Positions 1 through 64,000 of a DNA stretch of 64,000 nt are shown in pieces (position 1 is the first letter of the stretch; every line of letters starts with the position of its first letter). The stretch is taken from assembly GCA_019358895.1 (NCBI GenBank), contig JAHHIG010000003.1:186001-250000 (forward strand). The letters run 5' to 3'. The DNA is from Tildeniella nuda ZEHNDER 1965/U140 (GTDB lineage Bacteria; Cyanobacteriota; Cyanobacteriia; Leptolyngbyales; Leptolyngbyaceae). The notes under the pieces are model-generated. The model was not told the DNA's origin and ran no database searches. It worked only from the letters and a program-made list of their open reading frames with translations. The position numbers and the translations under genes are program-made.

Positions 1-321
1 AAATGTCGCTTAATGATCATAGAGGAAAGGGGGAGTGGGGAGGGAGAGGAGTGAGGGGTGATAGGAAGCATGGGGAGCAGGGGAAGCAGGGGGGCAGAGG
101 GAGCAGGGGGATGAAGGCTAAAGGCTAAAGGCTAAAAAGCTGACCGCTGACCGCTGACCGCTGATTGCTGACCGCTGACCAAACTGTGCGTCTGGAAACA
201 GCAGTAGAAAGACCGCGATCGCAAGGATTAAGAAAGTGTTGAGTTTTGGTGGGAGGAGGGGTGGGAGGGGCGATCGTAGTTAGCAACACTAGAATCGCCA
301 GCAGGCGATCGGAGAATTCCT
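1..321. repeat. Intergenic low-complexity repeats upstream of thioredoxin
   Basis: No gene is seen here. The stretch holds GGGGAG/GGGAGC purine runs (about 28-112), three tandem AAGGCTA units (114-136) and about five CTGACCG-type units (139-181). The same three repeat families recur in many other intergenic spaces of this window, so they are dispersed simple-sequence tracts rather than a gene. A Shine-Dalgarno-like GGAG lies just before the ATG at 322. Confidence 0.8.
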
Positions 322-639
322 ATGGCGGTTAAAAAGCAGTTTGATAGCTTTCAAGAATTGCTCTCTGGCTCAGAATTGCCTGTTTTGGTTGATTTTTACG
401 CGACGTGGTGCGGTCCTTGTCAAATGATGGCGGGCATTTTGGAGCAGGTAAATGCTCAGATGAAGCATCAGGTGAAGGTGATCAAGATCGATACTGACAA
501 ATATCCGCAAATTGCGACAGAGCACCAAATCCATGCACTGCCAACGCTGGTGCTCTTTAAAGACGGACAGCCTGTGGAACGCATTGAAGGTGTGGTGCCT
601 GCGGAGAAGCTGATTCAGCGGCTGCAAGCGTTGGTGTAG
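322..639 (+). CDS. trxA: Thioredoxin
   Basis: A 105-residue cytosolic thioredoxin, the usual family length, that reduces disulfides in target proteins. The active site WCGPC is at residues 29-33, preceded by the conserved VDFYATWC strand. The cis-proline of the ALPTL segment is near residue 74, and the central KIDTDKYP segment is present. The ATG at 322 follows a GGAG ribosome-binding site. Cyanobacteria carry several thioredoxins and the sequence alone does not tell which type (m, x, y or other) this is. The gene stands alone, with a repeat-rich spacer before and after it. Family assignment is certain; the symbol is generic. Confidence 0.93.
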   Translation: MAVKKQFDSFQELLSGSELPVLVDFYATWCGPCQMMAGILEQVNAQMKHQVKVIKIDTDKYPQIATEHQIHALPTLVLFKDGQPVERIEGVVPAEKLIQRLQALV

Positions 640-799
640 GAGGTGAGGAGAGAGGAGAGAGGAGTAAGGGGTGAGGAGTGAGGATGAAGTTTGCTTCAAA
701 GGCTTGGCTCACCATCTTCTTCGTCAACTCTTCATCACAAGTTTAGGGATTTTTCTATTGATACGGGAATTCTTTAAACAGAACTCACCCGGTCAAATC

Positions 800-1333
800 A
801 TGAAACTTTTTCGTTGGGCTGTTGTACCAGCCGTCGCCGCTATGCTCCTTTTGCCTGCTGTTCGGGCTGCAAATGCATCGACTGAGCCTGATTATCCCTG
901 CTATATGAGGACGTTGTCGGGGCGTGTGATTAACCTGACAACTCTTTGTGCTGGTAAACCAGTCGCCATTGACTTAGACAAAACTCCGACGAACCAGATG
1001 GCTAGTCTGCGACCTCAGAAAAAAGCTGCTAACAGTGGTCAAGTCGTGGAAACAGCGCGTGAGATTAAAGATAACGGCTCTGGTAGTTGGACTCTCTCTG
1101 GCAAAATACAGAATCAAACACAGCAAAGAATTAGTGGCATGTCAGTGACGCTTATAGTTCAAGCGGGATCGCAGACATTAACGCCGCGTACCCGGACAGA
1201 TCAATTTTCCCTTGCACCTGGGGGATACGCTGATTTTCAGGCAAGTGTGACCGACAAAGATCATCGCCCTGATTTTCGCGTTGCTTCTGTGGAGTGGAGA
1301 AACGAAGATGGTACGGCTGGCAATTACCCTTAA
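800..1333 (+). CDS. Hypothetical exported protein
   Basis: A protein of about 177 residues. The reading frame stays open back to 671, but the ATG at 800 gives a clean signal peptide: MKLFRW, then a hydrophobic AVVPAVAAMLLLPAV core and an A-x-A cleavage region near residues 23-26. The mature part has two cysteines (in DYPC and LTTLC) that could form a disulfide. Its C-terminal half (GSGSWTLSGKIQNQTQQRIS) reads like a small beta-rich extracytoplasmic domain. I do not recognise the family. A strong hairpin terminator follows directly, so this gene ends its transcription unit. Confidence 0.7.
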   Translation: MKLFRWAVVPAVAAMLLLPAVRAANASTEPDYPCYMRTLSGRVINLTTLCAGKPVAIDLDKTPTNQMASLRPQKKAANSGQVVETAREIKDNGSGSWTLSGKIQNQTQQRISGMSVTLIVQAGSQTLTPRTRTDQFSLAPGGYADFQASVTDKDHRPDFRVASVEWRNEDGTAGNYP

Positions 1334-1357
1334 ACCGTAAGCTCACTTTTTCATTTC

Positions 1358-1385
1358 ACCCCGATCGCCCCATCGGGGTATTTTT
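1358..1385 (+). terminator. Rho-independent terminator
   Basis: The 8-bp stem ACCCCGAT (1358-1365) pairs with ATCGGGGT (1372-1379) around a CGCCCC loop, followed by ATTTTT. It lies 25 bp after the stop codon of the exported-protein gene and points in its direction. The rest of 1334-1730 holds only CTTCTGCCCTCTGCC-type simple repeats and the HU leader. Confidence 0.8.
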
Positions 1386-1730
1386 ATGCGCGATCGCACC
1401 TTTCTACTCCCCACTACCCACTACTCCCACCTTCTGCCCTCTGCCCTCTGCCTTCCGCCTTCTACCCCCCCACTCCCCACTCCCCTTCTTCATATGCCTT
1501 CCTTATCGCTCCAGGCATTAAGAATCAGCAAAAAAGTCTCAAAAGCCATATATCTTAAAGGTTTCGTGGATCAAGAGCCAGGGGAACGCTTTAGAATAGG
1601 GCATTGAAAGTTAGATTTCACGGGTGTTTCAGCCTTTTTACCAAGTCTTTTGCTGGAATTTCGGTAGAAAGTCTTTCACCCAAAACTCTGATCAACCATG
1701 CATTGTGCCCTCAGAACCCAAGGAGAATCT

Positions 1731-2018
1731 ATGAACAAGGGAGAGCTAGTGGATGCGGTGGCAGACAAAGCCAGCATGACGAAGAAACAGGCAGATGCAG
1801 TGTTGACGGCTGCTTTAGACGCGATCGTCGAAGCCGTGAGTGGTGGCGATAAAGTCACGCTGGTTGGCTTTGGCTCGTTTGAATCACGGGAACGAAAGGC
1901 ACGCGAAGGGCGTAACCCTAAAACAGGTGACAAGATGGATATTCCAGCTACAAAAGTACCCGCGTTTTCGGCTGGAAAGTTATTTAGAGAGAAGGTCGCC
2001 CCTGAGAAGAAAGCATGA
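1731..2018 (+). CDS. hup: DNA-binding protein HU
   Basis: HU-family nucleoid protein of 95 residues. It starts MNKGELVDAVADKASMTKKQ and contains the family signature GFGSFE followed by RKAREGRNPKTG, the DNA-contacting beta-arm, and a C-terminal FSAGKLFREKV helix. The frame is open upstream to 1698, but the ATG at 1731 has an AAGGAGAAT ribosome-binding site at 1720-1728 and matches the family's N-terminus. It acts as a dimer that bends and packages DNA. The next gene starts almost at its stop codon, in another frame, suggesting co-transcription with the CobD-like gene. Confidence 0.95.
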   Translation: MNKGELVDAVADKASMTKKQADAVLTAALDAIVEAVSGGDKVTLVGFGSFESRERKAREGRNPKTGDKMDIPATKVPAFSAGKLFREKVAPEKKA

Positions 2019-2022
2019 CGCT

Positions 2023-3135
2023 TTGATTGACCAAGTAGCCGATCGCCCGATACATGGGGGAAACTTAGTCTGGGCAGCGTCACTCGCAAACTGCTCCCCT
2101 TCTGCCATCCTGGATTTTTCTGCCAGCATCAATCCATTAGGACCACCAGCATCTGCGATCGCCGCTATTCAGGCTAACTTAGGCGCACTGAAGGCGTACC
2201 CTGATCCCCAGTATGGTGAGTTGCGATCAGCGCTAGGTGCGTTCCACCAGATTCCTCCAGAATACATTCTGCCCGGAAACGGTGCGGCTGAGCTTTTGAC
2301 CTGGGCGTGTCGTGACTTAGCCGCCCTTGATGCAACGTGCCTCATTACTCCTGCGTTTAGCGATTATCGACGGGCGCTGAAGGCATTTAACGCCACGATC
2401 TGGAACTATCCTTTAGAGCCTTTGGACGATCGAGCGTGGGCAGTCGATCGAGCCTTGCTGTCTGATCGGCTCCATCCAGGTGCATCGCCTCAAGCAGTGG
2501 GTGTACTGCTGAATAATCCTCACAATCCCACTGGAGGCGTTGTACCAGAAGCATTTATACCTGCGCTTCTGGCACATTACGCACTGGTGGTAGTAGATGA
2601 AGCGTTTATGGACTTCTTACCACCAGACCAACAGCAGAGTGTCATGCATCTGGTGTTGAAGCATCCTCATCTAATCGTCTTGCGATCGCTCACCAAGTTT
2701 TACAGTTTGCCAGGGCTACGATTGGGGTATGCGATCGCCCATCCCGATCGGCTCAAGCGGTGGCAAGAGTGGCGCGATCCCTGGTCGGTAAACGCACTAG
2801 CCGTCGCAGCGGGTGCAGTGATTGTGCAAGATACCGCGTTTCAACAGCAAACGTGGGCATGGTTGGCAGCAGCAAAACCACAGTTATTTCAAGGGCTTTC
2901 TAGCTTACCAGGATTGCACCCGTCTCCTGGTGCGGCAAATTTTTTGTTGGTTAAGTCGGCGCGATCGGTTATGCAACTGCAAACAGAACTCTTGAAACAG
3001 CATCAAATTCTGATTCGAGATTGTGTCAGTTTTCCAGAGTTGGGCGATCGTTACTTTCGCGTCGCTATCCGCACTGAAGCTGAAAACCAGCAATTACTAG
3101 ACGGATTGAGTCAAATCCTCTCAAATGGAGAATAG
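2023..3135 (+). CDS. cobD: Threonine-phosphate decarboxylase-like PLP enzyme (CobD-type)
   Basis: A class I fold PLP-dependent enzyme related to CobD and histidinol-phosphate aminotransferase. CobD makes aminopropanol phosphate for the cobamide nucleotide loop. Visible marks are HGGNLVWAA near the N-terminus (typical of CobD), FSASINPLGPP, NNPHNPTGG, VVDEAFMDF and the lysine motif RSLTKFYSLPGLRLGYA that binds PLP. The frame extends back to 1840 inside HU, but that part matches nothing. Since no in-frame ATG lies between HU and HGGN, I propose the TTG at 2023, 4 bp after the HU stop. The start is uncertain. Substrate assignment (CobD versus HisC-like) rests on the N-terminal motif. Confidence 0.8.
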   Translation: MIDQVADRPIHGGNLVWAASLANCSPSAILDFSASINPLGPPASAIAAIQANLGALKAYPDPQYGELRSALGAFHQIPPEYILPGNGAAELLTWACRDLAALDATCLITPAFSDYRRALKAFNATIWNYPLEPLDDRAWAVDRALLSDRLHPGASPQAVGVLLNNPHNPTGGVVPEAFIPALLAHYALVVVDEAFMDFLPPDQQQSVMHLVLKHPHLIVLRSLTKFYSLPGLRLGYAIAHPDRLKRWQEWRDPWSVNALAVAAGAVIVQDTAFQQQTWAWLAAAKPQLFQGLSSLPGLHPSPGAANFLLVKSARSVMQLQTELLKQHQILIRDCVSFPELGDRYFRVAIRTEAENQQLLDGLSQILSNGE

Positions 3136-3204
3136 GGTTACTGTTGAGTCGTGCTTTTCTCTGCAACTTCTTACTCCTCACCCCTCACCCCTTACCCTGC
3201 CTTT

Positions 3205-4677
3205 ATGCCAGTTGATTACGATCTGGTTGTCGTCGGTAGTAGTGCGGCTGGCATCTACGCAGCCCTTTCTGCTGCCCATCTAAACGCTCGTGTGGTGCTG
3301 GTCGACCAAGGCTGTGCCACCGTTGGTGCAGGATTCGGCACCCGTGTTTTAACCGAAGTTGGGCAGATCTTGCACTGTGGAGCATGGGCAGCTCAGCTAG
3401 GCTTTTGGGACACTGCTGCTTCATCTACCGCAACGTGGGCAGCGGCAAAGCGCTGGTCAGACACAGTAGCGCTGGCGATCGCCGAAACCTTCTCTCCTGC
3501 CGTCCTCACATCGCTGGGAATTGAGGTTATCTCTGACTGTGGTGCGTTTCATCGGAAACCCAGAATGGGGTTTATGGTCAACGGTCGATCGCTACGATCG
3601 CGTGCTTACCTGCTTGCGATCGAGCAGCTCCCCGTGGTTGCTATGTACCAGCAGCCAACACCAACGCCGCTCCCTCTTTTAGACATTGATGGCTTGGCAG
3701 CAGTCAGCTATTTGAATGCTCATGCAGTGCTGCAAAAAATTTCAGCGCTGGAGCCATTGTCGCGGCTGGTCATTATTGGCAGTGACGCGATCGGCGTTGA
3801 ACTGGCTCAAAGCCTGGCTCGGCTTGGGCGATCGGTCACGCTCATCGTCTCAACGCCTCATATCCTCCCCTACGAAGATTTTGAAGCCGCTTTTTTGATT
3901 CAGGCGCAGCTAGAAGCAGAAGGAGTCCAGGTTTTAACGGGTACCACTGTTACTCAAGTACGGCAAATTAATGACAAGAAGTGGGTGCAAGCAGGCAATC
4001 GAGCGATCGAAACGGATGAAATCATACTGACAGCCACAACGCCATTTGATTGGCGAACGCTTAACCTTGAAGCCGTCAAGGTCGATGCGTCTGCTTCCGG
4101 TATTTTAGTGAATACCAAACTGCAAACGACCAATCCTCGTATCTATGCCTGTCGCGGACAAGTGGGTGGTGGCGACAGTCCTCATCTGGCGATTGCCGAC
4201 GCTAAAATTGCGCTCAAAAACGCACTCTTTCTGCCGATCGCCAAAAGCACCGATCGCCCGGTTCCCTGGGTTGTTTCTACGGCTCCAGCATTAGCACGAA
4301 TCGGACATACAGAAGCCTCTGCGAGGCAGCAGTTTAAAGATGTGGTTATCCTTAAACAACCTTTCAAGACGTTAATTAAAGCCCAACTTCAGGACGAAAC
4401 AACCGGATTCTGTAAACTCATTGTGCATCGTAACGGGACGCTATTGGGCGCACACATCGTTGGTTCGCAAGCTGAAGAGCTGATCGGTATAATCGCTCTT
4501 ACCATGCAGCAAAACCTCAAGATTCAGGCGATCGCCAATCTCGTCTTGCCGTCGTCTTCCCTCGCCGCAATTATTCAACAGACTGCCGCTGAATGGCATC
4601 GCCTTAAATTTCAGAAAAACACGAGGCTGCAAGACTTTCTGGAAGGTTTTTTTAACTGGCGGCGATCGGTGAAGTAG
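3205..4677 (+). CDS. FAD/NAD-dependent oxidoreductase of the disulfide-reductase fold, lacking the redox cysteines
   Basis: A flavoprotein of about 490 residues with the architecture of dihydrolipoamide/mercuric reductases. An N-terminal FAD Rossmann motif (DLVVVGSSAAGIYAALSAAH), a central NAD motif (LVIIGSDAIGVELAQSLARLG) and a C-terminal dimerisation domain (GTLLGAHIVGSQAEELIGII) are present. The segment where the family has CxxxxC reads GCATVGAGFGTRVL, so there is no redox-active disulfide and normal disulfide reductase activity is unlikely. The ATG at 3205 precedes the Rossmann strand; the frame is open to 3151 through a simple repeat. Substrate unknown. Confidence 0.8.
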   Translation: MPVDYDLVVVGSSAAGIYAALSAAHLNARVVLVDQGCATVGAGFGTRVLTEVGQILHCGAWAAQLGFWDTAASSTATWAAAKRWSDTVALAIAETFSPAVLTSLGIEVISDCGAFHRKPRMGFMVNGRSLRSRAYLLAIEQLPVVAMYQQPTPTPLPLLDIDGLAAVSYLNAHAVLQKISALEPLSRLVIIGSDAIGVELAQSLARLGRSVTLIVSTPHILPYEDFEAAFLIQAQLEAEGVQVLTGTTVTQVRQINDKKWVQAGNRAIETDEIILTATTPFDWRTLNLEAVKVDASASGILVNTKLQTTNPRIYACRGQVGGGDSPHLAIADAKIALKNALFLPIAKSTDRPVPWVVSTAPALARIGHTEASARQQFKDVVILKQPFKTLIKAQLQDETTGFCKLIVHRNGTLLGAHIVGSQAEELIGIIALTMQQNLKIQAIANLVLPSSSLAAIIQQTAAEWHRLKFQKNTRLQDFLEGFFNWRRSVK

Positions 4678-4720
4678 GAAAGTAACAGGAAAAAGCAAAG
4701 ACATAGTGTCCTACCTGTCT

Positions 4721-4745
4721 GCTGAGTACACTATAATCACTCAGC
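4721..4745 (+). promoter_or_regulatory. -10 box bracketed by a 7-bp inverted repeat
   Basis: GCTGAGT (4721-4727) and ACTCAGC (4739-4745) form a perfect 7-bp inverted repeat around TATAAT (4732-4737), 32 bp before the ATG of the dUTPase-fold gene. The arrangement resembles a repressor operator laid over a promoter. No convincing -35 box is seen. Confidence 0.5.
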
Positions 4746-4776
4746 GATATTATACAGCGACAAAACAAACAGAACA

Positions 4777-5478
4777 ATGAGTGTTATCCCATTTATATTG
4801 GCTGATGACGGTAGGACGGTAGTAGAGAGTAGGCAAGACTTTGACGATGCAGGTGGTATCAGTGGAAAAGTAATTTACATACAAAATCTTGATCGAGACC
4901 AAATTGTTAATACAAGTTCTAGCAACGCAAGTTATGACCTAAGAGTCGGTAACGAATACAGAGACCATAGAGATTTTAATAAAACTGATCTATCGGATGG
5001 TAACGAAATATGCCTTCAACCTGGATCTGCCGTCATCATTGAAACAGCCGAATTCGTTCAATTTCCAAAGTTTCGATTTGGACATATAGTTCCTAAAGTA
5101 TCTCTTTTGCAGGATGGTTTGTCTAATACTTCCTCCAAAGTGGATCCTGGATATTGCGGAAAACTTTCCATAACAGTTTTTAATTTAGGGAAAAGGACTA
5201 TTGCTCTTAAGAAAGGACAAAAGTTTTGTACCCTTTATGTCCTTGACGTTCAAGGTGGTGTTATTCCCTACAACAAAGAGCCTAAAAGGATCGCTGGTAG
5301 CTCTAGAGTTAGAGTGTGGGGTAGAGTTAGGGACCTCATTGAAACAAATCAGGCACTTCTTATTTGTCTATCTCTGATTGTAAGCAGCCTTGTAGGTGCA
5401 GTTCAAATTTGGCAAGTTTTACAAGAACAAAAAGCGAAAACGCAACCTCCTCAAAGAGTAGAAAATCTTCAAAAATAG
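4777..5478 (+). CDS. dUTPase/dCTP-deaminase-fold protein with C-terminal membrane anchor
   Basis: A 233-residue protein. Residues about 45-160 carry the trimeric dUTPase/Dcd fold: SYDLRVGNEY near 52-61, an HIVPKVSLLQDGL segment near 103-114, and VDPGYCGKLSITVFN at 122-136. The position that is the catalytic glutamate in Dcd is threonine 133, so cytidine deamination is not expected. A hydrophobic stretch at about 192-214 followed by a charged, glutamine-rich tail looks like a membrane anchor and replaces the usual C-terminal lid. The gene is AT-rich and free of HIP1 octamers, unlike its surroundings, and converges on a true dCTP deaminase 15 bp away. It may bind or hydrolyse a nucleotide; function unknown. 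Confidence 0.72.
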   Translation: MSVIPFILADDGRTVVESRQDFDDAGGISGKVIYIQNLDRDQIVNTSSSNASYDLRVGNEYRDHRDFNKTDLSDGNEICLQPGSAVIIETAEFVQFPKFRFGHIVPKVSLLQDGLSNTSSKVDPGYCGKLSITVFNLGKRTIALKKGQKFCTLYVLDVQGGVIPYNKEPKRIAGSSRVRVWGRVRDLIETNQALLICLSLIVSSLVGAVQIWQVLQEQKAKTQPPQRVENLQK

Positions 5479-5493
5479 ACGCTTTGCAGACTA

Positions 5494-6075
5494 CTAAACT
5501 TTGGCAAGGGTCACTGTTTGAGGCTGACCTTGATATTTCCCGAAACGATCAGCGTAAGTTGTTTGGCATGGTTCTCCTTCTAAGAAAAGAAGTTGTAGAA
5601 CACCTTCTCTAGCGTAGATTCGGCAGTCAGCACTAGCAGCATTGCTGAACTCTAGGGTCAAATAGCCCTCCCACGAAGCTTCAGCAGGAGTTATGTTAGC
5701 AATAATTCCACAGCGTGCCATCGTAGATTTTCCAATGCAAATGACAGTAATATTGGGAGGAATTCTTAGTCGCTCGAACGATACACCCAACGCATATGAA
5801 TTGGCTGGAATGATGAAAAACTCACCATCCTCATCTGCTTGAAGAGGAATAGATTCTAAATTTTCAGGGTTAAACCGCTTTGGATTAACGACTGTACCTG
5901 GAATATGTCTAAAAACACGAAAATCTGTCGGCGCTAGCCTCAAATCGTATCCATAACTAGATAATCCGTAACTGATAACCCGTCTATCTTCAGCATGACG
6001 TATAAGAGAATCTTCAAACGGCTCTATCATCCCCAACTTAGCTTGTTCAGTAATCCACTTATCATTCTTTAACAT
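5494..6075 (-). CDS. dcd: dCTP deaminase
   Basis: A 193-residue Dcd that deaminates dCTP to dUTP. Diagnostic pieces are SSYGYDLRLAP (39-49), GKSTMARCGI (115-124) with the nucleotide-binding serine and arginine, and WEGYLTLEFSN (135-145), whose E142 is the catalytic glutamate. The C-terminal ADRFGKYQGQ segment is the usual lid. It is the longer-insert type of Dcd found across many bacteria. It sits tail-to-tail with the membrane-anchored dUTPase-fold gene, with 15 bp between stop codons, and shares that gene's AT-rich, HIP1-free composition, so the two were probably acquired together. Dcd-family enzymes also act as nucleotide-depleting anti-phage proteins in some bacteria; that role here is only a possibility. 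Confidence 0.9.
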   Translation of the reverse strand: MLKNDKWITEQAKLGMIEPFEDSLIRHAEDRRVISYGLSSYGYDLRLAPTDFRVFRHIPGTVVNPKRFNPENLESIPLQADEDGEFFIIPANSYALGVSFERLRIPPNITVICIGKSTMARCGIIANITPAEASWEGYLTLEFSNAASADCRIYAREGVLQLLFLEGEPCQTTYADRFGKYQGQPQTVTLAKV

Positions 6076-6144
6076 GCTTGACCTCTACTACGAAAACGAG
6101 TTCTAAGAATATAGCAACTCCTTACGCATATATGTAGAGATTTG

Positions 6145-6681
6145 TTAGGGCTGATGGCTGCGGCGGAGTTCGGTAATTTGGTCGGCAACGTCGAGGAGCG
6201 ATCGCGGCATTTCTGGTCCTGTGAGAATGACATCCACATGGCGCGGGCGCTGCTGTAAGAACGACAGCACTTCAGTATCAGCAATCAACCCAAAGTTGAC
6301 TGCCAGACTGAGTTCATCCAGCACCACCAATTCGTATTTGCCTTCAAGGACGATCGATCGCGTATAGTTCCAGAGTTCCAGCAGCGATCGAGCCTCACTC
6401 TCATCCAAATGCGGTGTATCAATACAGCGCGGCAAACTACAGCGAATCCAATCTAAATGCTGCCCTAGCTGCACTGGGTGTTCATATCCCTGCCCAATGC
6501 CACCTTTGAGAAACTGCACCACCAAAACAGGTGTCCCCTGTCCCGCAATGCGTAGCGCCTGAGCCATCACGTTTGTGAAAAAGCTGCGATGCGAACACGT
6601 AAAAACCTGCACCAAGCCTTCAACTCGGTGCGTCAGTTGATGATTGACATCCAGCGAGGGGGTTTCGATCTGTGAAACCAT
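6145..6681 (-). CDS. CobO/BtuR-like P-loop protein with degenerate Walker A
   Basis: A 178-residue protein aligned by eye with CobO-type ATP:corrinoid adenosyltransferases. The C-terminal RPRHVDVILTGPEMPRSLLD and ADQITELRRSHQP closely follow the CobO signature, and VVLDELSLAVNFGLI is a good Walker B region. The N-terminal VFTCSHRSFFTNVMAQALR occupies the place of the glycine-rich Walker A but lacks its glycines and the lysine. It therefore probably does not bind ATP in the usual way and may be a structural or regulatory paralogue. The ATG (complement of 6679-6681) fits the family's start. It is transcribed away from rph and towards dcd. Confidence 0.75.
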   Translation of the reverse strand: MVSQIETPSLDVNHQLTHRVEGLVQVFTCSHRSFFTNVMAQALRIAGQGTPVLVVQFLKGGIGQGYEHPVQLGQHLDWIRCSLPRCIDTPHLDESEARSLLELWNYTRSIVLEGKYELVVLDELSLAVNFGLIADTEVLSFLQQRPRHVDVILTGPEMPRSLLDVADQITELRRSHQP

Positions 6682-6948
6682 AATTCGTGCCCAGGTAACG
6701 ATTAACTCGTATCAACGTTTGTTCTAGTTCTTTTGAAGTAATCAGAATCTAGCGTAGTTTAACGAATTTCTTCCACATCAAACACCATATGTAATAGTCC
6801 GTCAAGGGAGAGGAGAGAGGAGTGAGTTGTCAGCAGATCTTCATCTTCCTACTCCCTACTCCCCATTCCCCACTCCCCACTCCCCACTCCCCACTCCCTA
6901 CTCCCCCCAACTCCTGTATCCTGAATCAGTGGCTTTGAGACAACAATA

Positions 6949-7665
6949 ATGGCTTGGCAGCGTCCCGACGGTCGAAAACCGGATCAACTACGTCCGGTAA
7001 GCTTTGAGCGCAACTTTACTCGGTTTGCAGCCGCATCTGTGCTGGCGAAATGCGGCGATACGCAGGTGCTTTGTAACGTGTCCATTCAGCCGAAAGTACC
7101 CAGATTTTTGGAAGGAAAGGGAAAGGGGTGGCTGACGGCAGAGTACCGAATGCTACCAGGAGCAACGCCAGAACGGCAAGAACGCGAACTGATGAAACTG
7201 TCTGGTCGGACGCAGGAAATTCAACGATTGATTGGACGCAGCTTGCGATCGACCCTCGATATGGCAGCCCTGGGCGAACGCACCATTACGATCGATGCCG
7301 ATGTGCTACAGGCAGATGCGGGTACTCGCACCACATCCATTACAGGGGGCTTCGTGGCGCTGAAGGATGCGCTAGATCAGTTGGTAGCGAAAGGAGAACT
7401 GGCGCGATCGCCCATCATTCATCAGGTTGCCGCTGTCTCTGTCGGCTTGCTGGAAAATGAACCCATGCTCGATCTCAACTATCCCGAAGATGTCGCTGCC
7501 GAGCTGGACTGCAATGTCGTGATGAACGAAAAACTGGAGCTGATCGAAATTCAAGGTACGGCTGAAACTGGCAGCTTTAGCCGCGCCCAACTGAACCGCA
7601 TTCTGGATGTTGCCGAAACGGGCATTCAAACCTTGCTAAACGCTCAGCTTCAGGTGTTTGAGTAG
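6949..7665 (+). CDS. rph: Ribonuclease PH
   Basis: A 238-residue RNase PH, full length, a phosphorolytic 3'-to-5' exoribonuclease that trims tRNA 3' ends as a hexamer. It opens [19 protein letters not shown] and includes [16 protein letters not shown], the catalytic-core motif [19 protein letters not shown] and [12 protein letters not shown]. The upstream space (6790-6910) is a C-rich simple repeat (CTCCCCACTCCC), so the promoter is not evident. A stand-alone gene; the assignment is certain from the motifs. Confidence 0.96.
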
Positions 7666-7795
7666 ACTGGAACCACTGGTGCTGATGAAGCATTTCCAAG
7701 TCGGTGGACATAATGAAGCTAACCAGATTCAAAGCTGACCGCTGACCGCTGACCGCTTGATTTCTACAAACCTTTAATAGAAGGTAAGAGCCTCT

Positions 7796-8380
7796 ATGAC
7801 CTTGGCAGCTCAAAACACCGCATCCCAACTGATGACGCTGGAAGAGTACCTCAAGTACGACGATGGCACAGACACTCGGTATGAGTTAGTGAATGGAGAG
7901 TTGCTTGTTATGCCGCCCGAAAGTGATCTGAACCAGCGAATTGCGTCGCTGCTTTTTGCTTACTTTCTGCAACAGGGAATCCCACCCTATCGTTTGAGGA
8001 TTGGCACTGAAATTGTCGTCAGCGGTTCACGGGCAACGACGCGTTTCCCTGACGTGACGATCCTGTCTGAGGAGTTGGCGATCGCTCTAGAAGGAGCCAC
8101 GCGATCGACCGTCATGCCAGAGATGCCGCCACCATTGTTAGTTGTTGAGGTGGTCAGCCCTAGCCAGGAGACACGAGACTACCGCTACAAACGCTCAGAA
8201 TATGCAGCACGAGGCATTGCCGAATATTGGATTGTTGACCCGATGCAGCAGAAGGTGACGGTGCTGGAATGGGTGGAGGGGCTGTATGAAGAAGCCGTGT
8301 ATGCAGGAGAAAGCCCGATCACCTCGCCATTATTCGGTGCGCTGCAACTCAATACCGCTCAAATTTTGCAGGGGCGATGA
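7796..8380 (+). CDS. Uma2 family endonuclease-fold protein (DUF820)
   Basis: A 194-residue Uma2/DUF820 protein, a PD-(D/E)xK-fold family greatly expanded in cyanobacteria. Visible are the N-terminal [11 protein letters not shown] lead, the [16 protein letters not shown] segment, the acidic metal-site strand [10 protein letters not shown], and [36 protein letters not shown] with the E...K pair and tyrosine typical of the family. The biological role of Uma2 proteins is not established; nuclease activity is inferred from the fold. The next gene, an Rpn-family nuclease, begins 7 bp after its stop, so they are probably co-transcribed. Upstream at 7735-7756 is a CTGACCG simple repeat. Confidence 0.9.
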
Positions 8381-8387
8381 ACAAAAC

Positions 8388-9305
8388 ATGCGACGGGATT
8401 CTCTTTTCTATGCCTTATTTCAGCAATCGCCAACGCTGTTATTCGAGCTATTGGACGAGTCTCCGCCCAATGCTCAAAACTATCGCTTCGATTCCGTTGC
8501 CGTCAAAGAACCCAAATTTGAAATCGACGGCGTGTTTTTGCCACCCGAAGCGGATGCGCCCGGAGTGGTTTATTTCTGCGAAGTGCAGTTTCAAAAAGAC
8601 GAACAGCTTTACGAGCGTCTTTTTGGCGAGTCATTTTTGTACTTTTACCGAAACCGCAGTCGCTTCAGCGATTGGCACGCGGTGGTGATTTATCCCACAC
8701 GCTCCACCGAGCAACGGGACACGCATCCCTATCGATCGCTCTTAGCCAGCAACCAGGTACACCGGGTCTATTTAGATGAACTCGGTGACGTGCAACAGTT
8801 GCCGATCGGGGTGGCGTTGATGGCTCTCACCGCGGTAGACGCAGCCAGTGCTCCAGCAATCGCTCGATCGTTGGTAGCCCGCTTACGCGCTATCTCCTCG
8901 GACGCGGTACCAGAGGAAGGGCAAGCACAAGCGGCGAGTCGCGCCATAATAGAAATGGTTACAACAATTATGGTTTATAAGTTTACAAACTTGAGCCGAC
9001 GGGAGGTTGAGGCAATGCTAGGTACTGCACTTCAGAAAACGCGCGTTTATCAAGAAGCAAAAGAAGAAGGACGGGAAGAAGGACGGGAAGAAGGACGGGA
9101 AGAAGGACGGGAAGAAGGACGGCAGCAAGCAGTCCGATCGCTCATCCTGCGTCAATTGACCCGTCGGGTCGGCGTGTTGTCTGAAACTCTCACAGCACAG
9201 ATTACGGCTCTCTCCGTGGAGCAGCTAGAAGCGCTGGCAGAGGCATTATTAGATTTTCAAGCGATCGCAGACCTGGAGGTTTGGCTGGAGTCCCAGTCCC
9301 GGTAA
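8388..9305 (+). CDS. Rpn/PD-(D/E)XK nuclease family protein (DUF2887)
   Basis: A protein of about 305 residues. The core begins MRRDSLFYALFQQSPTLLFE and includes FEIDGVFLPPE, VVYFCEVQFQKDEQLYERLF (the D...ExQ nuclease motif of Rpn/DUF2887 proteins) and YPTRSTEQRDTHPYRSLL. After a linker, five near-perfect tandem copies of a 12-bp unit (about 9060-9120) encode REEGREEG-type repeats, a charged helical spacer common before the C-terminal helix of this family. The C-terminal part (QLEALAEALLDFQAIADLEVWL) is also typical. The ATG at 8388 is preferred to a longer frame running back into Uma2. A 21-bp-period array starts 2 bp after its stop codon. Confidence 0.85.
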   Translation: MRRDSLFYALFQQSPTLLFELLDESPPNAQNYRFDSVAVKEPKFEIDGVFLPPEADAPGVVYFCEVQFQKDEQLYERLFGESFLYFYRNRSRFSDWHAVVIYPTRSTEQRDTHPYRSLLASNQVHRVYLDELGDVQQLPIGVALMALTAVDAASAPAIARSLVARLRAISSDAVPEEGQAQAASRAIIEMVTTIMVYKFTNLSRREVEAMLGTALQKTRVYQEAKEEGREEGREEGREEGREEGRQQAVRSLILRQLTRRVGVLSETLTAQITALSVEQLEALAEALLDFQAIADLEVWLESQSR

Positions 9306-9307
9306 GC

Positions 9308-9718
9308 AACGATCGTGCTTTGAGCTTGATTGTTGCAGGTTTAACCTGGAACGATTCCTTTGGAACGCTGCGCGAACGCACTTCAAACGGGAAACTTGCA
9401 GTTTCAAACAGGAGCGATCACATCTCAAACAGGAATGATCGCACTTGAAATAGGAACGATCGCACTTGAAACAGGAAAGTTGCTGTTTGAAGTAGGAACG
9501 ATCGCACTTGAAACAGGAAAGTTGCCGTTTGAAATAGGAATGATCGCACTTGAAATAGGAACGATCGCACTTGAAACAGGAAAGTTGCCGTTTGAAACAG
9601 AAACGATCGCATTTGAAGTAGGAACGATCGAGCTTTTTGCTCCGAACTTGCACCTCAGAACTCGAAACGCCGCGCTTTTTGCTCAAACGATCAAGCTTTT
9701 TACTCGAAACGTAGGGCG
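9308..9718. repeat. Degenerate tandem array, 21-bp period, about 19 units
   Basis: From 9308 the sequence falls into 21-bp units without a phase slip for about 19 units. The commonest unit begins AACGATCGCACTTGAAAC; an alternating variant begins AAAGTTGCCGTTTGAA. Central units are nearly identical and outer ones drift. Because 21 is a multiple of three, open frames run through it on both strands; the plus frame (TTG at 9360 to 9782) reads as heptapeptides such as IALETGK and LPFEIGM. No ribosome-binding site supports translation, so I annotate it as a repeat, not a gene. Confidence 0.9.
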
Positions 9719-9728
9719 TAGGGTGTCA

Positions 9729-9796
9729 AGAAACCGGGTTTCTGGCGATCGCATTGAGCGTCAGGCAGCAACCTTTGCCTAAAAAACCCGGTTTCT
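9729..9796. repeat. Paired AAACCGGGTTT-type short repeats
   Basis: AGAAACCGGGTTTCT (9729-9743) is a near-perfect palindrome. A related AAACCCGGTTTCT copy occurs at 9784-9796, about 40 bp on. Short elements of this kind are scattered through many cyanobacterial genomes. Between and around them no gene is seen. Confidence 0.7.
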
Positions 9797-9808
9797 CAGT
9801 CCGCTTGC

Positions 9809-9895
9809 TTACTTGCCCAGTTTTTCTCGAATAATGCGCTCCATCGCCTCATTGTTTGTGTGCAGATAAAAGACCTTAGCACCGCGTTGAACTTT
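9809..9895 (-). pseudogene. Remnant of a minus-strand gene end
   Basis: Read on the minus strand, this short open stretch ends in TAA (complement of 9809-9811). It encodes about 28 residues ending MERIIREKLGK, preceded by GAKVFYLHTNNEA, and is closed upstream by an in-frame stop (9896-9898). It looks like the tail of a protein whose 5' part is lost, perhaps displaced by the neighbouring repeats. I do not recognise the family. Confidence 0.35.
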
Positions 9896-9944
9896 TTAGC
9901 GTTTGCCAGCGTCTAAAACCATGTAATACGACGTTCATCACCCC

Positions 9945-10709
9945 ATGACTGCATATCAGCTGCCCTTGGCGACCTATTCAGGCTCGATTTCAGCCCCAAT
10001 CGCGCACGCACCGATCCTACCCAAGACCACTCCGGCAATTGCTGCTAAGGGCATTGACATGAGCTTTCAGTCAGGGTCAGACCACTATCAAGCCCTCAAG
10101 CATGTTGACCTGGAACTGAAGAGTGGTGAGATTCAGCTTCTGATGGGTCCGTCTGGATCGGGTAAAACAACGTTGCTGTCCATTTTGGCGGGGATCCTCA
10201 CTCCTACTAAGGGCAGCGTTCGCTTGTTAGGACAGGAAATTACAGGTATGTCACGATCGCAGTTAGCGCGGTTTCGGTTAGAGCACATCGGCTTCATCTT
10301 TCAAGGTTTCAACCTGTTCCCAGCTCTGACGGCGCTAGAAAACGTGGAAGTTGCTTTGAACGTCAAAGGCATTCGTAAACATGCGGCTACAAAGCAAGCA
10401 CGCTTGTTGCTAGAGCAGGTGGGGCTGACAGAGAAAGCACATCAGTTGCCCCGTGACTTATCGGGTGGGCAAAAACAGCGGGTGGCGATCGCGCGGGCGC
10501 TGGGTGGCGATCCAAAGCTGATTATGGCAGACGAGCCAACAGCAGCCCTAGATTCACAGACTGGACATGCCGTGATTGAACTGCTGCATCGGTTGGCAAA
10601 AGATCAAAACCGCACGGTGCTAATGGTGACGCATGATGCACGCATTATTGACTTTGCCGATCGAGTCGTGACGCTCGAAGACGGCGCTGTCAAACAAAAG
10701 ACGTTTTAA
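9945..10709 (+). CDS. devA: ABC transporter ATP-binding protein, DevA/LolD-MacB type
   Basis: A 254-residue ATPase. Walker A GPSGSGKTT is near residues 68-76, the Q-loop is in FIFQGFNLFPALTALENV, the signature is LSGGQKQRVAIARAL, Walker B is LIMADEPTAALD and the switch histidine is in MVTHDARI. The 'FNLFPALT' and 'ENVEVAL' wording fits the DevA/MacB-LolD group, which powers DevBC-type tripartite export of lipids or glycolipids in cyanobacteria. About 35 residues precede the canonical ABC start. No devB membrane-fusion or devC permease gene lies beside it; it is flanked by a repeat region and a glycosyltransferase, so its partners must be elsewhere or absent. Confidence 0.85.
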   Translation: MTAYQLPLATYSGSISAPIAHAPILPKTTPAIAAKGIDMSFQSGSDHYQALKHVDLELKSGEIQLLMGPSGSGKTTLLSILAGILTPTKGSVRLLGQEITGMSRSQLARFRLEHIGFIFQGFNLFPALTALENVEVALNVKGIRKHAATKQARLLLEQVGLTEKAHQLPRDLSGGQKQRVAIARALGGDPKLIMADEPTAALDSQTGHAVIELLHRLAKDQNRTVLMVTHDARIIDFADRVVTLEDGAVKQKTF

Positions 10710-10714
10710 AGTGA

Positions 10715-10734
10715 CTGGGCGTAATTAAACTAAA
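10715..10734. repeat. 20-bp dispersed repeat, copy 1
   Basis: CTGGGCGTAATTAAACTAAA lies just after the devA-like stop codon. An identical sequence in opposite orientation occurs at 60647-60666, again close to a gene end. It lacks a self-complementary stem, so it is not a simple terminator. Confidence 0.6.
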
Positions 10735-10868
10735 AATAATCTTAGAGGCAACGCTCCCAAACCCTTCCCTCACAATTAATTGTGGTTACCGACTAATCAG
10801 AAGGCTTTTTGTAAAGTAGTTGCCTTTGAAAGCGGGTCTTTTCAGAGGAGAATGAAACCACAGTAAGC

Positions 10869-12062
10869 ATGGTGCCTGAGGCGATGCATTTAAGCCTTTG
10901 CATGATTGTGCGAGATGAAGAAGCAACCCTACGGCGTTGTTTGGCTAGTGTCATAGACGTTGTGGATGAGATTATTCTCGTTGACACTGGCTCATGCGAT
11001 CGCACCGTAGCGATCGCCAACGAACTAGGGGCAACTGTTTACAGCTTTACGTGGTGTGATGACTTCGCGGCTGCCCGTAACGAGTCGCTTAAGTATGCCC
11101 ACGGCGACTGGATTTTGGTACTCGATGCCGATGAGGTGCTGGTGTCAGAACGCGTGCCAGCGTTACAACAGGCAACGCAACAAGAGGAGACGATCGCCGT
11201 TACCCTTCTACGAGAAGAATTAGATACCACCCATCCCCACTCTCAGCTTTCGCGTTTATTTCGCAGACACCCTGCCATCACGTTTACCCGTCCCTATCAC
11301 GAACTAATCGACGACAGCGTCACCGCACTGTTGCAACAAGAACCGCATTGGCAGGTCATGGCTTTACCAGGTATTGCCATTCAGCACACGGGGTATCAGC
11401 CAACCGCGATCGCCCAGCGGCAAAAGGTCGATCGTGCCCGCACCATTATGGAAGCACATCTGAAGACTCACCCTGATGACGCGTACATTTGCAGCAAACT
11501 AGGCGCGCTTTACGCCGATCTGGGCGAACCGCTGCAAGGTTTAGCGCTTCTGCAACGAGGGGTAAACGCTGCGACTGAGGTACCCGTACTGTACGAATTG
11601 CACTACCACATGGGTAGTCTTTACAGTCAATTGCAAGAGCCAATGCGGGCGGAATTTCATTACCAAACCGCGATCGACCAGCCGCTACCCCAGCATCTAA
11701 AGTTAGGTGCCTACACTAACTGGGGTAATTTACTGAAAGATCAAGGCGAACTGGTAAAAGCAAAAACACTTTATGAGACAGCAGTCGCGATCGACCCGAC
11801 GTTTGCAATCGGTTATTACAACCTCGGACTGACGCTCAAAGCGATGGGGCAGTTGAGGGACGCGATCGCCCACTATAACCGCGCCCTGCAACTCCAACCG
11901 ACCTATGCTGAGGCACACCAAAATCTGGGTGTGGCGCTGTTGAAAGCGGGAAGTGTGACAGAAAGCCTGGAATCCTTTCGACACGCGATCGCACTCTACG
12001 AACAGCAAGGATCGCCGGAAGCAGCAAGGTTGCGCGACGGACTGCGGCAAATGGGTCTATGA
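10869..12062 (+). CDS. Glycosyltransferase family 2 with TPR repeats
   Basis: A 397-residue protein. The N-terminal GT2 domain starts LSLCMIVRDEEATLRRCL, continues DEIILVDTGSCDRTVAIA and has the metal-binding acidic motif in WILVLDADEVL (about residues 78-88). From about residue 190, four to five tetratricopeptide repeats follow (for example AIGYYNLGLTLKAMGQLRDA and AEAHQNLGVALLKAGSVTES). Such GT2-TPR proteins are frequent in cyanobacteria and are thought to glycosylate surface polymers or proteins; the acceptor is unknown. Two starts are possible, ATG 10869 and ATG 10884; neither has a strong ribosome-binding site. Confidence 0.87.
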   Translation: MVPEAMHLSLCMIVRDEEATLRRCLASVIDVVDEIILVDTGSCDRTVAIANELGATVYSFTWCDDFAAARNESLKYAHGDWILVLDADEVLVSERVPALQQATQQEETIAVTLLREELDTTHPHSQLSRLFRRHPAITFTRPYHELIDDSVTALLQQEPHWQVMALPGIAIQHTGYQPTAIAQRQKVDRARTIMEAHLKTHPDDAYICSKLGALYADLGEPLQGLALLQRGVNAATEVPVLYELHYHMGSLYSQLQEPMRAEFHYQTAIDQPLPQHLKLGAYTNWGNLLKDQGELVKAKTLYETAVAIDPTFAIGYYNLGLTLKAMGQLRDAIAHYNRALQLQPTYAEAHQNLGVALLKAGSVTESLESFRHAIALYEQQGSPEAARLRDGLRQMGL

Positions 12063-12169
12063 AACGATGCGTGAGCGTCTAGATCAAAGCTCGAGCTAAG
12101 CAAAACCCCGAGAAGCCGCTAACCATCATCTAACCCCCAACGAAAACGCTCAAATTGCCGCTGTTGTCC

Positions 12170-12529
12170 TTAGGGTGCAGCGGTCGCTGGTGTAGTAGTT
12201 CTATCACTATCTAAATCAGTCCCCTCACGCAATTCCTCTGGCGACTCTGGCAAGTCAAAAGGGGTACTGAGTTCTTCTTGAATGTTGAGACGATCGCACG
12301 GAATCGTGTCCGACAAAATGGCACTTGCCATCATACCGCAGTGAATCTCCAGGTGTGCCTCTGGCAATGCCTCAAAGACTAGCCGTTGCCCCGGAAACAC
12401 AACCCGCTCAAAGTACCAATTGGAAACGTTCGTGATGCGAGCGATCTGAATGTGGCTTGTGGCGTTGACGTAGCAGCACAAGATCGGATTGGTGCTATGC
12501 GACGGCAGCGGATCGAAGATTTGAGCCAT
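12170..12529 (-). CDS. DUF1830 domain protein
   Basis: A 119-residue protein. Residues about 15-65 match the cyanobacterial DUF1830 family: ILCCYVNATSHIQIARITNV, then NWYFERVVFPGQRLVFEALPEA and LEIHCGMMAS. The tail (about 85-119) is acidic and threonine/alanine-rich and probably disordered. The function of the family is unknown. It is almost confined to cyanobacteria, which supports the taxonomic reading of this window. It is convergent with the GT2-TPR gene. Confidence 0.85.
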   Translation of the reverse strand: MAQIFDPLPSHSTNPILCCYVNATSHIQIARITNVSNWYFERVVFPGQRLVFEALPEAHLEIHCGMMASAILSDTIPCDRLNIQEELSTPFDLPESPEELREGTDLDSDRTTTPATAAP

Positions 12530-13108
12530 GAAGAAGACCCACGCAAAAACAATAAGAGATTCAATAAGTTACCATTCTGCGATCCCACTAGCTGTAAAGC
12601 CTATTACCAACCGACTCTTTAATGAAGATCTATGCTTAAAGGCATAGTCTTTAGTGCCTGTAGCTCGGGTCGAATCTATCTAGCCTAAGCAACTGGTCGC
12701 TAAACGGCTCCAAGCCATGCTTTGGTCAAGTCTATCGATCAGAGAAAGCTAAGAGCTTGCTAAAAAAATGACTGCACACTTTTGGATCAGCTATCAGCTT
12801 CTCGCTGACGGCTGACGGCTGACGGCTACAGATCATGCTGTTATTTCTGTACAACTCCTAAGTGAAGCGGCTCGGTAAGCGTTATTGGCAAGCGATCTTC
12901 TCATCTCCAGGCACTTTACTGAGAAAATGCCCATGCAGCAAGAGAAAGTCAGTGGTATCGTAAAGTTATATGAAAATAGTTTTCAGAATTCTCTCAGACA
13001 GTTTTGTAAGGGCTGCTGGTCTCTTCAGGTCTGTGCAGACAATACAGCCTGAATACGAACTGGGTGAAAGAAGATCGATTTAACCGTTGATGTTTCAGAA
13101 ATTACCTT
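12530..13108. other. Gene-free spacer with one dispersed element
   Basis: About 580 bp between the divergent DUF1830 and radical SAM genes. It holds one copy of a 110-bp dispersed element (12755-12864) and no gene I can support. A 41-codon frame at 12927-13052 has no recognisable features. Promoters for both flanking genes must lie here but none is clear. Confidence 0.6.
12755..12864. repeat. Dispersed ~110-bp element, copy 1
   Basis: This block aligns with 31177-31291 over its whole length. It shares GACTGCACAC (ATAACTGCACAC in copy 2) near the left side, TTTGGATCAG, a core of GCTGACGG units, then an almost identical right part reading CATGCTGTTATTTCTGTA and CAACTCCTAAGTG. The core differs in the number of GCTGACGG/GATCAGC units, as expected if a simple repeat varies inside a mobile or amplified unit. 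Confidence 0.8.
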
Positions 13109-14686
13109 GTGATGACCAACCGGATACTCTACGTTCGTCTTCCCTGTAACCCGATTTTTCCGATCGGCGTGATTTATCTCGCTGACCACGTTCACAAGCA
13201 GTTTCCAGCCGCCGAGCAGCGTATTTTTGACTTGGGAACTGTACCGCCTCTAGACTACACGGCAGCGCTTGACACCTGCATTGATGAGTTTAAGCCCAGC
13301 CTGCTGGTATTTTCCTGGCGAGACATTCAGATTTATGCACCTGTTGGTGGACGTGGTGGCAACCCACTCCAGCACACGTTTGAGTTCTACTACGCCCGCA
13401 ATCCACTGGTGAAGCTGCGAGGCGCGATCGGTCTGCTGCGTGTCGCACAGGGTTACTACGGTGAACTCTGGCGCAACCTGGGTCTGATTAAACGCGGTAT
13501 GAAGCGTGCTCGGCAATACAATCCAGGGGTGCGATCGGTGGTAGGCGGCGGTGCGGTCAGCGTTTTTTACGAACAGCTTGGTCGCAGTTTACCGAAAGGT
13601 ACGATCGTCTCTGTTGGCGAAGGCGAGGCATTGCTAGAAAAACTGCTGCACGGCAAGGATTTTCTCGATGAACGCTGCTATGTCGTTGGCGAAACAACCG
13701 CCCGCGATCGCATGATTCATGAAGTGCCCACGCCGATTGAGAAAACTGCTTGCAACTACGACTACATCGAAACGATTTGGTCAGAGTTTGACTATTATCT
13801 ACAGGCACAAGACTTCTACGTTGGGGTGCAAACGAAGCGTGGCTGCCCGCACAACTGTTGCTACTGCATCTACACTGTCATTGAAGGCAAGCAAGTACGC
13901 ATCAACCCGGCTGATGAAGTGGTCGCAGAAATGCGTCAACTCTACGATCGTGGTATGCGTAACTTTTGGTTCACCGATGCCCAACTGATTCCAGCGCGTA
14001 AGTACATCGACGATGTCGCTGAGCTTTTACAGAAAGTGCTGGACGCGGGTATGCAGGACATTCACTGGGCGGCATACATTCGGGCAGACAATCTCACCCC
14101 TGCCTTGTGTGACCTGATGGTGAAGACGGGCATGAACTACTTTGAGATTGGCATTACCAGCGGTTCTCAGGAGTTGGTTCGCAAGATGCGGATGGGTTAC
14201 AACCTGCGAACGGTGCTAGAAAACTGTCGTGATTTGAAAGCCGCTGGTTTTAACGATGTCGTGTCAGTCAATTACTCATTCAATGTGATTGACGAGCGCC
14301 CTGAAACCATCCGACAGACGATCGCGTACCACCGAGAGCTAGAGCGGATTTTGGGTGCTGATAAAGTGGAGCCAGCCATCTTCTTTATCGGCTTGCAGCC
14401 CCACACGCATCTGGAAACCTATGCCTTTGACCAGAAGATCTTGAAGCCAGGGTACGACCCGATGAACATCACTCCCTGGACGGTCAGAAAGCTGCTCTGG
14501 AACCCAGAACCACTCGGCTCCCTCTTTGGGGAAGTTTGCCTCCAGGCATGGCGACAAAACCCCAATGACTTTGGGCGCGAAGTGATGGCAATTTTGGAGC
14601 AACGGCTGGGCAAGGCAGATTTGGAGTCGGCGCTTACCGCTCCGATCGTCCCAACCGCCAAACCACTTGCACTCTCAGCCTCTTAA
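13109..14686 (+). CDS. B12-binding-domain radical SAM protein
   Basis: A 525-residue protein. The N-terminal part (RILYVRLPCNPIFPIGVIYLADHV, then VVGGGAVSVFYEQLG) has the cobalamin-binding-domain layout. The radical SAM core begins near residue 245 with GVQTKRGCPHNCCYCIYT, the CxxxCxxC cluster motif, and continues with FWFTDAQLIPARKYIDDVAELL and YFEIGITSGSQELVRKMRMGY. Proteins of this type in cyanobacteria have been linked by annotation to photosystem II or high-light acclimation, but the reaction is unknown. The ORF begins with two methionines; either may be used. It stands alone, with a large spacer upstream. Confidence 0.85.
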   Translation: MMTNRILYVRLPCNPIFPIGVIYLADHVHKQFPAAEQRIFDLGTVPPLDYTAALDTCIDEFKPSLLVFSWRDIQIYAPVGGRGGNPLQHTFEFYYARNPLVKLRGAIGLLRVAQGYYGELWRNLGLIKRGMKRARQYNPGVRSVVGGGAVSVFYEQLGRSLPKGTIVSVGEGEALLEKLLHGKDFLDERCYVVGETTARDRMIHEVPTPIEKTACNYDYIETIWSEFDYYLQAQDFYVGVQTKRGCPHNCCYCIYTVIEGKQVRINPADEVVAEMRQLYDRGMRNFWFTDAQLIPARKYIDDVAELLQKVLDAGMQDIHWAAYIRADNLTPALCDLMVKTGMNYFEIGITSGSQELVRKMRMGYNLRTVLENCRDLKAAGFNDVVSVNYSFNVIDERPETIRQTIAYHRELERILGADKVEPAIFFIGLQPHTHLETYAFDQKILKPGYDPMNITPWTVRKLLWNPEPLGSLFGEVCLQAWRQNPNDFGREVMAILEQRLGKADLESALTAPIVPTAKPLALSAS

Positions 14687-14845
14687 CTGAGTGGTGATGC
14701 CGTGCGATCGCGTTCAGTGCGTTGGTTTCAGAAAATCGTTCTCAGAGTGTAGTCCCGCAGCTTTTCTACGTTCCGTCAGGGTAGGCTACCAAGCACGCCT
14801 AAGTTCTATGACCGCCTGTCGTTTCTCTTAACTGTCTCCTTTGCA

Positions 14846-16294
14846 ATGCTAGAAGGTTCTATTCTCCAATCGCTAGGCGTTAGCCACCAATCCGGGCAAT
14901 CTGGCAAGCGACCGCTCAACTTTGGTGTCTATTACAAAAACACATTAGTAGCACTGTGTCATGCGTTAGAAGACTGTATTCTCACCAGTAGTAGCGAACC
15001 GTTGGTCGTGACGGCGTTTCAGCGGGGCAAGTGGTATCTGCAAGAAGCCGATCGCTATGCCGATTTAGCCGCGCGATCGCAGCAAATTGTGATTATGGCA
15101 TCCCCAGACGCAGGCTTCGCTGAGCATCCGACGAGTCAGAAGGCAAATGTCGAACTGGTTAGTCTTGATCCAAGCGATCCGGTTTCGCAAGAGTGGCACT
15201 TGATGATTTTTGCGCCAACCTATACGGCTATGGTGCTATGTCAGGAGCTATCACCAGAAGATTATGGAGCACAAGGTCAGCCCACTCAGGATTTAGAACG
15301 CAAGTTTTATGGGTTCTGGACGTTTGAGCCGAACCTGGTGCAGGAAACAATCGAACTGTCGATCGCTCACATCAAACCCTACAATGCAGCGCTTGCCGCC
15401 AAGCTGACCGCGCAATTAGACGCGATCGTGGCAGCCCAGACTGAGAAGCGCGATGATCTTAGTCTGGTCGTGGCGCGTGTTGTGGACTACTTGCAGGACG
15501 GACAGACAGCCCTGAGCGCTCAAATCAACGCTCACGATGCTGAACGGCTCCATCGAGACCCACTGGATAGCAACCTGGTTTCTAACGAGGTGCAGGCATT
15601 TCTGCGGATGGCGCAGTTGACGGATCAGGCTGATGCGGCAAATTCTACGGCGGCGGCTGAAGTGGCATCGCTGGCAGAGGCGATCGGTCAACTGCTCGAT
15701 CTCCCGGTTTGGCAACTGCATCGCCTCAAGCTGGCAGGCTTGCTGCATCGTCTTGCACCACTGCAAGCAACAGAAACCGTTCTGAGTCCCGGTAGCTTTG
15801 GACGCTATGCCGATGATGATGCGCTGAGCACTGCACCAAGTTGCCCTCTGGTGCCTGGAGCGCAGGTGTTGCGAACGATGCCCCGGCTGCGGGCGATCGC
15901 TACCATCATCACCCATCTGACCGAACACTGGAATGGCTCTGGACAACCTGCTGGGCTGGCTGGAGACGAAATTCCGCTGGAATCGAGAATCCTGGGGCTG
16001 GCGGCAGAGTTTCAGCAGCGCCTGGTTGATCTTCGTACGACTGGATACAATACCCATACGCCGCCCGATGCTGATATCTGCATGACTAAAGCGCTAGCTG
16101 AGTGCCAGCAACAGCAAGGCGATCGCTGGGATCCCAAACTGATCGACGCATTGGCATTGCTGGTCGGCGGTTTTCAGCAGGGATTGAATCTGCCCGTCAG
16201 CGTGCCTAAAATCTCGGCTGGTCTGTGGCTGATCGATGCTCACTATGCTGATGATTTATTCAAGGCAGTGAGCGAAGCTGAAAGTACCCAATAA
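14846..16294 (+). CDS. DICT sensory domain fused to a degenerate HD-GYP-like domain
   Basis: A 482-residue cytosolic protein. Residues about 20-165 resemble the DICT sensory domain (NFGVYYKNTLVALCHALEDC; EWHLMIFAPTYTAMVLCQEL). The C-terminal half has the outline of an HD-GYP phosphodiesterase: a helix LKLAGLLHRLAP and a region ITHLTEHWNGSGQPAGL then DEIPLESRILGLAAEF, where the GSGxP and E-IPL-RIL motifs are kept. The HD pair is not: LLHRLAP stands where LLHDIG is expected, so metal-dependent cyclic-di-GMP hydrolysis is unlikely. It probably works as a signalling scaffold. It precedes a pentapeptide gene on the same strand, about 90 bp away. Confidence 0.75.
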   Translation: MLEGSILQSLGVSHQSGQSGKRPLNFGVYYKNTLVALCHALEDCILTSSSEPLVVTAFQRGKWYLQEADRYADLAARSQQIVIMASPDAGFAEHPTSQKANVELVSLDPSDPVSQEWHLMIFAPTYTAMVLCQELSPEDYGAQGQPTQDLERKFYGFWTFEPNLVQETIELSIAHIKPYNAALAAKLTAQLDAIVAAQTEKRDDLSLVVARVVDYLQDGQTALSAQINAHDAERLHRDPLDSNLVSNEVQAFLRMAQLTDQADAANSTAAAEVASLAEAIGQLLDLPVWQLHRLKLAGLLHRLAPLQATETVLSPGSFGRYADDDALSTAPSCPLVPGAQVLRTMPRLRAIATIITHLTEHWNGSGQPAGLAGDEIPLESRILGLAAEFQQRLVDLRTTGYNTHTPPDADICMTKALAECQQQQGDRWDPKLIDALALLVGGFQQGLNLPVSVPKISAGLWLIDAHYADDLFKAVSEAESTQ

Positions 16295-16387
16295 ACGGCA
16301 AGAGGCGGTTTTAGCGATGGTTTTTAGTCGTTAGCGCGAGTCAGTAGTCAGAATAACCCTTGTTTCTTTCCCTCTACCCTTCTCTAA

Positions 16388-17092
16388 ATGAACATCGACG
16401 CAATTCGCTCCGGTAAGGTAAAACAGCTTTTGGGTGCCGACCTGGAAGACGAAGATCTGTCTGGGCAGAACCTTCAGGGCGTGAACTTGGCAGGGGCGCG
16501 GCTCACTGGTACCGATCTCAGTCGAGCCAAACTGACAGGAGCATCGTTAGATGGTGCCACCATGGTTGGCTGTCAACTGATTGCGGCAGACGTGCGCGCG
16601 AGCCTTGTGGGCGCTAACCTGATGCAGGCAGATTTGACCGAAGCTGACTTGCGCGGCAGTAACCTGCGTGGTGCAAATTTAATGCGGGCAAGCCTTAATA
16701 AGGCAACTTTCTCAGGGGCATTGCTCAGCGGTGCTAATTTGATGGGTGTCAATTTGCAAGGTGTTGATTTGCGCGGTGCAGACTTGCGGGGTGCTAATCT
16801 CAGTGGTGCCAATTTGCATGGGGCAAACCTGAATCAGGCAGATTTACAGGGTGCTTTGCTGAATGAAGCCAATCTTGAGGAAGCAGACCTTCAAGGCGCT
16901 AATCTAGCTGGAGCCAATCTGTCTGGCGCTAACCTACTGTGTGCTGAGTTGGAAAACGCCAACCTGGATGGAGTGAACCTGGCGGGTGCCTGTCTGGTTG
17001 GTACGACGCTCGATCGCTCAATTCATCGCCTGGATTTGCAAAGCGCTCCAAAGCAGTCTGACATAGGCTCCTCTCATCACTCAGCGATCTAG
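16388..17092 (+). CDS. Pentapeptide repeat protein (cytosolic)
   Basis: A 234-residue protein made of about 33 consecutive A(D/N)LxG-type pentapeptides from residue about 20 to 210 (for example GANLMQADLTEADLRGSNL). These fold as a right-handed quadrilateral beta-helix. The first about 20 residues and the last about 20 (QSAPKQSDIGSSHHSAI) lie outside the helix. No signal peptide is present, so it is cytoplasmic. The family is very abundant in cyanobacteria and the function is unknown for most members. The repeat DNA itself is strongly periodic (15 bp). Confidence 0.9.
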   Translation: MNIDAIRSGKVKQLLGADLEDEDLSGQNLQGVNLAGARLTGTDLSRAKLTGASLDGATMVGCQLIAADVRASLVGANLMQADLTEADLRGSNLRGANLMRASLNKATFSGALLSGANLMGVNLQGVDLRGADLRGANLSGANLHGANLNQADLQGALLNEANLEEADLQGANLAGANLSGANLLCAELENANLDGVNLAGACLVGTTLDRSIHRLDLQSAPKQSDIGSSHHSAI

Positions 17093-17183
17093 CTTGTTGC
17101 TTCTGGCTTTTTGGTCGTTTCGGTAGGATAGTCCTTCCTGTAGAATGACCTGAAGCTGCGATCGCACGGCAACCGCAAAACGG

Positions 17184-18236
17184 ATGAACTCAACTCAACT
17201 CAACAGCGCGTTTACACTTTTTCTGAGTCTGCTTGTGGAAGCGGTACCCTTCTTGCTGCTGGGAGTTTTGTTTTCGGGTTTGCTACTGTTCTTCGTGGAT
17301 GAGCGCAAATTGGTGCGCTGGATGCCGAAAAATCCATTTTTAGGCGCGTTGGCGGGTAGCTGCGTCGGATTTTTGTTTCCTGTGTGTGAGTGTGGCAATG
17401 TGCCTGTGGCACGACGGTTGCTGATGCAGGGTGCGCCGTCTCCCGTGGCGATCGGTTTTCTTCTGGCAGCACCGACCATCAACCCGATCGTCTTCTGGGC
17501 AACGTGGACAGCTTTTCGTGACCAACCCGAAATTGTGTTTATGCGGGTCGGCTTCTCGCTGGCGATCGCCACGATTATTGGCTGGGTCTTCAGTGCTCAG
17601 GCAGATTTACGTCCGCTGTTGCAGCCTGCGGTGGCGAGAGCGATTCCGGCGAAGGCAGAAGGCAGAAGGCAGAAGGCAGAGGGGGAAGGGGGAAGGAGGA
17701 AAGCGTCCGCTTCGCCGTTGTTGGAGTCGGGGACGTATTTTTTGGGGCAGTCAGCGAAACCCTTACAAATTGATGCGGCAGAGTTGCAGGCACGCATGAT
17801 GGGAGCGAATACTGCCGATAAGCCCATGTCTCATAAGCTGTTGCTGCTGTTGGACAATACGGTACAAGAACTGCGGGAACTGGGTGGTGTTTTGGTTTTG
17901 GGTAGCGCGATCGCGGCGATCGTCCAGGTGTTTGTGCCCCGTGATGTCATTCTCAATCTGGGTCAAAGTCCTGTTACGTCGATTCTGGCGATGATGCTGT
18001 TGGCAGCGATCGTCTCGATTTGCTCAACCGTCGATTCGTTTTTCGCGTTGTCGTTTGCCTCTACCTTTACCAGCGGTTCCCTCCTGGCATTCCTCGTTTT
18101 TGGACCCATGATCGACCTCAAAGGCATCGGCTTGATGCTATCGATCTTCAAAGCAAGAGCTGTCTTCTATCTGTTTGCTCTAGCAGCGTTGCTCACGTTT
18201 TTGTTTACGCTCATCGTGAATTTGTATGTGAGTTAG
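17184..18236 (+). CDS. ArsP/YraQ-type permease (DUF318) with an in-frame repeat insertion
   Basis: A 350-residue inner-membrane permease of the ArsP_1/DUF318 family. The N-terminal half has several membrane helices and the hallmark FLFPVCECGNVPVARRLL; the C-terminal half has a matching set (SICSTVDSFFALSFASTF). The two halves are joined by a cytosolic loop at about residues 150-215. In that loop, 17653-17701 is a run of GAAGGCAGAAGGCAGAGG simple repeat read in frame as AKAEGRRQKAEGEGGRRK. The family's substrate is unsettled (organoarsenicals, metals). Next comes its usual partner, a TIGR03943 protein, so the two probably form one system. Confidence 0.88.
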   Translation: MNSTQLNSAFTLFLSLLVEAVPFLLLGVLFSGLLLFFVDERKLVRWMPKNPFLGALAGSCVGFLFPVCECGNVPVARRLLMQGAPSPVAIGFLLAAPTINPIVFWATWTAFRDQPEIVFMRVGFSLAIATIIGWVFSAQADLRPLLQPAVARAIPAKAEGRRQKAEGEGGRRKASASPLLESGTYFLGQSAKPLQIDAAELQARMMGANTADKPMSHKLLLLLDNTVQELRELGGVLVLGSAIAAIVQVFVPRDVILNLGQSPVTSILAMMLLAAIVSICSTVDSFFALSFASTFTSGSLLAFLVFGPMIDLKGIGLMLSIFKARAVFYLFALAALLTFLFTLIVNLYVS

Positions 18237-18350
18237 TGTTGGCAGGCAGAAGGCAGGAAACCGCAGAGACGCAAAGGCGCAGAGAAGTTTTAACTCCAAA
18301 CTGCTAACTCAAATCCCATAACTTTCATTCCCCATCCCTCCTCTCCCCCC

Positions 18351-19121
18351 ATGCCCCCCTTCCCCCCTCGCTTCCTCTCTCCCCTTCTCCCCTGGCTGGA
18401 TGTGCTTGCGATCGCTGCTTGGGGTATTCTTTTCCTCAAATACTGGCTCACGGGCAAGCTGAACCTGCTGATTCATCCCAACTATATGGGTTTGACCGTC
18501 GTTGCAGGAGTAGTTTTGCTGCTAGTAAGTGGCATCAAAGCGGTGCTGTTGTTCAAGCAGAGGCGACGATCGGTGCGGGGTGGAGCAACAGAGCAACACT
18601 TGACACTCTTTCCGCCCGGTTGGAGTACAGCACTGCTGCTGGGTACTGCAATGTTGGGCTTGCTGATTTCACCGCGCGCGTTTGCCAGTCAGACCGCGAT
18701 CGATCGCGGCGTAAACGACACCATTACCCTCACACGTGTCAAGCCACAGGCGTTTCGTGTGGCAACCAACAGTGCTGATAAAACCCTGGTCGATTGGGTG
18801 AGAACGCTGGCAGTTTACCCCGAACCGGATGCTTATACAGGACAGAAGGCGAAGGTGCAGGGCTTTGTGGTGTATCCAAAAGATTTGCCTGCTGACTACT
18901 TCTTGCTGTCGCGGTTTGTGATTACATGCTGTGCAGCAGATGCCTATCCCATCAGCTTGCCCGTCAAACTTTCTCAAGGACGCGATGCCTATAAACCCGA
19001 TACCTGGCTCGAAATTGAGGGAGAAATGATGACAGCAGACCTCGCTGGTAAGCGTCAGTTGACGATCGCCGCCAAAACGCTGAAACCCATTGCAGAACCC
19101 AAAAATCCTTACGACTATTAG
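18351..19121 (+). CDS. TIGR03943 family permease partner (DUF1980)
   Basis: A 256-residue membrane protein that accompanies ArsP/DUF318 permeases. Predicted helices lie at about residues 14-34, 44-65 and 91-108. The extracytoplasmic domain follows, with QGFVVYPKDLPADYFLLSRFVITCCAADA, whose CC pair is a hallmark of the family, and ends WLEIEGEMM...LTIAAKTLKPI. The ATG at 18351 lies inside a C-rich simple repeat, so the true start could be slightly different. It lies 114 bp downstream of the permease, with a GGCAGAAGGCAGG repeat between. Function in transport is inferred from gene pairing. Confidence 0.85.
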   Translation: MPPFPPRFLSPLLPWLDVLAIAAWGILFLKYWLTGKLNLLIHPNYMGLTVVAGVVLLLVSGIKAVLLFKQRRRSVRGGATEQHLTLFPPGWSTALLLGTAMLGLLISPRAFASQTAIDRGVNDTITLTRVKPQAFRVATNSADKTLVDWVRTLAVYPEPDAYTGQKAKVQGFVVYPKDLPADYFLLSRFVITCCAADAYPISLPVKLSQGRDAYKPDTWLEIEGEMMTADLAGKRQLTIAAKTLKPIAEPKNPYDY

Positions 19122-19336
19122 TAATTTGCTAGGGCAGAAGGCAGGCGGCAGAAGGGATGAGGGACGGAGGATGAGGGATGTAGCTTGCTTCCCGAAGGGT
19201 AGGCTAAAGGCTAGAAAGCTGACGGCTGACGGCTGACCGCTAGATAGAAAGCAGAAGTGAAAGGTTTGGAGCTAAGGCTTCTAGATTTAGCTGTCTGCTT
19301 CATTGAGCTTTAAACCGCTGTATTTGGCAAACCTTT

Positions 19337-19777
19337 GTGGAACCAGATGTCATCACGCAATACGCTCACGAGCATATTCCCATCACCAAACAGATGGGAA
19401 TCATGGTTCTGGCAGTAGACGACGCGCAAATTTCTCTTCTCGCACCCCATGCACCCAACATCAACCACCGGGAGACGATCTTTGGTGGCAGTATTTCTAG
19501 CCTGGGTATTTTGGCGGGTTGGGCGCTTTTGTGGGCAAAACTTCAGGCAGAAGAAACACCAAATCGGTTGGTGATTCAATCCAGCAGCACAAACTTCATC
19601 AAGCCTGCAACGGATGCGATCGTGGCTTCCTGTACGTGCGATCGTGCCCATTGGCAAACCTTTTACACGACCCTGAAACGACACGGCAAAGCCAGAATTA
19701 CCCTTAATGCCAAAACTCGGTGCGGGGAGACTATTGTTGCCACTCATACTGGGCAGTATGTTGCGATGAGAACGTGA
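19337..19777 (+). CDS. YiiD C-terminal-type thioesterase-fold protein
   Basis: A 146-residue hot-dog-fold protein. The sequence ITKQMGIMVLAVDDAQISLLAPHAPNIN and then ETIFGGSISSLGILAGWALLW matches the putative thioesterase domain found at the C-terminus of YiiD (PF09500 type). A further conserved part is LVIQSSSTNFIKPATDAIVA. The substrate is unknown; acyl-CoA or acyl-ACP is possible by fold. The start is a GTG at 19337 without a clear ribosome-binding site. The upstream 200 bp is repeat-rich (AAGGCT and GCTGACGG units). Confidence 0.8.
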   Translation: MEPDVITQYAHEHIPITKQMGIMVLAVDDAQISLLAPHAPNINHRETIFGGSISSLGILAGWALLWAKLQAEETPNRLVIQSSSTNFIKPATDAIVASCTCDRAHWQTFYTTLKRHGKARITLNAKTRCGETIVATHTGQYVAMRT

Positions 19778-20053
19778 AAGGGCGGGAGAGGCAGAGGACG
19801 CAAGGGGGGCGGAGGGAGCAAGGGGAGCTTTGAGTTAAGAAGTCAGGAGTCCGAGGTCAGGAGTTGCACTAAATAGTTGCACATTGCCCCCTCTGCTTCC
19901 CCTACCCTCTCTGCTTCCCCTACCCCCTCTGCTTCCCCTACCCCCCCTGCTTCCCCTACCCCCTCTGCTTCCCCTGCTCCCTCCGCCTCCCCTGCTCCCT
20001 CCGCCTCCCATTCATGCTTTACTAATCCCTTAACCCTCTCTACTCTCGCCACC

Positions 20054-20914
20054 ATGACTTCTACCCTCAATCAGCAAATTCAGCAGTTTTATGATGCCTC
20101 TTCCGGGCTGTGGGAGCAGATCTGGGGCGAACATATGCATCACGGCTACTACGGTGTCGATGGTCGCCAGCAAAAAGACCGTCGGCAGGCGCAGATTGAC
20201 CTGATTGAAGAACTGCTGCAATGGGCACCGATTGGACGACCAGAACGCATCTTGGATGTGGGTTGTGGGATTGGCGGCAGTTCACTTTACCTGGCAGAGA
20301 AGTTTAATGCTAACGTGACGGGCATTACGCTTAGTCCCGTGCAGGCAGAGCGAGCGACCGATCGCGCCAGAAGCGCAGGCATGATGGGAAGTGGAGCAGG
20401 CGCGATCGCCCAGTTTCAGGTTGCCGATGCGCTAAATATGCCCTTTGCGGATCAGTCCTTTGACTTTATCTGGTCACTCGAAAGCGGCGAACACATGCCT
20501 GACAAAGCGACGTTTATGCAGGAATGCTACCGCGTGCTGAAACCGGGCGGCACCTTTTTGATGGTGACGTGGTGCCATCGACCGATCGATTGCCAACCCC
20601 TCACAGCCGACGAGCAGAAGCATCTCGCCGATATCTATCGTGTCTACTGCCTGCCCTACGTACTGTCGCTGCCAGAATACGAAGCGATCGCCCAGACCCT
20701 CAACTTTCAGCAAATCCGCACCGCTGACTGGTCTACTGCCGTCGCACCGTTCTGGGATGTGGTGATTGATTCCACCTTTACGTTTGAGGCGATCGTCGGT
20801 CTACTCACCTCTGGCTGGACAACGATTCAGGCAGCACTTTCACTCGGACTCATGCAACGCGGCTATCAAAGTGGGTTAGTCCGCTTTGGCTTACTGTCAG
20901 CAACACGGCAATAA
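20054..20914 (+). CDS. Tocopherol-type SAM-dependent methyltransferase
   Basis: A protein of about 286 residues of the gamma-tocopherol/MPBQ methyltransferase group. It opens LNQQIQQFYDASSGLWEQIWGEHMHHGYY, typical of that group, followed by the SAM motif ILDVGCGIGGSSLYLAEKF, ITLSPVQAERA and SFDFIWSLESGEHMPDK. C-terminal GYQSGLVRFGLLSA is also conserved. Likely pathway: vitamin E or another prenyl-quinol in the thylakoid or envelope. The frame stays open 59 codons upstream through a (TGCTTCCCCTACCCCC)n repeat coding SASPTPSASP, which I regard as untranslated; ATG 20054 matches family members. Confidence 0.88.
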   Translation: MTSTLNQQIQQFYDASSGLWEQIWGEHMHHGYYGVDGRQQKDRRQAQIDLIEELLQWAPIGRPERILDVGCGIGGSSLYLAEKFNANVTGITLSPVQAERATDRARSAGMMGSGAGAIAQFQVADALNMPFADQSFDFIWSLESGEHMPDKATFMQECYRVLKPGGTFLMVTWCHRPIDCQPLTADEQKHLADIYRVYCLPYVLSLPEYEAIAQTLNFQQIRTADWSTAVAPFWDVVIDSTFTFEAIVGLLTSGWTTIQAALSLGLMQRGYQSGLVRFGLLSATRQ

Positions 20915-21010
20915 CTTCGCCGACACTTCATTAATCCATCAGGAGTACGCAATCGTTCCGTTGTTTTGCTCATAAACCAGACCAATGGGAGCAAGCTAGA
21001 ACGTGTCCGC

Positions 21011-21268
21011 ATGAGGAACGTTTTGATGCGCTGGTTACTTGCGTTTGGGTTTGGGTTGGCGATCGTGTGCCTGCAACTGGTGCTGCCAACTCCTCTATGG
21101 TCAGCACCCGCTGGCTGTGATGCCGCCTATCCTGATGTGTGCATTCCGTCGCCACTGCCCGATCTCGACTGCAAAGACATTACCTTCCGAAACTTTCGCG
21201 TCCTGTCGCCTGACCCCCATCGGTTCGATCGCGACAAAGACGGTATCGGTTGTGAGTCCCGCTCCTAG
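21011..21268 (+). CDS. Small exported excalibur (calcium-binding) domain protein
   Basis: An 85-residue protein. A signal peptide (MRNVLMRWLLAFGFGLAIV to about SAPAG) precedes a short mature region with DCKDITFRNFRV and FDRDKDGIGCESRS, the excalibur motif DxDxDGxxCE that binds calcium. Cysteines C35, C43, C53 and C81 could form two disulfides. It is expected to act outside the cytoplasmic membrane; the role is unknown. Its stop codon overlaps that of the convergent DUF4058 gene at the shared CTAG. Confidence 0.8.
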   Translation: MRNVLMRWLLAFGFGLAIVCLQLVLPTPLWSAPAGCDAAYPDVCIPSPLPDLDCKDITFRNFRVLSPDPHRFDRDKDGIGCESRS

Positions 21269-22065
21269 ATTCTGAAGCCTTGAGCGTAAAGTAACGCCTC
21301 TGCCCATGCTGCATCCTCACTGGAGAGTGGGGGCGTTGCTGGCTGGCTGTAATCAACGGCTAACTGATACCTGCCCCGCTCGTAGACGGTTTGAAGAACT
21401 GCTTGCAGTGGCAGCATGGGTTCTTCATCCGTAGCAGTCAAAGGAATGACGATCGACGGAATCGGTTGTCGCACGCTGAAGGCATAGAGTTGAGCCGTAG
21501 GACGACGATCGCTGCGGCTAATCAACATGCGGTAATGCGAGGGCTGACTCCCCAACATTGGCAAGGGTTGTCCACCTCTCAGCCAATCAATTTCTACCAA
21601 ATGGGTCAAACTGGCGAGTATCTGATAGCGCTTTCGTTCGTAGGCGTTCCGTCCTTCTCCAGGACGTTTATTTTTAGGTGAGAGAATCTCGATCGCCGTA
21701 ATTACCGCTCCACTTGCGATCTCCCGCACTTCTAAATAGCGCTCTTGTACTTCCTGGACATTCGGTAATGTCACAGAAATCGGTTCGGTTAGAGTCGCTA
21801 AATTGGCAGTCCGCCCTGGCAGGATCTCATCACCGCGTCTTGCAATCACCGAAACATCAGGAATGCCAACCAAGAGGCTATCATCTTCGGAGCTGAAATA
21901 GGTACGCTTTTCAATCGCCACCCGATACTTTTCAGTGAGATGTTCCGTCAGCGTATCGGCGATCGCCACAATGAGACGGCTGTGAACTTCTGACCACAAC
22001 TCAGGGGCTTCCAGATAAGGGTCTACTCCCGGAAAGGGCGATCGCATCGTAAGCTCTTGCTGCAT
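21265..22065 (-). CDS. DUF4058 family protein
   Basis: A 266-residue protein. MRSPFPGVDPYLEAPELWSEVHSRL is the standard start of DUF4058 proteins. IPDVSVI, ITAIEILSPKNKRPGEGRNAYERKR and a C-terminal YERGRYQLAVDYSQPATPPL are also typical. The E-IL-P-NK part resembles the PD-(D/E)xK core seen in Uma2-like proteins, but catalytic activity has not been shown. The reading frame starts at 22065; an ATG six codons later (22047) gives the consensus N-terminus. DUF4058 families are multicopy in cyanobacteria, like Uma2, and often near simple repeats. Confidence 0.85.
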   Translation of the reverse strand: MQQELTMRSPFPGVDPYLEAPELWSEVHSRLIVAIADTLTEHLTEKYRVAIEKRTYFSSEDDSLLVGIPDVSVIARRGDEILPGRTANLATLTEPISVTLPNVQEVQERYLEVREIASGAVITAIEILSPKNKRPGEGRNAYERKRYQILASLTHLVEIDWLRGGQPLPMLGSQPSHYRMLISRSDRRPTAQLYAFSVRQPIPSIVIPLTATDEEPMLPLQAVLQTVYERGRYQLAVDYSQPATPPLSSEDAAWAEALLYAQGFRI

Positions 22066-22208
22066 TAAAAAGTTGTTGCTGCAATCTTAGCAAGCAAATA
22101 GATCCTCAGGCTGATTGGTCTCTTTTGGAAACAGGCGATCGTAGACAAGCTCTCGATCAATTGGAGTTGAGGTGTAATTGATGATAGCCATAAGAGCAGG
22201 ACGCACGC

Positions 22209-23669
22209 ATGGAAATTCAGACACCGGATTGGGTCAAGCACGCCGTTTTTTATCAAATTTTTCCCGATCGCTTTGCCCGTAGCCAACAACCCCGTAAGCG
22301 GCTGTTAAACAATGCACGGTGGGAAGACTGGCAAGCAGTGCCCACGCTCCAGGGTTACAAAGGCGGCGATCTGTGGGGCGTGATGGAAAAGCTGGACTAT
22401 TTGCAAGACTTGGGCATCACAGCGATTTACTTCACACCGATCTTTCAATCTGCCAGCAACCATCGCTATCATACGCACGACTATTACCAGGTTGACCCCA
22501 TGCTGGGCGGCAATCCAGCGTTCAAAGCATTGCTAGAGGAAGCGCATCGTCGCGGGCTAAAAGTGGTTTTGGATGGCGTGTTTAACCATGCCAGTCGAGG
22601 GCTGTTCTTCTTTCATGACATTTTAGAAAACGGTCCCCATTCACCGTGGGTCAATTGGTTTAAAATTCACGGCTGGCCCCTGGCACCTTATACAGGCGAA
22701 TTTCCCGCAAACTATGAGGGCTGGGTTGGCAACCGGGCGCTGCCTGTGTTTAACCACGACAACCCAGAAGTACGCGAGTATTTAATGGAGATTGCCGAAT
22801 ACTGGATCAAATTTGGCATTGACGGCTGGCGATTGGATGTGCCGTTTGAAATTAAAACGCCTGGTTTCTGGCAAGAATTTCGCGATCGCGTCAAAGCCAT
22901 CAACCCAGAGGCATACATCGTTGGTGAAGTGTGGGGTGACTCGCGCGAGTGGCTTAATGGTACCCAATTTGATGGTGTGATGAATTACCTGTTTGCAGGA
23001 CCAACGATCGCCTTTGCAGCAGGCGATCGTGTTGTGATGGAGCAGGTGCAGGGGCGCGACTATCAGCCCTTTCCGCCCTTATTTGCCAGAGAGTATGGCG
23101 AAAAGATGCAGGCACTCTTGAACCTCTATCCCTGGGAAATCCAGTTGACCCAATTGAACCTGCTGGCAAGCCACGATACTGCCCGGTTGATCACCATTGC
23201 AGGGAACGATCGCGCTAGTGTTGAATTGGCAACACTACTACTACTGACGTTTCCTGGAGCACCCAGCATTTACTATGGGGACGAAGTGGGACTACCGGGC
23301 GCGATCGACCCTGATTCTCGTCGCGGTTTTCCGCTAGAAGCTGATTGGGACAACGAGATTTGGGAGTACCACCGCCACCTCATTGCGCTACGCCATGCCC
23401 ATCCTGCTCTGCGGACAGGCGAATACCACATTCTGTTTGCAGAAAGCACTCTTTATGTTTTTGCCCGCACCTTGGGCACAGAAGCGATTATCATTGCCGT
23501 AAATATCGGCAGCACTACTGGCAAAGCTGGCATACCATTGCAAACAGCGCTGGGATGTTTACCTGAAACAATCATTTTTGGGGCTGGGCAGTTGACGCTC
23601 GGTATCGGTGAAGAACCGAGCGGGTTCACCCTGGAACTACCCCCCCGCAGCGGTTGCATTCTGCGTTAG
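22209..23669 (+). CDS. GH13 alpha-amylase family enzyme (neopullulanase/cyclomaltodextrinase-like)
   Basis: A 486-residue cytosolic glycoside hydrolase. Conserved regions: ITAIYFTPIF, DGVFNHASRG (region I), GWRLDVPFE (region II, nucleophile aspartate), VGEVWGD (region III, acid/base glutamate) and NLLASHDTAR (region IV, second aspartate). The VFYQIFPDRFARS start and GAPSIYYGDEVGLPG are shared with neopullulanases and cyclomaltodextrinases. The C-terminal beta domain ends PPRSGCILR. There is no signal peptide and no separate N-terminal carbohydrate module, so it probably trims glycogen or maltodextrins inside the cell. Exact bond specificity cannot be read off. Confidence 0.9.
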   Translation: MEIQTPDWVKHAVFYQIFPDRFARSQQPRKRLLNNARWEDWQAVPTLQGYKGGDLWGVMEKLDYLQDLGITAIYFTPIFQSASNHRYHTHDYYQVDPMLGGNPAFKALLEEAHRRGLKVVLDGVFNHASRGLFFFHDILENGPHSPWVNWFKIHGWPLAPYTGEFPANYEGWVGNRALPVFNHDNPEVREYLMEIAEYWIKFGIDGWRLDVPFEIKTPGFWQEFRDRVKAINPEAYIVGEVWGDSREWLNGTQFDGVMNYLFAGPTIAFAAGDRVVMEQVQGRDYQPFPPLFAREYGEKMQALLNLYPWEIQLTQLNLLASHDTARLITIAGNDRASVELATLLLLTFPGAPSIYYGDEVGLPGAIDPDSRRGFPLEADWDNEIWEYHRHLIALRHAHPALRTGEYHILFAESTLYVFARTLGTEAIIIAVNIGSTTGKAGIPLQTALGCLPETIIFGAGQLTLGIGEEPSGFTLELPPRSGCILR

Positions 23670-23749
23670 TGTCAATGACTAGCCCGTTCTAGATTTGCGA
23701 TCGTCCGTGAAGCCCCATCTCATCGTCACTTTTAGAGAGCCATTAGCCC

Positions 23750-24427
23750 ATGCCGTTGTCATCGCCAAAAAAAATCCTCGTTGTCCTCAATGGCAAAGGA
23801 GGCGTTGGTAAGACGACAACGGCAATCAACTTAGCCGCAGCCTTTGCTGAAAAAGAGCGTGTGCTTCTAGTTGATGCCGATCCGCAAGGATCAGCAACCT
23901 GGTGGGCTGGGCGTGGCGATCGCCCCATGGGCTTTGCTCTCCGGCAAGAAACCAATCCAACGCAACTTGCCGCACTTCGCCATGTGGGAGGCTACGAGCT
24001 GATTGTGGTTGATACCCCTCCTGCTCTCGCTTCAGAGGTGTTAACAGCGGTTCTACCGATCGCAGACTACATCATTCTGCCCACTCCACCCGCCCCCATG
24101 GATTTAACTGCCCTCATTGAGACCGTGAGGAGTACAGTCACGCCAAAAGGTATTGCCCATCGAGTTCTGCTCACGCGAGTCGATCCTCGCAGCTTAAACG
24201 AAGCGGTAGAAGCGCAAAACACATTGAGAGAGCTAGGAATTCCCGCCTGTAATGCGTTTATTCGTGCCTACAAGGCGCACGAACGGGCAGCGTTGGAGGG
24301 ACTGTCCATTATGCTATGGCATGGCAACAACGCGCGTGAGGCTGAAGCTGATTATCGTTGCGTGGCTGAAGAAATTCAGCACGATTGGGGAAAAGAGAAG
24401 GGGGAAAGGCTAAAGGCTAAAGGCTAG
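23750..24427 (+). CDS. mcdA: ParA-type ATPase, probable carboxysome-positioning McdA
   Basis: A 225-residue ParA/MinD ATPase. The deviant Walker [20 protein letters not shown] includes the signature lysine, and [15 protein letters not shown] and LIVVDTPPA are the switch regions. ParA proteins form nucleoid-bound gradients that move cargo. The next gene encodes a small coiled-coil protein with a tryptophan near its C-terminus, as in McdB, so I propose the type of McdA that keeps the signature lysine. The last eight residues (GERLKAKG) come from an AAAGGCT repeat that has run into the gene end. Alternatives: a plasmid-type or generic ParA. The call depends on the partner gene. Confidence 0.75.
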
Positions 24428-24560
24428 AAGTTTGTAGCGGCGTTTCGCTTGCAAATGGCGGTATGGTTTATAGAGATACTTAAACAGAAACCCACACATA
24501 GCATTACCTGAACGGGTATCGATTAAAGTATTAGTACGACGCATTGGGAACGGAGGACGC

Positions 24561-25139
24561 ATGGCTAGGAGACGACTATCAGATATGTTGCGCGAGGAAG
24601 CAAACAAACCCTCAGATGATGAAGCTTCGGCAGGGGCTGGACAGGCAGCAGACGAGCCAGACGCAGACGATGTAGAGGTAGTAGATGCAGAGGCTGTAGA
24701 AGAAACGGCAGCGATCGCAGCATCGGCTTCCACTAAAGCCAGTACAGCCGCGAAAAGTCGATCAACCAAGCAGACAACTGCCGAGCCTCAAACCACTCCC
24801 GCACCAAACCAGGACAAAGCCTTAATGCAGAAGATCGCAGACCTAACGTCAGCCCTAGATGAGCAGAAAGCGACAATCGAGCAATTGCAAACTGACCTGG
24901 AGCAAACTCGTAAAGACGCACGTCAGCTTTCCGACTCAAACGCAAAACTGACTCAAGAACTAAAAACACTACAGGCACAAACGCCAGCTGTAAACACTAG
25001 CGCCCTGACCAAAACAGCAGAATCCCACGCTCTACAGGAGTTAAAGCTGGGACCCTCGCCTGTTGCAGATCCCTCGCCTGTTGCAACACCAGAGAATTCG
25101 CTCAAGACCTTTAATCGAGATGTTGGCTGGTTTGATTAA
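24561..25139 (+). CDS. mcdB: Small disordered coiled-coil protein, probable McdB
   Basis: A 192-residue protein. It has a basic start (MARRRLSDMLREEANK), an acidic low-complexity segment (about 18-50), a serine/threonine/alanine-rich linker, a heptad coiled coil from about residue 88 to 133 (ADLTSALDEQKATIEQLQTD onward) and a C-terminus RDVGWFD, with the tryptophan three residues from the end. McdB proteins bind the carboxysome shell and share this order of parts and a near-terminal invariant tryptophan. The gene starts 134 bp after the ParA-type gene on the same strand. No carboxysome genes are nearby, which is common for mcdAB. Inference from layout, not from strong sequence identity. Confidence 0.68.
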   Translation: MARRRLSDMLREEANKPSDDEASAGAGQAADEPDADDVEVVDAEAVEETAAIAASASTKASTAAKSRSTKQTTAEPQTTPAPNQDKALMQKIADLTSALDEQKATIEQLQTDLEQTRKDARQLSDSNAKLTQELKTLQAQTPAVNTSALTKTAESHALQELKLGPSPVADPSPVATPENSLKTFNRDVGWFD

Positions 25140-25233
25140 TTCGTGAACCAACGCTTGTTTCGACCGGAGCGATCGCAGGCTCAATTGCCAAACCACCGCA
25201 GCATCATTTAATTTAAACGCGTTTAAATCTGGC

Positions 25234-25938
25234 ATGGCAGAAAAGAAAACGATTCAAACGCTTGCTGTTGATATTGGAGGCAGCGGTATTAAGGTGATGG
25301 TGTTGGATGAGAAGGGCAACCCCATCACAGAGCGCGATCGCGTGGATACACCGCAACCTGCAAAACCAGAGCCGATGCTGGCAGCGATCGTTGCGCTGGC
25401 GCAGGGCAAGGAATTCGATCGTGTATCGGTTGGCTTTCCGGGTGTTGTCAAAGCGGGCATCACCAAAACCGCCGCCAATGTTGACTCCGAGTGGATTGAC
25501 TTCGACCTGGCAACCGTCCTTTCGCAACGCCTCCATAAACCCGTGCGGGTCATCAACGATGCGGATATGCAGGGACTGGGCGCTATCTCTGGTAAGGGCT
25601 TGGAACTTGTGATCACGCTAGGCACTGGTGTGGGTGGCGCGTTGTTTCTCGACGGTAAGCTAATACCCAATCTGGAGCCGGGTCACCACGAATTTCGTAA
25701 AGGTGATACCTACGAACAACAATTAGGCAACGCGGCTTTAGAGTTAGCTGGCAAAAAGAAATGGAATGAACGTGTGACGAAAGCGATCGCATCGTTAGAG
25801 CACCTGTTTAACTATGACACGCTCTATCTTGGCGGCGGCAACGCAAAATTCATTGCCTTCGAGCTACCCCACAACGCCAAGATTGTACCCAACATTTCTG
25901 GGCTGCTGGGTGGGATTGCCCTGTGGCGAGAGTCGTAG
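25234..25938 (+). CDS. ppgK: Polyphosphate glucokinase (ROK family)
   Basis: A 234-residue kinase. LAVDIGGSGIKVMVLDEKG is the ATP/polyphosphate-binding start, VGFPGVVKAGI the sugar side, VRVINDADMQGLG includes the catalytic aspartate and LGTGVGGALFLDGKL the second phosphate loop. Length and wording match actinobacterial and cyanobacterial PpgK, which phosphorylates glucose with polyphosphate or ATP. LEPGHHEFRKGDTYEQQLG lies where ROK family members keep the glucose-contacting E-x-GH. It is cytosolic and stands alone after mcdB. Confidence 0.93.
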   Translation: MAEKKTIQTLAVDIGGSGIKVMVLDEKGNPITERDRVDTPQPAKPEPMLAAIVALAQGKEFDRVSVGFPGVVKAGITKTAANVDSEWIDFDLATVLSQRLHKPVRVINDADMQGLGAISGKGLELVITLGTGVGGALFLDGKLIPNLEPGHHEFRKGDTYEQQLGNAALELAGKKKWNERVTKAIASLEHLFNYDTLYLGGGNAKFIAFELPHNAKIVPNISGLLGGIALWRES

Positions 25939-26079
25939 AGGTGAAGAGGACGACTTGAGTCAATTCCGACTCCTCAAAACCCCTGGCTCCTCACTTCTAA
26001 CCGCTAACCTTTTCCCATCAACACAGACTACTGAGCCATTAGACAGGCTAATATAGACGACGTACTCGATTGTCCTCGT

Positions 26080-26164
26080 GGAGAGGTGGCAGAGTGGTCG
26101 AATGCACTCGACTTGAAATCGAGCATCGCGAAAGCGATCGGGGGTTCGAATCCCCCCCTCTCCG
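26080..26164 (+). tRNA. tRNA-Ser (UGA)
   Basis: An 85-nt tRNA with a 7-bp acceptor stem GGAGAGG/CCTCTCC and G as discriminator. The anticodon stem-loop CTCGACTTGAAATCGAG has TGA as anticodon. A long variable arm (CATCGCGAAAGCGATC) marks class II tRNASer, and the T arm is GGGGGTTCGAATCCCCC. CCA is not encoded. Confidence 0.95.
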
Positions 26165-26489
26165 TTTGTATTGTTTGATGTAGCGCTATCCAAAGATGGT
26201 CCGGTTCAGGTCAAGGAGCTTCAGCCCTTGTTGCTGTGTAGGCGACTGGATGTTCTAAGTTATCTGGCTTTCTTTGGGCTATGCACGACCAAGTTGCAGC
26301 CCATACTGAGGGAGCTTTCTGAGCAACTGAGCCGCTTTGCAACGATTTGCTCCAGCACACGTTCTACTTTAAATACACTTCCTATAAATACAGTACTGAG
26401 AAATATTGTTTCCCTGAAGACTAACTGCAACTGCGGGTTATCCACTTTTAGTTGGGCATAGCTAAGATAGCCAATCTCATGCCAAACCT
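26165..26489. other. Gene-free spacer after tRNA-Ser(UGA)
   Basis: About 325 bp without HIP1 octamers. Short frames exist on both strands (26171-26461 plus, 26260-26445 minus) but show no motif or ribosome-binding site. tRNA 3' ends are frequent integration sites and this could be a decayed insert, but I see no attachment-site repeat of the tRNA end. Confidence 0.5.
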
Positions 26490-27065
26490 ATGATTTCCCG
26501 GAAAATTTCTTCGTCAGAGCCAGATTGGAGCCGTGAAGAATCTCTTCAGTGGTGGGATCCAGCGCGACAACTTTTAAAGTCAATACGCAACTATCAATAT
26601 TGGCGAGAGCGTGGCGGGGTACTAGGTTACTTTTTGACTAAATATACTGTGATCCAGCACAGATTTTGGAGCGCTGTTACGGGCGCGGATATTCCACTCA
26701 ATTGCCGCATTCAGGGTGGATTGTTGATGCCTCATCCAAATGGCATTGTGATTCATTCAGAAGCGGTGATTGGTCCCAACTGTCTAATTCTGCAACAAGT
26801 CACGATCGTCTCAGGGGTCATCATTGGAGGCAATGTCGATATTGGCAGTGGTGCCAAGATCATCCGCTCAGTCTCAATCGGTAATCACGCCAAAATTGGC
26901 GCTAATGCGGTAGTGCTTTGTGATGTGCCAGCCAATGCTTCGGCGGTTGGCATTCCAGCAAAAATTATGGTCAAGACACCAGAAGTTAGCATTCTAGCGA
27001 AGGTTATTGTGAAGCCAGTTGCTGCTAACCGTATTGCCAAAAGGCACCGCAACCAAGTCGCTTGA
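26490..27065 (+). CDS. Serine O-acetyltransferase-like hexapeptide acetyltransferase
   Basis: A 191-residue protein. An N-terminal helical part (about 1-65) precedes a left-handed beta-helix with GGLLMPHPNGIVIHSEAVIG, matching serine acetyltransferases including the active-site histidines, then NCLILQQVTIVSGVIIGGNVDIGSGAKIIRSVSIG hexapeptides. The loop usually present after QQVTIG is shorter here. Homologues lie in exopolysaccharide clusters or serve cysteine synthesis. No polysaccharide genes adjoin, so the acceptor remains open. Confidence 0.8.
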   Translation: MISRKISSSEPDWSREESLQWWDPARQLLKSIRNYQYWRERGGVLGYFLTKYTVIQHRFWSAVTGADIPLNCRIQGGLLMPHPNGIVIHSEAVIGPNCLILQQVTIVSGVIIGGNVDIGSGAKIIRSVSIGNHAKIGANAVVLCDVPANASAVGIPAKIMVKTPEVSILAKVIVKPVAANRIAKRHRNQVA

Positions 27066-27241
27066 TTTTTACAAGACCCATTTGAGCTGTCGTAGGGGCT
27101 TGAGAACCGCGATCGTTCGACCTGCTAATGCCATGCTTCATCCCAGAGCGCCACGAAGAACCTGCTGTATCACCTGGTTCTTTAAAGGATAAGCATGGCT
27201 GAGTGCAAAACTGCATCTACACCAGGATATTGAGCGGGGGT

Positions 27242-28180
27242 TTAACGCAGTTGAGTCGCTTTTAGCATGTGATAGGCGATTAATAGCTGTGTCAGTGCTA
27301 GAGGATAGCTCTGTAGCGTTTCGCCAGTGGTACCCGTCAGTCTACCGAGTTCTGGGTTGGTCGAGCGATCGCACGCGTCAATCAAGTTCGGTATGTCGCT
27401 ACAGATAAACCGCTCTAGTCTCGTTACCTGTTCGCTCGTGGCATGACCGTCAATTTCCAGCACGTCAACTGGTTTGCCCATATCACGATCGAGACCCAAC
27501 CGAATGGCAGAGTCGCCGTGCATCGCGTCAGTACTGACGACTTGAGTCAAGTCAGGGTGAGGGATATTGGGTCTAAGGACGAGACGAACATTGAGGTGCC
27601 CGTTCCCTTCGGCGATGTGTTCAGGAGCAGGGTAAAAGCTGACTACCAGATCTGCCCACTGCCGCTGAGGACGAATGTATGCCTCGGAGTCTGCTTCGCG
27701 CTTGAGCATTTCTGCCCGCACTTGTTCTTCTGTATAGCCGCGCTTTTGGGTATCTCGCTTGACTTTCCACTGTGTCCGCAGTTCCTCTGGCGGCGCGAGG
27801 TAGACTTTGACATCATAAGCATCACGCGCCCCACGCGTCGAGTATCCGAGTAGCCCTTCAGCTACTACAAACTTGTTGGGCTTAATATATTCTGGCGCGT
27901 CAAAGGTGCCCGTTTTATGGTTGTAGATGGGTTTAAGAATTGGCTGCCCTGTGCGGAGGTGGGACAGATGCTGCTGCATGATATCCAAATAGTTGCAATC
28001 TGGATGCAAAGCGGTAATGCCAAGTTCAGCTCGCTGCTTGCGATCGTACCGATGATAATCATCCGTACAAATGACGGTCACATTTTCAGGACCCAGAAAC
28101 TGAGCAATCCCTTTGGTTAGAGTGGTTTTACCAGCAGCGCTATCGCCAACAATGCCAAGAATAATCGGGCGATCGGTCAT
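27242..28180 (-). CDS. Phosphoribulokinase-like kinase without the redox cysteine pair
   Basis: A 312-residue P-loop kinase of the PRK/uridine kinase family. Walker A is GIVGDSAAGKTT, followed by VTVICTDDYHRYDRKQRAELGITALHPD, KPIYNHKTGTFDAPEYIKPN and VVAEGLLGYSTRGARD. It follows Calvin-cycle Prk in outline (DDYH, DRKQR, PIYNH). However, the P-loop cysteine of plant and cyanobacterial Prk (GDSGCGKS) is alanine here, and it is about 20 residues shorter with a divergent C-terminal half. It is probably a paralogue of unknown substrate rather than the redox-regulated photosynthetic enzyme. Confidence 0.82.
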   Translation of the reverse strand: MTDRPIILGIVGDSAAGKTTLTKGIAQFLGPENVTVICTDDYHRYDRKQRAELGITALHPDCNYLDIMQQHLSHLRTGQPILKPIYNHKTGTFDAPEYIKPNKFVVAEGLLGYSTRGARDAYDVKVYLAPPEELRTQWKVKRDTQKRGYTEEQVRAEMLKREADSEAYIRPQRQWADLVVSFYPAPEHIAEGNGHLNVRLVLRPNIPHPDLTQVVSTDAMHGDSAIRLGLDRDMGKPVDVLEIDGHATSEQVTRLERFICSDIPNLIDACDRSTNPELGRLTGTTGETLQSYPLALTQLLIAYHMLKATQLR

Positions 28181-28564
28181 GTTTCCTCCAGTATGAGCCG
28201 TCTAGTAACGGTTTTGACAAATTTGGCTTATTTTAAGTAAGGAGCGGGAAGTGACGCAATCAAAGGGACAGCCAAGCTGCGCCTGCCAGCGCTAATGTGG
28301 CTGCTGTTTAAGCGCACGGCAAAAGTAATCAATCTGCCTTCACATCAAAACCGAAACTTTAAGTACTCAGGCTTTCATCTATTATCAGTAATGCTGAGCA
28401 CCTAAAATCTTTATTAAGAATTGTTCTACTCTCTCTATGCCTCGAACAGGGTTTTCTGAAGGTATCACTGGAACAGAACAACTGAACAGACATATCGGTA
28501 TAGACATATCGGTAGAGATATATTGGTTTTCACTCGTTATCCCCTTGCACTCAACAAAACACCT
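28181..28564. other. Spacer between divergent prk-like and comB genes
   Basis: About 385 bp without a gene. It should hold both promoters. The only strong structure is the 14-bp iteration at 28489-28530, listed separately. Confidence 0.6.
28489..28530 (+). promoter_or_regulatory. Three 14-bp direct repeats upstream of comB
   Basis: GACATATCGGTATA (28489-28502), GACATATCGGTAGA (28503-28516) and a weaker GATATATTGGTTTT (28517-28530) are head-to-tail, ending 34 bp before the comB ATG. They look like binding sites for a regulator acting as tandem monomers or dimers. Confidence 0.5.
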
Positions 28565-29314
28565 ATGAACGTCTTTGTTTTCCATACGCCTGAACTCACC
28601 CCAACAACGATGGTGGCTGATTGCGCGATCGCGGTCGATGTGTTGCGTGCGACGACGACGATTGCCACGGCACTAGGGGCTGGTGCAGAAGCCGTACAAG
28701 CATTCAGCGATTTGGATAAGCTGCTAGAGGTGAGCGAGAAGTGGGCACCTGATAAGCGGATTCGAGCCGGAGAACGGGGTGGTTCACAGGTAAAAGGCTT
28801 TGATTTTGGCAATTCTCCCCTTGACTGCACACCAGAGCGCGTGGGTGGTCGTCGTCTCTTTATCAGCACCACTAATGGCACACGAGCGCTCCAGTGCATT
28901 GAAGCCGCTCCTACCGTTTTGGCAGCCGCTTTAATTAACCGTCGCGCTGTGGTGCAGCATCTCGTCGAGCACACACCCGAAACCATCTGGATTGTCGGCT
29001 CCGGTTGGGAAGGCAGCTTTTCACTGGAGGATACTGTGTGTGCTGGCGCGATCGCTCACGGCTTGCAAACCGCACTCGGCTGTTCGCTGGATGCTCTGGC
29101 TGGCAATGATGAGACGATCGCGGCAGTCAGCCTCTACCGTCAATGGCAAGACGATCTGCTTGGACTGTTCCACCATGCCAGTCACGGCAAACGGTTGCTG
29201 CGTCTGGACATCATTGAAGACCTGAAGTATTGCTCTCAGCAAGATATTTTGGACGTACTCCCGATTCAGCGGGAACTGGGCGTGTTAGTCAGAACCGATT
29301 TGAGTAACATCTGA
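28565..29314 (+). CDS. comB: 2-phosphosulfolactate phosphatase family protein (ComB)
   Basis: A 249-residue ComB-family protein. Conserved segments are [53 protein letters not shown] and [21 protein letters not shown]. In archaea ComB acts in coenzyme M synthesis. Cyanobacteria keep the family without making coenzyme M, so the real substrate here is uncertain; sulfolactate-type compounds are possible. The frame is open 14 codons further, but ATG 28565 matches the family's MNVFV start. Confidence 0.88.
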
Positions 29315-29484
29315 TCGTGACATATTCCTTAGGCGATCGGCTACTGAGATTAGCGCGATCACCGCTTAGGAAGTCGGAACGTTAGTTAACTGCGTTCCAA
29401 AACTCACAGCGGAAACAATCATTTACACTGTAAAACGATCAGCTACAACGACTCCGAGCTAACTCATCTCTAGAGTGACCCAAT

Positions 29485-29766
29485 ATGCAAGCTTGGATCG
29501 CCATTCTTTTCAGTATCGGACTCGTAGTTGTCTGTAGCGTGATTTCTTCTACTGTTAATTTTCCCATTACAGGGTTGATAGTTCTCAGCACGTCGCTATG
29601 GGCATCAATCGATTCATCGAAGATACAGCTCAAGCGGTACAAGACAGGTATTTCATATGGACCTGTCGTTCTTTTTATTGCGATCGCTTTACTGTGGATT
29701 ATTGGCTTTCCTTGGTATTTAGCGGTGCGCTACAAAATTAAGAACGGAACAGCCTTGCTGAAGTAG
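29485..29766 (+). CDS. Small conserved membrane protein
   Basis: A 93-residue protein with about three hydrophobic segments: residues 4-22, 27-42 and 60-80. The middle reads LWASIDSSKIQLKRYKTGI and the C-terminus WIIGFPWYLAVRYKIKNG, followed by ALLK. I recall similar small proteins of unknown function in diverse bacteria, with the S(I/K)DSxKIxLKxYKTG loop kept. A role cannot be given. It starts at an ATG 170 bp after comB and has no obvious operon partner. Confidence 0.65.
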   Translation: MQAWIAILFSIGLVVVCSVISSTVNFPITGLIVLSTSLWASIDSSKIQLKRYKTGISYGPVVLFIAIALLWIIGFPWYLAVRYKIKNGTALLK

Positions 29767-30075
29767 CTTTGGCAACTCAAATTGAAGCGTGGTCGTTGTT
29801 ACCAAGTGTTTCCAGCAAGATGTCATTCTAGATAAGATTTACGATCGTTTCCTTAAATTAGTAGAACGAGCGATCTCGTTCACCACACCCAATGCGATCG
29901 CAACCAACTCAGTGTTAATGCTCCCAAATTCAGCAGCGAGTATCAGAGACTCAACATAGCTCACGCAACGATGCTAAAGATAGTCTAGACACTTTGACTC
30001 CCTTAAAGGGAGTCAAAATAGCCCCCTTAAATCTAAGAGATTTCTTCCAAAGCTGGCTCTGCTTTAGTTTTAGAA
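29767..30075. other. Spacer with a palindrome
   Basis: About 310 bp before the tRNA-Ser(GGA) 3' end. TTTGACTCCC (29994-30003) and GGGAGTCAAA (30009-30018) form a perfect 10-bp stem with a TTAAA loop. There is no T-run on either side, so it is not a classical terminator. Otherwise nothing is seen. Confidence 0.6.
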
Positions 30076-30160
30076 CGGAGAGAGAGGGATTCGAACCCTC
30101 GTTAAGTTGCCCTAAACAGCATTTCCAGTGCTGCGCCTTCAACCACTCGGCCATCTCTCC
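30076..30160 (-). tRNA. tRNA-Ser (GGA)
   Basis: Read on the minus strand: acceptor GGAGAGA/TCTCTCC, anticodon region CACTGGAAATG with GGA as anticodon, a long class II variable arm, and T arm GAGGGTTCGAATCCCTC. CCA is not encoded. It is the second serine tRNA of the window. Confidence 0.95.
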
Positions 30161-30196
30161 ACAGAGTTACACTGTGTAAACAGTTGCAGAATAACT

Positions 30197-30469
30197 ATGT
30201 TAGCAGAAGCAGGTAGCTTTAGAGAATGCTTGAAGCGTAATGGCAGTATTAGATCCACTAAGAAGAATCAAAAAGCCTGTAAGTGTCCTTCCCAACCTTT
30301 GCACGAATACAGAACGGTGGATACAGGTATCCGTGATGACATACATACGGATATATTAGAAAAACTTTACATAGCGCAATCATTAGTTGCAGATCTTAAC
30401 GCTGAACAAAGACCGAACCAATGGGCGATCCCAGCGTTCTTAAAGTCACCGACTCAGGATTACCCCTGA
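30197..30469 (+). CDS. Small hypothetical protein
   Basis: A possible 90-residue protein starting MLAEAGSFRECLKRNGSIRS, with a basic, cysteine-containing part (KKNQKACKCP) and a helix-prone tail with EKLYIAQSLVADLNAEQ. Nothing is recognised. The frame is also open upstream through the tRNA, so it may be fortuitous. Support: a plausible ATG, no simple repeats and a stop well before the next gene. Weak call. Confidence 0.4.
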   Translation: MLAEAGSFRECLKRNGSIRSTKKNQKACKCPSQPLHEYRTVDTGIRDDIHTDILEKLYIAQSLVADLNAEQRPNQWAIPAFLKSPTQDYP

Positions 30470-30769
30470 TAGCATGGCAAATTAAAATGAGAAGAGCGAT
30501 ATTAAATGAAGGAGAGCAATGATGCATTTGCTGTCCTTCAGCTCTTCAATCAAACTTGATGGCTTTCCGGTTCACCTCAAAAGTGCATCGTTCGATCGTT
30601 CATTGCTCAGCAATTTTGTTAATCACCCGTTAACTGGTTGTTAGTGATCAGCTCACTGAAGTGTTGCTGGCTGACCGTTTGCAAAACATGCTGTTTGCAA
30701 ACACGCTAACAAAACCAAACCGTACCCCGACTCACTTCATTGCCTAGTTTTTAGGAGGACGGCTTTATC
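30470..30769. other. Spacer, no gene seen
   Basis: About 300 bp AT-rich leader before the next hypothetical gene. GCAAAACATGCTGTTTGC (about 30680-30697) contains a partial dyad (GCAAA...TTTGC). Nothing else is recognised. Confidence 0.5.
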
Positions 30770-31174
30770 ATGTCACTATTTTCCACAACAAATTTAGAAG
30801 AATATGCTCGTCAATGCACCTTGCAACGACGACGCTACGAAGAATGCCTTGAGCAGTCGCAACGAAGTCATGCGGTTGACACAAGTGGAACGACAACCGG
30901 GGCGATCGCTCACGCTGCTGAAGCGCAAGAGTTCGTTGAAGCCAGTCAATTAGATGCTTCTGCTCATCAAGGGGGGCAAAGCTGCATGACTGATCTGCTA
31001 GAACTGCCTGTTGACCCATTCAGTTGGGATGGCGAAGCTTTAGGTTCGGATAATGCGAGGACTGCTGTTGCTGAAGTCCATCAACGGTACAACAAGCGCA
31101 CGCAGACACCTCGCAAAACAGCGAAGAATCCGACAGCAAAAAGTCCGAGTGCAGTTAGCTATGGCGCTCCCTAA
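30770..31174 (+). CDS. Hypothetical protein
   Basis: A 134-residue soluble protein: MSLFSTTNLEEYARQCTLQR, a charged helical part to about residue 32, then an alanine/glutamine-rich region and a basic C-terminus (RTQTPRKTAKNPTAK). An AGGAGG ribosome-binding site at 30752-30757 sits a little far (12 bp) from the ATG. I do not recognise the family. It is followed at once by a dispersed element and a MITE. Confidence 0.55.
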   Translation: MSLFSTTNLEEYARQCTLQRRRYEECLEQSQRSHAVDTSGTTTGAIAHAAEAQEFVEASQLDASAHQGGQSCMTDLLELPVDPFSWDGEALGSDNARTAVAEVHQRYNKRTQTPRKTAKNPTAKSPSAVSYGAP

Positions 31175-31176
31175 GT

Positions 31177-31291
31177 GCTGGCTAAAAAATAACTGCACAC
31201 TTTGGATCAGCGATCAGCGATCAGCTAAAAACTGATAGCTGACGGCTGGCGGCTACAGACCATGCTGTTATTTCTGTACAACTCCTAAGTG
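31177..31291. repeat. Dispersed ~115-bp element, copy 2
   Basis: The second copy of the element at 12755-12864, starting 2 bp after the stop codon of the hypothetical gene. Here CCTAAGTGCTGG occurs at both edges (31170-31181 and 31284-31295), so the unit is bounded by a 12-bp direct repeat. Confidence 0.8.
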
Positions 31292-31384
31292 CTGGTTCAA
31301 AACAAATTCGTGTTTCGTCAGGAGTCAAATGAGTTGCTTCTGCTCATCTGAGTTTGGTCATGTTCAGCTATACGATTCATTCTC

Positions 31385-31484
31385 AGGACTTACGCATCAG
31401 GTGTTTAGATCCCCGACTTCTGATTAAAGTTCTGTCTTAAAAGCCAACTCAAGCATAGAAGTCGGGGATCTTTGCGTAAGTCCT
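31385..31484. mobile_element. MITE-like element, 100 bp
   Basis: Terminal inverted repeats AGGACTTACGCA (31385-31396) and TGCGTAAGTCCT (31473-31484) are perfect over 12 bp. A second inner pair, GATCCCCGACTTCT and AGAAGTCGGGGATC, extends the symmetry. CATTCTC occurs directly on both sides (31378-31384, 31485-31491), consistent with a 7-bp target duplication. There is no coding capacity, so it needs a transposase from elsewhere. Confidence 0.8.
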
Positions 31485-31487
31485 CAT

Positions 31488-31526
31488 TCTCTATGGAGGC
31501 GTTAGGGAGTAACGCCTCCATAGAGA
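31488..31526. repeat. Perfect 17-bp stem hairpin
   Basis: TCTCTATGGAGGCGTTA (31488-31504) and TAACGCCTCCATAGAGA (31510-31526) are exact inverted copies around a GGGAG loop. No T-run follows. It overlaps the right target duplication of the MITE-like element by 4 bp. Spacer 31527-31642 holds nothing else recognisable. Confidence 0.85.
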
Positions 31527-31642
31527 AATAAAGCTGAACCGTCCTGTACAGCCTGGGAGATACAACAGGACTGTGTTTGTAGATACAAAATTAGTCTTGT
31601 AATTGCGTCTCAATGGAGGGGAAAGCTTTGTAAACTCTCCTC

Positions 31643-33154
31643 GTGCCTGAGTCGCATTCTGGTTTCTTAGACTCAACCCAACTTTTATTTGATCTACAGC
31701 AAGGCAATGAGATTGCCCGTAGCCTCAGCGGTTGCTTGGAACCAGAAACGATCGCACGTAGAGTGACGGAGGGCATGGTAGCTGAGTTTGGCTGCGCGTT
31801 TGCCCGCATTTGGCTCGTCGAAGCCGATCGCACTTCACTGCGGTTGGTTGCTTCGTCAGGCATGTACACTCGCATTGATGGCTCTTTCGCCAGAGTGCCC
31901 ATGGGCGCGTTTAAGGTCGGTAAAATTGCCCAGAACGGCATTCCGTTTTTGAGCAATGCTCTTGCCGATGAAGCATGGGTACGCGATCGAGCCTGGGCGA
32001 TCGCAAATGGCATTCACGGTTTTGCTGGCTATCCGTTGACGGCTGGTGGTGATGTCGTTGGAGTGCTGGCAGTCTTTAGCCGACAGGGAATGGCACCCGA
32101 ATTTCTGGAAGTCTTACAGAGTTTATGTGCTACCGTTGCGATCGCCCTTGAAATTGCCCTGCATCATCAGCAAGAAAAGCAAGCCTGGCAGCAGGAGAAA
32201 CAAACCTGGCAAACGGCTTCTCAAAACAATCCTCCGACTTTTAGCCCCCTTTCTGAGCAACTGGCAAGCCTTTTAGTGAACGTACGCCTGACACTGGTTG
32301 GCACGGAAATTCCATTATCAGCACCGCTCACGTGCCTGTTTCTGCGGGCGGCAGAGATTTTGCGTGAACTGCAATGCGTGTACTGTCGCCTTACCTACGG
32401 CACAGCACAAGTCTCCCTCGAAGCGATGGCATCTTCCTTGATGCCCAAACTGTTGCATGATAGCGCTCACAGTGCCTCACCCTTCGATGAGCTTTTGTTC
32501 GCAGCAACCTGCTTAGGGGGAAGCCTGCAAAGCTATGCGGGCACCGAGCAGCGTGCTGCACAGGTATTACTATCGGTTCCTTATCCTGGCTGCGTGTTAG
32601 GACCCCGCTTGCAGATTCAGTGTGGGTTGCCAGTACTGCAAATGGCGTTCACGCATCTGGCATATCTGGCGGGCTTAACCGTTTGTGCAGCAGCAGACGA
32701 TTCGATCCCTGTCCTCACGGATGATCCCGTAGGGCTAGAAACCCATAGCCCGATTCTTTGGGTCTCAACGCAGACGCAGCCAATGCTTAGACAGTCGGTA
32801 CCCAAACGTATCAGCGCCAAAATTGATTTAACGATCGCACCGACTCAGCTACGCGCCGCAGTAGAAGCCGTCACCAAGGGAGAAACCTGGGGTTTTGCGC
32901 CCAAGTCAGACTCAGAGTTAAAGAAGCTTTCTGAGCGTGAACAAGAAATTATGACGCTTCTAGCTCAAGGTTTGCGCGATCGTGATATCGCCATCACTCT
33001 ACATATCAGCGATCGCACCGTCAAATTTCACATCAATAACATTCTGGCGAAGCTCAAGGCAAAGACTCGCTTTCAGGCGTTGTATCAGGTGACGCGCAAT
33101 GGCTGGATTAACCCAGAAATCTTGGAGCGATCGCCATCGCCACCATCCAGCTAA
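31643..33154 (+). CDS. GAF domain LuxR-family transcriptional regulator
   Basis: A 503-residue regulator. An N-terminal GAF domain (about 20-180) includes ARIWLVEADRTSLRLVASSGMYTRIDG and GYPLTAGGDVVGVLAVFSRQ. A middle region of unknown type (about 200-400) follows, then a C-terminal LuxR HTH: LSEREQEIMTLLAQGLRDRD, IAITLHISDRTVKFHINNIL, AKLKAKTRFQAL. It is expected to bind DNA in response to a GAF ligand; the signal is unknown. The start is a GTG at 31643. It is transcribed towards pgm, with simple repeats between. Confidence 0.88.
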   Translation: MPESHSGFLDSTQLLFDLQQGNEIARSLSGCLEPETIARRVTEGMVAEFGCAFARIWLVEADRTSLRLVASSGMYTRIDGSFARVPMGAFKVGKIAQNGIPFLSNALADEAWVRDRAWAIANGIHGFAGYPLTAGGDVVGVLAVFSRQGMAPEFLEVLQSLCATVAIALEIALHHQQEKQAWQQEKQTWQTASQNNPPTFSPLSEQLASLLVNVRLTLVGTEIPLSAPLTCLFLRAAEILRELQCVYCRLTYGTAQVSLEAMASSLMPKLLHDSAHSASPFDELLFAATCLGGSLQSYAGTEQRAAQVLLSVPYPGCVLGPRLQIQCGLPVLQMAFTHLAYLAGLTVCAAADDSIPVLTDDPVGLETHSPILWVSTQTQPMLRQSVPKRISAKIDLTIAPTQLRAAVEAVTKGETWGFAPKSDSELKKLSEREQEIMTLLAQGLRDRDIAITLHISDRTVKFHINNILAKLKAKTRFQALYQVTRNGWINPEILERSPSPPSS

Positions 33155-33286
33155 AGCTGCTAGACCTCTGATCCGTTTGGGATCACCCACAGCCTTCTGC
33201 CTCCTGCCTCTTCGCGGAAGTGAGGTATGAGGTGTATTAGCTTCTGCCTTCTGCCCCCTGCCCTCTGCCTTCTGCCTTCTGCCCCA

Positions 33287-35023
<1,737 letters not shown>

Positions 35024-35135
35024 TCAGGTTGCAGTAGAAGTCAGGAGCGAAAGTGACTAGCTCCGCGGGCAACGCTCTTCAAATCATACGCCTCAAGGGT
35101 TAAGAGATCAGGTAGCAAGATGATGTAATCACCGA

Positions 35136-35846
35136 TCACTTCACAACCGTCACCACTGTGCCGAGCGTGACCTGCTTGAAGAGTTCTTCGACATCCTTGT
35201 TGTACATACGAACACAGCCATGCGACGCGGCTCTACCGACAGAGCGTGGCGTGGGCGTGCCGTGAAACCCAATCCAGTTTTTACCATCCGTCCAGAAGCC
35301 AATCCAATAGCGACCGAGAGGATTTTCAGGATCACCACCTGGAATAACAACGCCCTTTTGTAAGGGGTGAATCCAGGTGGGGTTTTTAATCATCTGCTTG
35401 ACTTCATAGCTGCCTGTAGGTGTTTCCCAGCCTGGGCGACCCACCGCGATCGCGTAGCGCTTCAGGGGTGTTTCACCTCGATAAAGCGTGACCTGACGAC
35501 GGCTAAGGCGAATTTCGAGGCGCAGAGCTTGTGTCTCGGCACCAGTCGGCTGTAAATCTGGCTCAAAGCGTAAGTCTGGATGAAAGCCTGGATCGAGATA
35601 CGGTGCGAGTGCGGCTGGTATCCGTAGTTGATTGGGCTGCGTTGAACTGCCCTGATGAGGTTGCTTAGGCGATGCCCGTCCAGACTCTGCTGGCTTCTCA
35701 GTGGTTGGAGTTGGCTGAGCTGACGAGCTAGCAGATGACGGGTGAGCAGCTAACAAGGCTGACGATAACGTCAAAAGACCAACTGCTAGTAGTGGCGCGT
35801 TCGCTATGAACAGCGAAGGCTCTAATTTGACTAAACGTTGCGGCAT
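35136..35846 (-). CDS. L,D-transpeptidase (YkuD family)
   Basis: A 236-residue exported enzyme that cross-links peptidoglycan or attaches proteins to it. A signal-type hydrophobic segment (about residues 13-34) is followed by a serine/proline-rich linker (35-75). The YkuD domain starts LRLEIRLSRRQVTLYRGETPLKRYAIAVG and ends with the catalytic motif IGFHGTPTPRSVGRAASHGCVRMYN (histidine and nucleophilic cysteine). LGTVVTVVK closes the fold. It is divergent from the BrkB-like gene, with about 230 bp between. Confidence 0.92.
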   Translation of the reverse strand: MPQRLVKLEPSLFIANAPLLAVGLLTLSSALLAAHPSSASSSAQPTPTTEKPAESGRASPKQPHQGSSTQPNQLRIPAALAPYLDPGFHPDLRFEPDLQPTGAETQALRLEIRLSRRQVTLYRGETPLKRYAIAVGRPGWETPTGSYEVKQMIKNPTWIHPLQKGVVIPGGDPENPLGRYWIGFWTDGKNWIGFHGTPTPRSVGRAASHGCVRMYNKDVEELFKQVTLGTVVTVVK

Positions 35847-36075
35847 TGCGTAAACGGAAGCTCAGGAGATTACTTTCGATGAAAGCAAGAGAATCAGCGA
35901 TTGGCAATACATCTCTGGTGAGAAGTGCTCTGTAGGAAGCTTTTTTGTTGCTCAGAATTCTGACAGGTGAGAGCGAACTGTCTAAGCGTCCATCATATGC
36001 CATTCTTCAGACCGATGCGCCATTGCCGCTGACGTTCGAGCATGATTGGAACGCCGATCGGAGAAAGACTCAAGC

Positions 36076-37149
36076 ATGAAACCCAAGGATGTGTTCAAAC
36101 TGCTTAAAGATACGGTGACAGAATGGCAGGAAGACAAAGTGCCACTGTGGGCGGCTGCTTTGGCATACTACACAGTTTTTTCGCTGGCTCCACTGTTGTT
36201 AATTGCGATCGCGATCGCGGGTGTCGTTTTTGGAGAAGATGCCGCACGGGGTGAAATCGTTGGGCAAATTCAAGGCTTGGTGGGCAAAGAAGGGGCAACT
36301 GCCATCCAGTCAATGATTCAAAACGCGAATCGACCGGGATCAGGAGGGACGATCGCAACAGTGGTTGGGGTCGTTACACTGATGTTTGGAGCTTCTGGCG
36401 TGTTTGGGCAACTACAGGATGCGCTTAATACAATTTGGGGCGTTAAACCAAAGCCAGGGCAGGGCATCAAAAGTTTTCTTCAGGCTCGCTTTTTGTCTTT
36501 TGCAATGGTGCTGGTCATTGGTTTCTTGCTGCTGGTATCGCTGGTACTTTCGGCAGCATTGGCAGCGATCGGCACCTTTTTCAACCAGTTACTGCCCGAT
36601 GTGGCGATCGTGGGTCAACTGGTCAACTTTCTCGTTTCCTTTGGCTTCATCACCCTCTTATTTGCCGCTATCTATAAGTTTCTGCCGGATGTCAACGTCG
36701 CGTGGAAAGATCTCTGGATTGGTGCCGCTGCGACCGCTTTACTCTTCAATGTTGGTAAGCTTCTGATTGGCGTTTATTTGGGCAGCAGTGGCGCTACATC
36801 GACATATGGTGCCGCAGGTTCGCTCGTTGTGATTTTGCTGTGGGTCTTTTATTCTGCTCAGATTATTTTGTTTGGCGCGGAGTTTACGCAGGTCTTTGCA
36901 AAATATCGTGGCTCTGAAATTACGCCCAGTTCCCATGCGGTGCGTCTGCCACGGGCAACTCAGTCGTCGGTAGAGCAATCGGTTGATCCAGCTATCACTA
37001 CCCAAAATGACAGTGGCGCAATGTCCAGCAAACGGTCAGCCTCGGCTTCAAAAACCCGCTCGATCGCGACTCTCTTAGGCTCGGTTGTCATGCTGGCTGG
37101 AGCCGTGCGGCGATCGACCCCACGATCGCGTCGTCGCAAACGTCGCTAG
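36076..37149 (+). CDS. YihY/BrkB family membrane protein
   Basis: A protein of about 357 residues with about six membrane helices. WAAALAYYTVFSLAPLLLIAIAIAG is the family's first helix motif, followed by GVVTLMFGASGVFGQLQDALNTIW, and KDLWIGAAATALLFNVGKLLIGVYLG then ILLWVFYSAQIILFGAEFTQVFAKYRG near the end. A basic tail (residues about 285-357) ends RSRRRKRR and is probably cytosolic. YihY proteins have been confused with ribonuclease BN; this sequence shows only membrane features, and function is unknown. ATG 36076 is chosen over 36046 by family alignment. Confidence 0.9.
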   Translation: MKPKDVFKLLKDTVTEWQEDKVPLWAAALAYYTVFSLAPLLLIAIAIAGVVFGEDAARGEIVGQIQGLVGKEGATAIQSMIQNANRPGSGGTIATVVGVVTLMFGASGVFGQLQDALNTIWGVKPKPGQGIKSFLQARFLSFAMVLVIGFLLLVSLVLSAALAAIGTFFNQLLPDVAIVGQLVNFLVSFGFITLLFAAIYKFLPDVNVAWKDLWIGAAATALLFNVGKLLIGVYLGSSGATSTYGAAGSLVVILLWVFYSAQIILFGAEFTQVFAKYRGSEITPSSHAVRLPRATQSSVEQSVDPAITTQNDSGAMSSKRSASASKTRSIATLLGSVVMLAGAVRRSTPRSRRRKRR

Positions 37150-37210
37150 ATCCTTTCCACCGTACAGAGCTACTGGCTGACCGCTAAGAGCGAAATGCTC
37201 TGGCAGTCAC

Positions 37211-37729
37211 TTAGCGACACCCCAAGCTGTCGCGTGTATCCGCACCCGTTGATGGATTCACGCCCTGTGCCCGTTTACAGAGTTGAGTGATGTCGTAGCG
37301 ATCGATAATCGCGTCGGTAAAATCGGCACCAGTGATATCTGCTTCATCAAAAATGCTGCGAGATAGGGTCGCTCCAACCAGAATGGCGTTTGTTAGATTC
37401 GCTTTGTAGAAGGTGACGCGATCGCCCAACGCATTTTCTAAATTCGCCCCGGTAAGATTGGCTCCTAAAAGATTGCCCTTTGTCAAAATGGCACCAACCA
37501 TATTGGCTCCAGCAAAGTTAGTACCGCGCATTTCAGCCGCTACAAATACGCCGCCAACCAAATCCATGTTGGAAAAATCTCGGTTGTCTAAAGTCGTATT
37601 GCTGTAGTTGATGGTTTTCGCTTGTGCCAGAGCTGGGCTGGCTCCTAGCATGATCCACAGACATGCTAGTGCGATCGTCAGTAGGACAAGAAGAGACCGT
37701 TTTATCAAAGCAATAAAGGATAACGGCAT
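37211..37729 (-). CDS. Exported (lumenal-type) pentapeptide repeat protein
   Basis: A 172-residue protein. A signal peptide with a hydrophobic core (LLVLLTIALACLWIMLGAS) ends near PALAQA. About 16 pentapeptides follow (residues about 45-145; NFAGANMVGAIL and ANLTGANLEN). The C-terminus has two cysteines in ITQLCKRAQGVNPSTGADTRDSLGC, a cap resembling the plant thylakoid-lumen pentapeptide proteins TL15/TL17. Likely place: thylakoid lumen or periplasm; role unknown. Confidence 0.87.
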   Translation of the reverse strand: MPLSFIALIKRSLLVLLTIALACLWIMLGASPALAQAKTINYSNTTLDNRDFSNMDLVGGVFVAAEMRGTNFAGANMVGAILTKGNLLGANLTGANLENALGDRVTFYKANLTNAILVGATLSRSIFDEADITGADFTDAIIDRYDITQLCKRAQGVNPSTGADTRDSLGCR

Positions 37730-37958
37730 AAAAAATTGGTTGACGAGTTAAATATAGCAGTCCCAAAGCAGTTGTGAGCGGCACTGAAGCCTTGAACCAT
37801 CAGCGGTCAGCTATCAGTTTTTCTTTGACCGCTGACCGCTAAGCGCTGCTAGCCATCTTGCTTCTCACCATTCATCCAGGATCGCTATATGTACTGCTGT
37901 TCGCTAACAACCCGCTTTTTCAATGCCTCGACTTTCATAGTATTTGCGTTGCTTGTGC

Positions 37959-39350
37959 CTATTTGGTCGGCATCGTCCAATCATTGCCCACACGGATCGT
38001 TAGGTCAGATTCTAAATCACCCGTTGAATCAGCTTCGACCTGACCGATCCCCAGCAGGCTTTTTAGTGTTTTAGCGCCGCTTAAATCGCCTTGCTGCGCG
38101 ATAATCTGGGTCTGGCGCTGTTGATCAGACCAGTCAGCGGCAATGTAAACGTTGGAAAACCCTCGTTTGACTAAATAGCGACGCAGTTGGTCGGCAGCAT
38201 CAGGTTTGCTCGAAGCGTTTTGAATCGCAATTTTGAGGTCGTTGGCTGAGCGAAGCTGGTCAGTGGTTGTAGTGGCTGACTCACTGTTGAAATATTGTTG
38301 AACGACTCGATCGCGCCCCTCAGTACTCATAATCCAATAACTGGCATCGAACTCAGTAGGCGTGCTGAACCGACCGGGTAGCATCACCATTTTGAAGTTA
38401 CCCTGGCTTAATTGCCGCCCAGCGCCCGTCAGTGCAAGCATCTCCTCCAGGCTCAGATTTGTGTCAATGTACTTCTGCATGGCTGACACCAACCCAGGTA
38501 GTCGTGGGATCACCGTGGGATTAGTGACTCGCTTAAGCAAGGCTTTGAGTAAGGTCTGTTGGCGCTGAACGCGCCCAATATCCCCGTAGGCATCGTGACG
38601 AAACCGGGCAAACTGCTCTGCTTGATTGCCATTCAGTGTTTGCAGCCCAGCGGTAAGGTTGATGGTAAGCTTCTGCGTTTTATCGACGTAGGACATTGCC
38701 TGGGGTACATAAACCTCGACTCCGCCCAGGAGATCAACCAGTTCTCGAAACGCCGCTGTGTCAACCCGCACGTAGCGATCGATCGTAACCCCATTCAAAA
38801 TACCACTGACCGTTTTAGCGGCTAGTTCTGCACCACCTCTGACATTGGCATCGTTGATTTTGGCAGTGCCAATAGTAGGGAGATTAACTTGAGTATCACG
38901 GGGAATCGACAGCAACCTTACCGACTCATCAGTCGGGTCTACTCTTAGTAGTAGCATCGTGTCGCTGCGACCGTTGAATAGCTCTTTTGAGCCTGCCTTT
39001 GCGCCAGGAACACGATCGATCCCCATCACCAGAATATTGACTGGACGACCGACCTGATACTGAAAACCAGACTGCCAGGACGTGCCGTCTGACGACTGCG
39101 CCCCTTTTTGACTTGACGCGATGCCTGTGGGTAAGGGAAGCAAAAGTGCAGCAGTGACACCGATCGCCGTCGAAAGTGCCGCTACAGCGACCAAGGCTAA
39201 ACGTTTGAGTAGCCACCCAGCAGAGGCGGTTTCTTGAGACGGTGAGGTAGCGATCGCAGGCTGTAATGGAATGGTAGAACTCAAATGCCCTTTGGATGGT
39301 TCAGCAGCATTAGATGGCTGAACGTTTGTGCCTTTTTCAGTTTGTGTCAC
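37959..39350 (-). CDS. LytR-CpsA-Psr (LCP) family protein
   Basis: A 463-residue membrane-anchored protein. A cytosolic tail (1-45) and one membrane helix (about 46-70) lead to an LCP domain with VNILVMGIDRVPG, FNGRSDTMLLLRVDPTDESVRLLSIPRDTQV, TAKINDANVRGG and QAEQFARFRHDAYGDIGRVQRQQ, including the arginines and aspartates that bind polyprenyl pyrophosphate. The C-terminal part (about 370-460) matches LytR_C. LCP enzymes attach polysaccharides to the cell wall. Convergent with nothing close; divergent from the ferredoxin gene. Confidence 0.92.
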   Translation of the reverse strand: MTQTEKGTNVQPSNAAEPSKGHLSSTIPLQPAIATSPSQETASAGWLLKRLALVAVAALSTAIGVTAALLLPLPTGIASSQKGAQSSDGTSWQSGFQYQVGRPVNILVMGIDRVPGAKAGSKELFNGRSDTMLLLRVDPTDESVRLLSIPRDTQVNLPTIGTAKINDANVRGGAELAAKTVSGILNGVTIDRYVRVDTAAFRELVDLLGGVEVYVPQAMSYVDKTQKLTINLTAGLQTLNGNQAEQFARFRHDAYGDIGRVQRQQTLLKALLKRVTNPTVIPRLPGLVSAMQKYIDTNLSLEEMLALTGAGRQLSQGNFKMVMLPGRFSTPTEFDASYWIMSTEGRDRVVQQYFNSESATTTTDQLRSANDLKIAIQNASSKPDAADQLRRYLVKRGFSNVYIAADWSDQQRQTQIIAQQGDLSGAKTLKSLLGIGQVEADSTGDLESDLTIRVGNDWTMPTK

Positions 39351-39586
39351 TACCAGCGATCCTTCCTATTAAACTTAGACAGTTACAGCTTGCCTATTCC
39401 AACGACGAATCCAGCTTGTCGAGCATTATAGCGTGAGCATGCCTTAGACCTGCTCTGCATCCAGACAGAATCCCTCCATATGCGTTAAGTAGCTGCCGTT
39501 ATCGTCAAGAATGAGCCTTTTTAGCTAGCTTCAGACTTAGAGCCATTTGCAATCTCCAATGCCCTTCTAAAGCCCATTCTGAATTC

Positions 39587-39955
39587 ATGCCGCATTTTTA
39601 CACTGTCCGCATTCACGATCGCCGCACGCATCAGCGCTATACCGTCGAAGTGCCTGACGATCGCTACATCTTGCATACTGCGGAAGCGCAGGGAGTGGCG
39701 TTGCCCTTCGCCTGCCGCAATGGGGCTTGTACAACGTGTGCTGTCCGCGTTCTAGCAGGCGAACTCTTTCAGCCAGAAGCAATGGGCTTGTCGCCTAAGC
39801 TTCAGGAACAAGGGTATGCACTGCTGTGCGTCAGCTATGCTCGGTCTGACCTGGAAGTGGAAACCCAGGACGAAGATGAAGTTTACGAGCTTCAGTTTGG
39901 TCGCTACTTCGGTAAGGGCAAAATAAGAGCAGGATTGCCGCTGGACGAAGAGTAG
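39587..39955 (+). CDS. [2Fe-2S] ferredoxin with C-terminal extension (FdC2-like)
   Basis: A 122-residue plant-type ferredoxin. Cluster ligands are in LPFACRNGACTTCAVRV (CxxxxCxxC) and the fourth cysteine in GYALLCVSYARSDLEVETQDEDEVYELQFGR. The tail of about 25 residues after that (GRYFGKGKIRAGLPLDEE) and the sequence pattern fit the low-abundance FdC2 group with an extended C-terminus rather than PetF. It is a soluble electron carrier; partners are unknown. The nuclease gene starts 3 bp after its stop, so they share a transcript. Confidence 0.9.
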   Translation: MPHFYTVRIHDRRTHQRYTVEVPDDRYILHTAEAQGVALPFACRNGACTTCAVRVLAGELFQPEAMGLSPKLQEQGYALLCVSYARSDLEVETQDEDEVYELQFGRYFGKGKIRAGLPLDEE

Positions 39956-39958
39956 AGC

Positions 39959-40561
39959 ATGAAACATTCACAATGGGTCGTTTGGAAGCACTGGAAAGGG
40001 TTGATCTTCAAGGTTGCCCTTTTCATTTTCCTCACTGGCTGTCAATCGATGGTGCCGTCTCAGGGGCTTACAGTTGAGGCTAAGCACATTATTAGTGGGC
40101 GCGAGTTTGAGGTTGCAGGGGTTGTAGCAGCACCAGATGTGACCGAGCGTATCCGGTTGGAAGGCATTGATGTGCCCGATGTGAGTCAGCAGCCTTGGGG
40201 CGAAGCGGCAAAGGCTTATCTGGAGCAGCGTCTTCGCAATCAGACCGTGCTGCTAGAAACGGATGCAGAACCACGAGACGCGATCGGGCGACGACTGGCT
40301 TACGTTTGGCAGAGTCGGGTACTGCTGAACGAAGCGCTGGTGGCAAACGGCTATGCGATCGTCTCGCCCCATCCGCCCAATCGCAAATATGATCAACGGC
40401 TGATCCACGCCCAGGAGTATGCAAGAGTGTTAGGGCTGGGAGTTTGGAAGCCTGATCAACCATTGAAAGTGAGTCCGGCTGAGTTTCGTAGCCAGCGGCG
40501 GCAGGAGAGAATGGGAGTGGGCTTCGACGTGAGCGCTCAGCCGAACGGGAGTAGGGAGTAG
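39959..40561 (+). CDS. Thermonuclease-family lipoprotein (SNase fold)
   Basis: A 200-residue protein. A hydrophobic start with lipobox (FLTGC, cysteine near 28) suggests membrane anchoring as a lipoprotein. The SNase-like domain reads ERIRLEGIDVPDVSQQPWGEAAKAYLEQRL, then AIGRRLAYVW and EALVANGYAIVSPHPPNRKYDQRLIHAQEYAR. The catalytic arginine of RLEGID is kept; the glutamate region differs from staphylococcal nuclease, so activity is not assured. It is translationally linked to the ferredoxin upstream (3-bp gap). A GGGGAGT repeat abuts its 3' end. Confidence 0.85.
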   Translation: MKHSQWVVWKHWKGLIFKVALFIFLTGCQSMVPSQGLTVEAKHIISGREFEVAGVVAAPDVTERIRLEGIDVPDVSQQPWGEAAKAYLEQRLRNQTVLLETDAEPRDAIGRRLAYVWQSRVLLNEALVANGYAIVSPHPPNRKYDQRLIHAQEYARVLGLGVWKPDQPLKVSPAEFRSQRRQERMGVGFDVSAQPNGSRE

Positions 40562-40685
40562 GGAGTGGGGAGTGGGGAGTGGGGAGTGGGGAGTTGCTTC
40601 TTTGTACTCCTATTCTTTCTTGAGCTTCATTCCTATGATGTCCATTTTTTAGTGTCTGAATCGTTAATTCCTCATTGTTAGTTTT

Positions 40686-41522
40686 ATGAGTTCTGACTTT
40701 AACCAGCTCCAAATTTTTCTTGACGTTGCGACAGAAGCGGTGATGGCAGCAGGCACCATTTTGCAAGATTATTGGGGAAACCTGACGGCGATCGAAGAAA
40801 AGGGTCGTCCTGGTGATCTGGTAACCGAGGCAGATAAGGCAGCGGAAGCCGCGATTTTGAAGGTGTTGCATCAGCATGTCCCCGATCACAACATCCTGGC
40901 TGAAGAGTCGGGGCAGTTGGGCAACCAGGAGAGTCCCTGTCTGTGGGCGATCGATCCACTGGACGGGACAACCAATTATGCCCATCAGTATCCTGTTTCA
41001 GCCGTTTCAGTCGGTTTGCTGGTCAAAGGAGTCCCTCAAGTGGGCGCAATCTTTGATCCCTTTCGACAGGAACTCTTTCGTGCGGCTAAGGGCTTGGGCG
41101 CAACGTGCAATCGTCGCCCAATTTGGGTTTCTCAAACAGCAACCCTGGAGAAGAGTTTGCTGGTGACAGGCTTCGCATACGATCGTCGCCAAACGACAGA
41201 CAACAACTACGCTGAGTTTTGCTACCTCACGCATTTGACGCAGGGTGTGCGGCGCGGCGGTTCTGCGGCATTGGATCTGGCGTATGTTGCCTGTGGTCGG
41301 CTGGATGGCTACTGGGAACGGGGACTATCGCCCTGGGACATTGCTGCTGGCATCGTCTTAGTTGAGGAAGCGGGGGGACTGGTGACAGCCTACGATCGCA
41401 GCCCGATGGACATTGGCACCGGACGGATTTTGGCAACCAATGGACAACTGCATTCGAGCTTGAGTCAGGCGTTGCAGGAGGTGCCGCCGTTGTCGGAGTG
41501 GGGAGTAGGGAGTGGGGAGTAG
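40686..41522 (+). CDS. suhB: Inositol monophosphatase family protein
   Basis: A 278-residue magnesium-dependent phosphatase. LVTEADKAAE, ILAEESGQLG, WAIDPLDGTTNYAHQYP (metal sites) and GLSPWDIAAGIVLVEEAGG (second metal aspartate) are all present. Substrates in cyanobacteria may be inositol phosphate, fructose-1,6-bisphosphate or histidinol phosphate. The last residues (SEWGVGSGE) are encoded by the start of a GGGGAGTAGG simple repeat that continues past the stop to 41575, so the C-terminus appears extended by the repeat. Confidence 0.9.
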   Translation: MSSDFNQLQIFLDVATEAVMAAGTILQDYWGNLTAIEEKGRPGDLVTEADKAAEAAILKVLHQHVPDHNILAEESGQLGNQESPCLWAIDPLDGTTNYAHQYPVSAVSVGLLVKGVPQVGAIFDPFRQELFRAAKGLGATCNRRPIWVSQTATLEKSLLVTGFAYDRRQTTDNNYAEFCYLTHLTQGVRRGGSAALDLAYVACGRLDGYWERGLSPWDIAAGIVLVEEAGGLVTAYDRSPMDIGTGRILATNGQLHSSLSQALQEVPPLSEWGVGSGE

Positions 41523-41722
41523 GGAGTGGGGAGTAGGGAGTGGGGAGTGGGGAGTAGGGAGTAGGGAGTGGGGAGCGATTTTTGGACGCTGCTGTCGATC
41601 GCCGCTCTATACCTTAAAAAAACTTTCATTTCCTGAACGTTTAGTACACTACGCTAACGTGCAGCTTGCTCAGTCGGTATTACACTAGAAGGAATTTCCA
41701 CGGTAGCCCAGCGGATTGCACT

Positions 41723-42670
41723 ATGTCTTTCCAAATCGAGCGCGGACTGTTTCTTTTAGATTTCATGGATCATCATGCGATCCTCGGAGTGTCAGTAGAT
41801 GCCGAAATTAAGGACATCCGTAAGCGGTACTTGAAAATTGCCCGTCTGCTCCATCCTGATAGTGGAGCATCGGAGACTGATGCCGCGCGACAACGTGCCA
41901 GCGAGTTATTGTCAAAGCTAGTGAATCCTGCCTGGGAAAAACTGTCGCAGGAGCGCGATCGTAGTGAGTACATGCTTGTGCTGAAGCTCAAAGGGCAGCA
42001 AGGGTTGCGGCAACAGAGCGATTTCACACTCGGCAATCTGGCAAAACAGCTTTCTACGTCCACTAATCCTGACCACTTCTACGCAACATCGCTTAAAGAA
42101 TTGGCAGAAAAACAGTATGAACAGTTAGACCAGACGTTGGAATTGACGGCTCAACTGAGCGAACTCAACCTGGTTTACCTGATGCGTAAGGAGTCTAACG
42201 GCGAACTCAAGACAGGTGAGAAGAAGGCTCAGCGAACAACTGCGGCACCACGTGAACCGAAGACTCCTGCGCCTGACCCAGTGCTGCCACGCGAATCGCA
42301 AGCTGATCAGTACTATCGGCGCGCCGAGGCGTACGTTGCCAAAAATAATTTTGCTCAGGCGACCTTAGAGCTACGCGATGCGCTCCAGGCTGATCCCAAC
42401 AACAGCCGCTGTCACAGCTTAATGGGTATGATCTACCTGAAGCAAAATCAGGGGACAATGGCGAAGATTCACTTCAATAAAGCACTACAGTTGAACCCGC
42501 AAGACACCATGGCGCACGAAGGTAAACAACGGCTGGAGCAACATTCGGCTGGCAAGGCGATCGGCTCCACTTCTAAGGAAAAGGCATCGACAAAGACCAC
42601 TTCTGACAAGAAACCAGATGACAAAGCGGGCGGGGGGTTGTTCGGTTTATTTGGCGGGAAGAAAAAATAA
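41723..42670 (+). CDS. J-domain protein with TPR repeats
   Basis: A protein of about 315 residues. The N-terminal J-like domain (about 12-85) has DHHAILGVSVDAEIKDIRKRYLKIARLLHPD; the canonical HPD is present, so it can in principle stimulate Hsp70. A linker rich in lysine, threonine and proline follows, then two TPRs (QADQYYRRAEAYVAKNNFAQ; CHSLMGMIYLKQNQGTMAKI) and a lysine-rich, glycine-rich tail (GLFGLFGGKKK). It overlaps the next gene, hisZ, by one base (TAATG), implying coupled translation. ATG 41723 is chosen over 41666. Confidence 0.88.
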   Translation: MSFQIERGLFLLDFMDHHAILGVSVDAEIKDIRKRYLKIARLLHPDSGASETDAARQRASELLSKLVNPAWEKLSQERDRSEYMLVLKLKGQQGLRQQSDFTLGNLAKQLSTSTNPDHFYATSLKELAEKQYEQLDQTLELTAQLSELNLVYLMRKESNGELKTGEKKAQRTTAAPREPKTPAPDPVLPRESQADQYYRRAEAYVAKNNFAQATLELRDALQADPNNSRCHSLMGMIYLKQNQGTMAKIHFNKALQLNPQDTMAHEGKQRLEQHSAGKAIGSTSKEKASTKTTSDKKPDDKAGGGLFGLFGGKKK

Positions 42671-43911
42671 TGGTGTATCAACCACCAGTGGGAGCCAGAG
42701 ATTTGTTGCCCCTGGATGTGGCTCAAAAACGCTGGATTGAAGATCGTCTCCAGCAAATGTTTCAGCGTTGGGGGTATCACCGCATTATTACCTCAACGCT
42801 GGAGCGACTGGATACACTTATGGCAGGCGGGGCGATTCAGCGATCGACCGTCATCCAGCTTCAAGACTCAGACGATGAACAGTTGGGGTTGCGTCCAGAG
42901 CTGACTGCATCGATCGCCCGTGCTGCTGTGACCCGCATGACAGGTGCAACCCATCCGCTTCGCCTTTATTACAACGCCAATGTTTTTCAACGAGCGCAGG
43001 AAAGCAGCTACAGCCGTCAGCAAGAGTTTTATCAAGCAGGCGTGGAGTTAGTCGGTGCGGGTGGCTTACTCGCCGATGCGGAAGTTTTACTACTCTTGCT
43101 CGACTGTCTTCGCAGTCTGGGCTTGCATCAGTGGTCAGTCATTCTTGGCGAAGCCGGACTCACGCGATCGCTCCTTTCCGTCTTCCCCCTACCCCTACGC
43201 AATAAGGTACGGCAGGCGCTTGCTAGACTCGATCGGATGACGTTAGAAACCCTCCCTATGTCTCCAGAGTTGCGCGATCGTGCACTCCTGCTGCTTGACC
43301 TGCGTGGACGACCTGCCGACGTTCTGCAACGGCTCGCAACCTTAAATCTAGATGCCTCCCAACAGGATGCTGTCAATAACCTCAAATCGCTCATTGACCT
43401 ACTACAAGAAAGCGATCCCACACCCCACACCCCACACCCCATACCCCATACCCTCATCCTCGACCTCAGCCTGATCCGCACCCTTGATTACTACACAGGC
43501 GTTGTCTTTGAAGTCGTTAATACCAGCGAAGCTGGACAGTATGTTTTGGGACAGGGCGGACGCTATGACCAGCTTTTAGGTCTATACCATCCTGAGGGGC
43601 AAACGTATCCCGGCATTGGCTTTGCCCTTCAGCTTGAGTCTTTGCATCAAGTCCTGCTACCAACGGGACAACTACCTCACCAAACGCCTGGTAGCGATTG
43701 GCTGGTTGTACCAGAAAGCCCCAAAGCATACACTGCTGCTCTTGCCTATGCCCAGACCCTACGCCATGACACTACGGTTAGGGTCGAATTGGACTTAGAT
43801 ACTCGCACCGCCGCTGAAACGTATGACTATGCTCACCATCGCCGTATCGCCCAAATTGCCTGGGTAAAGCCCGATGGTAAAGCGGTGATTGAAACGGTGA
43901 ACCAGCAATAA
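42670..43911 (+). CDS. hisZ: ATP phosphoribosyltransferase regulatory subunit (HisZ)
   Basis: A 413-residue histidyl-tRNA synthetase paralogue that activates HisG in histidine synthesis. GARDLLPLDVAQKRWIEDRL, LRPELTASIARAAVTRM, RAQESSYSRQQEFYQAGVELVG and LDYYTGVVFEVV (class II core) are recognisable, and the anticodon-binding domain is short. At about residues 248-262 a CACACCCCA-type simple repeat (about 43418-43452) is translated as HTPHPIPHT, an insertion in a loop. The start codon overlaps the preceding stop. Confidence 0.9.
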   Translation: MVYQPPVGARDLLPLDVAQKRWIEDRLQQMFQRWGYHRIITSTLERLDTLMAGGAIQRSTVIQLQDSDDEQLGLRPELTASIARAAVTRMTGATHPLRLYYNANVFQRAQESSYSRQQEFYQAGVELVGAGGLLADAEVLLLLLDCLRSLGLHQWSVILGEAGLTRSLLSVFPLPLRNKVRQALARLDRMTLETLPMSPELRDRALLLLDLRGRPADVLQRLATLNLDASQQDAVNNLKSLIDLLQESDPTPHTPHPIPHTLILDLSLIRTLDYYTGVVFEVVNTSEAGQYVLGQGGRYDQLLGLYHPEGQTYPGIGFALQLESLHQVLLPTGQLPHQTPGSDWLVVPESPKAYTAALAYAQTLRHDTTVRVELDLDTRTAAETYDYAHHRRIAQIAWVKPDGKAVIETVNQQ

Positions 43912-43999
43912 TAGAGTGATGAGTGGTTGGTTTTTAGTTGTTCGAAGCAGCCTTACCAACAACTAAAAACTAAAAACTAAAAACCTTAGAGAAAACACT

Positions 44000-44227
44000 G
44001 TGTCGCATACGATCGTTACAAATACCTGCGAAGGCGTTGCCGACTGCGTTGATGCCTGCCCCGTTGCCTGCATCCATCCTGGACCCAGCAAAAACACAAA
44101 AGGCACCGATTGGTACTGGATTGACTTCGCCACCTGTATTGATTGTGGTATTTGTTTGCAAGTGTGCCCTGTCGCCGGGGCGATCGTCCCCGAAGAACGC
44201 CCAGACCTGCAAGAAACACCGCAGTAA
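44000..44227 (+). CDS. 4Fe-4S ferredoxin
   Basis: A 75-residue bacterial-type ferredoxin with two cluster motifs. The first is NTCEGVADCVDACPVACIHPG (C10, C16, C20, C24) and the second CIDCGICLQVCPV (CxxCxxCxxxCP). The wider first spacing (Cx5Cx3C) resembles ferredoxins that hold a [3Fe-4S] or modified [4Fe-4S] cluster. The start is a GTG at 44000. It is a soluble electron carrier; the partner is unknown. Located between hisZ and a LivF-type ATPase on the same strand. Confidence 0.9.
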   Translation: MSHTIVTNTCEGVADCVDACPVACIHPGPSKNTKGTDWYWIDFATCIDCGICLQVCPVAGAIVPEERPDLQETPQ

Positions 44228-44323
44228 GACGTTGGGTTTTGATTCAAGGCATTCTCCCTCTGCGTCTCTGTGTCTCTGCGGTTGTCTCCCCTCCGTCCCA
44301 GCTCCTTACAATCGCCCCTCCTC

Positions 44324-45055
44324 ATGCCCGACTCATCTCCCCTCCTTGAAGTTCACAACGTCTACGCTGGATACATCAAAGACCTGGACATTCTACAAGG
44401 AGTAAATTTCAAGCTGTATCCTGGTGAACTGGTTGCGGTGATCGGTCCCAATGGTGCAGGCAAATCGACGTTGGCAAAAACAATCTTTGGACTACTCGTG
44501 CCTCATACAGGCAGCATTGTTTTCAAGGATAAAAGCATCACAGGGCTGAAGTCTGACCAGATTGTGCAGCTTGGCATGGGCTACATTCCCCAAATCGCAA
44601 ACGTGTTTCGCTCTCTGACCGTTGAGGAGAACCTGGAAATGGGAGCGTTTGTGCGCGATGTGCCGCTGCAACCGCTGAAGGAAGAGATTTTTGCGACTTT
44701 TCCAGCACTGGCGAGTCGACGAAAACAGCGTGCAGGGACGCTTTCAGGCGGCGAACGCCAAATGTTGGCAATGGGCAAAGCACTCATGCTCAAACCCAGT
44801 CTGCTCTTGCTTGACGAACCATCGGCAGCGCTCTCTCCCATTTTGGTCAACAGCGTGTTTGAACAGATTAAGCGGATTAATCAGGGCGGCATGGCGATCG
44901 TCCTGGTGGAGCAAAACGCCCGCAAAGCTCTGGAAATGGCAGACCGTGGCTATGTCTTGGAGTCTGGGCGCGATCGCTTTGAGGGTCGCGGCATCGATCT
45001 ATTGAATGATCCTAAAGTAGGCGAACTGTATCTGGGCGCAACGACGGCGCATTAA
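44324..45055 (+). CDS. livF: Branched-chain/neutral amino acid ABC transporter ATPase (LivF/NatE-type)
   Basis: A protein of about 243 residues. Walker A GPNGAGKST, Q-loop IPQIANVFRSLTVEENLEMG, signature LSGGERQMLAMGKAL, Walker B LLLLDEPSAALSP and H-loop region VLVEQNARKALEMADRGYVLE. The Q in place of the H-loop histidine (VEQNA) is normal for LivF. It powers uptake of amino acids with LivG/LivHM-type partners, none of which is adjacent, as in the scattered Nat genes of cyanobacteria. ATG 44324 is preferred to the ORF start at 44270, which lies in a repeat. Confidence 0.9.
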   Translation: MPDSSPLLEVHNVYAGYIKDLDILQGVNFKLYPGELVAVIGPNGAGKSTLAKTIFGLLVPHTGSIVFKDKSITGLKSDQIVQLGMGYIPQIANVFRSLTVEENLEMGAFVRDVPLQPLKEEIFATFPALASRRKQRAGTLSGGERQMLAMGKALMLKPSLLLLDEPSAALSPILVNSVFEQIKRINQGGMAIVLVEQNARKALEMADRGYVLESGRDRFEGRGIDLLNDPKVGELYLGATTAH

Positions 45056-45078
45056 AGGCTCGATTTCTTCACCTTTAT

Positions 45079-45471
45079 GTGCACGATTCTCCTGGAGAGA
45101 CACTGCGTGAACGCCATCAATTGCTGGAGGCTTTCTACATCCCTTGCCTGGAGCGCTCGCTGACCTACGATCGCGCGGTTGGTTTCTTTTCAAGCACATC
45201 ACTCGCCGCCGCTGCCAGAGGCATTACGGCGCTGATTCGAGTTGGTGGCAGGATGCGCTTGATTGCTTCGTCTCATTTATCGCAAGCCGATGCCGATGCG
45301 ATCGCCCAGGGACTAAAACAGCGAGAAGACGTGATCACAGCCGTACTGCTGCATGAACTGGAGCAGCTAGACCAACTGGCTCCCGATCGGCTTGCTTATC
45401 TGGCATGGCTGCTGAGTAAAGGACGACTGGAAATCAAGTTGGCAGTCAAGCCCTTTGGTCGTCTTTGCTAG
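45079..45471 (+). pseudogene. 5' fragment of a PLD-domain helicase-type protein
   Basis: 130 codons resemble the N-terminus of large helicases with a phospholipase D-like domain: LYVHDSPGETLRERHQLLEA (frame read from before the GTG), YIPCLERSLTYDRAVGFFSSTSLAAAARG, MRLIASSHLS and [16 protein letters not shown]. The homology stops at about 45450, where an IS1-type remnant begins. Such helicases are often part of defence islands; here the protein is truncated to one-tenth of the usual length, so it is dead unless the fragment has a separate use. Confidence 0.75.
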
Positions 45472-45727
45472 CGGTCTACCGTCAGTGTGCTCTCTGTTAT
45501 ACCGACTTTTGGCAGGCATACCGTGCGGTCTTCCCACGCCAACGGCACCGCGCTCTGTCGGCAAAGAAAGTGGGCAGACCAATCACATTGAGCGCTTTAA
45601 TTGTCCGTTACGGCAGCGCGTCTCACGCTTGGTGCGCAAGACCCTGTCGTTTTCTAAGAAGCTGGAGAATCATATTGAAGCGATCTAGTTTTTCATTCAC
45701 CACTACAATGCATCCTTACCTCTTTAG
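45465..45727 (+). pseudogene. IS1-family transposase remnant
   Basis: The sequence encodes the C-terminal third of an IS1-type (InsB-like) transposase in pieces: [14 protein letters not shown] in one frame, then after a frameshift [20 protein letters not shown] and [19 protein letters not shown], then a TAG (45686-45688) where the family has tryptophan, followed by FFIHHYNASLPL and a stop. So it carries at least one frameshift and one nonsense mutation and lacks its 5' part. It adjoins the helicase fragment. Confidence 0.85.
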
Positions 45728-45757
45728 CACTACCTGGAAACCTTAGAGGAAATCAAC

Positions 45758-46045
45758 ATGCAGCTTACCATCGTAGCCAAAATTGAGGCAAAGCCCGGAT
45801 CAGAGGATCAGGTGTATCAAGAGTTGCGCAATCTAATTGCACCCACTCAAGCAGAATCTGGATGCCTCAATTACGATCTGCACCGTTCCATTGAAAACCC
45901 GGCGTTGTTCGTGTTCTACGAAAACTGGACGAATCGAGAACTGTGGGAAGCACATATGCAATCTGTTCACATCAAAGGCTTTGAACAGAAAACGGAAGGG
46001 GCGATCGCCAACTGGGAACTCCTATTATTGAAACCCGACCAATAG
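45758..46045 (+). CDS. ABM-family monooxygenase (YgiN-like)
   Basis: A 95-residue antibiotic-biosynthesis-monooxygenase-fold protein: MQLTIVAKIEAKPGSEDQVY, LIAPTQAESGCLNYDLHRS, FVFYENWTNRELWEAHMQSVHI and a C-terminal strand WELLLLKP. Small dimeric members oxidise quinols or act on reactive carbonyls; the substrate cannot be told. AGAGGAAA precedes the ATG. It begins the accessory redox region between the IS1 remnant and an oppositely transcribed dehydrogenase. Confidence 0.88.
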   Translation: MQLTIVAKIEAKPGSEDQVYQELRNLIAPTQAESGCLNYDLHRSIENPALFVFYENWTNRELWEAHMQSVHIKGFEQKTEGAIANWELLLLKPDQ

Positions 46046-46129
46046 CCAATCGCATTACAAGCAGGTTTTGAAAAGCTCCTGACCGGATATCCAGAGTCCA
46101 GTCAGGAACTTCTGTCACGATCCTCGACC

Positions 46130-46984
46130 TCACTGCGGGAAGCGATCGGGCTGACGATGAGATTCTGGAACTTGAGTTCTCGCGTGAGCATTGAGCGACA
46201 TGCCAACAACGGTGCGCCAGAGGCTATCTGGCAACAATTGCTTCATCAACAGGTAAGGACCTGGTTGAGCGGTATAGCGTAGTTTGTCAGTGCGATCGAT
46301 CGCTGCCTGGTAAATCACTGCTGCAACGCCTTCTGGACCCGGCAGATTATTGTTCAGATTGGCGGTCATCTCAATCATATTGCTCACCCCTGGCTCATAA
46401 GCAGTATGCGTTGCCCACTGGAGGGAGCGGGTCATAAAGTCGGTTTTAATCCCACCGGGTTCAATTAACTTAACTCGAATATTGTGGGGTTTGAGTTCAA
46501 ACCGAAGCGATTCGGAGAGACCTTCAACCGCAAACTTTGTCGCGTGATAGGCACTCGACAGGGGAAAGGCAATGCGACCGCCAATGGACGAGATATTGAT
46601 AATTGTTCCATCTTTTTGACCGCGCATCGTGGGCAAAACGTGTTGGATGACAGCAGCTAACCCCAGCACATTTGTTTGAAACTGCTGCGCTAACTGCTGT
46701 GTAGAAATGCCTTCGAGCGGACCGTTTAGCCCGTACCCGGCATTGTTCACCAATACATTGATCGCGCCAAAGCGATCAACCGTTTCCTGAATGGCTGCCG
46801 CGATCGTGTCCTCTTTGGTCACATCCAGATAGGAAACCATTACGTTGGGAGCCTTTGCCCAGTCTCCAGCTTTGTGGGGCGATCGCATCGTTGCTGCTAC
46901 GTTCCAACCCTTTTGACTAAAGTATTTTGCCGTTACTTCTCCAATGCCACTGGAAGCGCCTGTAATCAGAATTGTGTGAGTCAT
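46130..46984 (-). CDS. Short-chain dehydrogenase/reductase
   Basis: A 284-residue classical SDR. TILITGASSGIGEVTAKYF is the NAD(P) loop, NVLVNNAGYGLNGPLEG the NNAG motif, IINISSIGGRIAF the catalytic serine and SAYHATKFAVEG the YxxxK. LIEPGGIKTDFM is the conserved PG segment. Substrate unknown. Divergent from a MerR-type gene, with a perfect 20-bp dyad in the shared promoter region. That arrangement suggests MerR control of this enzyme. Confidence 0.92.
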   Translation of the reverse strand: MTHTILITGASSGIGEVTAKYFSQKGWNVAATMRSPHKAGDWAKAPNVMVSYLDVTKEDTIAAAIQETVDRFGAINVLVNNAGYGLNGPLEGISTQQLAQQFQTNVLGLAAVIQHVLPTMRGQKDGTIINISSIGGRIAFPLSSAYHATKFAVEGLSESLRFELKPHNIRVKLIEPGGIKTDFMTRSLQWATHTAYEPGVSNMIEMTANLNNNLPGPEGVAAVIYQAAIDRTDKLRYTAQPGPYLLMKQLLPDSLWRTVVGMSLNAHARTQVPESHRQPDRFPQ

Positions 46985-47020
46985 CTAAAACGTCCAAACG
47001 TCTACACACAACAGCCTAAT

Positions 47021-47040
47021 CTGTGGAGTATACTCCACAG
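47021..47040. promoter_or_regulatory. MerR-type operator (perfect 20-bp palindrome)
   Basis: CTGTGGAGTATACTCCACAG is a perfect dyad lying between the divergent SDR and merR genes. Read towards the SDR gene, TTGACT directly precedes the dyad (complement of 47039-47044), which then occupies a spacer of about 19-20 bp before a weak -10 region (complement of about 47014-47020). This is the layout of MerR-activated promoters. Confidence 0.78.
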
Positions 47041-47074
47041 TCAAGGGGTGCTTGAGAAAATTTGGAGACGTGCA

Positions 47075-47434
47075 ATGCTCATCAGTGAACTGGCGAAAAA
47101 AACGGGTTTATCGAAAGACACCATTCGCTTTTACGAAAAGATTGGGTTGATTACGGCAGAGGAGCGACAGGCAGGAACGAGAATTTACAAAGAGTTTAGT
47201 GAGGCGACGATCGCACGACTGTTGATGATCAATCAAGGTAAAGGGATTGGCTTTACCCTCAATGAGATTAAACAATTGATTGATGAATGGGAGGATGGCA
47301 CTCTGTCAACCAGGGAGCAAATTCGAGTGATTGAGGGCAAACTGGCAGAAATCGCTGAGAAGATGCAGCGTTTAGGTGAAATGAAAACCTATCTTGCAAC
47401 TAAACTCGATCGCTTAAAACAGGATGTTGCCTGA
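47075..47434 (+). CDS. MerR-family transcriptional regulator
   Basis: A 119-residue regulator. The winged HTH starts MLISELAKKTGLSKDTIRFYEKIGLI and continues AGTRIYKEFSEATIARLLMIN. A C-terminal coiled-coil dimerisation helix follows (TREQIRVIEGKLAEIAEKMQ). There is no conserved cysteine pair for metals or iron-sulfur clusters, so the effector is probably an organic molecule or none. ATG 47075 matches the family N-terminus; the frame runs further upstream through the promoter. The likely target is the divergent SDR. Confidence 0.9.
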   Translation: MLISELAKKTGLSKDTIRFYEKIGLITAEERQAGTRIYKEFSEATIARLLMINQGKGIGFTLNEIKQLIDEWEDGTLSTREQIRVIEGKLAEIAEKMQRLGEMKTYLATKLDRLKQDVA

Positions 47435-47453
47435 AGGGTATGTAGCAAGTCTT

Positions 47454-47508
47454 TTGTTCTAGCCATTCCGATTTTGTATAATATTTAGCATACTAATAGT
47501 TAGCAAGC
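47454..47508 (+). promoter_or_regulatory. marR promoter and operator site 1
   Basis: TTGTTC (47454-47459), a 17-bp spacer and TATAAT (47477-47482) form a good promoter. Directly behind it, 47484-47508 reads TTTAGCATACTAA, then TAG, then TTAGCAAGC. The same composite pattern is found at 48068-48092 before the next operon, indicating a shared regulator, most simply the MarR protein encoded between the two. Confidence 0.75.
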
Positions 47509-47515
47509 AAAAACT

Positions 47516-48010
47516 ATGCTTGAGTTACGCGATTTTCCCAGTGAAGAAACCCTGAAAGCATTTGCCAAACGCTTTCCAGAGCTAAATATGACTGCGCTCC
47601 AAACCTGGCTCAAACTTTTGCGTGTCTCCAGTGATGTAGTGGCTTACCTGGAAAACTACCTGTCGGATTATGGTCTTTCTCGCAGCAAGTTCTTTGTACT
47701 GCTGCTGTTGATGCGAAATCCAGACGGGCTGAACATTACTCAACTGGCAGAAGGGACTGGAGTTTCTTGTGCCACCATGACGGGACTGATCGATCGCCTC
47801 AAGAAAGCCGAACTTGTCACGAGAGAGGAGCTACAGCAAGATCGACGAGTTTTTGTAGTGCAAATCACGTCCAAGGGAGAGCAATTGATGGAAAGGGTGC
47901 TGCCAGAACACTACCGACGAGTTGCAGCATTGATGCATCCTTTGAGTGAACGCGATCGCAAGTCGCTACAAACGTTGCTCGAAAAAGTGAATTCTGGACT
48001 AGAAATGTAA
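47516..48010 (+). CDS. MarR-family transcriptional regulator
   Basis: A 164-residue winged-helix regulator. LSRSKFFVLLLLMRNPDGLNITQLAEGTGV is the first HTH part, ATMTGLIDRLKKAELVTREE the recognition helix, and QQDRRVFVVQITSKGEQLM the wing. MarR proteins are dimers released from DNA by small aromatic ligands or oxidants; one cysteine (VSCATM) sits near the recognition helix. An operator-like 25-bp element overlaps its own promoter and recurs before the downstream propeller operon, so autoregulation and control of that operon are likely. Confidence 0.92.
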   Translation: MLELRDFPSEETLKAFAKRFPELNMTALQTWLKLLRVSSDVVAYLENYLSDYGLSRSKFFVLLLLMRNPDGLNITQLAEGTGVSCATMTGLIDRLKKAELVTREELQQDRRVFVVQITSKGEQLMERVLPEHYRRVAALMHPLSERDRKSLQTLLEKVNSGLEM

Positions 48011-48067
48011 GCAGTTCGCGGTTAAACCATCGGAAAATATACACCTTTGGGTAGAACGATTCATTTA

Positions 48068-48092
48068 TTTAGCTTGCTAAATTTTAGCTAGT
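48068..48092 (+). promoter_or_regulatory. MarR operator site 2
   Basis: TTTAGCTTGCTAA (48068-48080), ATT, TTAGCTAGT (48084-48092) matches the operator at 47484-47508 in 19 of 25 positions with the same spacing. It lies about 63 bp before the ATG of the Tat-exported propeller gene. Confidence 0.72.
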
Positions 48093-48154
48093 TGAATGTA
48101 TTGCGTTAGAGCGGCAGAATTATTGATGTTGTAATTCTAAGGAGCTTGCCAGGT

Positions 48155-49549
48155 ATGTGTGGTTTTTGCGATCGGCGATCGTTCCTGACATTCACCACCG
48201 CAGCGTTTGGGAGTGCGGTGCTGGGCAAAGCGGTTGCTGCTCAATCCTCGCCTCAGCAAAACGTTGACCAGCCGATGATTCTCAACCGTTCCTATTTGCA
48301 AGAAACACCTCAACGCGCTCATTTCAGTCGCTCTTTCAAACGGCAGACCGAAGCGATCGCGCAAAATGTTCAGACGATCGGCTACTGCGACATGGCAGGG
48401 AAACCAGCGTTCAAGCTATCAATTCGGGAGCATCAGGGGCGCTGGTATTTGTTCACCGGACATTTCTGGCATTCGGGTTGGTCGATCGTTGATGTCACTG
48501 ATCCAACAAAGCCAGAAGTTATCAAGTTCATTGCCGGACCCAAGAACACCTGGACGCTGCAAATGGAATTGTCTGGCAACACGATGGTCACAGCGCTGGA
48601 GCAGATTTTCCCCAACTTTGGCGGTCGTCAGCAACAGCCCTTTGACGAAGGAGTATTGCTTTGGGATATTCGTGACCCAATCAACCCGCAACGATTGGGG
48701 CAATTTCGCACGGGTGGCACTGGCACACATCGCAACTTTTACGCCGGTGGACGCTACCTACATCTAGCGGCTGGAATGCCAGGATATGAGGGCAATATCT
48801 ACGTCATTGTGGATATTAGCAATCCAGCAAAACCGCGTGAAGCGGGGCGATGGTGGGTTCCGGGGCAGCATAAAGCGGGTGGGGAGAAACCATCGGCGAT
48901 GCATATCTCGCATCACGGACCCGCTTATGTGGTGGGTAATTTAGCTTATCTCGCTTATGGAGCAGCGGGCATGGTGGTTCTGGATATTAGCGATGTCTCC
49001 AAACCAAAACAGATTGGACGGTTGCCCTTTAGTCCTCCGTTCCATTCGCGCTTTGGTATCCACAGCGTTTTGCCGCTGCCGGAACAGGGCATTGCTTACG
49101 TCAATTCTGAAGACGTGTCCTATGGCGGAGGGGCGGCGGCTCATGCCTCGATCGTCGATATTCGTGATCCTGCCAATCCGTTTCTGCTCTCGATTCTGCC
49201 GCGTCCCGTTCCGCCAGTGGGCTATGGCTACAGCGACTTTTCAGAAAAAGGTGGTTGGCAAGGACCGCACAACATCAATCATCTACAGCACAACCCGGAT
49301 GTGAAAAAGCAAGGAGATCTTTTGTATCTTACTTACTTCAATGCAGGGTTGCGAATCTTTGATGTCTCCAAACCGCGCTTGCCGCAAGAGGTTGGCTACT
49401 TCATTCCACCCGACCCAGAAAAGCGGTTTGGTTCGATGCCAGAGGAGCGCCTGGTGGTGCAAACCGAAGATGTGCTGGTCGATCGCCGGGGTTATATCTA
49501 CATCTCGCATAAAAATCAAGGAGTGTGGATTCTCAAGTATCAAGCTTGA
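48155..49549 (+). CDS. Tat-exported LVIVD-type beta-propeller protein
   Basis: A protein of about 464 residues. The N-terminus has a twin-arginine signal (CDRRSFLTFTTAAFGSAVLG). The mature part has repeated LVIVD-like blades with (V/L)DI(S/R)DPxxP: WSIVDVTDPTKPEVI, LLWDIRDPINPQRLG, VIVDISNPAKPREAG, VVLDISDVSKPKQIG and LRIFDVSKPRLPQEVG. Such proteins are extracytoplasmic, with unknown function; the Tat signal suggests a folded, possibly cofactor-bearing, protein. ATG 48155 has AAGGAG ten bases upstream; a TTG at 48146 is less likely. A MarR-type operator lies ahead. Confidence 0.86.
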   Translation: MCGFCDRRSFLTFTTAAFGSAVLGKAVAAQSSPQQNVDQPMILNRSYLQETPQRAHFSRSFKRQTEAIAQNVQTIGYCDMAGKPAFKLSIREHQGRWYLFTGHFWHSGWSIVDVTDPTKPEVIKFIAGPKNTWTLQMELSGNTMVTALEQIFPNFGGRQQQPFDEGVLLWDIRDPINPQRLGQFRTGGTGTHRNFYAGGRYLHLAAGMPGYEGNIYVIVDISNPAKPREAGRWWVPGQHKAGGEKPSAMHISHHGPAYVVGNLAYLAYGAAGMVVLDISDVSKPKQIGRLPFSPPFHSRFGIHSVLPLPEQGIAYVNSEDVSYGGGAAAHASIVDIRDPANPFLLSILPRPVPPVGYGYSDFSEKGGWQGPHNINHLQHNPDVKKQGDLLYLTYFNAGLRIFDVSKPRLPQEVGYFIPPDPEKRFGSMPEERLVVQTEDVLVDRRGYIYISHKNQGVWILKYQA

Positions 49550-49610
49550 TTAACCAGTAGAAGTTTCTGGAATAAGGCAATTCAATCTTTGAAAACATTG
49601 GGAGAAGACT

Positions 49611-50975
49611 ATGAAATTCCTGATTTCGATCGCCAGTTTGAGCGCGATCGCCCTCATCCCAATTTCAATGCAAATCACCAAAGCGAATGAGTCAAAGCAG
49701 GTCACGCAATCCCCTAATTTTGTCGGTCGCTATCTTGCCGCAATTTCGGATGGAGACTTTCTTGCCAGCACCTACAACGATGGCAAATTGCCGACTGCAA
49801 ATACAGCCATTGATCAGCTATCGATCATTCCGTTACCAATGAATCGCGATCGTCCATCAATTGCTCAAATTCCTATCTCCAACTCCGTGACAGGTGCGCC
49901 TCATGCCCTGTCGCTCTCACCCGATGGCAAAACTGCGTTTGTAGTTGAAACGCAGGGAACACCGCCGCCGGGTGCGACTCAACGCAGTGAATTGCCTGAC
50001 GGACAACAGCTTGTTGCGATCGATCTCTCGACTCCAAGTCAGCCCAAAGTGCTGAAAACATTGGCGATCGCGCCCAAACCAGAAACGGTGCATGTTCATC
50101 CACAAGGCGATTTGCTGGCAATCTCAACCCAAACACCTGGACGAGAACTTGTGCTGGTTCCATTCAAAAATGGTGAGTTTGGTCAGCCCAAAGAGTTCTC
50201 GTTGCGCCAGTTGGGCATTCAACCGGATGCGACACGCTTTCAGGCGGGAATGGCGGCTAGTTTTGTGCAATGGCATCCCTCAGGACGCTATTTAGCCGTG
50301 AATTTGAATTACCGGGATGAGGTGGCATTTTTTGAGGTGCAGCGCGATCGGGGAAACTTACAGCTTGTGCCGTGGGGAACTCCGGTTAAAGTCGGTAAAG
50401 ATCCCTTTACCGGACAATTCACTCCTGACGGTCGCTTCTACTTAACGAGCAACTGGGGACGCAACTTTGGCGAACAAGTCAAAACATTAGAACAGCGATT
50501 ACCAGCAACACGCGGAACGATCTCTGTCATTGCTTTAGCCAACGCAAGAATTCCAAATAATCAGATTCAACATCGGGTTGTCTCAACCACAGCAACAGAC
50601 ATTTCACCCGAAGGTATCACCATTAGTCCCGATGGTTCACTCGTCGTCACTGTCAATATGCGCGGGACACTCTTTCCACAGAACTCATCACGCTTCACTC
50701 GTGAGTCTTCTTTGAGTCTATTGACGCTCGATCGCCAGTCGGGTCAGCTAACCAAAGTCAATGATTATCCATTTGAAGGCATCTTGCCAGAGAGCGCTGT
50801 GTTTGATGCAAATGGGAATTATTTAGCCGTTGCCGTCTATGACTATTTCACCTCTAAACCAGAGGGCGGAGTAGAGATTTGGCGCGTCAACCGAAGTTCT
50901 ATGCCTGCCCTACAACACACGATGCAGAGAATTGATGTCGGTCGAGGTGCTCATCAGGTTGTTGTGGCTCCATAA
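49611..50975 (+). CDS. Exported lactonase-like beta-propeller protein
   Basis: A 454-residue protein with a Sec signal peptide (MKFLISIASLSAIALIPISM, cleaved near KA). Blades show the YVTN/lactonase pattern: GAPHALSLSPDGKTAFVVET, QWHPSGRYLAVNLN, GQFTPDGRFYLTSNWGRNF, SPEGITISPDGSLVVTVNMRG and LPESAVFDANGNYLAVAVYDY. It probably sits in the periplasm. It follows the Tat-exported propeller by 61 bp on the same strand, so both are probably co-expressed under the MarR-type operator. Enzymatic activity is not evident. Confidence 0.85.
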   Translation: MKFLISIASLSAIALIPISMQITKANESKQVTQSPNFVGRYLAAISDGDFLASTYNDGKLPTANTAIDQLSIIPLPMNRDRPSIAQIPISNSVTGAPHALSLSPDGKTAFVVETQGTPPPGATQRSELPDGQQLVAIDLSTPSQPKVLKTLAIAPKPETVHVHPQGDLLAISTQTPGRELVLVPFKNGEFGQPKEFSLRQLGIQPDATRFQAGMAASFVQWHPSGRYLAVNLNYRDEVAFFEVQRDRGNLQLVPWGTPVKVGKDPFTGQFTPDGRFYLTSNWGRNFGEQVKTLEQRLPATRGTISVIALANARIPNNQIQHRVVSTTATDISPEGITISPDGSLVVTVNMRGTLFPQNSSRFTRESSLSLLTLDRQSGQLTKVNDYPFEGILPESAVFDANGNYLAVAVYDYFTSKPEGGVEIWRVNRSSMPALQHTMQRIDVGRGAHQVVVAP

Positions 50976-51004
50976 GTGATGTTTTGTGAAATGAGCTAGG
51001 AGAG

Positions 51005-51238
51005 ATGCAAACGAGGGAACAAAGTGCCTTAATCCTGATTGAGTTTCAGCAAGAATGGCTGGATGAGGATGGCAAAATCAATCATCTGATGCACGATCGC
51101 GAACAGTTTCACTCAGCGATCGCAGCCGCAAAGCAAACGCTAGAAACGGCACGTTTCCGTCTGTTCACCGGGTTCAAACTCTGCGGCTGGACTAAAAAAT
51201 GTCCAATCGAGATCAGATTGCTGCAAAATCTCCAATGA
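51005..51238 (+). pseudogene. Truncated isochorismatase-family hydrolase
   Basis: The first about 50 codons (SALILIEFQQEWLDEDGKIN, then HSAIAAAKQTLETAR) match the start of isochorismatase-like cysteine hydrolases, including the catalytic aspartate position region. After about 51155 the reading continues into DNA that codes, on the other strand, for a piece of an NAD(P)-binding oxidoreductase. The gene is therefore a 5' stub joined to foreign sequence. Confidence 0.75.
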
Positions 51239-51349
51239 TTCTCGATGAGCCAGCGACATTGGGCGGTACTGGTCTGGAAAATCTGGTGTGTCCACTAATT
51301 GAATACCGGGGGCAACTTCCAGGCTGCCCGCTTCGCCCAGCACAAGCAA
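51140..51349 (-). pseudogene. Internal fragment of an NAD(P)-binding oxidoreductase
   Basis: On the minus strand about 69 codons (GEAGSLEVAPGIQLVDTPDF, then ALAHRES-like SLAHRESLEILQQSDLDWTF and FSPAAEFEPGEQT) resemble the middle of NmrA/SDR-like NAD(P)H-binding proteins. Neither the N-terminal nucleotide loop nor the C-terminal part is present. It is inserted or inverted into the end of the isochorismatase stub. Confidence 0.7.
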
Positions 51350-51397
51350 GTAAGAATAATCGAATTGGGAATGCAGTTTGCAGAGGTTTTATAGTTG

Positions 51398-51739
51398 CTA
51401 ATTTTCGCGGTTCAGATGCGCTTCGCCCCAGTTGCAAAGCACGTGTAAAACAGGTTCAAGGCTTCTACCGTAAGCGGTGAATGAATATTCCACTTTAGGA
51501 GGCACGTCTGGATACACGTTTCGATTGACGATCGCGTCTTTTTCCAGTTCTCGCAACTGCTGAATGAGCATTTTTTCCGTAATTTCAGGCATCAGCCGTT
51601 TCAGTTCACCAAATCGTTTTACTTCATCTTTCAAATGCCACAAAATCAAAAGCTTCCATTTTCCACCCAATACGTTGAGCGTCGCCTGCACGAATTCTGT
51701 ACCTGCCGTTTGTTCTGACATTTGCATACCCTCAATCAC
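51398..51739 (-). CDS. HxlR-family transcriptional regulator
   Basis: A 113-residue winged-helix regulator: [54 protein letters not shown], and [24 protein letters not shown], all typical. Two cysteine-related features (one cysteine near the C-terminus) leave thiol sensing possible. It starts at 51739 or four codons later at 51727. It is divergent from an SDR gene, and an inverted repeat overlaps the intergenic region, so it probably represses the SDR and itself. Confidence 0.9.
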
Positions 51740-51748
51740 TCTATCGAC

Positions 51749-51770
51749 ACTGACAAAAAAGTAAGTACTT
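51749..51770. promoter_or_regulatory. Candidate HxlR operator
   Basis: ACTGAC (51749-51754), AAAAAA, GTAAGT (51761-51766) form an imperfect inverted repeat (5 of 6 pairs), extended by a palindromic AAGTACTT overlapping at the right. Sites of the kind ACTTAC-N6-GTAAGT are typical of HxlR/YodB-like repressors. It lies 10 bp before the hxlR start codon, between divergent genes. Confidence 0.55.
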
Positions 51771-51837
51771 CCAAAAATGCTAGTATGAGCTTACCTTGGA
51801 AAGTGTCTACTCCATCTCTACTTTGAGGAGTTATTTC

Positions 51838-52569
51838 ATGTCATTACAAGGAAAAGTGGCGATCGTCACTGGTTCATCTCGCGGTATCGGGCGCAGCATT
51901 GCGGAACGGTTGGGACGTGATGGGGCGAGTGTCGTTGTCACCTATGCAGGCAATCGAGACAAAGCAGAAGAAGTGGTGCAAGCGATCGCCGCTGCTGGAT
52001 CAAAAGCAATGGCAATTCAGGTGGATGTGCGGAAACTGGAAGAGGTGCGATCGCTGTTTGAACAAGCGATCGCGCAGTTTGGCAAAGTTGATATTTTGGT
52101 CAACAACGCGGCGGGAAAGAATATTTTCAAACCCACCGCAGACATGACCGAAGACGAATACAACAGTATGTTTGACATTACACGCGGCGTTTATTTCACG
52201 CTTCAGCAAGCCGCGCATCATCTCGCAGACAACGGTCGCATTGTCAGCATCTCGACTAGCGGGACGGCGATGGCAATTCCGGCAGGAGGCGCATATGCAG
52301 GCTGCAAGGCGGCGATCGAACATTTCAGCGCAGCATTGGCAAAAGAATTGGGCGCACGGGGCATTACCGTCAATACGCTTTCTCCTGGTGTCACGGAAAC
52401 CGATGGATTAGTGCTGGAGCAAGCGCAAATTGATCAAATGATTGCTCAAACTCCATTGGGACGACTAGGGCAGCCCTCAGATCTTGCGGATGCCATTGCT
52501 TTGCTAGTCTCCGATGATGCTCATTGGATTACGGGTCAAAGCATTCGCGCCAATGGTGGCATTATTTAG
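51838..52569 (+). CDS. Short-chain dehydrogenase/reductase (3-oxoacyl-ACP reductase-like), paralogue 1
   Basis: About 243 residues. GKVAIVTGSSRGIGRSIAERL, VDILVNNAAGKN, ISTSGTAMAIP, GGAYAGCKAAIEH (YxxxK intact) and VNTLSPGVTETDG are all in place. Substrate unknown. It is one of three full-length SDRs in tandem order between 51.8 and 57.5 kb with nearly the same first 35 bases of coding sequence. Divergent from hxlR and probably under its control. ATG 51838 has a GAGGAG upstream. Confidence 0.92.
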   Translation: MSLQGKVAIVTGSSRGIGRSIAERLGRDGASVVVTYAGNRDKAEEVVQAIAAAGSKAMAIQVDVRKLEEVRSLFEQAIAQFGKVDILVNNAAGKNIFKPTADMTEDEYNSMFDITRGVYFTLQQAAHHLADNGRIVSISTSGTAMAIPAGGAYAGCKAAIEHFSAALAKELGARGITVNTLSPGVTETDGLVLEQAQIDQMIAQTPLGRLGQPSDLADAIALLVSDDAHWITGQSIRANGGII

Positions 52570-52638
52570 TGCAGAAATTGTGATGCAACCAAAGCATCAG
52601 GCGAGGGTTATGACTCTGTAAACGTTACAAGGAAAATT

Positions 52639-53151
52639 ATGACGACAAAAACGACGGTTCTAGTGGTTGGTTCTACCGGAATGCTGGGTTCTAAGATTGT
52701 TGCTGCTCTGCTTGATAAAGGCAATATTGATATTAGAGGAATGGTGCGATCGATCAATGACAGCAATGCCGAAAATCGTAAAAAGATTGAGGCAATGAAA
52801 GCCAGGGGCGTGGCGATCGTTGAAGGCGACTTAATGCAGCCCGAAACCCTACTGTCCGTCACGACGCTGGAAGTCGCAGGTGAGGTGCTGACCGCAAAAC
52901 AATTGAAAGCTGCCTACGAAGCAGCGACGGGCAACCAATTAACCGAAAAACCGTTGGGCAGTGTGGCGGCACTGCAAGCCTGGATTGCTGTCAAAAAAAC
53001 GTCAGCTAGTTCACCCTTCGAGTACATTCCTCAGCAGTATGAGTATGCAATGGTATCGGGTAAAGGCAAACTCGACCAGCTTCAAAACGATCGCTATCCC
53101 CACATCAAGCCCCTATCCGTCAAACAATTTCTGAGCAAAGGAGAGTCATAA
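52639..53151 (+). pseudogene. NmrA-like NAD(P)-binding protein with large internal deletion
   Basis: 170 codons. Residues 1-75 match the start of NmrA-like proteins (TVLVVGSTGMLGSKIVAALL; EGDLMQPETLLSV). After that the sequence jumps directly to their C-terminal quarter (EVLTAKQLKAAYEAATGNQL; YEYAMVSGKGKLDQLQNDRY). About 100-130 middle residues are missing, in frame, so a product could be made but would lack much of the substrate domain. A working mini-protein cannot be excluded; I regard it as a deletion derivative. Confidence 0.7.
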
Positions 53152-53232
53152 AATGGCAACTTTAATGGGAGTGTTGGTAGGTGCTAGTGCCGACTGGTCA
53201 ATTTGTTGCGAGTTCTTAAATCAGAGAACACT

Positions 53233-54456
53233 ATGAGCCAGCCAAACTCCAACTCAGGTCTGACGAAAGCAACGCTCTTGCTCGTGAGTACGCTGACCGT
53301 GATGGCAGGAGCGACGATCGCGCCTTCCCTCCCAGCGATGCAGGAGCACTTTAGCGAAGTCAACAATGCGGCGCTTTGGGTCAGATTGGTGCTCACGTTG
53401 CCAGCCCTATTTATTGTCATTGGTTCACTGCTTGCCGGAGTCGTGGTCGATCGCTTTGGGCGCAAACCGCTTCTCTTAGCAGCGGCAGCGTTGTATGGGT
53501 TGGCTGGCGCATCTGGCTATGTGTTTGACTCGTTGTTTCACATCTTGGTTGGTCGGGCATTCCTGGGGTTTGCCGTCGCAGGCATTATGGTCACGGCGAC
53601 CACTCTGATTGCCGACTACTACAGTGGAGCCGCCCGCGCTACCTTTCTCGGTTTGCAAGCAGCGTTTATGGGCTTGGGAGGCGTGCTGTTTCTGTCGCTC
53701 GGAGGCTTTCTAGCGGATCAAAACTGGCGCTTTCCCTTTTTGATTTACTTGTTTGCCTGGTTGTTGGTACCTCTCATTGCCTGGGCAATCTCTGAACCGC
53801 AACGAGCCGCTTCCGCTGTGCCAAAGGCAGCGATCAATTCTGGCATCCAAGATAGTACTCCCGGTTCTCGTCCGGCTTTTCCAGTCAAACTCCTGGTGTT
53901 TATCTGTGGCATTGCCCTACTCACTCAAATCATTTTTTACCTGATCCCCGTACAGTTGCCGTTTTATCTCAAGGAATTGGCGAACGCGAATGCGAGTCAA
54001 AGTGGATTGGCGATCGCCCTTGCAACCCTATTTAGCGCCATGTCGTCTTTGTTCTACGGCAAAATCAAGCAGCGTTTGGGCTTCTTTAGTATTCTGGTGC
54101 TGGTGTTTGGGTTGATGGGCGCAGGCTACAGCATCATTGGACTGGTGCATAGCTATGCGTTAGTGCTGGTTGGATTGGCGATCGCGGGAGCGGGCTTAGG
54201 CTTGCTGATGCCCACGCTGAATTTGTGGATTGCCTCTGAAGTCTCCGATGCTGCGAGAGGGCGAGCATTGGGAGGCTCAACCACGTTCTTTTTCCTCGGA
54301 CAATTTCTCTCACCGTTGGTCAGTCAGCCGTTAAGTAAAGTCGTGGGGTTAAGCACAACCTACGCCCTCGCAGGAGGATTGATGCTGGTCTGCGGCTTAG
54401 CTCTCATGGCTCTACAGCGCCCCATTTGCAAGCTGATTGCCACAAAAGCAGCTTAG
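53233..54456 (+). CDS. MFS transporter
   Basis: About 407 residues with 12 predicted membrane helices. The motif-A type loop reads VVVDRFGRKPLLL between helices 2 and 3, and the start is KATLLLVSTLTVMAGATIAPSLPAM. Drug or metabolite:proton antiport is likely by family. It is placed between SDR genes, in keeping with a detoxification cluster. ATG 53233 is chosen over 53203; the 80 bp before it contain a small unexplained frame starting ATGGCAACTTTAATGGGAG. Confidence 0.9.
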   Translation: MSQPNSNSGLTKATLLLVSTLTVMAGATIAPSLPAMQEHFSEVNNAALWVRLVLTLPALFIVIGSLLAGVVVDRFGRKPLLLAAAALYGLAGASGYVFDSLFHILVGRAFLGFAVAGIMVTATTLIADYYSGAARATFLGLQAAFMGLGGVLFLSLGGFLADQNWRFPFLIYLFAWLLVPLIAWAISEPQRAASAVPKAAINSGIQDSTPGSRPAFPVKLLVFICGIALLTQIIFYLIPVQLPFYLKELANANASQSGLAIALATLFSAMSSLFYGKIKQRLGFFSILVLVFGLMGAGYSIIGLVHSYALVLVGLAIAGAGLGLLMPTLNLWIASEVSDAARGRALGGSTTFFFLGQFLSPLVSQPLSKVVGLSTTYALAGGLMLVCGLALMALQRPICKLIATKAA

Positions 54457-54496
54457 ATGTCAGCTCTATTTTGTACAGTCCTCAAGGAGATAGCAC

Positions 54497-55237
54497 ATGG
54501 GCAATCTAACGGGAAAAGTGGCGATCGTCACAGGTTCATCTCGCGGCATTGGTCGCGGTATTGCCGAGCGATTGGGAGAAGATGGAGCCACTGTTGTGGT
54601 CAATTACTCTGGCAGTGAACAGGAAGCCAAACAAGTCGTGGAGGCGATCGTTGCCGCAGGCGGTAAGAGTGTGGCAATTCAGGCAAGTTTGAGCAAAGTA
54701 GAGGACATTCGCCGCTTGTTTGCCGAGACGATCCAGCACTTTGGTCAACTCGATATTTTGGTGAACAATGCGGGTACCGGGGTTATCGGCGCGATCGCTG
54801 ACGTGACAGAGGACGAGTATAACAAGGTATTTGATCTAAACGTTCGCGGCGTTTTATTTGCCTTACAGGAAGCCGCACGAGCAATGAATGACGGCGGCAG
54901 AATCGTCAACATTTCCTCCACCACAACGATTCACCCTGAAGCTGGGATGGCGGTTTACGCAGCGAGTAAGGCAGCGATCAAGCTGTTTACGGCAGTGCTG
55001 GCGAGAGAAGTGGGCGCTCGCGGCATTACCGTCAACACCGTCATGCCCGGTCCTACCATTCCTGGCATGTTTGGCAATATGCCGCCGGAAGTCCAGCAAC
55101 AAGCCGCCGCCAGTTCTCCCTTTCATCGGGTGGGAACGCCGCAAGACATTGCGGACGTGGTGGCATTTTTGGTGAGTGAAGAGGCGCGCTGGTTAACCGG
55201 ACAGGATATTTGTGCTAACGGTGGCGCGAAATCTTAG
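54497..55237 (+). CDS. Short-chain dehydrogenase/reductase, paralogue 2
   Basis: 246 residues. GKVAIVTGSSRGIGRGIAERL, LDILVNNAGTGVIG, IVNISSTTTIHPEAG, AVYAASKAAIKLF (YxxxK intact) and VNTVMPGPTIPGM. Closest within the window to paralogues 1 and 3. It has AAGGAG 9 bp before the ATG. The alpha/beta hydrolase gene starts 19 bp after its stop, so they form an operon. The cofactor is probably NADP(H) from the basic residue in SSRG. Confidence 0.92.
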   Translation: MGNLTGKVAIVTGSSRGIGRGIAERLGEDGATVVVNYSGSEQEAKQVVEAIVAAGGKSVAIQASLSKVEDIRRLFAETIQHFGQLDILVNNAGTGVIGAIADVTEDEYNKVFDLNVRGVLFALQEAARAMNDGGRIVNISSTTTIHPEAGMAVYAASKAAIKLFTAVLAREVGARGITVNTVMPGPTIPGMFGNMPPEVQQQAAASSPFHRVGTPQDIADVVAFLVSEEARWLTGQDICANGGAKS

Positions 55238-55256
55238 AAACTTTATAACAGCAAAA

Positions 55257-56255
55257 ATGAAAAAATCTATTTCTGGCTTAATTCCAATTGTTTTACTCGC
55301 CAGTCTAACCGCCTTGTTTATCCTCTTTGGGGACGCAATTTTGGCTAGAAAATCAGTTGATGTACCCGCGATCGCTCAAGATACAATCTACAATCCCGCT
55401 ATGTTCGCTCGAACCTTTACTCATCACACCGCTAACGTGAATGGTACGCAGTTGCACTACGTTACAGGCGGCAAAGGTGAACCTATCGTGTTACTGCATG
55501 GCTGGCCCAAAACCTGGTACAAGTGGCGTAAAGTCATGCCTGCTCTGGCAGAACGCTATACGGTGATTGTTCCCGATCTACCAGGACTGGGTGATTCCTC
55601 GCCCTCAACGACTGGTTATGACAAACGCGCGATCGCTCAAACCATTTACCAATTGGTCAATCAGTTAGGCTTTCAGCAGATTAACTTAGTTGGACATGAC
55701 ATTGGCGGCATGGTTGCTTATGCCTATGCTGCAACTCACCCAGAAGGCATCCGAAAACTAGCCTTGACGGAGTTTTGGCTACCTGGATTTGGACTTGAAG
55801 AAGGCATGGACGTGGCAAATGGTGGCTCCTGGCACTTTGGCTTTCACATAACTCCCAACATTCCAGAGATGCTAACAGCCGGAAAGGAGCGGGAATATCT
55901 CACCGCAATGGGAGCGTTTAAGCCCGCATCGACTGCCAATGCTTTTAGTGAAGCTGACATTGAAGAGTACCTGCGGACGTATGCCCAGCCTGACAAAATG
56001 CACGCTGGATTTGAGTACTACCGCACGTTACTCGCTGATGGTAGGCAAAATCGAGAACTCGCTCAAACTAAACTCACGATGCCCGTGCTCACGCTGATCG
56101 GCAGCAAAGGGGTAATGGGCAATCGTCTACAACAAGGCATTCAAGCGATTGCAAAAAACGTGCAAAGTGATGTGATTCAAAACAGCGGACATTGGTTGGC
56201 AGAAGAACAACCCGATGTATTGGCTCAAAAGCTAATCGCTTTCTTTGATCAGTGA
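55257..56255 (+). CDS. Alpha/beta hydrolase, epoxide-hydrolase-like, membrane-anchored or exported
   Basis: About 332 residues. An N-terminal hydrophobic segment (about 5-25) could be a signal or anchor. The hydrolase core has PIVLLHGWPKTWYKWRKVMP (oxyanion HGWP), IVPDLPGLGDSSP, INLVGHDIGGMVAYAYA (nucleophile aspartate in GHDIGG) and a C-terminal SGHWLAEEQPDVL (catalytic histidine). An aspartate nucleophile and HGWP fit epoxide hydrolases or dehalogenases. ATG 55257 is chosen; the frame overlaps the SDR upstream. A 21-bp array begins 70 bp after its stop. Confidence 0.88.
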   Translation: MKKSISGLIPIVLLASLTALFILFGDAILARKSVDVPAIAQDTIYNPAMFARTFTHHTANVNGTQLHYVTGGKGEPIVLLHGWPKTWYKWRKVMPALAERYTVIVPDLPGLGDSSPSTTGYDKRAIAQTIYQLVNQLGFQQINLVGHDIGGMVAYAYAATHPEGIRKLALTEFWLPGFGLEEGMDVANGGSWHFGFHITPNIPEMLTAGKEREYLTAMGAFKPASTANAFSEADIEEYLRTYAQPDKMHAGFEYYRTLLADGRQNRELAQTKLTMPVLTLIGSKGVMGNRLQQGIQAIAKNVQSDVIQNSGHWLAEEQPDVLAQKLIAFFDQ

Positions 56256-56325
56256 TTTGCTATGCATCTAAATCAAATCTCGATTTTCACTTATTCATAG
56301 GTTTGATCAGCAATGCCCAAATTCC

Positions 56326-56673
56326 AAGCTTAAAATGCCAGATTCCAGGCTCGACCTTGCGGATTGTAAGCTCGAATTTTCAAGTTTCAAGCTCAAAGTT
56401 TCGGGTTCTAAACTCGACTTTTCGGACCCTAAGCTCGAATTTTCGGACTCTAAGCTCGAAGTGTCGGACTGTAATCTCGAAGTTTCAGGTTCAAAACAAG
56501 ATCATTCGCGTTCAAAACAAAATCATTCGCGTTCAAAACAAGATCATTCGGACTCCAATCCCGGAGTTTCGCCTTCAAAGCTTGAGCCTTCGAGTTCAAC
56601 ACTTCAAGTTTGATGTTCAGCGCTCGAAACGTCAGGTCTTAAACTCGACGCTTCGATTTCTGAGCTTCAGAGA
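56326..56673. repeat. Degenerate tandem array, 21-bp period, about 16 units
   Basis: Sixteen units run without a phase slip from 56326 to 56661, with partial ones on each side. A typical unit starts AAGCTCGAATTTTCGGAC; a three-unit subgroup starts AAACAAGATCATTCGCG. Two plus frames remain open; one (56335-56613) reads KLEFSDS-type heptads. The position is between the hydrolase and SDR paralogue 3. No ribosome-binding site favours translation. It resembles the array at 9308-9718 in period and in the CTYGAA core. Confidence 0.88.
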
Positions 56674-56714
56674 CTTACAAACCGTTTAGTCATTTTTAAG
56701 GAGACAGCGTACTC

Positions 56715-57458
56715 ATGGCAAACCTAACCGGAAAAGTGGCGATCGTCACAGGTTCATCGCGCGGCATTGGACGGGCACTGGCTGAACGCTTGGGGCGTGA
56801 TGGCGCGAAAGTCGTTGTCACCTATGCAGGCAATCAAGCCAAAGCAGAAGAAGTCGTTGCCACCATCAAAGCCAACGGATCAGACGCAATCTCTGTGCAA
56901 ACCGATCTCTCTAAACTAGATGACATTCGTACCCTGTTTCAGAAGACGCTGAGCTACTTTGGTCAATTGGACATCCTGGTGATTAGCGGTGGCGCACCCA
57001 GATTGACCAAATCGATCGCCGAGACAACCGAGGCAGAGTTTGATTCGGTCTTCACCTTCAACGCCAAAGGCAACTTCTTCGCGCTCCAAGAAGCGGCGAA
57101 GCACATGGCAGACAATGGGCGAATTGTCACCTTTTCAACTCCCTACACCGTGCAACCCCAGCCCAATCTATCGGTGATTGCAGGTAGTAAAGCGGCGATC
57201 GAAGCCTTTACCTTTGCGCTGGCAAAAGAAGTCGGGGTGCGGGGCATTCGGGTCAATGCCATCATGCCTGGACCCACCACTACGGATTCCTTTACCAGTA
57301 TGGTTTCTGCTGAAGAGCAGGAGCAGCTCAAGCAAATGGCTCCGCTGAAACGGCTGGCAGAGGCTGAAGATATTGCCAATGCGGTTGCATTCCTAGTCAG
57401 CGATGATGCGGCTTACGTCACTGGACATGTTCTGCACGCGACAGGCGGCTTTGCTTAA
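56715..57458 (+). CDS. SDR-like protein with catalytic tyrosine replaced, paralogue 3
   Basis: 247 residues. The cofactor loop GKVAIVTGSSRGIGRALAERL is intact, but the NNAG motif reads LVISGGAPRLT and the YxxxK site reads LSVIAGSKAAIEAF, with isoleucine where the tyrosine should be. The serine region is VTFSTPYTV. It can bind NAD(P) but should not work by the classical mechanism; a binding or regulatory role, or another proton donor, is possible. It lies between a 21-bp array and an ABM monooxygenase gene (24 bp gap), and is probably co-transcribed with the latter. Confidence 0.87.
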   Translation: MANLTGKVAIVTGSSRGIGRALAERLGRDGAKVVVTYAGNQAKAEEVVATIKANGSDAISVQTDLSKLDDIRTLFQKTLSYFGQLDILVISGGAPRLTKSIAETTEAEFDSVFTFNAKGNFFALQEAAKHMADNGRIVTFSTPYTVQPQPNLSVIAGSKAAIEAFTFALAKEVGVRGIRVNAIMPGPTTTDSFTSMVSAEEQEQLKQMAPLKRLAEAEDIANAVAFLVSDDAAYVTGHVLHATGGFA

Positions 57459-57482
57459 TACCCATTACTTTTGGAGGAAACC

Positions 57483-57806
57483 ATGCCGACGATCGCCAAA
57501 CATAACGAAGTCATCACAGTCATTTTCAGCCTTGCCGTGGAACCATCGCAACAGCAAGAACTGATTGACCTGATGATTGACGCGCTCGAAACAACCACCA
57601 AACATCAGTCCGGTTTTGTGTCTGCCAGTTTTCACAAAAGCTTAGATGGCACGCGCGTGTTCAACTATGCTCAGTGGAAAACACAGGCAGAGTACGAAAC
57701 GTTTGCCCAAAGTCCGCAAGACCAAGCGATCGGGGCGAGATTGGCTCAATTTCAACTCCTCGATTCGCACATTTACGAAGTTGTCATGACCGAACCAGCA
57801 ACATAA
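57483..57806 (+). CDS. ABM-family monooxygenase-like protein
   Basis: About 107 residues. The ABM fold is shown by VITVIFSLAVEPSQQQELID, HQSGFVSASFHKSLDGTRVFNYAQW and YETFAQSPQDQAIGARLAQF. AGGAGG-type ribosome-binding sequence precedes ATG 57483. It follows SDR paralogue 3 by 24 bp, a pairing also seen at the beginning of this region (ABM 45758, SDR 46130), suggesting linked chemistry on the same class of substrate. Confidence 0.87.
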   Translation: MPTIAKHNEVITVIFSLAVEPSQQQELIDLMIDALETTTKHQSGFVSASFHKSLDGTRVFNYAQWKTQAEYETFAQSPQDQAIGARLAQFQLLDSHIYEVVMTEPAT

Positions 57807-57853
57807 TTCACGTTTGATTGTTAATCAGTTGCACTAAAAAGGATCAATTACTC

Positions 57854-57907
57854 ATGGCAGCTTTAACAGGGAAAGTAGCGATCGTCACAGGCGCATCTAG
57901 GCTTTAA
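57854..57907 (+). pseudogene. SDR start-codon remnant
   Basis: An ATG with 17 codons encodes MAALTGKVAIVTGASRL and stops. It matches the first residues of the three SDR paralogues including their HIP1-like GCGATCGTCAC. The rest of the gene is gone; CTTTAACAGG occurs at 57870-57879 and 57901-57910, flanking the breakpoint, as if recombination between short repeats removed the body. Confidence 0.8.
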
Positions 57908-58010
57908 CAGGTACTTATCCCTATGGCACAAACGCTTTCTCAAACGGGTGTCTATAATGAAACCATTGGCTGGGCGATCAGTCTCCAGCACGCCATGTGT
58001 GGATAAGTGT

Positions 58011-59813
58011 ATGGATGACCTGTTGAAAGAATTTAACGACCTGTTTGACCAGGGTGTGGATGGGTTGCTAGACATTGTGAGAGCGATCGAAGGCAGAGCA
58101 GAGCCAGAAACATTCTCAACGGATGTTAAACGCGCCTCTCGTGCTGAGGCGGACGATCGCCCAGAGCATACTGCGGTCGGTAGCCCTGCTCGTGTCGATC
58201 GCGCAGCGACTGCCACGGCAATAGACAATATCTTTAGCGCCTCACCGACTGCTGCTCCCTCGCTGAAGGGCGTTGGCGGTTTAGCAGACGTGTTAAGAGA
58301 ACTGCGAGAACTGGTGGAATTACCGCTGAAACGTCCAGACTTGCTGACGATGCTGGGGCTGGAGCCAACGTCTGGTGTGCTTCTGGTCGGTCCGCCGGGC
58401 ACAGGCAAGACCCTGACTGCCCGTGCTTTGGCTCAAGATCTGGAGGTTAACTACATTGCGATCGTCGGTCCCGAGATCATGGGCAAGTACTATGGAGAAG
58501 CCGAAGGTCGTCTGCGAAGCCTGTTTCAAAAAGCGTCTCGCTCAGCACCGTGCATTGTGTTTATTGACGAGATCGATAGCCTTGCGCCCGATCGCGCCCA
58601 CGTCGAAGGTGAGGTCGAAAAGCGCGTGGTCGCTCAATTGCTGAGCTTGATGGATGGTTTCGCCAAGACGAAGGGTGTCATCGTGTTAGCGGCAACCAAT
58701 CGCCCCGACCATCTCGATCCAGCACTGCGCCGACCAGGACGATTTGATCGCGAAGTCCAGTTTCGTGTGCCCGATCGGGCAGGACGGCTAGAAATTCTCA
58801 AAATTATGACCCGAACGATGCCTCTCAGCGGTGTGGATCTAGGCGCGATCGCCGATCGCTCGGTTGGGATGGTGGGTGCTGACCTCAAAGCGCTTTGCCA
58901 GAAAGCTGCCTATACTGCCCTGCGTCGGTTTGTGCCCTCTCTCGACAGCCCCGTTCCAACGGCAATGACCGTGAATCAGGCAGATTTTCTCCACGCTGCT
59001 AAGCAAGTTAAGCCTGCGGTGCTGCGATCAGTGGAGATTGAAACGCCCAATGTTGCGTGGGACGCGATCGGCGGCTTAGAGAGCCTCAAGCAAACCCTGC
59101 AAGAGTCCGTTGAAGGCGCGTTGCTGTATCCTGAGCTTTACCATCACACCAAAGCCAAGGCTCCACGCGGCATCCTGCTGTGGGGTCCTCCAGGCACAGG
59201 CAAAACGTTGCTGGCTAAAGCCGTTGCCTCTCAAGCACGTGCCAACTTTATTGCCGTCAACGGTCCTGAACTGTTGAGCAAATGGGTCGGTGCTTCTGAG
59301 CAGGCAGTGCGAGAACTGTTCGCCAAGGCGCGACAAGCGGCACCTTGCGTTGTGTTTATTGATGAACTGGATACGCTGGTTCCAGCGCGGGGCGGTCACG
59401 GTGATACGAGTGTCAGCGATCGCGTTGTGGGTCAATTACTGACCGAACTCGACGGTCTGCATGAATGTTCTAACGTACTGCTGGTAGGAGCCACAAACCG
59501 CCCGGAAGCACTTGATCCCGCTTTACTGCGGTCTGGGCGATTGGATTTACAGTTGAAAGTTGACCTTCCTGATGAGGCAAGCCGTCTGGCGATTTTACGC
59601 GTACACAATCACGATCGTCCGTTAGCAGGTGTTGATTTAGCCCATTGGGCAGCCCAGACAGACGGTTGGAATGGCGCTGACTTGACACTGCTTAGCAATC
59701 AGGCTGCCTTAGAAGCCATCCGTCGCCATCGCCGCCAAGGCGCAACTAACCCTTGCGACATTCAGATTATGGCTGACGACTTCACGGCGGCTTATGAACG
59801 CGGTCGGTCTTAA
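58011..59813 (+). CDS. CDC48/VCP-like double AAA ATPase without the N domain
   Basis: About 600 residues. Two AAA modules: D1 with Walker A GPPGTGKTLTARAL, Walker B CIVFIDEIDSLAP and RRPGRFDREVQF; D2 with GPPGTGKTLLAKAVA, CVVFIDELDTLVPARGG and LLRSGRLDLQLKV. Archaeal and eukaryotic CDC48 have a substrate-binding N domain before D1; here only about 85 residues, low complexity and partly acidic, precede it. It is a hexameric unfoldase by family. Starts: GTG 57948 or ATG 58011; I take the ATG. A run of CDC48-like genes is known in some cyanobacteria, but the substrate is unknown. Confidence 0.88.
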   Translation: MDDLLKEFNDLFDQGVDGLLDIVRAIEGRAEPETFSTDVKRASRAEADDRPEHTAVGSPARVDRAATATAIDNIFSASPTAAPSLKGVGGLADVLRELRELVELPLKRPDLLTMLGLEPTSGVLLVGPPGTGKTLTARALAQDLEVNYIAIVGPEIMGKYYGEAEGRLRSLFQKASRSAPCIVFIDEIDSLAPDRAHVEGEVEKRVVAQLLSLMDGFAKTKGVIVLAATNRPDHLDPALRRPGRFDREVQFRVPDRAGRLEILKIMTRTMPLSGVDLGAIADRSVGMVGADLKALCQKAAYTALRRFVPSLDSPVPTAMTVNQADFLHAAKQVKPAVLRSVEIETPNVAWDAIGGLESLKQTLQESVEGALLYPELYHHTKAKAPRGILLWGPPGTGKTLLAKAVASQARANFIAVNGPELLSKWVGASEQAVRELFAKARQAAPCVVFIDELDTLVPARGGHGDTSVSDRVVGQLLTELDGLHECSNVLLVGATNRPEALDPALLRSGRLDLQLKVDLPDEASRLAILRVHNHDRPLAGVDLAHWAAQTDGWNGADLTLLSNQAALEAIRRHRRQGATNPCDIQIMADDFTAAYERGRS

Positions 59814-60240
59814 GGCGTGATGCTAGAGAAATAGGTTGCTTGCTACCGTTTTATGCCTGCTTAACCGTTTGTACACTCTTTCAAACGGTCAAGCAGGGCT
59901 ACAGCCATAGCGATCAGAACGGTTCAAAGGCAGTGACAAGTAGTGCATTTTGACCGATGACGATCGGGTTGCAGATTGGAACTCGCCACAGGTTTTTGTC
60001 ATCGGGTTGGATTTTGCCATCAAACAACAGCAAACTTGACAATGCAATGTTCAAACTGTTCAAACTCCCTTCTACGACTACCTGCTTTTGCAGTGACAGT
60101 TGCTTAGAGTGGTACGACAGCAATTCTCAAACGAATGAACCGTTTTCGACGAAACCCGCCCCTACGGCAGGGCTGATTTATTCTTGTGAAGAAAAGTTAG
60201 GCTGGTGGTGATGTTCTCAATCAACTGGAAAAGCCCAGCT
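59814..60240. other. Spacer with a doubtful short minus-strand frame
   Basis: About 430 bp. A 69-codon minus-strand frame (59914-60123, MLSYHSKQLSLQKQVVVEGS and further NLWRVPICNPIVIG) is possible but has no strong ribosome-binding site or known family. Nothing else is recognised. CAAACGGTTAAGCAGG / GTCAAGCAGG-type direct words occur around 59862-59894. Confidence 0.4.
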
Positions 60241-60561
60241 TTATACCCGTTTGGCTGAGAATAGAGAACTATCTCCCTGGTGGAATTTAATCTTTCCTTC
60301 CAACCTATTTTCAGCTTTCAATCTCAACCAACCGCTACCAAAAGCTTCATCGTTTTCATCACTACCTTCCCACGTAAATTCAAGCTTCTCGCCTGATCCG
60401 TCTTTCACAACTTCACCATCAATCTGTCCTGTGACTAAACCAAATTGAAAATCACCTAATCCCTTTTGGTCAATTTCAAGATAAGCCTGTACCTCCATAT
60501 TGAAGTAATCTTCGTCCCAATTCTCCATCTCAATGATATGCCAGGTTCCCTTAAACTTCAT
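60241..60561 (-). CDS. Small conserved hypothetical protein
   Basis: A 106-residue soluble protein, acidic and aromatic: MKFKGTWHIIEMENWDEDYF, LEIDQKGLGDFQFGLVTGQIDG, EFTWEGSDENDEAFGSGWLR and KFHQGDSSLFSAKRV. I recall the same pattern as a stand-alone protein in many unrelated bacteria and archaea, without an assigned function. The gene lacks HIP1 sites. A GGAGG is found 9 bp before the ATG (complement of about 60571-60575). Possibly a laterally moved small gene. Confidence 0.75.
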   Translation of the reverse strand: MKFKGTWHIIEMENWDEDYFNMEVQAYLEIDQKGLGDFQFGLVTGQIDGEVVKDGSGEKLEFTWEGSDENDEAFGSGWLRLKAENRLEGKIKFHQGDSSLFSAKRV

Positions 60562-60864
60562 GTTCGTTGACTCCTCCAGTTAGTAAGTTGGCAGCCCTAA
60601 TTAATTGTAAGAAAGAGGGTTTCACCCCTCCACCCCCAAAGTCATCTTTAGTTTAATTACGCCCAGCGACTTACTTGCTTGCTATGGGCAAAGGGCAGAT
60701 GATACCGTCCTTTGTATTCAAAGGCTTATTTCTAGCCCTTATGTATCGCAAGCAGATTTATAGCACTCGATAGATACTGCGACGTACGATTTCCCATTTT
60801 AGGGAAAATCGATTAGCTCAGTTGTCTCATTCATTTCAAAAAACTTACGAAGAAAGCCGTACGA
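60562..60864. other. Spacer with one dispersed repeat copy
   Basis: About 303 bp between divergent genes. It holds the inverted copy of the 20-bp repeat (TTTAGTTTAATTACGCCCAG, 60647-60666) matching 10715-10734. Promoters are expected but not obvious. Confidence 0.55.
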
Positions 60865-61950
60865 ATGAAAGCTTTTCCAACCCATCGACCAGGATACAAT
60901 CACTGGACTGTCTCGACTGAGATATATCAACCGAACCCAATCGCTGACGATTTAACGGTTTCGGTGATTGTCCCTGTTTACAATGGTGGGGAAAATTTTC
61001 GTCAATGCTTGCAGAGCCTTTCTTTGGTTGCTCCTAACGTTTTAGAAATTATTGTTGTGGATGATGGCAGTACAGATGATTCCAAACAGTTAGCCGAGCA
61101 AGCTGGGTTTACGGTCTTGCAATTTCCGACAGCGGGTGGACCGGCGCGGGCAAGGAATCGAGGTGCACAGGTTGCCAACGGGACTTTACTGTTTTTTATG
61201 GATGCAGACACCACGCTGACGGTGTGTACTATTGAACAGATGGTACAGGCGTTTCGCGATCGCCCTGATTTAGCCGCCCTGGTTGGCTCCTACGACGATG
61301 CTCCCGGTGCGCCTAATTTTCTTTCTCAATACAAAAACTTGTTGCATCACTACACGCATCAAACCGCCTGCGAGGACGCGTCTACCTTTTGGGGAGCCTG
61401 CGGTGCCATTCGGCGAGACATCTTTTGGAAGGTGCGTGGTTTTGATGAACGGTATCGCTATCCCTCGATCGAAGATATTGAGTTGGGCTATCGCCTGAAG
61501 CGTGCGGGGTATTTGATTCAGCTAAATAAAACGGTTCAAGTGAAACACCTAAAGCATTGGCAAGTTGGTTCGTTGTTGAGAGCGGAGGTGTTTTATCGAG
61601 CCATTCCCTGGACTGAATTGCTCTGGCGCGATCGCCAGCTTAACAACGATTTGAACCTGAAAAATGCCACTCGCTTTAGCATCCTGTTAACCTACGCACT
61701 TTTAGCCTGCTTAGTGGCTGGGTGGTGGTCGGCATCCTGGACGCTTGGACTGGGGCTGGCTCTGCTTCTACTGATCGTCAACCGGGACATATACCAATTC
61801 TTTTACCAAAAACGCGGCTTGTGGTTCACGCTTCGGGTCATTCCGTGGCACTGGCTGTACTTTTTCTACTGCGGTCTTGCCTTGATAGTAGGAACCCTTC
61901 GCTATCATCTTCGCCGTTTGCCCAAAATGCGGTCAAAAGCTTTATCCTGA
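60865..61950 (+). CDS. Membrane-associated glycosyltransferase family 2
   Basis: A 361-residue enzyme. GT2 core: VSVIVPVYNGGENFRQCL, IIVVDDGSTDDSKQLAEQAG, FFMDADTTLTV (DxD) and FWGACGAIRRDIFWKVRGFDERY, then SIEDIELGYRLKRAGY with the catalytic ED. Two C-terminal membrane helices (about 275-305 and 325-345). It probably transfers sugar to a lipid or surface polymer. The next gene on the strand, a UGM-like flavoprotein, fits a polysaccharide role. Confidence 0.9.
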   Translation: MKAFPTHRPGYNHWTVSTEIYQPNPIADDLTVSVIVPVYNGGENFRQCLQSLSLVAPNVLEIIVVDDGSTDDSKQLAEQAGFTVLQFPTAGGPARARNRGAQVANGTLLFFMDADTTLTVCTIEQMVQAFRDRPDLAALVGSYDDAPGAPNFLSQYKNLLHHYTHQTACEDASTFWGACGAIRRDIFWKVRGFDERYRYPSIEDIELGYRLKRAGYLIQLNKTVQVKHLKHWQVGSLLRAEVFYRAIPWTELLWRDRQLNNDLNLKNATRFSILLTYALLACLVAGWWSASWTLGLGLALLLLIVNRDIYQFFYQKRGLWFTLRVIPWHWLYFFYCGLALIVGTLRYHLRRLPKMRSKALS

Positions 61951-62284
61951 AACTTAATCGCTCTTCACACGTTTGCTTTGCTTCAAGAAAAACCAGCTTG
62001 ATGTCGAAAATGCTTATGGAGTAAACCTTTTTAGCGCGTGTGTGATGCAGCCATCGGCGATCGATGCCTCAGTCTCGCTGGTTTAGGTTCCGTGTACCTC
62101 AACCAGGTCGCTTACTCAGGTGAACTCGTTTAACCGCATTGACTGTATCCGAAGCGGTGCTGAAAGTGTATATTTGATAAGAATTTTCGCAGTTCCAGTA
62201 TTTTCAGCTTGTCTGAAGCTAAGTAAAGCTGCTTGCCTGAGCTTAAGTAAAGCTGTTCTCCAGCAGTGCATTGAAGGGTTAGAA
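61951..62284. other. Spacer with a 24-bp tandem repeat
   Basis: About 334 bp. Two adjacent 24-bp units at 62208-62231 and 62232-62255 differ at a few positions; both contain AAGTAAAGCTG and begin CTTG. They lie 29 bp before the next ATG. The frame through them is open, which lengthens the ORF upstream, but family comparison favours ATG 62285. Confidence 0.65.
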
Positions 62285-63805
62285 ATGAAACATTTTCCTG
62301 TAGTCATCATTGGTGCTGGTCCAGCCGGATTGACAGCAGCGTATGAACTAATGAAGCGAGGCATTCGCTGTGTTGTCTTAGAACAGGCAGACAAAGTTGG
62401 GGGTATCTCACGGACAGAAACTTACAAGGGCTATCGTTTCGATATTGGTGGACACCGTTTTTTTACCAAAGTTCCAGCGGTGCAACAGTTCTGGCAGGAA
62501 GTTCTAGGGGATGACTTTATCAAAGTGCCCCGCCTGTCTCGAATTTACTACCAGGGTAAGTTTTATGACTATCCGTTGTCGTTGCTGAACACGCTGCGGA
62601 ACTTAGGTATTGTACCCAGTGCCTTGATTTTGCTGAGCTATTTGAAAGCACGGCTGAACGTGAAGCTAAACCCTGGGCAAGACGCTGAAACCTTTGAGGA
62701 TTGGGTCACAGAACGCTTTGGCGAACGGCTTTACCGGACGTTCTTCAAAACGTATACGGAAAAAGTTTGGGGTATTCCCTGTCATAAAATTCGAGCCGAT
62801 TGGGCTGCCCAACGCATTCAAGATATGTCTTTGAAGAGTGCTGTGATTAACGCGCTCTTTGGTAGCCAGAATGCCAAAAGTTTGATCAAAGAGTTTGACT
62901 ACCCGATTCTGGGTCCGGGGATGATGTGGGAGCGCTGTCAGGAAATGGTCGAAGCGAAGGGTTCTCCCGTACATCTCAACACGACGGTCACTCGCATTCA
63001 GCGTTCCGGTAGTCAGATTCAGCGCCTTACCGCGCGTCAGGGCGATCGCACGTTGCAATTTACGGCAGACCATGTGATTTCGACAATGCCTGTAACAGCC
63101 TTACTCCGTCGTCTCGATCCAACACCGCCTCCAGATGTGTTGGCGGCGGCTCAAGGCTTGAAATATCGAGACTTTCTCATCGTGTCGTTGATGATTAAGC
63201 GATCGCACCTCTTTCCCGATAACTGGCTGTATATCCACAGCCCGGAGTTTAAGGTGGGGCGGATTCAAAATTTCAAGAATTGGAGTCCAGCGATGGTGCC
63301 TGACCCTAGCAAAACGTGCCTGGGGATGGAGTACTTTTGCACCCAGGGCGATGAACTTTGGGAGCGATCGGATGCCCAATTAATTCAACTGGCAACGCAA
63401 GAAGCGATCGCGCTGAAACTCGGTGTGCAGACGGGCGATGTTGAAGATGCTGTCGTCATTCGTCAGCCGAAAGCCTATCCTGTGTATGATGCGGAGTATC
63501 GGCTGCACCTGCAAGTGTTGCAAGATTACTTGGAAACCTTTGACAACTTGCAGACGGTTGGGCGCAATGGGTTGCATCGCTATAACAATCAGGATCACTC
63601 TATGTTGACGGCGATGCTGGCGGTTCGCAATCTTCTGGGCGAAGACCACGACCTCTGGGCAGTTAATACAGAACGATCGTACCAGGAAGCGTTCACGGTT
63701 GAAGACGCGCAAAAGCAAGCATTGGCACAGGCGCTGCGTTCCAAGACCGATCCACTGTCGTCAGATTCACTGTCTTCAGATCACCCAACTGCTACAATCC
63801 ACTAA
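62285..63805 (+). CDS. FAD-dependent oxidoreductase of the UDP-galactopyranose mutase/protoporphyrinogen oxidase-like group
   Basis: About 506 residues. FAD motif [21 protein letters not shown], then [33 protein letters not shown], the pattern of UGM-like and amine-oxidase-like flavoproteins. [23 protein letters not shown] and [20 protein letters not shown] are conserved in the group. By family it reshapes or oxidises a nucleotide sugar or lipid-linked sugar. It follows a GT2 gene on the same strand, 334 bp away, consistent with surface-glycan work. The tail ([15 protein letters not shown]) is low complexity. Confidence 0.85.
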
Positions 63806-63890
63806 GCTAACGGCTTACAGCAGGAGTCAGGAGCCAGAAGTCATACCAAATCAAATTGCAAACGCTACAGATTCTTTGCCCTCATCCCAA

Positions 63891-63912
63891 CCCTTCTCCC
63901 CAGGGAGAAGGG
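63891..63912. repeat. Inverted repeat hairpin after the flavoprotein gene
   Basis: CCCTTCTCCC (63891-63900) and GGGAGAAGGG (63903-63912) form a perfect 10-bp stem with a CA loop. This CCTTCTCCC-type hairpin is a common dispersed motif in cyanobacterial genomes. No T-run follows. The remaining sequence to 64000 shows no complete gene. Confidence 0.7.
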
Positions 63913-64000
63913 CTAAATTCAAAAGCCAACGGGCTTGTCTAAAGCTGACTAAAACACCCAACGAAGAGACGTGTCAAACCTTGTAAGCGTTGAACCGATG

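Follow-up and report, generated by a model that had tools for sequence, protein, structure and literature searches.

What keeps the length of a repeated unit fixed while its letters drift? The question is raised by a tandem array of 21-bp units (array 1) that follows an Rpn-type nuclease gene in the window, the whole stretch of 64,000 nucleotides analysed here. Autocorrelation of positions 9308-9718, which the first-pass annotation had proposed as a check, gives an identity of 0.58 at lag 21, 0.63 at lag 42 and 0.66 at lag 63, whereas no lag in 2000 shuffles exceeds 0.37. A cyclic 21-bp profile aligned with gaps allowed extends gap-free over 9305-9712 (408 bases, 19.4 units), at the cost of 121 mismatches. 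These results bear out the earlier description of about 19 units in an exact 21-bp period free of indels. The Rpn-type identity assigned to the neighbouring gene is likewise upheld, with matches to TIGR01784 (E 1.1e-23), PF11103 and PF14261. This gene also contains a perfect 12-bp repeat of five copies, GAAGAAGGACGG, at 9063-9122, which encodes EEGR repeats.

The core of array 1 is composed of two unit types. They had been described as alternating, but their actual order (Table 1) is a different one, which agrees with the stronger 42- and 63-bp signals. In addition, the 19 repeats had all been taken for ordinary units, whereas one of them is an SDR5-like insert and the last four are of a different type, matching an array on contig C15 of the same genome (L019) at 83%. 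The window harbors an additional 21-bp array, array 2, which is absent from the first-pass annotation. It is located between an alpha/beta-hydrolase gene and a short-chain dehydrogenase gene, and its cyclic 21-bp profile has 112 mismatches and 0 gaps. The gene on its right has no match in 10 relatives, in a search run without a positive control.

Table 1 Features of the two arrays and their neighbourhood in the window.
Feature	Position	Strand	Remarks
Uma2-family gene	7796..8380	+	syntenic in congener G006
Rpn-family nuclease / putative transposase gene	8388..9305	+	largely lost in congener G006, which retains the array
Array 1	9305..9718	+ (strand reading TTTSAAAYAGGAACGWTC)	about 19.5 units of 21 bp; non-coding; begins at the end of the Rpn-type gene
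SDR5-like 21-bp insert	9356..9376	-	in a CGATCG site of array 1
Core of array 1, nine units of two types (starts AAYGATCGC and AAAGTTGC)	9434..9622	+	order A A B A B A A B A
Last four units, of a different type (CTTTTTGCTC / CTTTTTACTCG)	9623..9706	+	phase kept; match the C15 array (L019)
ABC-transporter ATPase gene	9945..10709	+	right flank syntenic in five congeners (G001-G005), with no such array directly upstream there
Array 2	56302..56669	+	17.5 units of 21 bp; second sequence family

The phase of array 1 is kept across the insert at 9356-9376 because the insert itself is 21 bp long. SDR5 elements, a name that goes back to Elhai in 2008, are reportedly very small mobile repeats of cyanobacteria. 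According to the accessible part of PMC4390886, SDR5 inserts between the third and fourth base of GCGATCGC. The insert in array 1 follows this rule, with GCG before it and ATCG after it, the site being without the last C of HIP1. It is therefore termed SDR5-like, a label taken from the site rule and not from the published SDR5 sequence. While sharing the reported insertion site, it differs from the tandem units in being a dispersed single insert, a passenger in array 1. SDR5-like 21-bp elements between GCG and ATC are also found within the 21-bp arrays L004, L014, L016 and L007 (the L007 insert measuring 42 bp), and the relatives' arrays L058 and L071 carry such elements as well. When a free gap of 2-26 was allowed, eight of nine matches in 34 genomes contained the same 21-bp insert, one of the eight being locus L180, outside any array. 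The element is thus simply 21 bp long, and the idea that such inserts keep phase on purpose was rejected. The mobile SDR5-like element and the tandem unit are equal in length.

Array 1 and array 2 belong to a dispersed class. Used as a DNA query, array 1 has 52 matches on 12 contigs of the own genome (E up to 1), and array 2 has 11. All 31 match loci that were examined, weak matches included, have a lag-21 array near the match. A sample of 1,497,008 bp (C24:1-420000, C11:1-720000 and the whole of C27; 24.6% of 6.08 Mb) contains 154 strongly periodic regions, the period of a region being the smallest that reaches 0.88 of the best identity, so that an array of period 14 is assigned to 7 if its 7-bp identity is strong. 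Ninety of these regions have period 7 and 28 have period 21, 42 or 63; the remaining ones have periods of 9 (11 regions), 15 (eight), 18 (six) and eight other values with one or two regions each. None of the 154 has a fundamental period of 14, 20, 28 or 35, and the multiples of 7 above 7 are represented by 21, 42 and 63 only. The 77 periodic regions without an open frame divide into 54 of period 7, 16 of period 21, 42 or 63, three of period 9, two of 18, one of 15 and one of 22. TRF, which allows indels, finds a consensus size of 21 in 28 of 72 long rows and of 42 or 63 in eight more, its minor sizes being 20 (five rows, with 21 in the period column), 14 (two rows) and 28 (one row). By proportion, the whole genome would hold about 114 arrays of period 21, 42 or 63. 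Most arrays have 10-26 units. The period-7 regions, which outnumber the 21-bp class in this sample, are also indel-poor.

Nineteen of the 28 arrays are mainly intergenic according to a crude gene caller. Among the other nine, three lie in better-supported called genes and six under low-scoring ORFs largely within the array. The 19 intergenic arrays occupy 12 tandem, 4 divergent and 3 convergent gaps, and the background of gaps longer than 150 bp comprises 379, 196 and 86, respectively; compared by eye, these counts show no bias toward divergent or convergent gaps. The first-pass annotation had held that its reading would fall if no other genome or locus carried such arrays. The 28 regions in 1.5 Mb contradict this, as does a search of 58 genomes (the own one and others of its genus, family and class), 11 of which, the own one included, match array 1. 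Samples of 200 kb contain two arrays of period 21/42 in congener G001, both without an open frame, five of period 21 in G010, one of them without an open frame, one with open frames in G030, and one without in G055. Judged from these small samples, the class may therefore be thinner outside the genus. The plasmid and phage collections have no match to 9390-9640 at E 1e-5.

Because 21 bp is also seven codons, a heptad-repeat peptide gene had been suggested, with open frames said to run on both strands. Open frames do exist, and three ORFs, 145, 140 and 64 aa long, overlap array 1, but five of its six frames carry stops, and the sixth, with 0 stops, compares with 1.8 from column shuffles (p 0.09). 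One frame of array 2 is open as well (0 stops versus 3.0 in column shuffles, p 0.01), and 3 of the 168 frames tested are as low in stops as this one. Variability depends on codon position in none of the 28 arrays (smallest p 0.128), 12 of the 28 are stopped in all six frames, and Pfam gives nothing above cut-off for four array ORFs. Protein coding was rejected as a general account on these grounds, and a heptad-repeat peptide gene is most improbable. The three arrays within better-supported called genes (C11:702127, C27:72213 and C27:127374) are exceptions that may be coding; they are included in the indel, codon, compensation and 28-array symmetry counts. The periodic stretches at C27:72213-72531 (42 bp) and C11:702127-702384 (21 bp), which lie in long called genes, are unlike the intergenic class.

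Heptameric STRR are tandem repeats of cyanobacteria. The 21-bp arrays resemble them in that abundant tandem repeats occur in the same genome, 21 being 3 x 7, and in that a hidden heptad is detectable. Their unit, however, is 21 and not 7 bp: the mean identity of the 28 arrays is 0.29 at lag 7 versus 0.60 at lag 21, and folded lag-7 identity is at most 0.53. Moreover, the hidden heptad is unlike most 7-bp arrays of this genome. CRISPR arrays share the regular repeat spacing, but here there is no separate repeat and spacer, and the entire 21-bp unit repeats. A closer likeness is found with the bacterial tandem repeats described in the accessible part of PMC8161180, which vary in sequence but keep a constant size of 20-21 or 52 nt. 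This part names Cyanobacteria as carriers, citing an earlier paper, remarks on the two helix turns and proposes selection on size, with a nucleoid protein or a small RNA. It also reports transcription of the 52-nt repeats and a characteristic motif that, within a species, most arrays have in every repeat. The class and the two-turn/protein idea are therefore already in print, which overturns the initial statement that no described cyanobacterial family has these properties. As far as that text goes, the arrays share with the 20-21-nt repeats a fixed period of 21 that is constant across arrays of different sequence, several families per genome, a non-coding nature (in line with the codon, stop and location counts above) and lineage specificity. 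They may differ in the motif, no 5-mer being common to more than 10 of 35 arrays in this genome. The arrays are thus a variant of a known, unexplained kind of bacterial repeat. Dyad symmetry, an indel rate against a control, orthologous persistence and a hidden heptad do not appear in the accessible part of PMC8161180; nor do an indel-versus-control comparison, dyad symmetry, orthologous persistence or a 3.5/7-bp rhythm in the portions seen of the openly licensed literature (including PMC6749651 and PMC8625621). The same part of PMC8161180 leaves open why repeat length holds at 20-21 nt while the letters drift.

A within-genome control for indels shows that length is constrained in these arrays. 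The 28 own arrays comprise 9845 aligned bases with 3007 mismatches to the unit consensus and six gap events of 1-2 nt, and a minimum spanning tree over their units contains at least 2040 substitutions. A planted single-base indel was recovered in 60 of 84 trials. In alignments of the own genome with its relatives, gaps number 594 per 4520 substitutions (0.131) in alignable intergenic DNA and 239 per 23811 (0.010) in coding DNA. With this sensitivity of detection, about 191 gaps are expected in the 28 arrays at the intergenic ratio and about 15 at the coding ratio, versus the six observed. The deficit is about thirtyfold in the own arrays and larger in relatives, where 24 arrays with 2494 mismatches and at least 1884 substitutions contain one gap versus about 175 expected. 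These relatives' arrays were found by gapped BLAST, which counters the fixed-lag bias, while long matches still somewhat favour gap-free arrays; having been found by likeness to array 1, they are not independent of it. The 7-bp arrays of the same genome are similarly gap-poor (22 gaps per 6215 mismatches), and the 9-bp and 18-bp arrays have 1 gap per 892 and 0 per 354 mismatches, respectively. Indel depletion as a mark of 21 alone was rejected, since the low gap rate in 7-bp arrays means that depletion is not special to 21 and that a copying mechanism could be its cause. Unit length is constrained, but the gap counts by themselves do not tell selection from a unit-copying mechanism.

Compared with column-shuffled profiles, the unit profile is significantly closer to its own reverse complement (p <0.05) in 14 of the 28 sample arrays, the other 14 having no significant symmetry, in 7 of 10 further own loci and in 17 of 20 relatives' arrays. 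A mirror-image control reaches the same level in 7, 2 and 1 arrays of these three sets; for the 28 sample arrays its combined p of 3e-4 is above chance, versus 9e-15 for the reverse complement. The unit of the main family contains the dyads TTTSAAA and GGAACGWTC, 10.5 bp apart, a spacing that follows from twofold symmetry together with the tandem period of 21. Conservation is symmetric as well. The information per column of type A correlates with that of the dyad partner (r 0.90 in own, 0.69 in congener and 0.88 in other-genus arrays), and the type-A dyad centre is the best of all 21 centres in each of the three sets. Column frequencies of type A agree between own arrays and congeners (r 0.984) and between own arrays and other genera (r 0.967), within sets of 13 of 35 own, 11 of 11 congener and 5 of 12 other-genus arrays that were selected by a match of at least 13 of 21 to a typed consensus, a filter favouring consensus likeness. 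The 35 own arrays in the symmetry-profile and rhythm sets are 25 of the 28 together with 10 other own loci, the three arrays in better-supported called genes being left out. For the relatives, 24 arrays were fitted for gaps, 23 entered the type-A and rhythm statistics (L055 was dropped) and 20 the reverse-complement symmetry.

The units also contain a rhythm of A/T content, with the strongest harmonic at 3.5 bp in 23 of the 35 own arrays, which are of several sequence families (z 12). The strongest harmonic of A-minus-T skew is at 7 bp in 21 of 35 (z 14). In the 23 relatives' arrays the same peaks are found in 17 and 16, respectively, and the consensus units alone of the own arrays give 16 of 35 for each. 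There is no 3.5/7-bp peak in 12196 intergenic 21-mers of the genome. The averaged hidden heptad is approximately TTSRARS. This rhythm is more widely common than the best 5-mer, CGATC, which occurs in 10 of 35 arrays versus a shuffle maximum of 4. At 10.5 bp, AA/TT is modestly in excess (z 3.9 in own and 3.8 in relatives' arrays) and W content is not. Dyad symmetry and A/T rhythm together provide a concrete handle for seeking a DNA-binding protein, or for excluding one.

The persistence of the arrays in relatives is partial. Congener G006 has the rph and Uma2 genes to the left of array 1 in synteny, at 84% identity. Of the Rpn-type gene only two short remnants are left there, and the one from the gene end is directly followed by an array of about 17 units that keeps phase. 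G004 keeps rph, Uma2 and the first part of the Rpn gene, and its examined loci with these genes contain no lag-21 array. The right flank, from the ABC gene onward, is syntenic in G001-G005; upstream of it, these genomes have no Rpn match and no directly adjoining lag-21 array, and G005 has a weak 126-bp lag-21 signal (0.46) about 770 bp away. With the left genes and the array kept in G006 and the right flank without array in G001-G005, array 1 sits at a synteny break. Another array, C11:390144-390478, is found at the same place in G001 and G005, with DNA of 79-84% identity on either side. In G004 it lies beside the right flank, on a contig that starts inside the array, and in G006 it is shortened to about five units. 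No array is present at this site in G002 or in five other-genus genomes examined, G003 being cut by a contig end. Given that arrays are missing at orthologous sites in some relatives, no single array is indispensable. Comparison unit by unit at the two orthologous loci gives no prominent single diagonal, and unit order is lost: at the C11:390 kb locus, unit distances are 6.0-7.4 between species and 5.9-7.4 within species.

We tentatively prefer, at a confidence somewhat short of even, to regard array 1 as one copy of a dispersed, mainly intergenic non-coding satellite whose 21-bp period would be under helix-phase selection, with a predicted role as a protein-binding scaffold. The degenerate twofold-symmetric unit (TTTSAAA ... 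GGAACGWTC) would present a symmetric site at every helical turn, all on the same face of the DNA, and a dimeric DNA-binding protein could occupy the arrays cooperatively, one dyad per turn. Units would be gained, lost and exchanged, so that letters and unit order turn over, while a unit of 20 or 22 bp would shift every later site to another face and be lost. We propose that, if the sites are needed on one face, indels would be punished and many substitutions tolerated. The arrays might in this way organise the chromosome locally, as a nucleoid scaffold or anchoring site; the absence of a visible bias to promoters or gene ends points to such a chromosome-level rather than a gene-level role. The phased-platform reading, which the first-pass annotation had put forward, fits the symmetry and conservation data as far as sequence can tell. 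A wider version is more doubtful, namely that about a hundred intergenic arrays are platforms for a twofold-symmetric protein, a dimer per turn, which would read the degenerate 3.5/7/10.5-bp A/T rhythm over the exact letters and serve chromosome-wide anchoring or compaction. If this is true, the "constant-size" bacterial satellites would be cis-sites of a bacterial chromatin scaffold. Against a scaffold stand the likewise gap-poor 7-bp arrays, the W content without a 10.5-bp excess, the half of the sample arrays without significant symmetry, and the absence of array 1 at the right flank in G001-G005 and in the examined G004 loci.

The chief rival is a selfish or neutral satellite, which we consider possible though not probable. 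Hairpins of its quasi-palindromic units would provoke slippage or recombination that lengthens or shortens arrays by entire units, and the copying mechanism, as a unit-length filter, rather than a function would account for the constant length. The low gap rate of the 7-bp arrays speaks for it, and so do the loss of unit order between orthologues and the presence or absence of an array at a site among congeners. The twofold symmetry is also consistent with it, as is the single-strand folding of array 1 (z -5.3 on the minus and -2.8 on the plus strand) and a small excess of local complementary pairs (1976 versus 1903 in column shuffles, z 3.65, with single arrays from -6.0 to 3.8), although compensation within units is weak. 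What argues against it is the near-identity of type-A column frequencies in other genera, which drift alone would not keep, along with the symmetric conservation profile, the missing fundamental periods of 14, 28 and 35 bp and the size of the indel deficit.

RNA transcribed from the strand opposite type A, forming repeated hairpins or a protein sponge by analogy with the Bacillus repeats of PMC8161180, is a lesser rival and an unlikely one. The transcription of 52-nt repeats, reported in the accessible part of that paper, and the better folding of the minus strand of array 1 speak for it. The dyad mispairs of type A point the same way, if weakly: A:C exceeds G:T in own arrays (351 versus 244) and in relatives (428 versus 219), so that more wobble pairs would form on the complementary strand, which agrees with the folding. 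For the two genes that adjoin array 1, however, that strand is antisense, the orientation of type-A arrays relative to neighbour genes is not fixed (judged by eye in few cases), local compensation is weak, and Rfam has no match at E up to 1 for 9200-9900. It is more unlikely still that the arrays are functionless, decayed STRR heptamers fused three by three. The hidden 7-bp order of the units, with a lag-7 identity that reaches its maximum in one family, would be expected from such an origin, and the 21-bp arrays L003, L024, L025 and L031 do adjoin 7-bp arrays. Nevertheless, the clean 7-bp arrays are mostly of other sequences (ACCGCTG in 12 of 28, AGCTATC in 4 and ACTCCCC in 3) and mostly without the 3.5-bp A/T rhythm; decay would also leave indels and 14- or 28-bp forms, of which the periodicity scan has none and TRF the three rows given above among 72. 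ACCGCTG is the commonest heptamer of the clean 7-bp arrays.

A further element is seen by eye beyond the end of array 1, where an inverted repeat at 9730-9799 has the form GAAACCGGGTTTCT ... AGAAACCCGGTTTCT or close to it. A similar inverted repeat, also recognised by eye, follows the C11:390 kb array (about 390470-390560) and its orthologue in G004.
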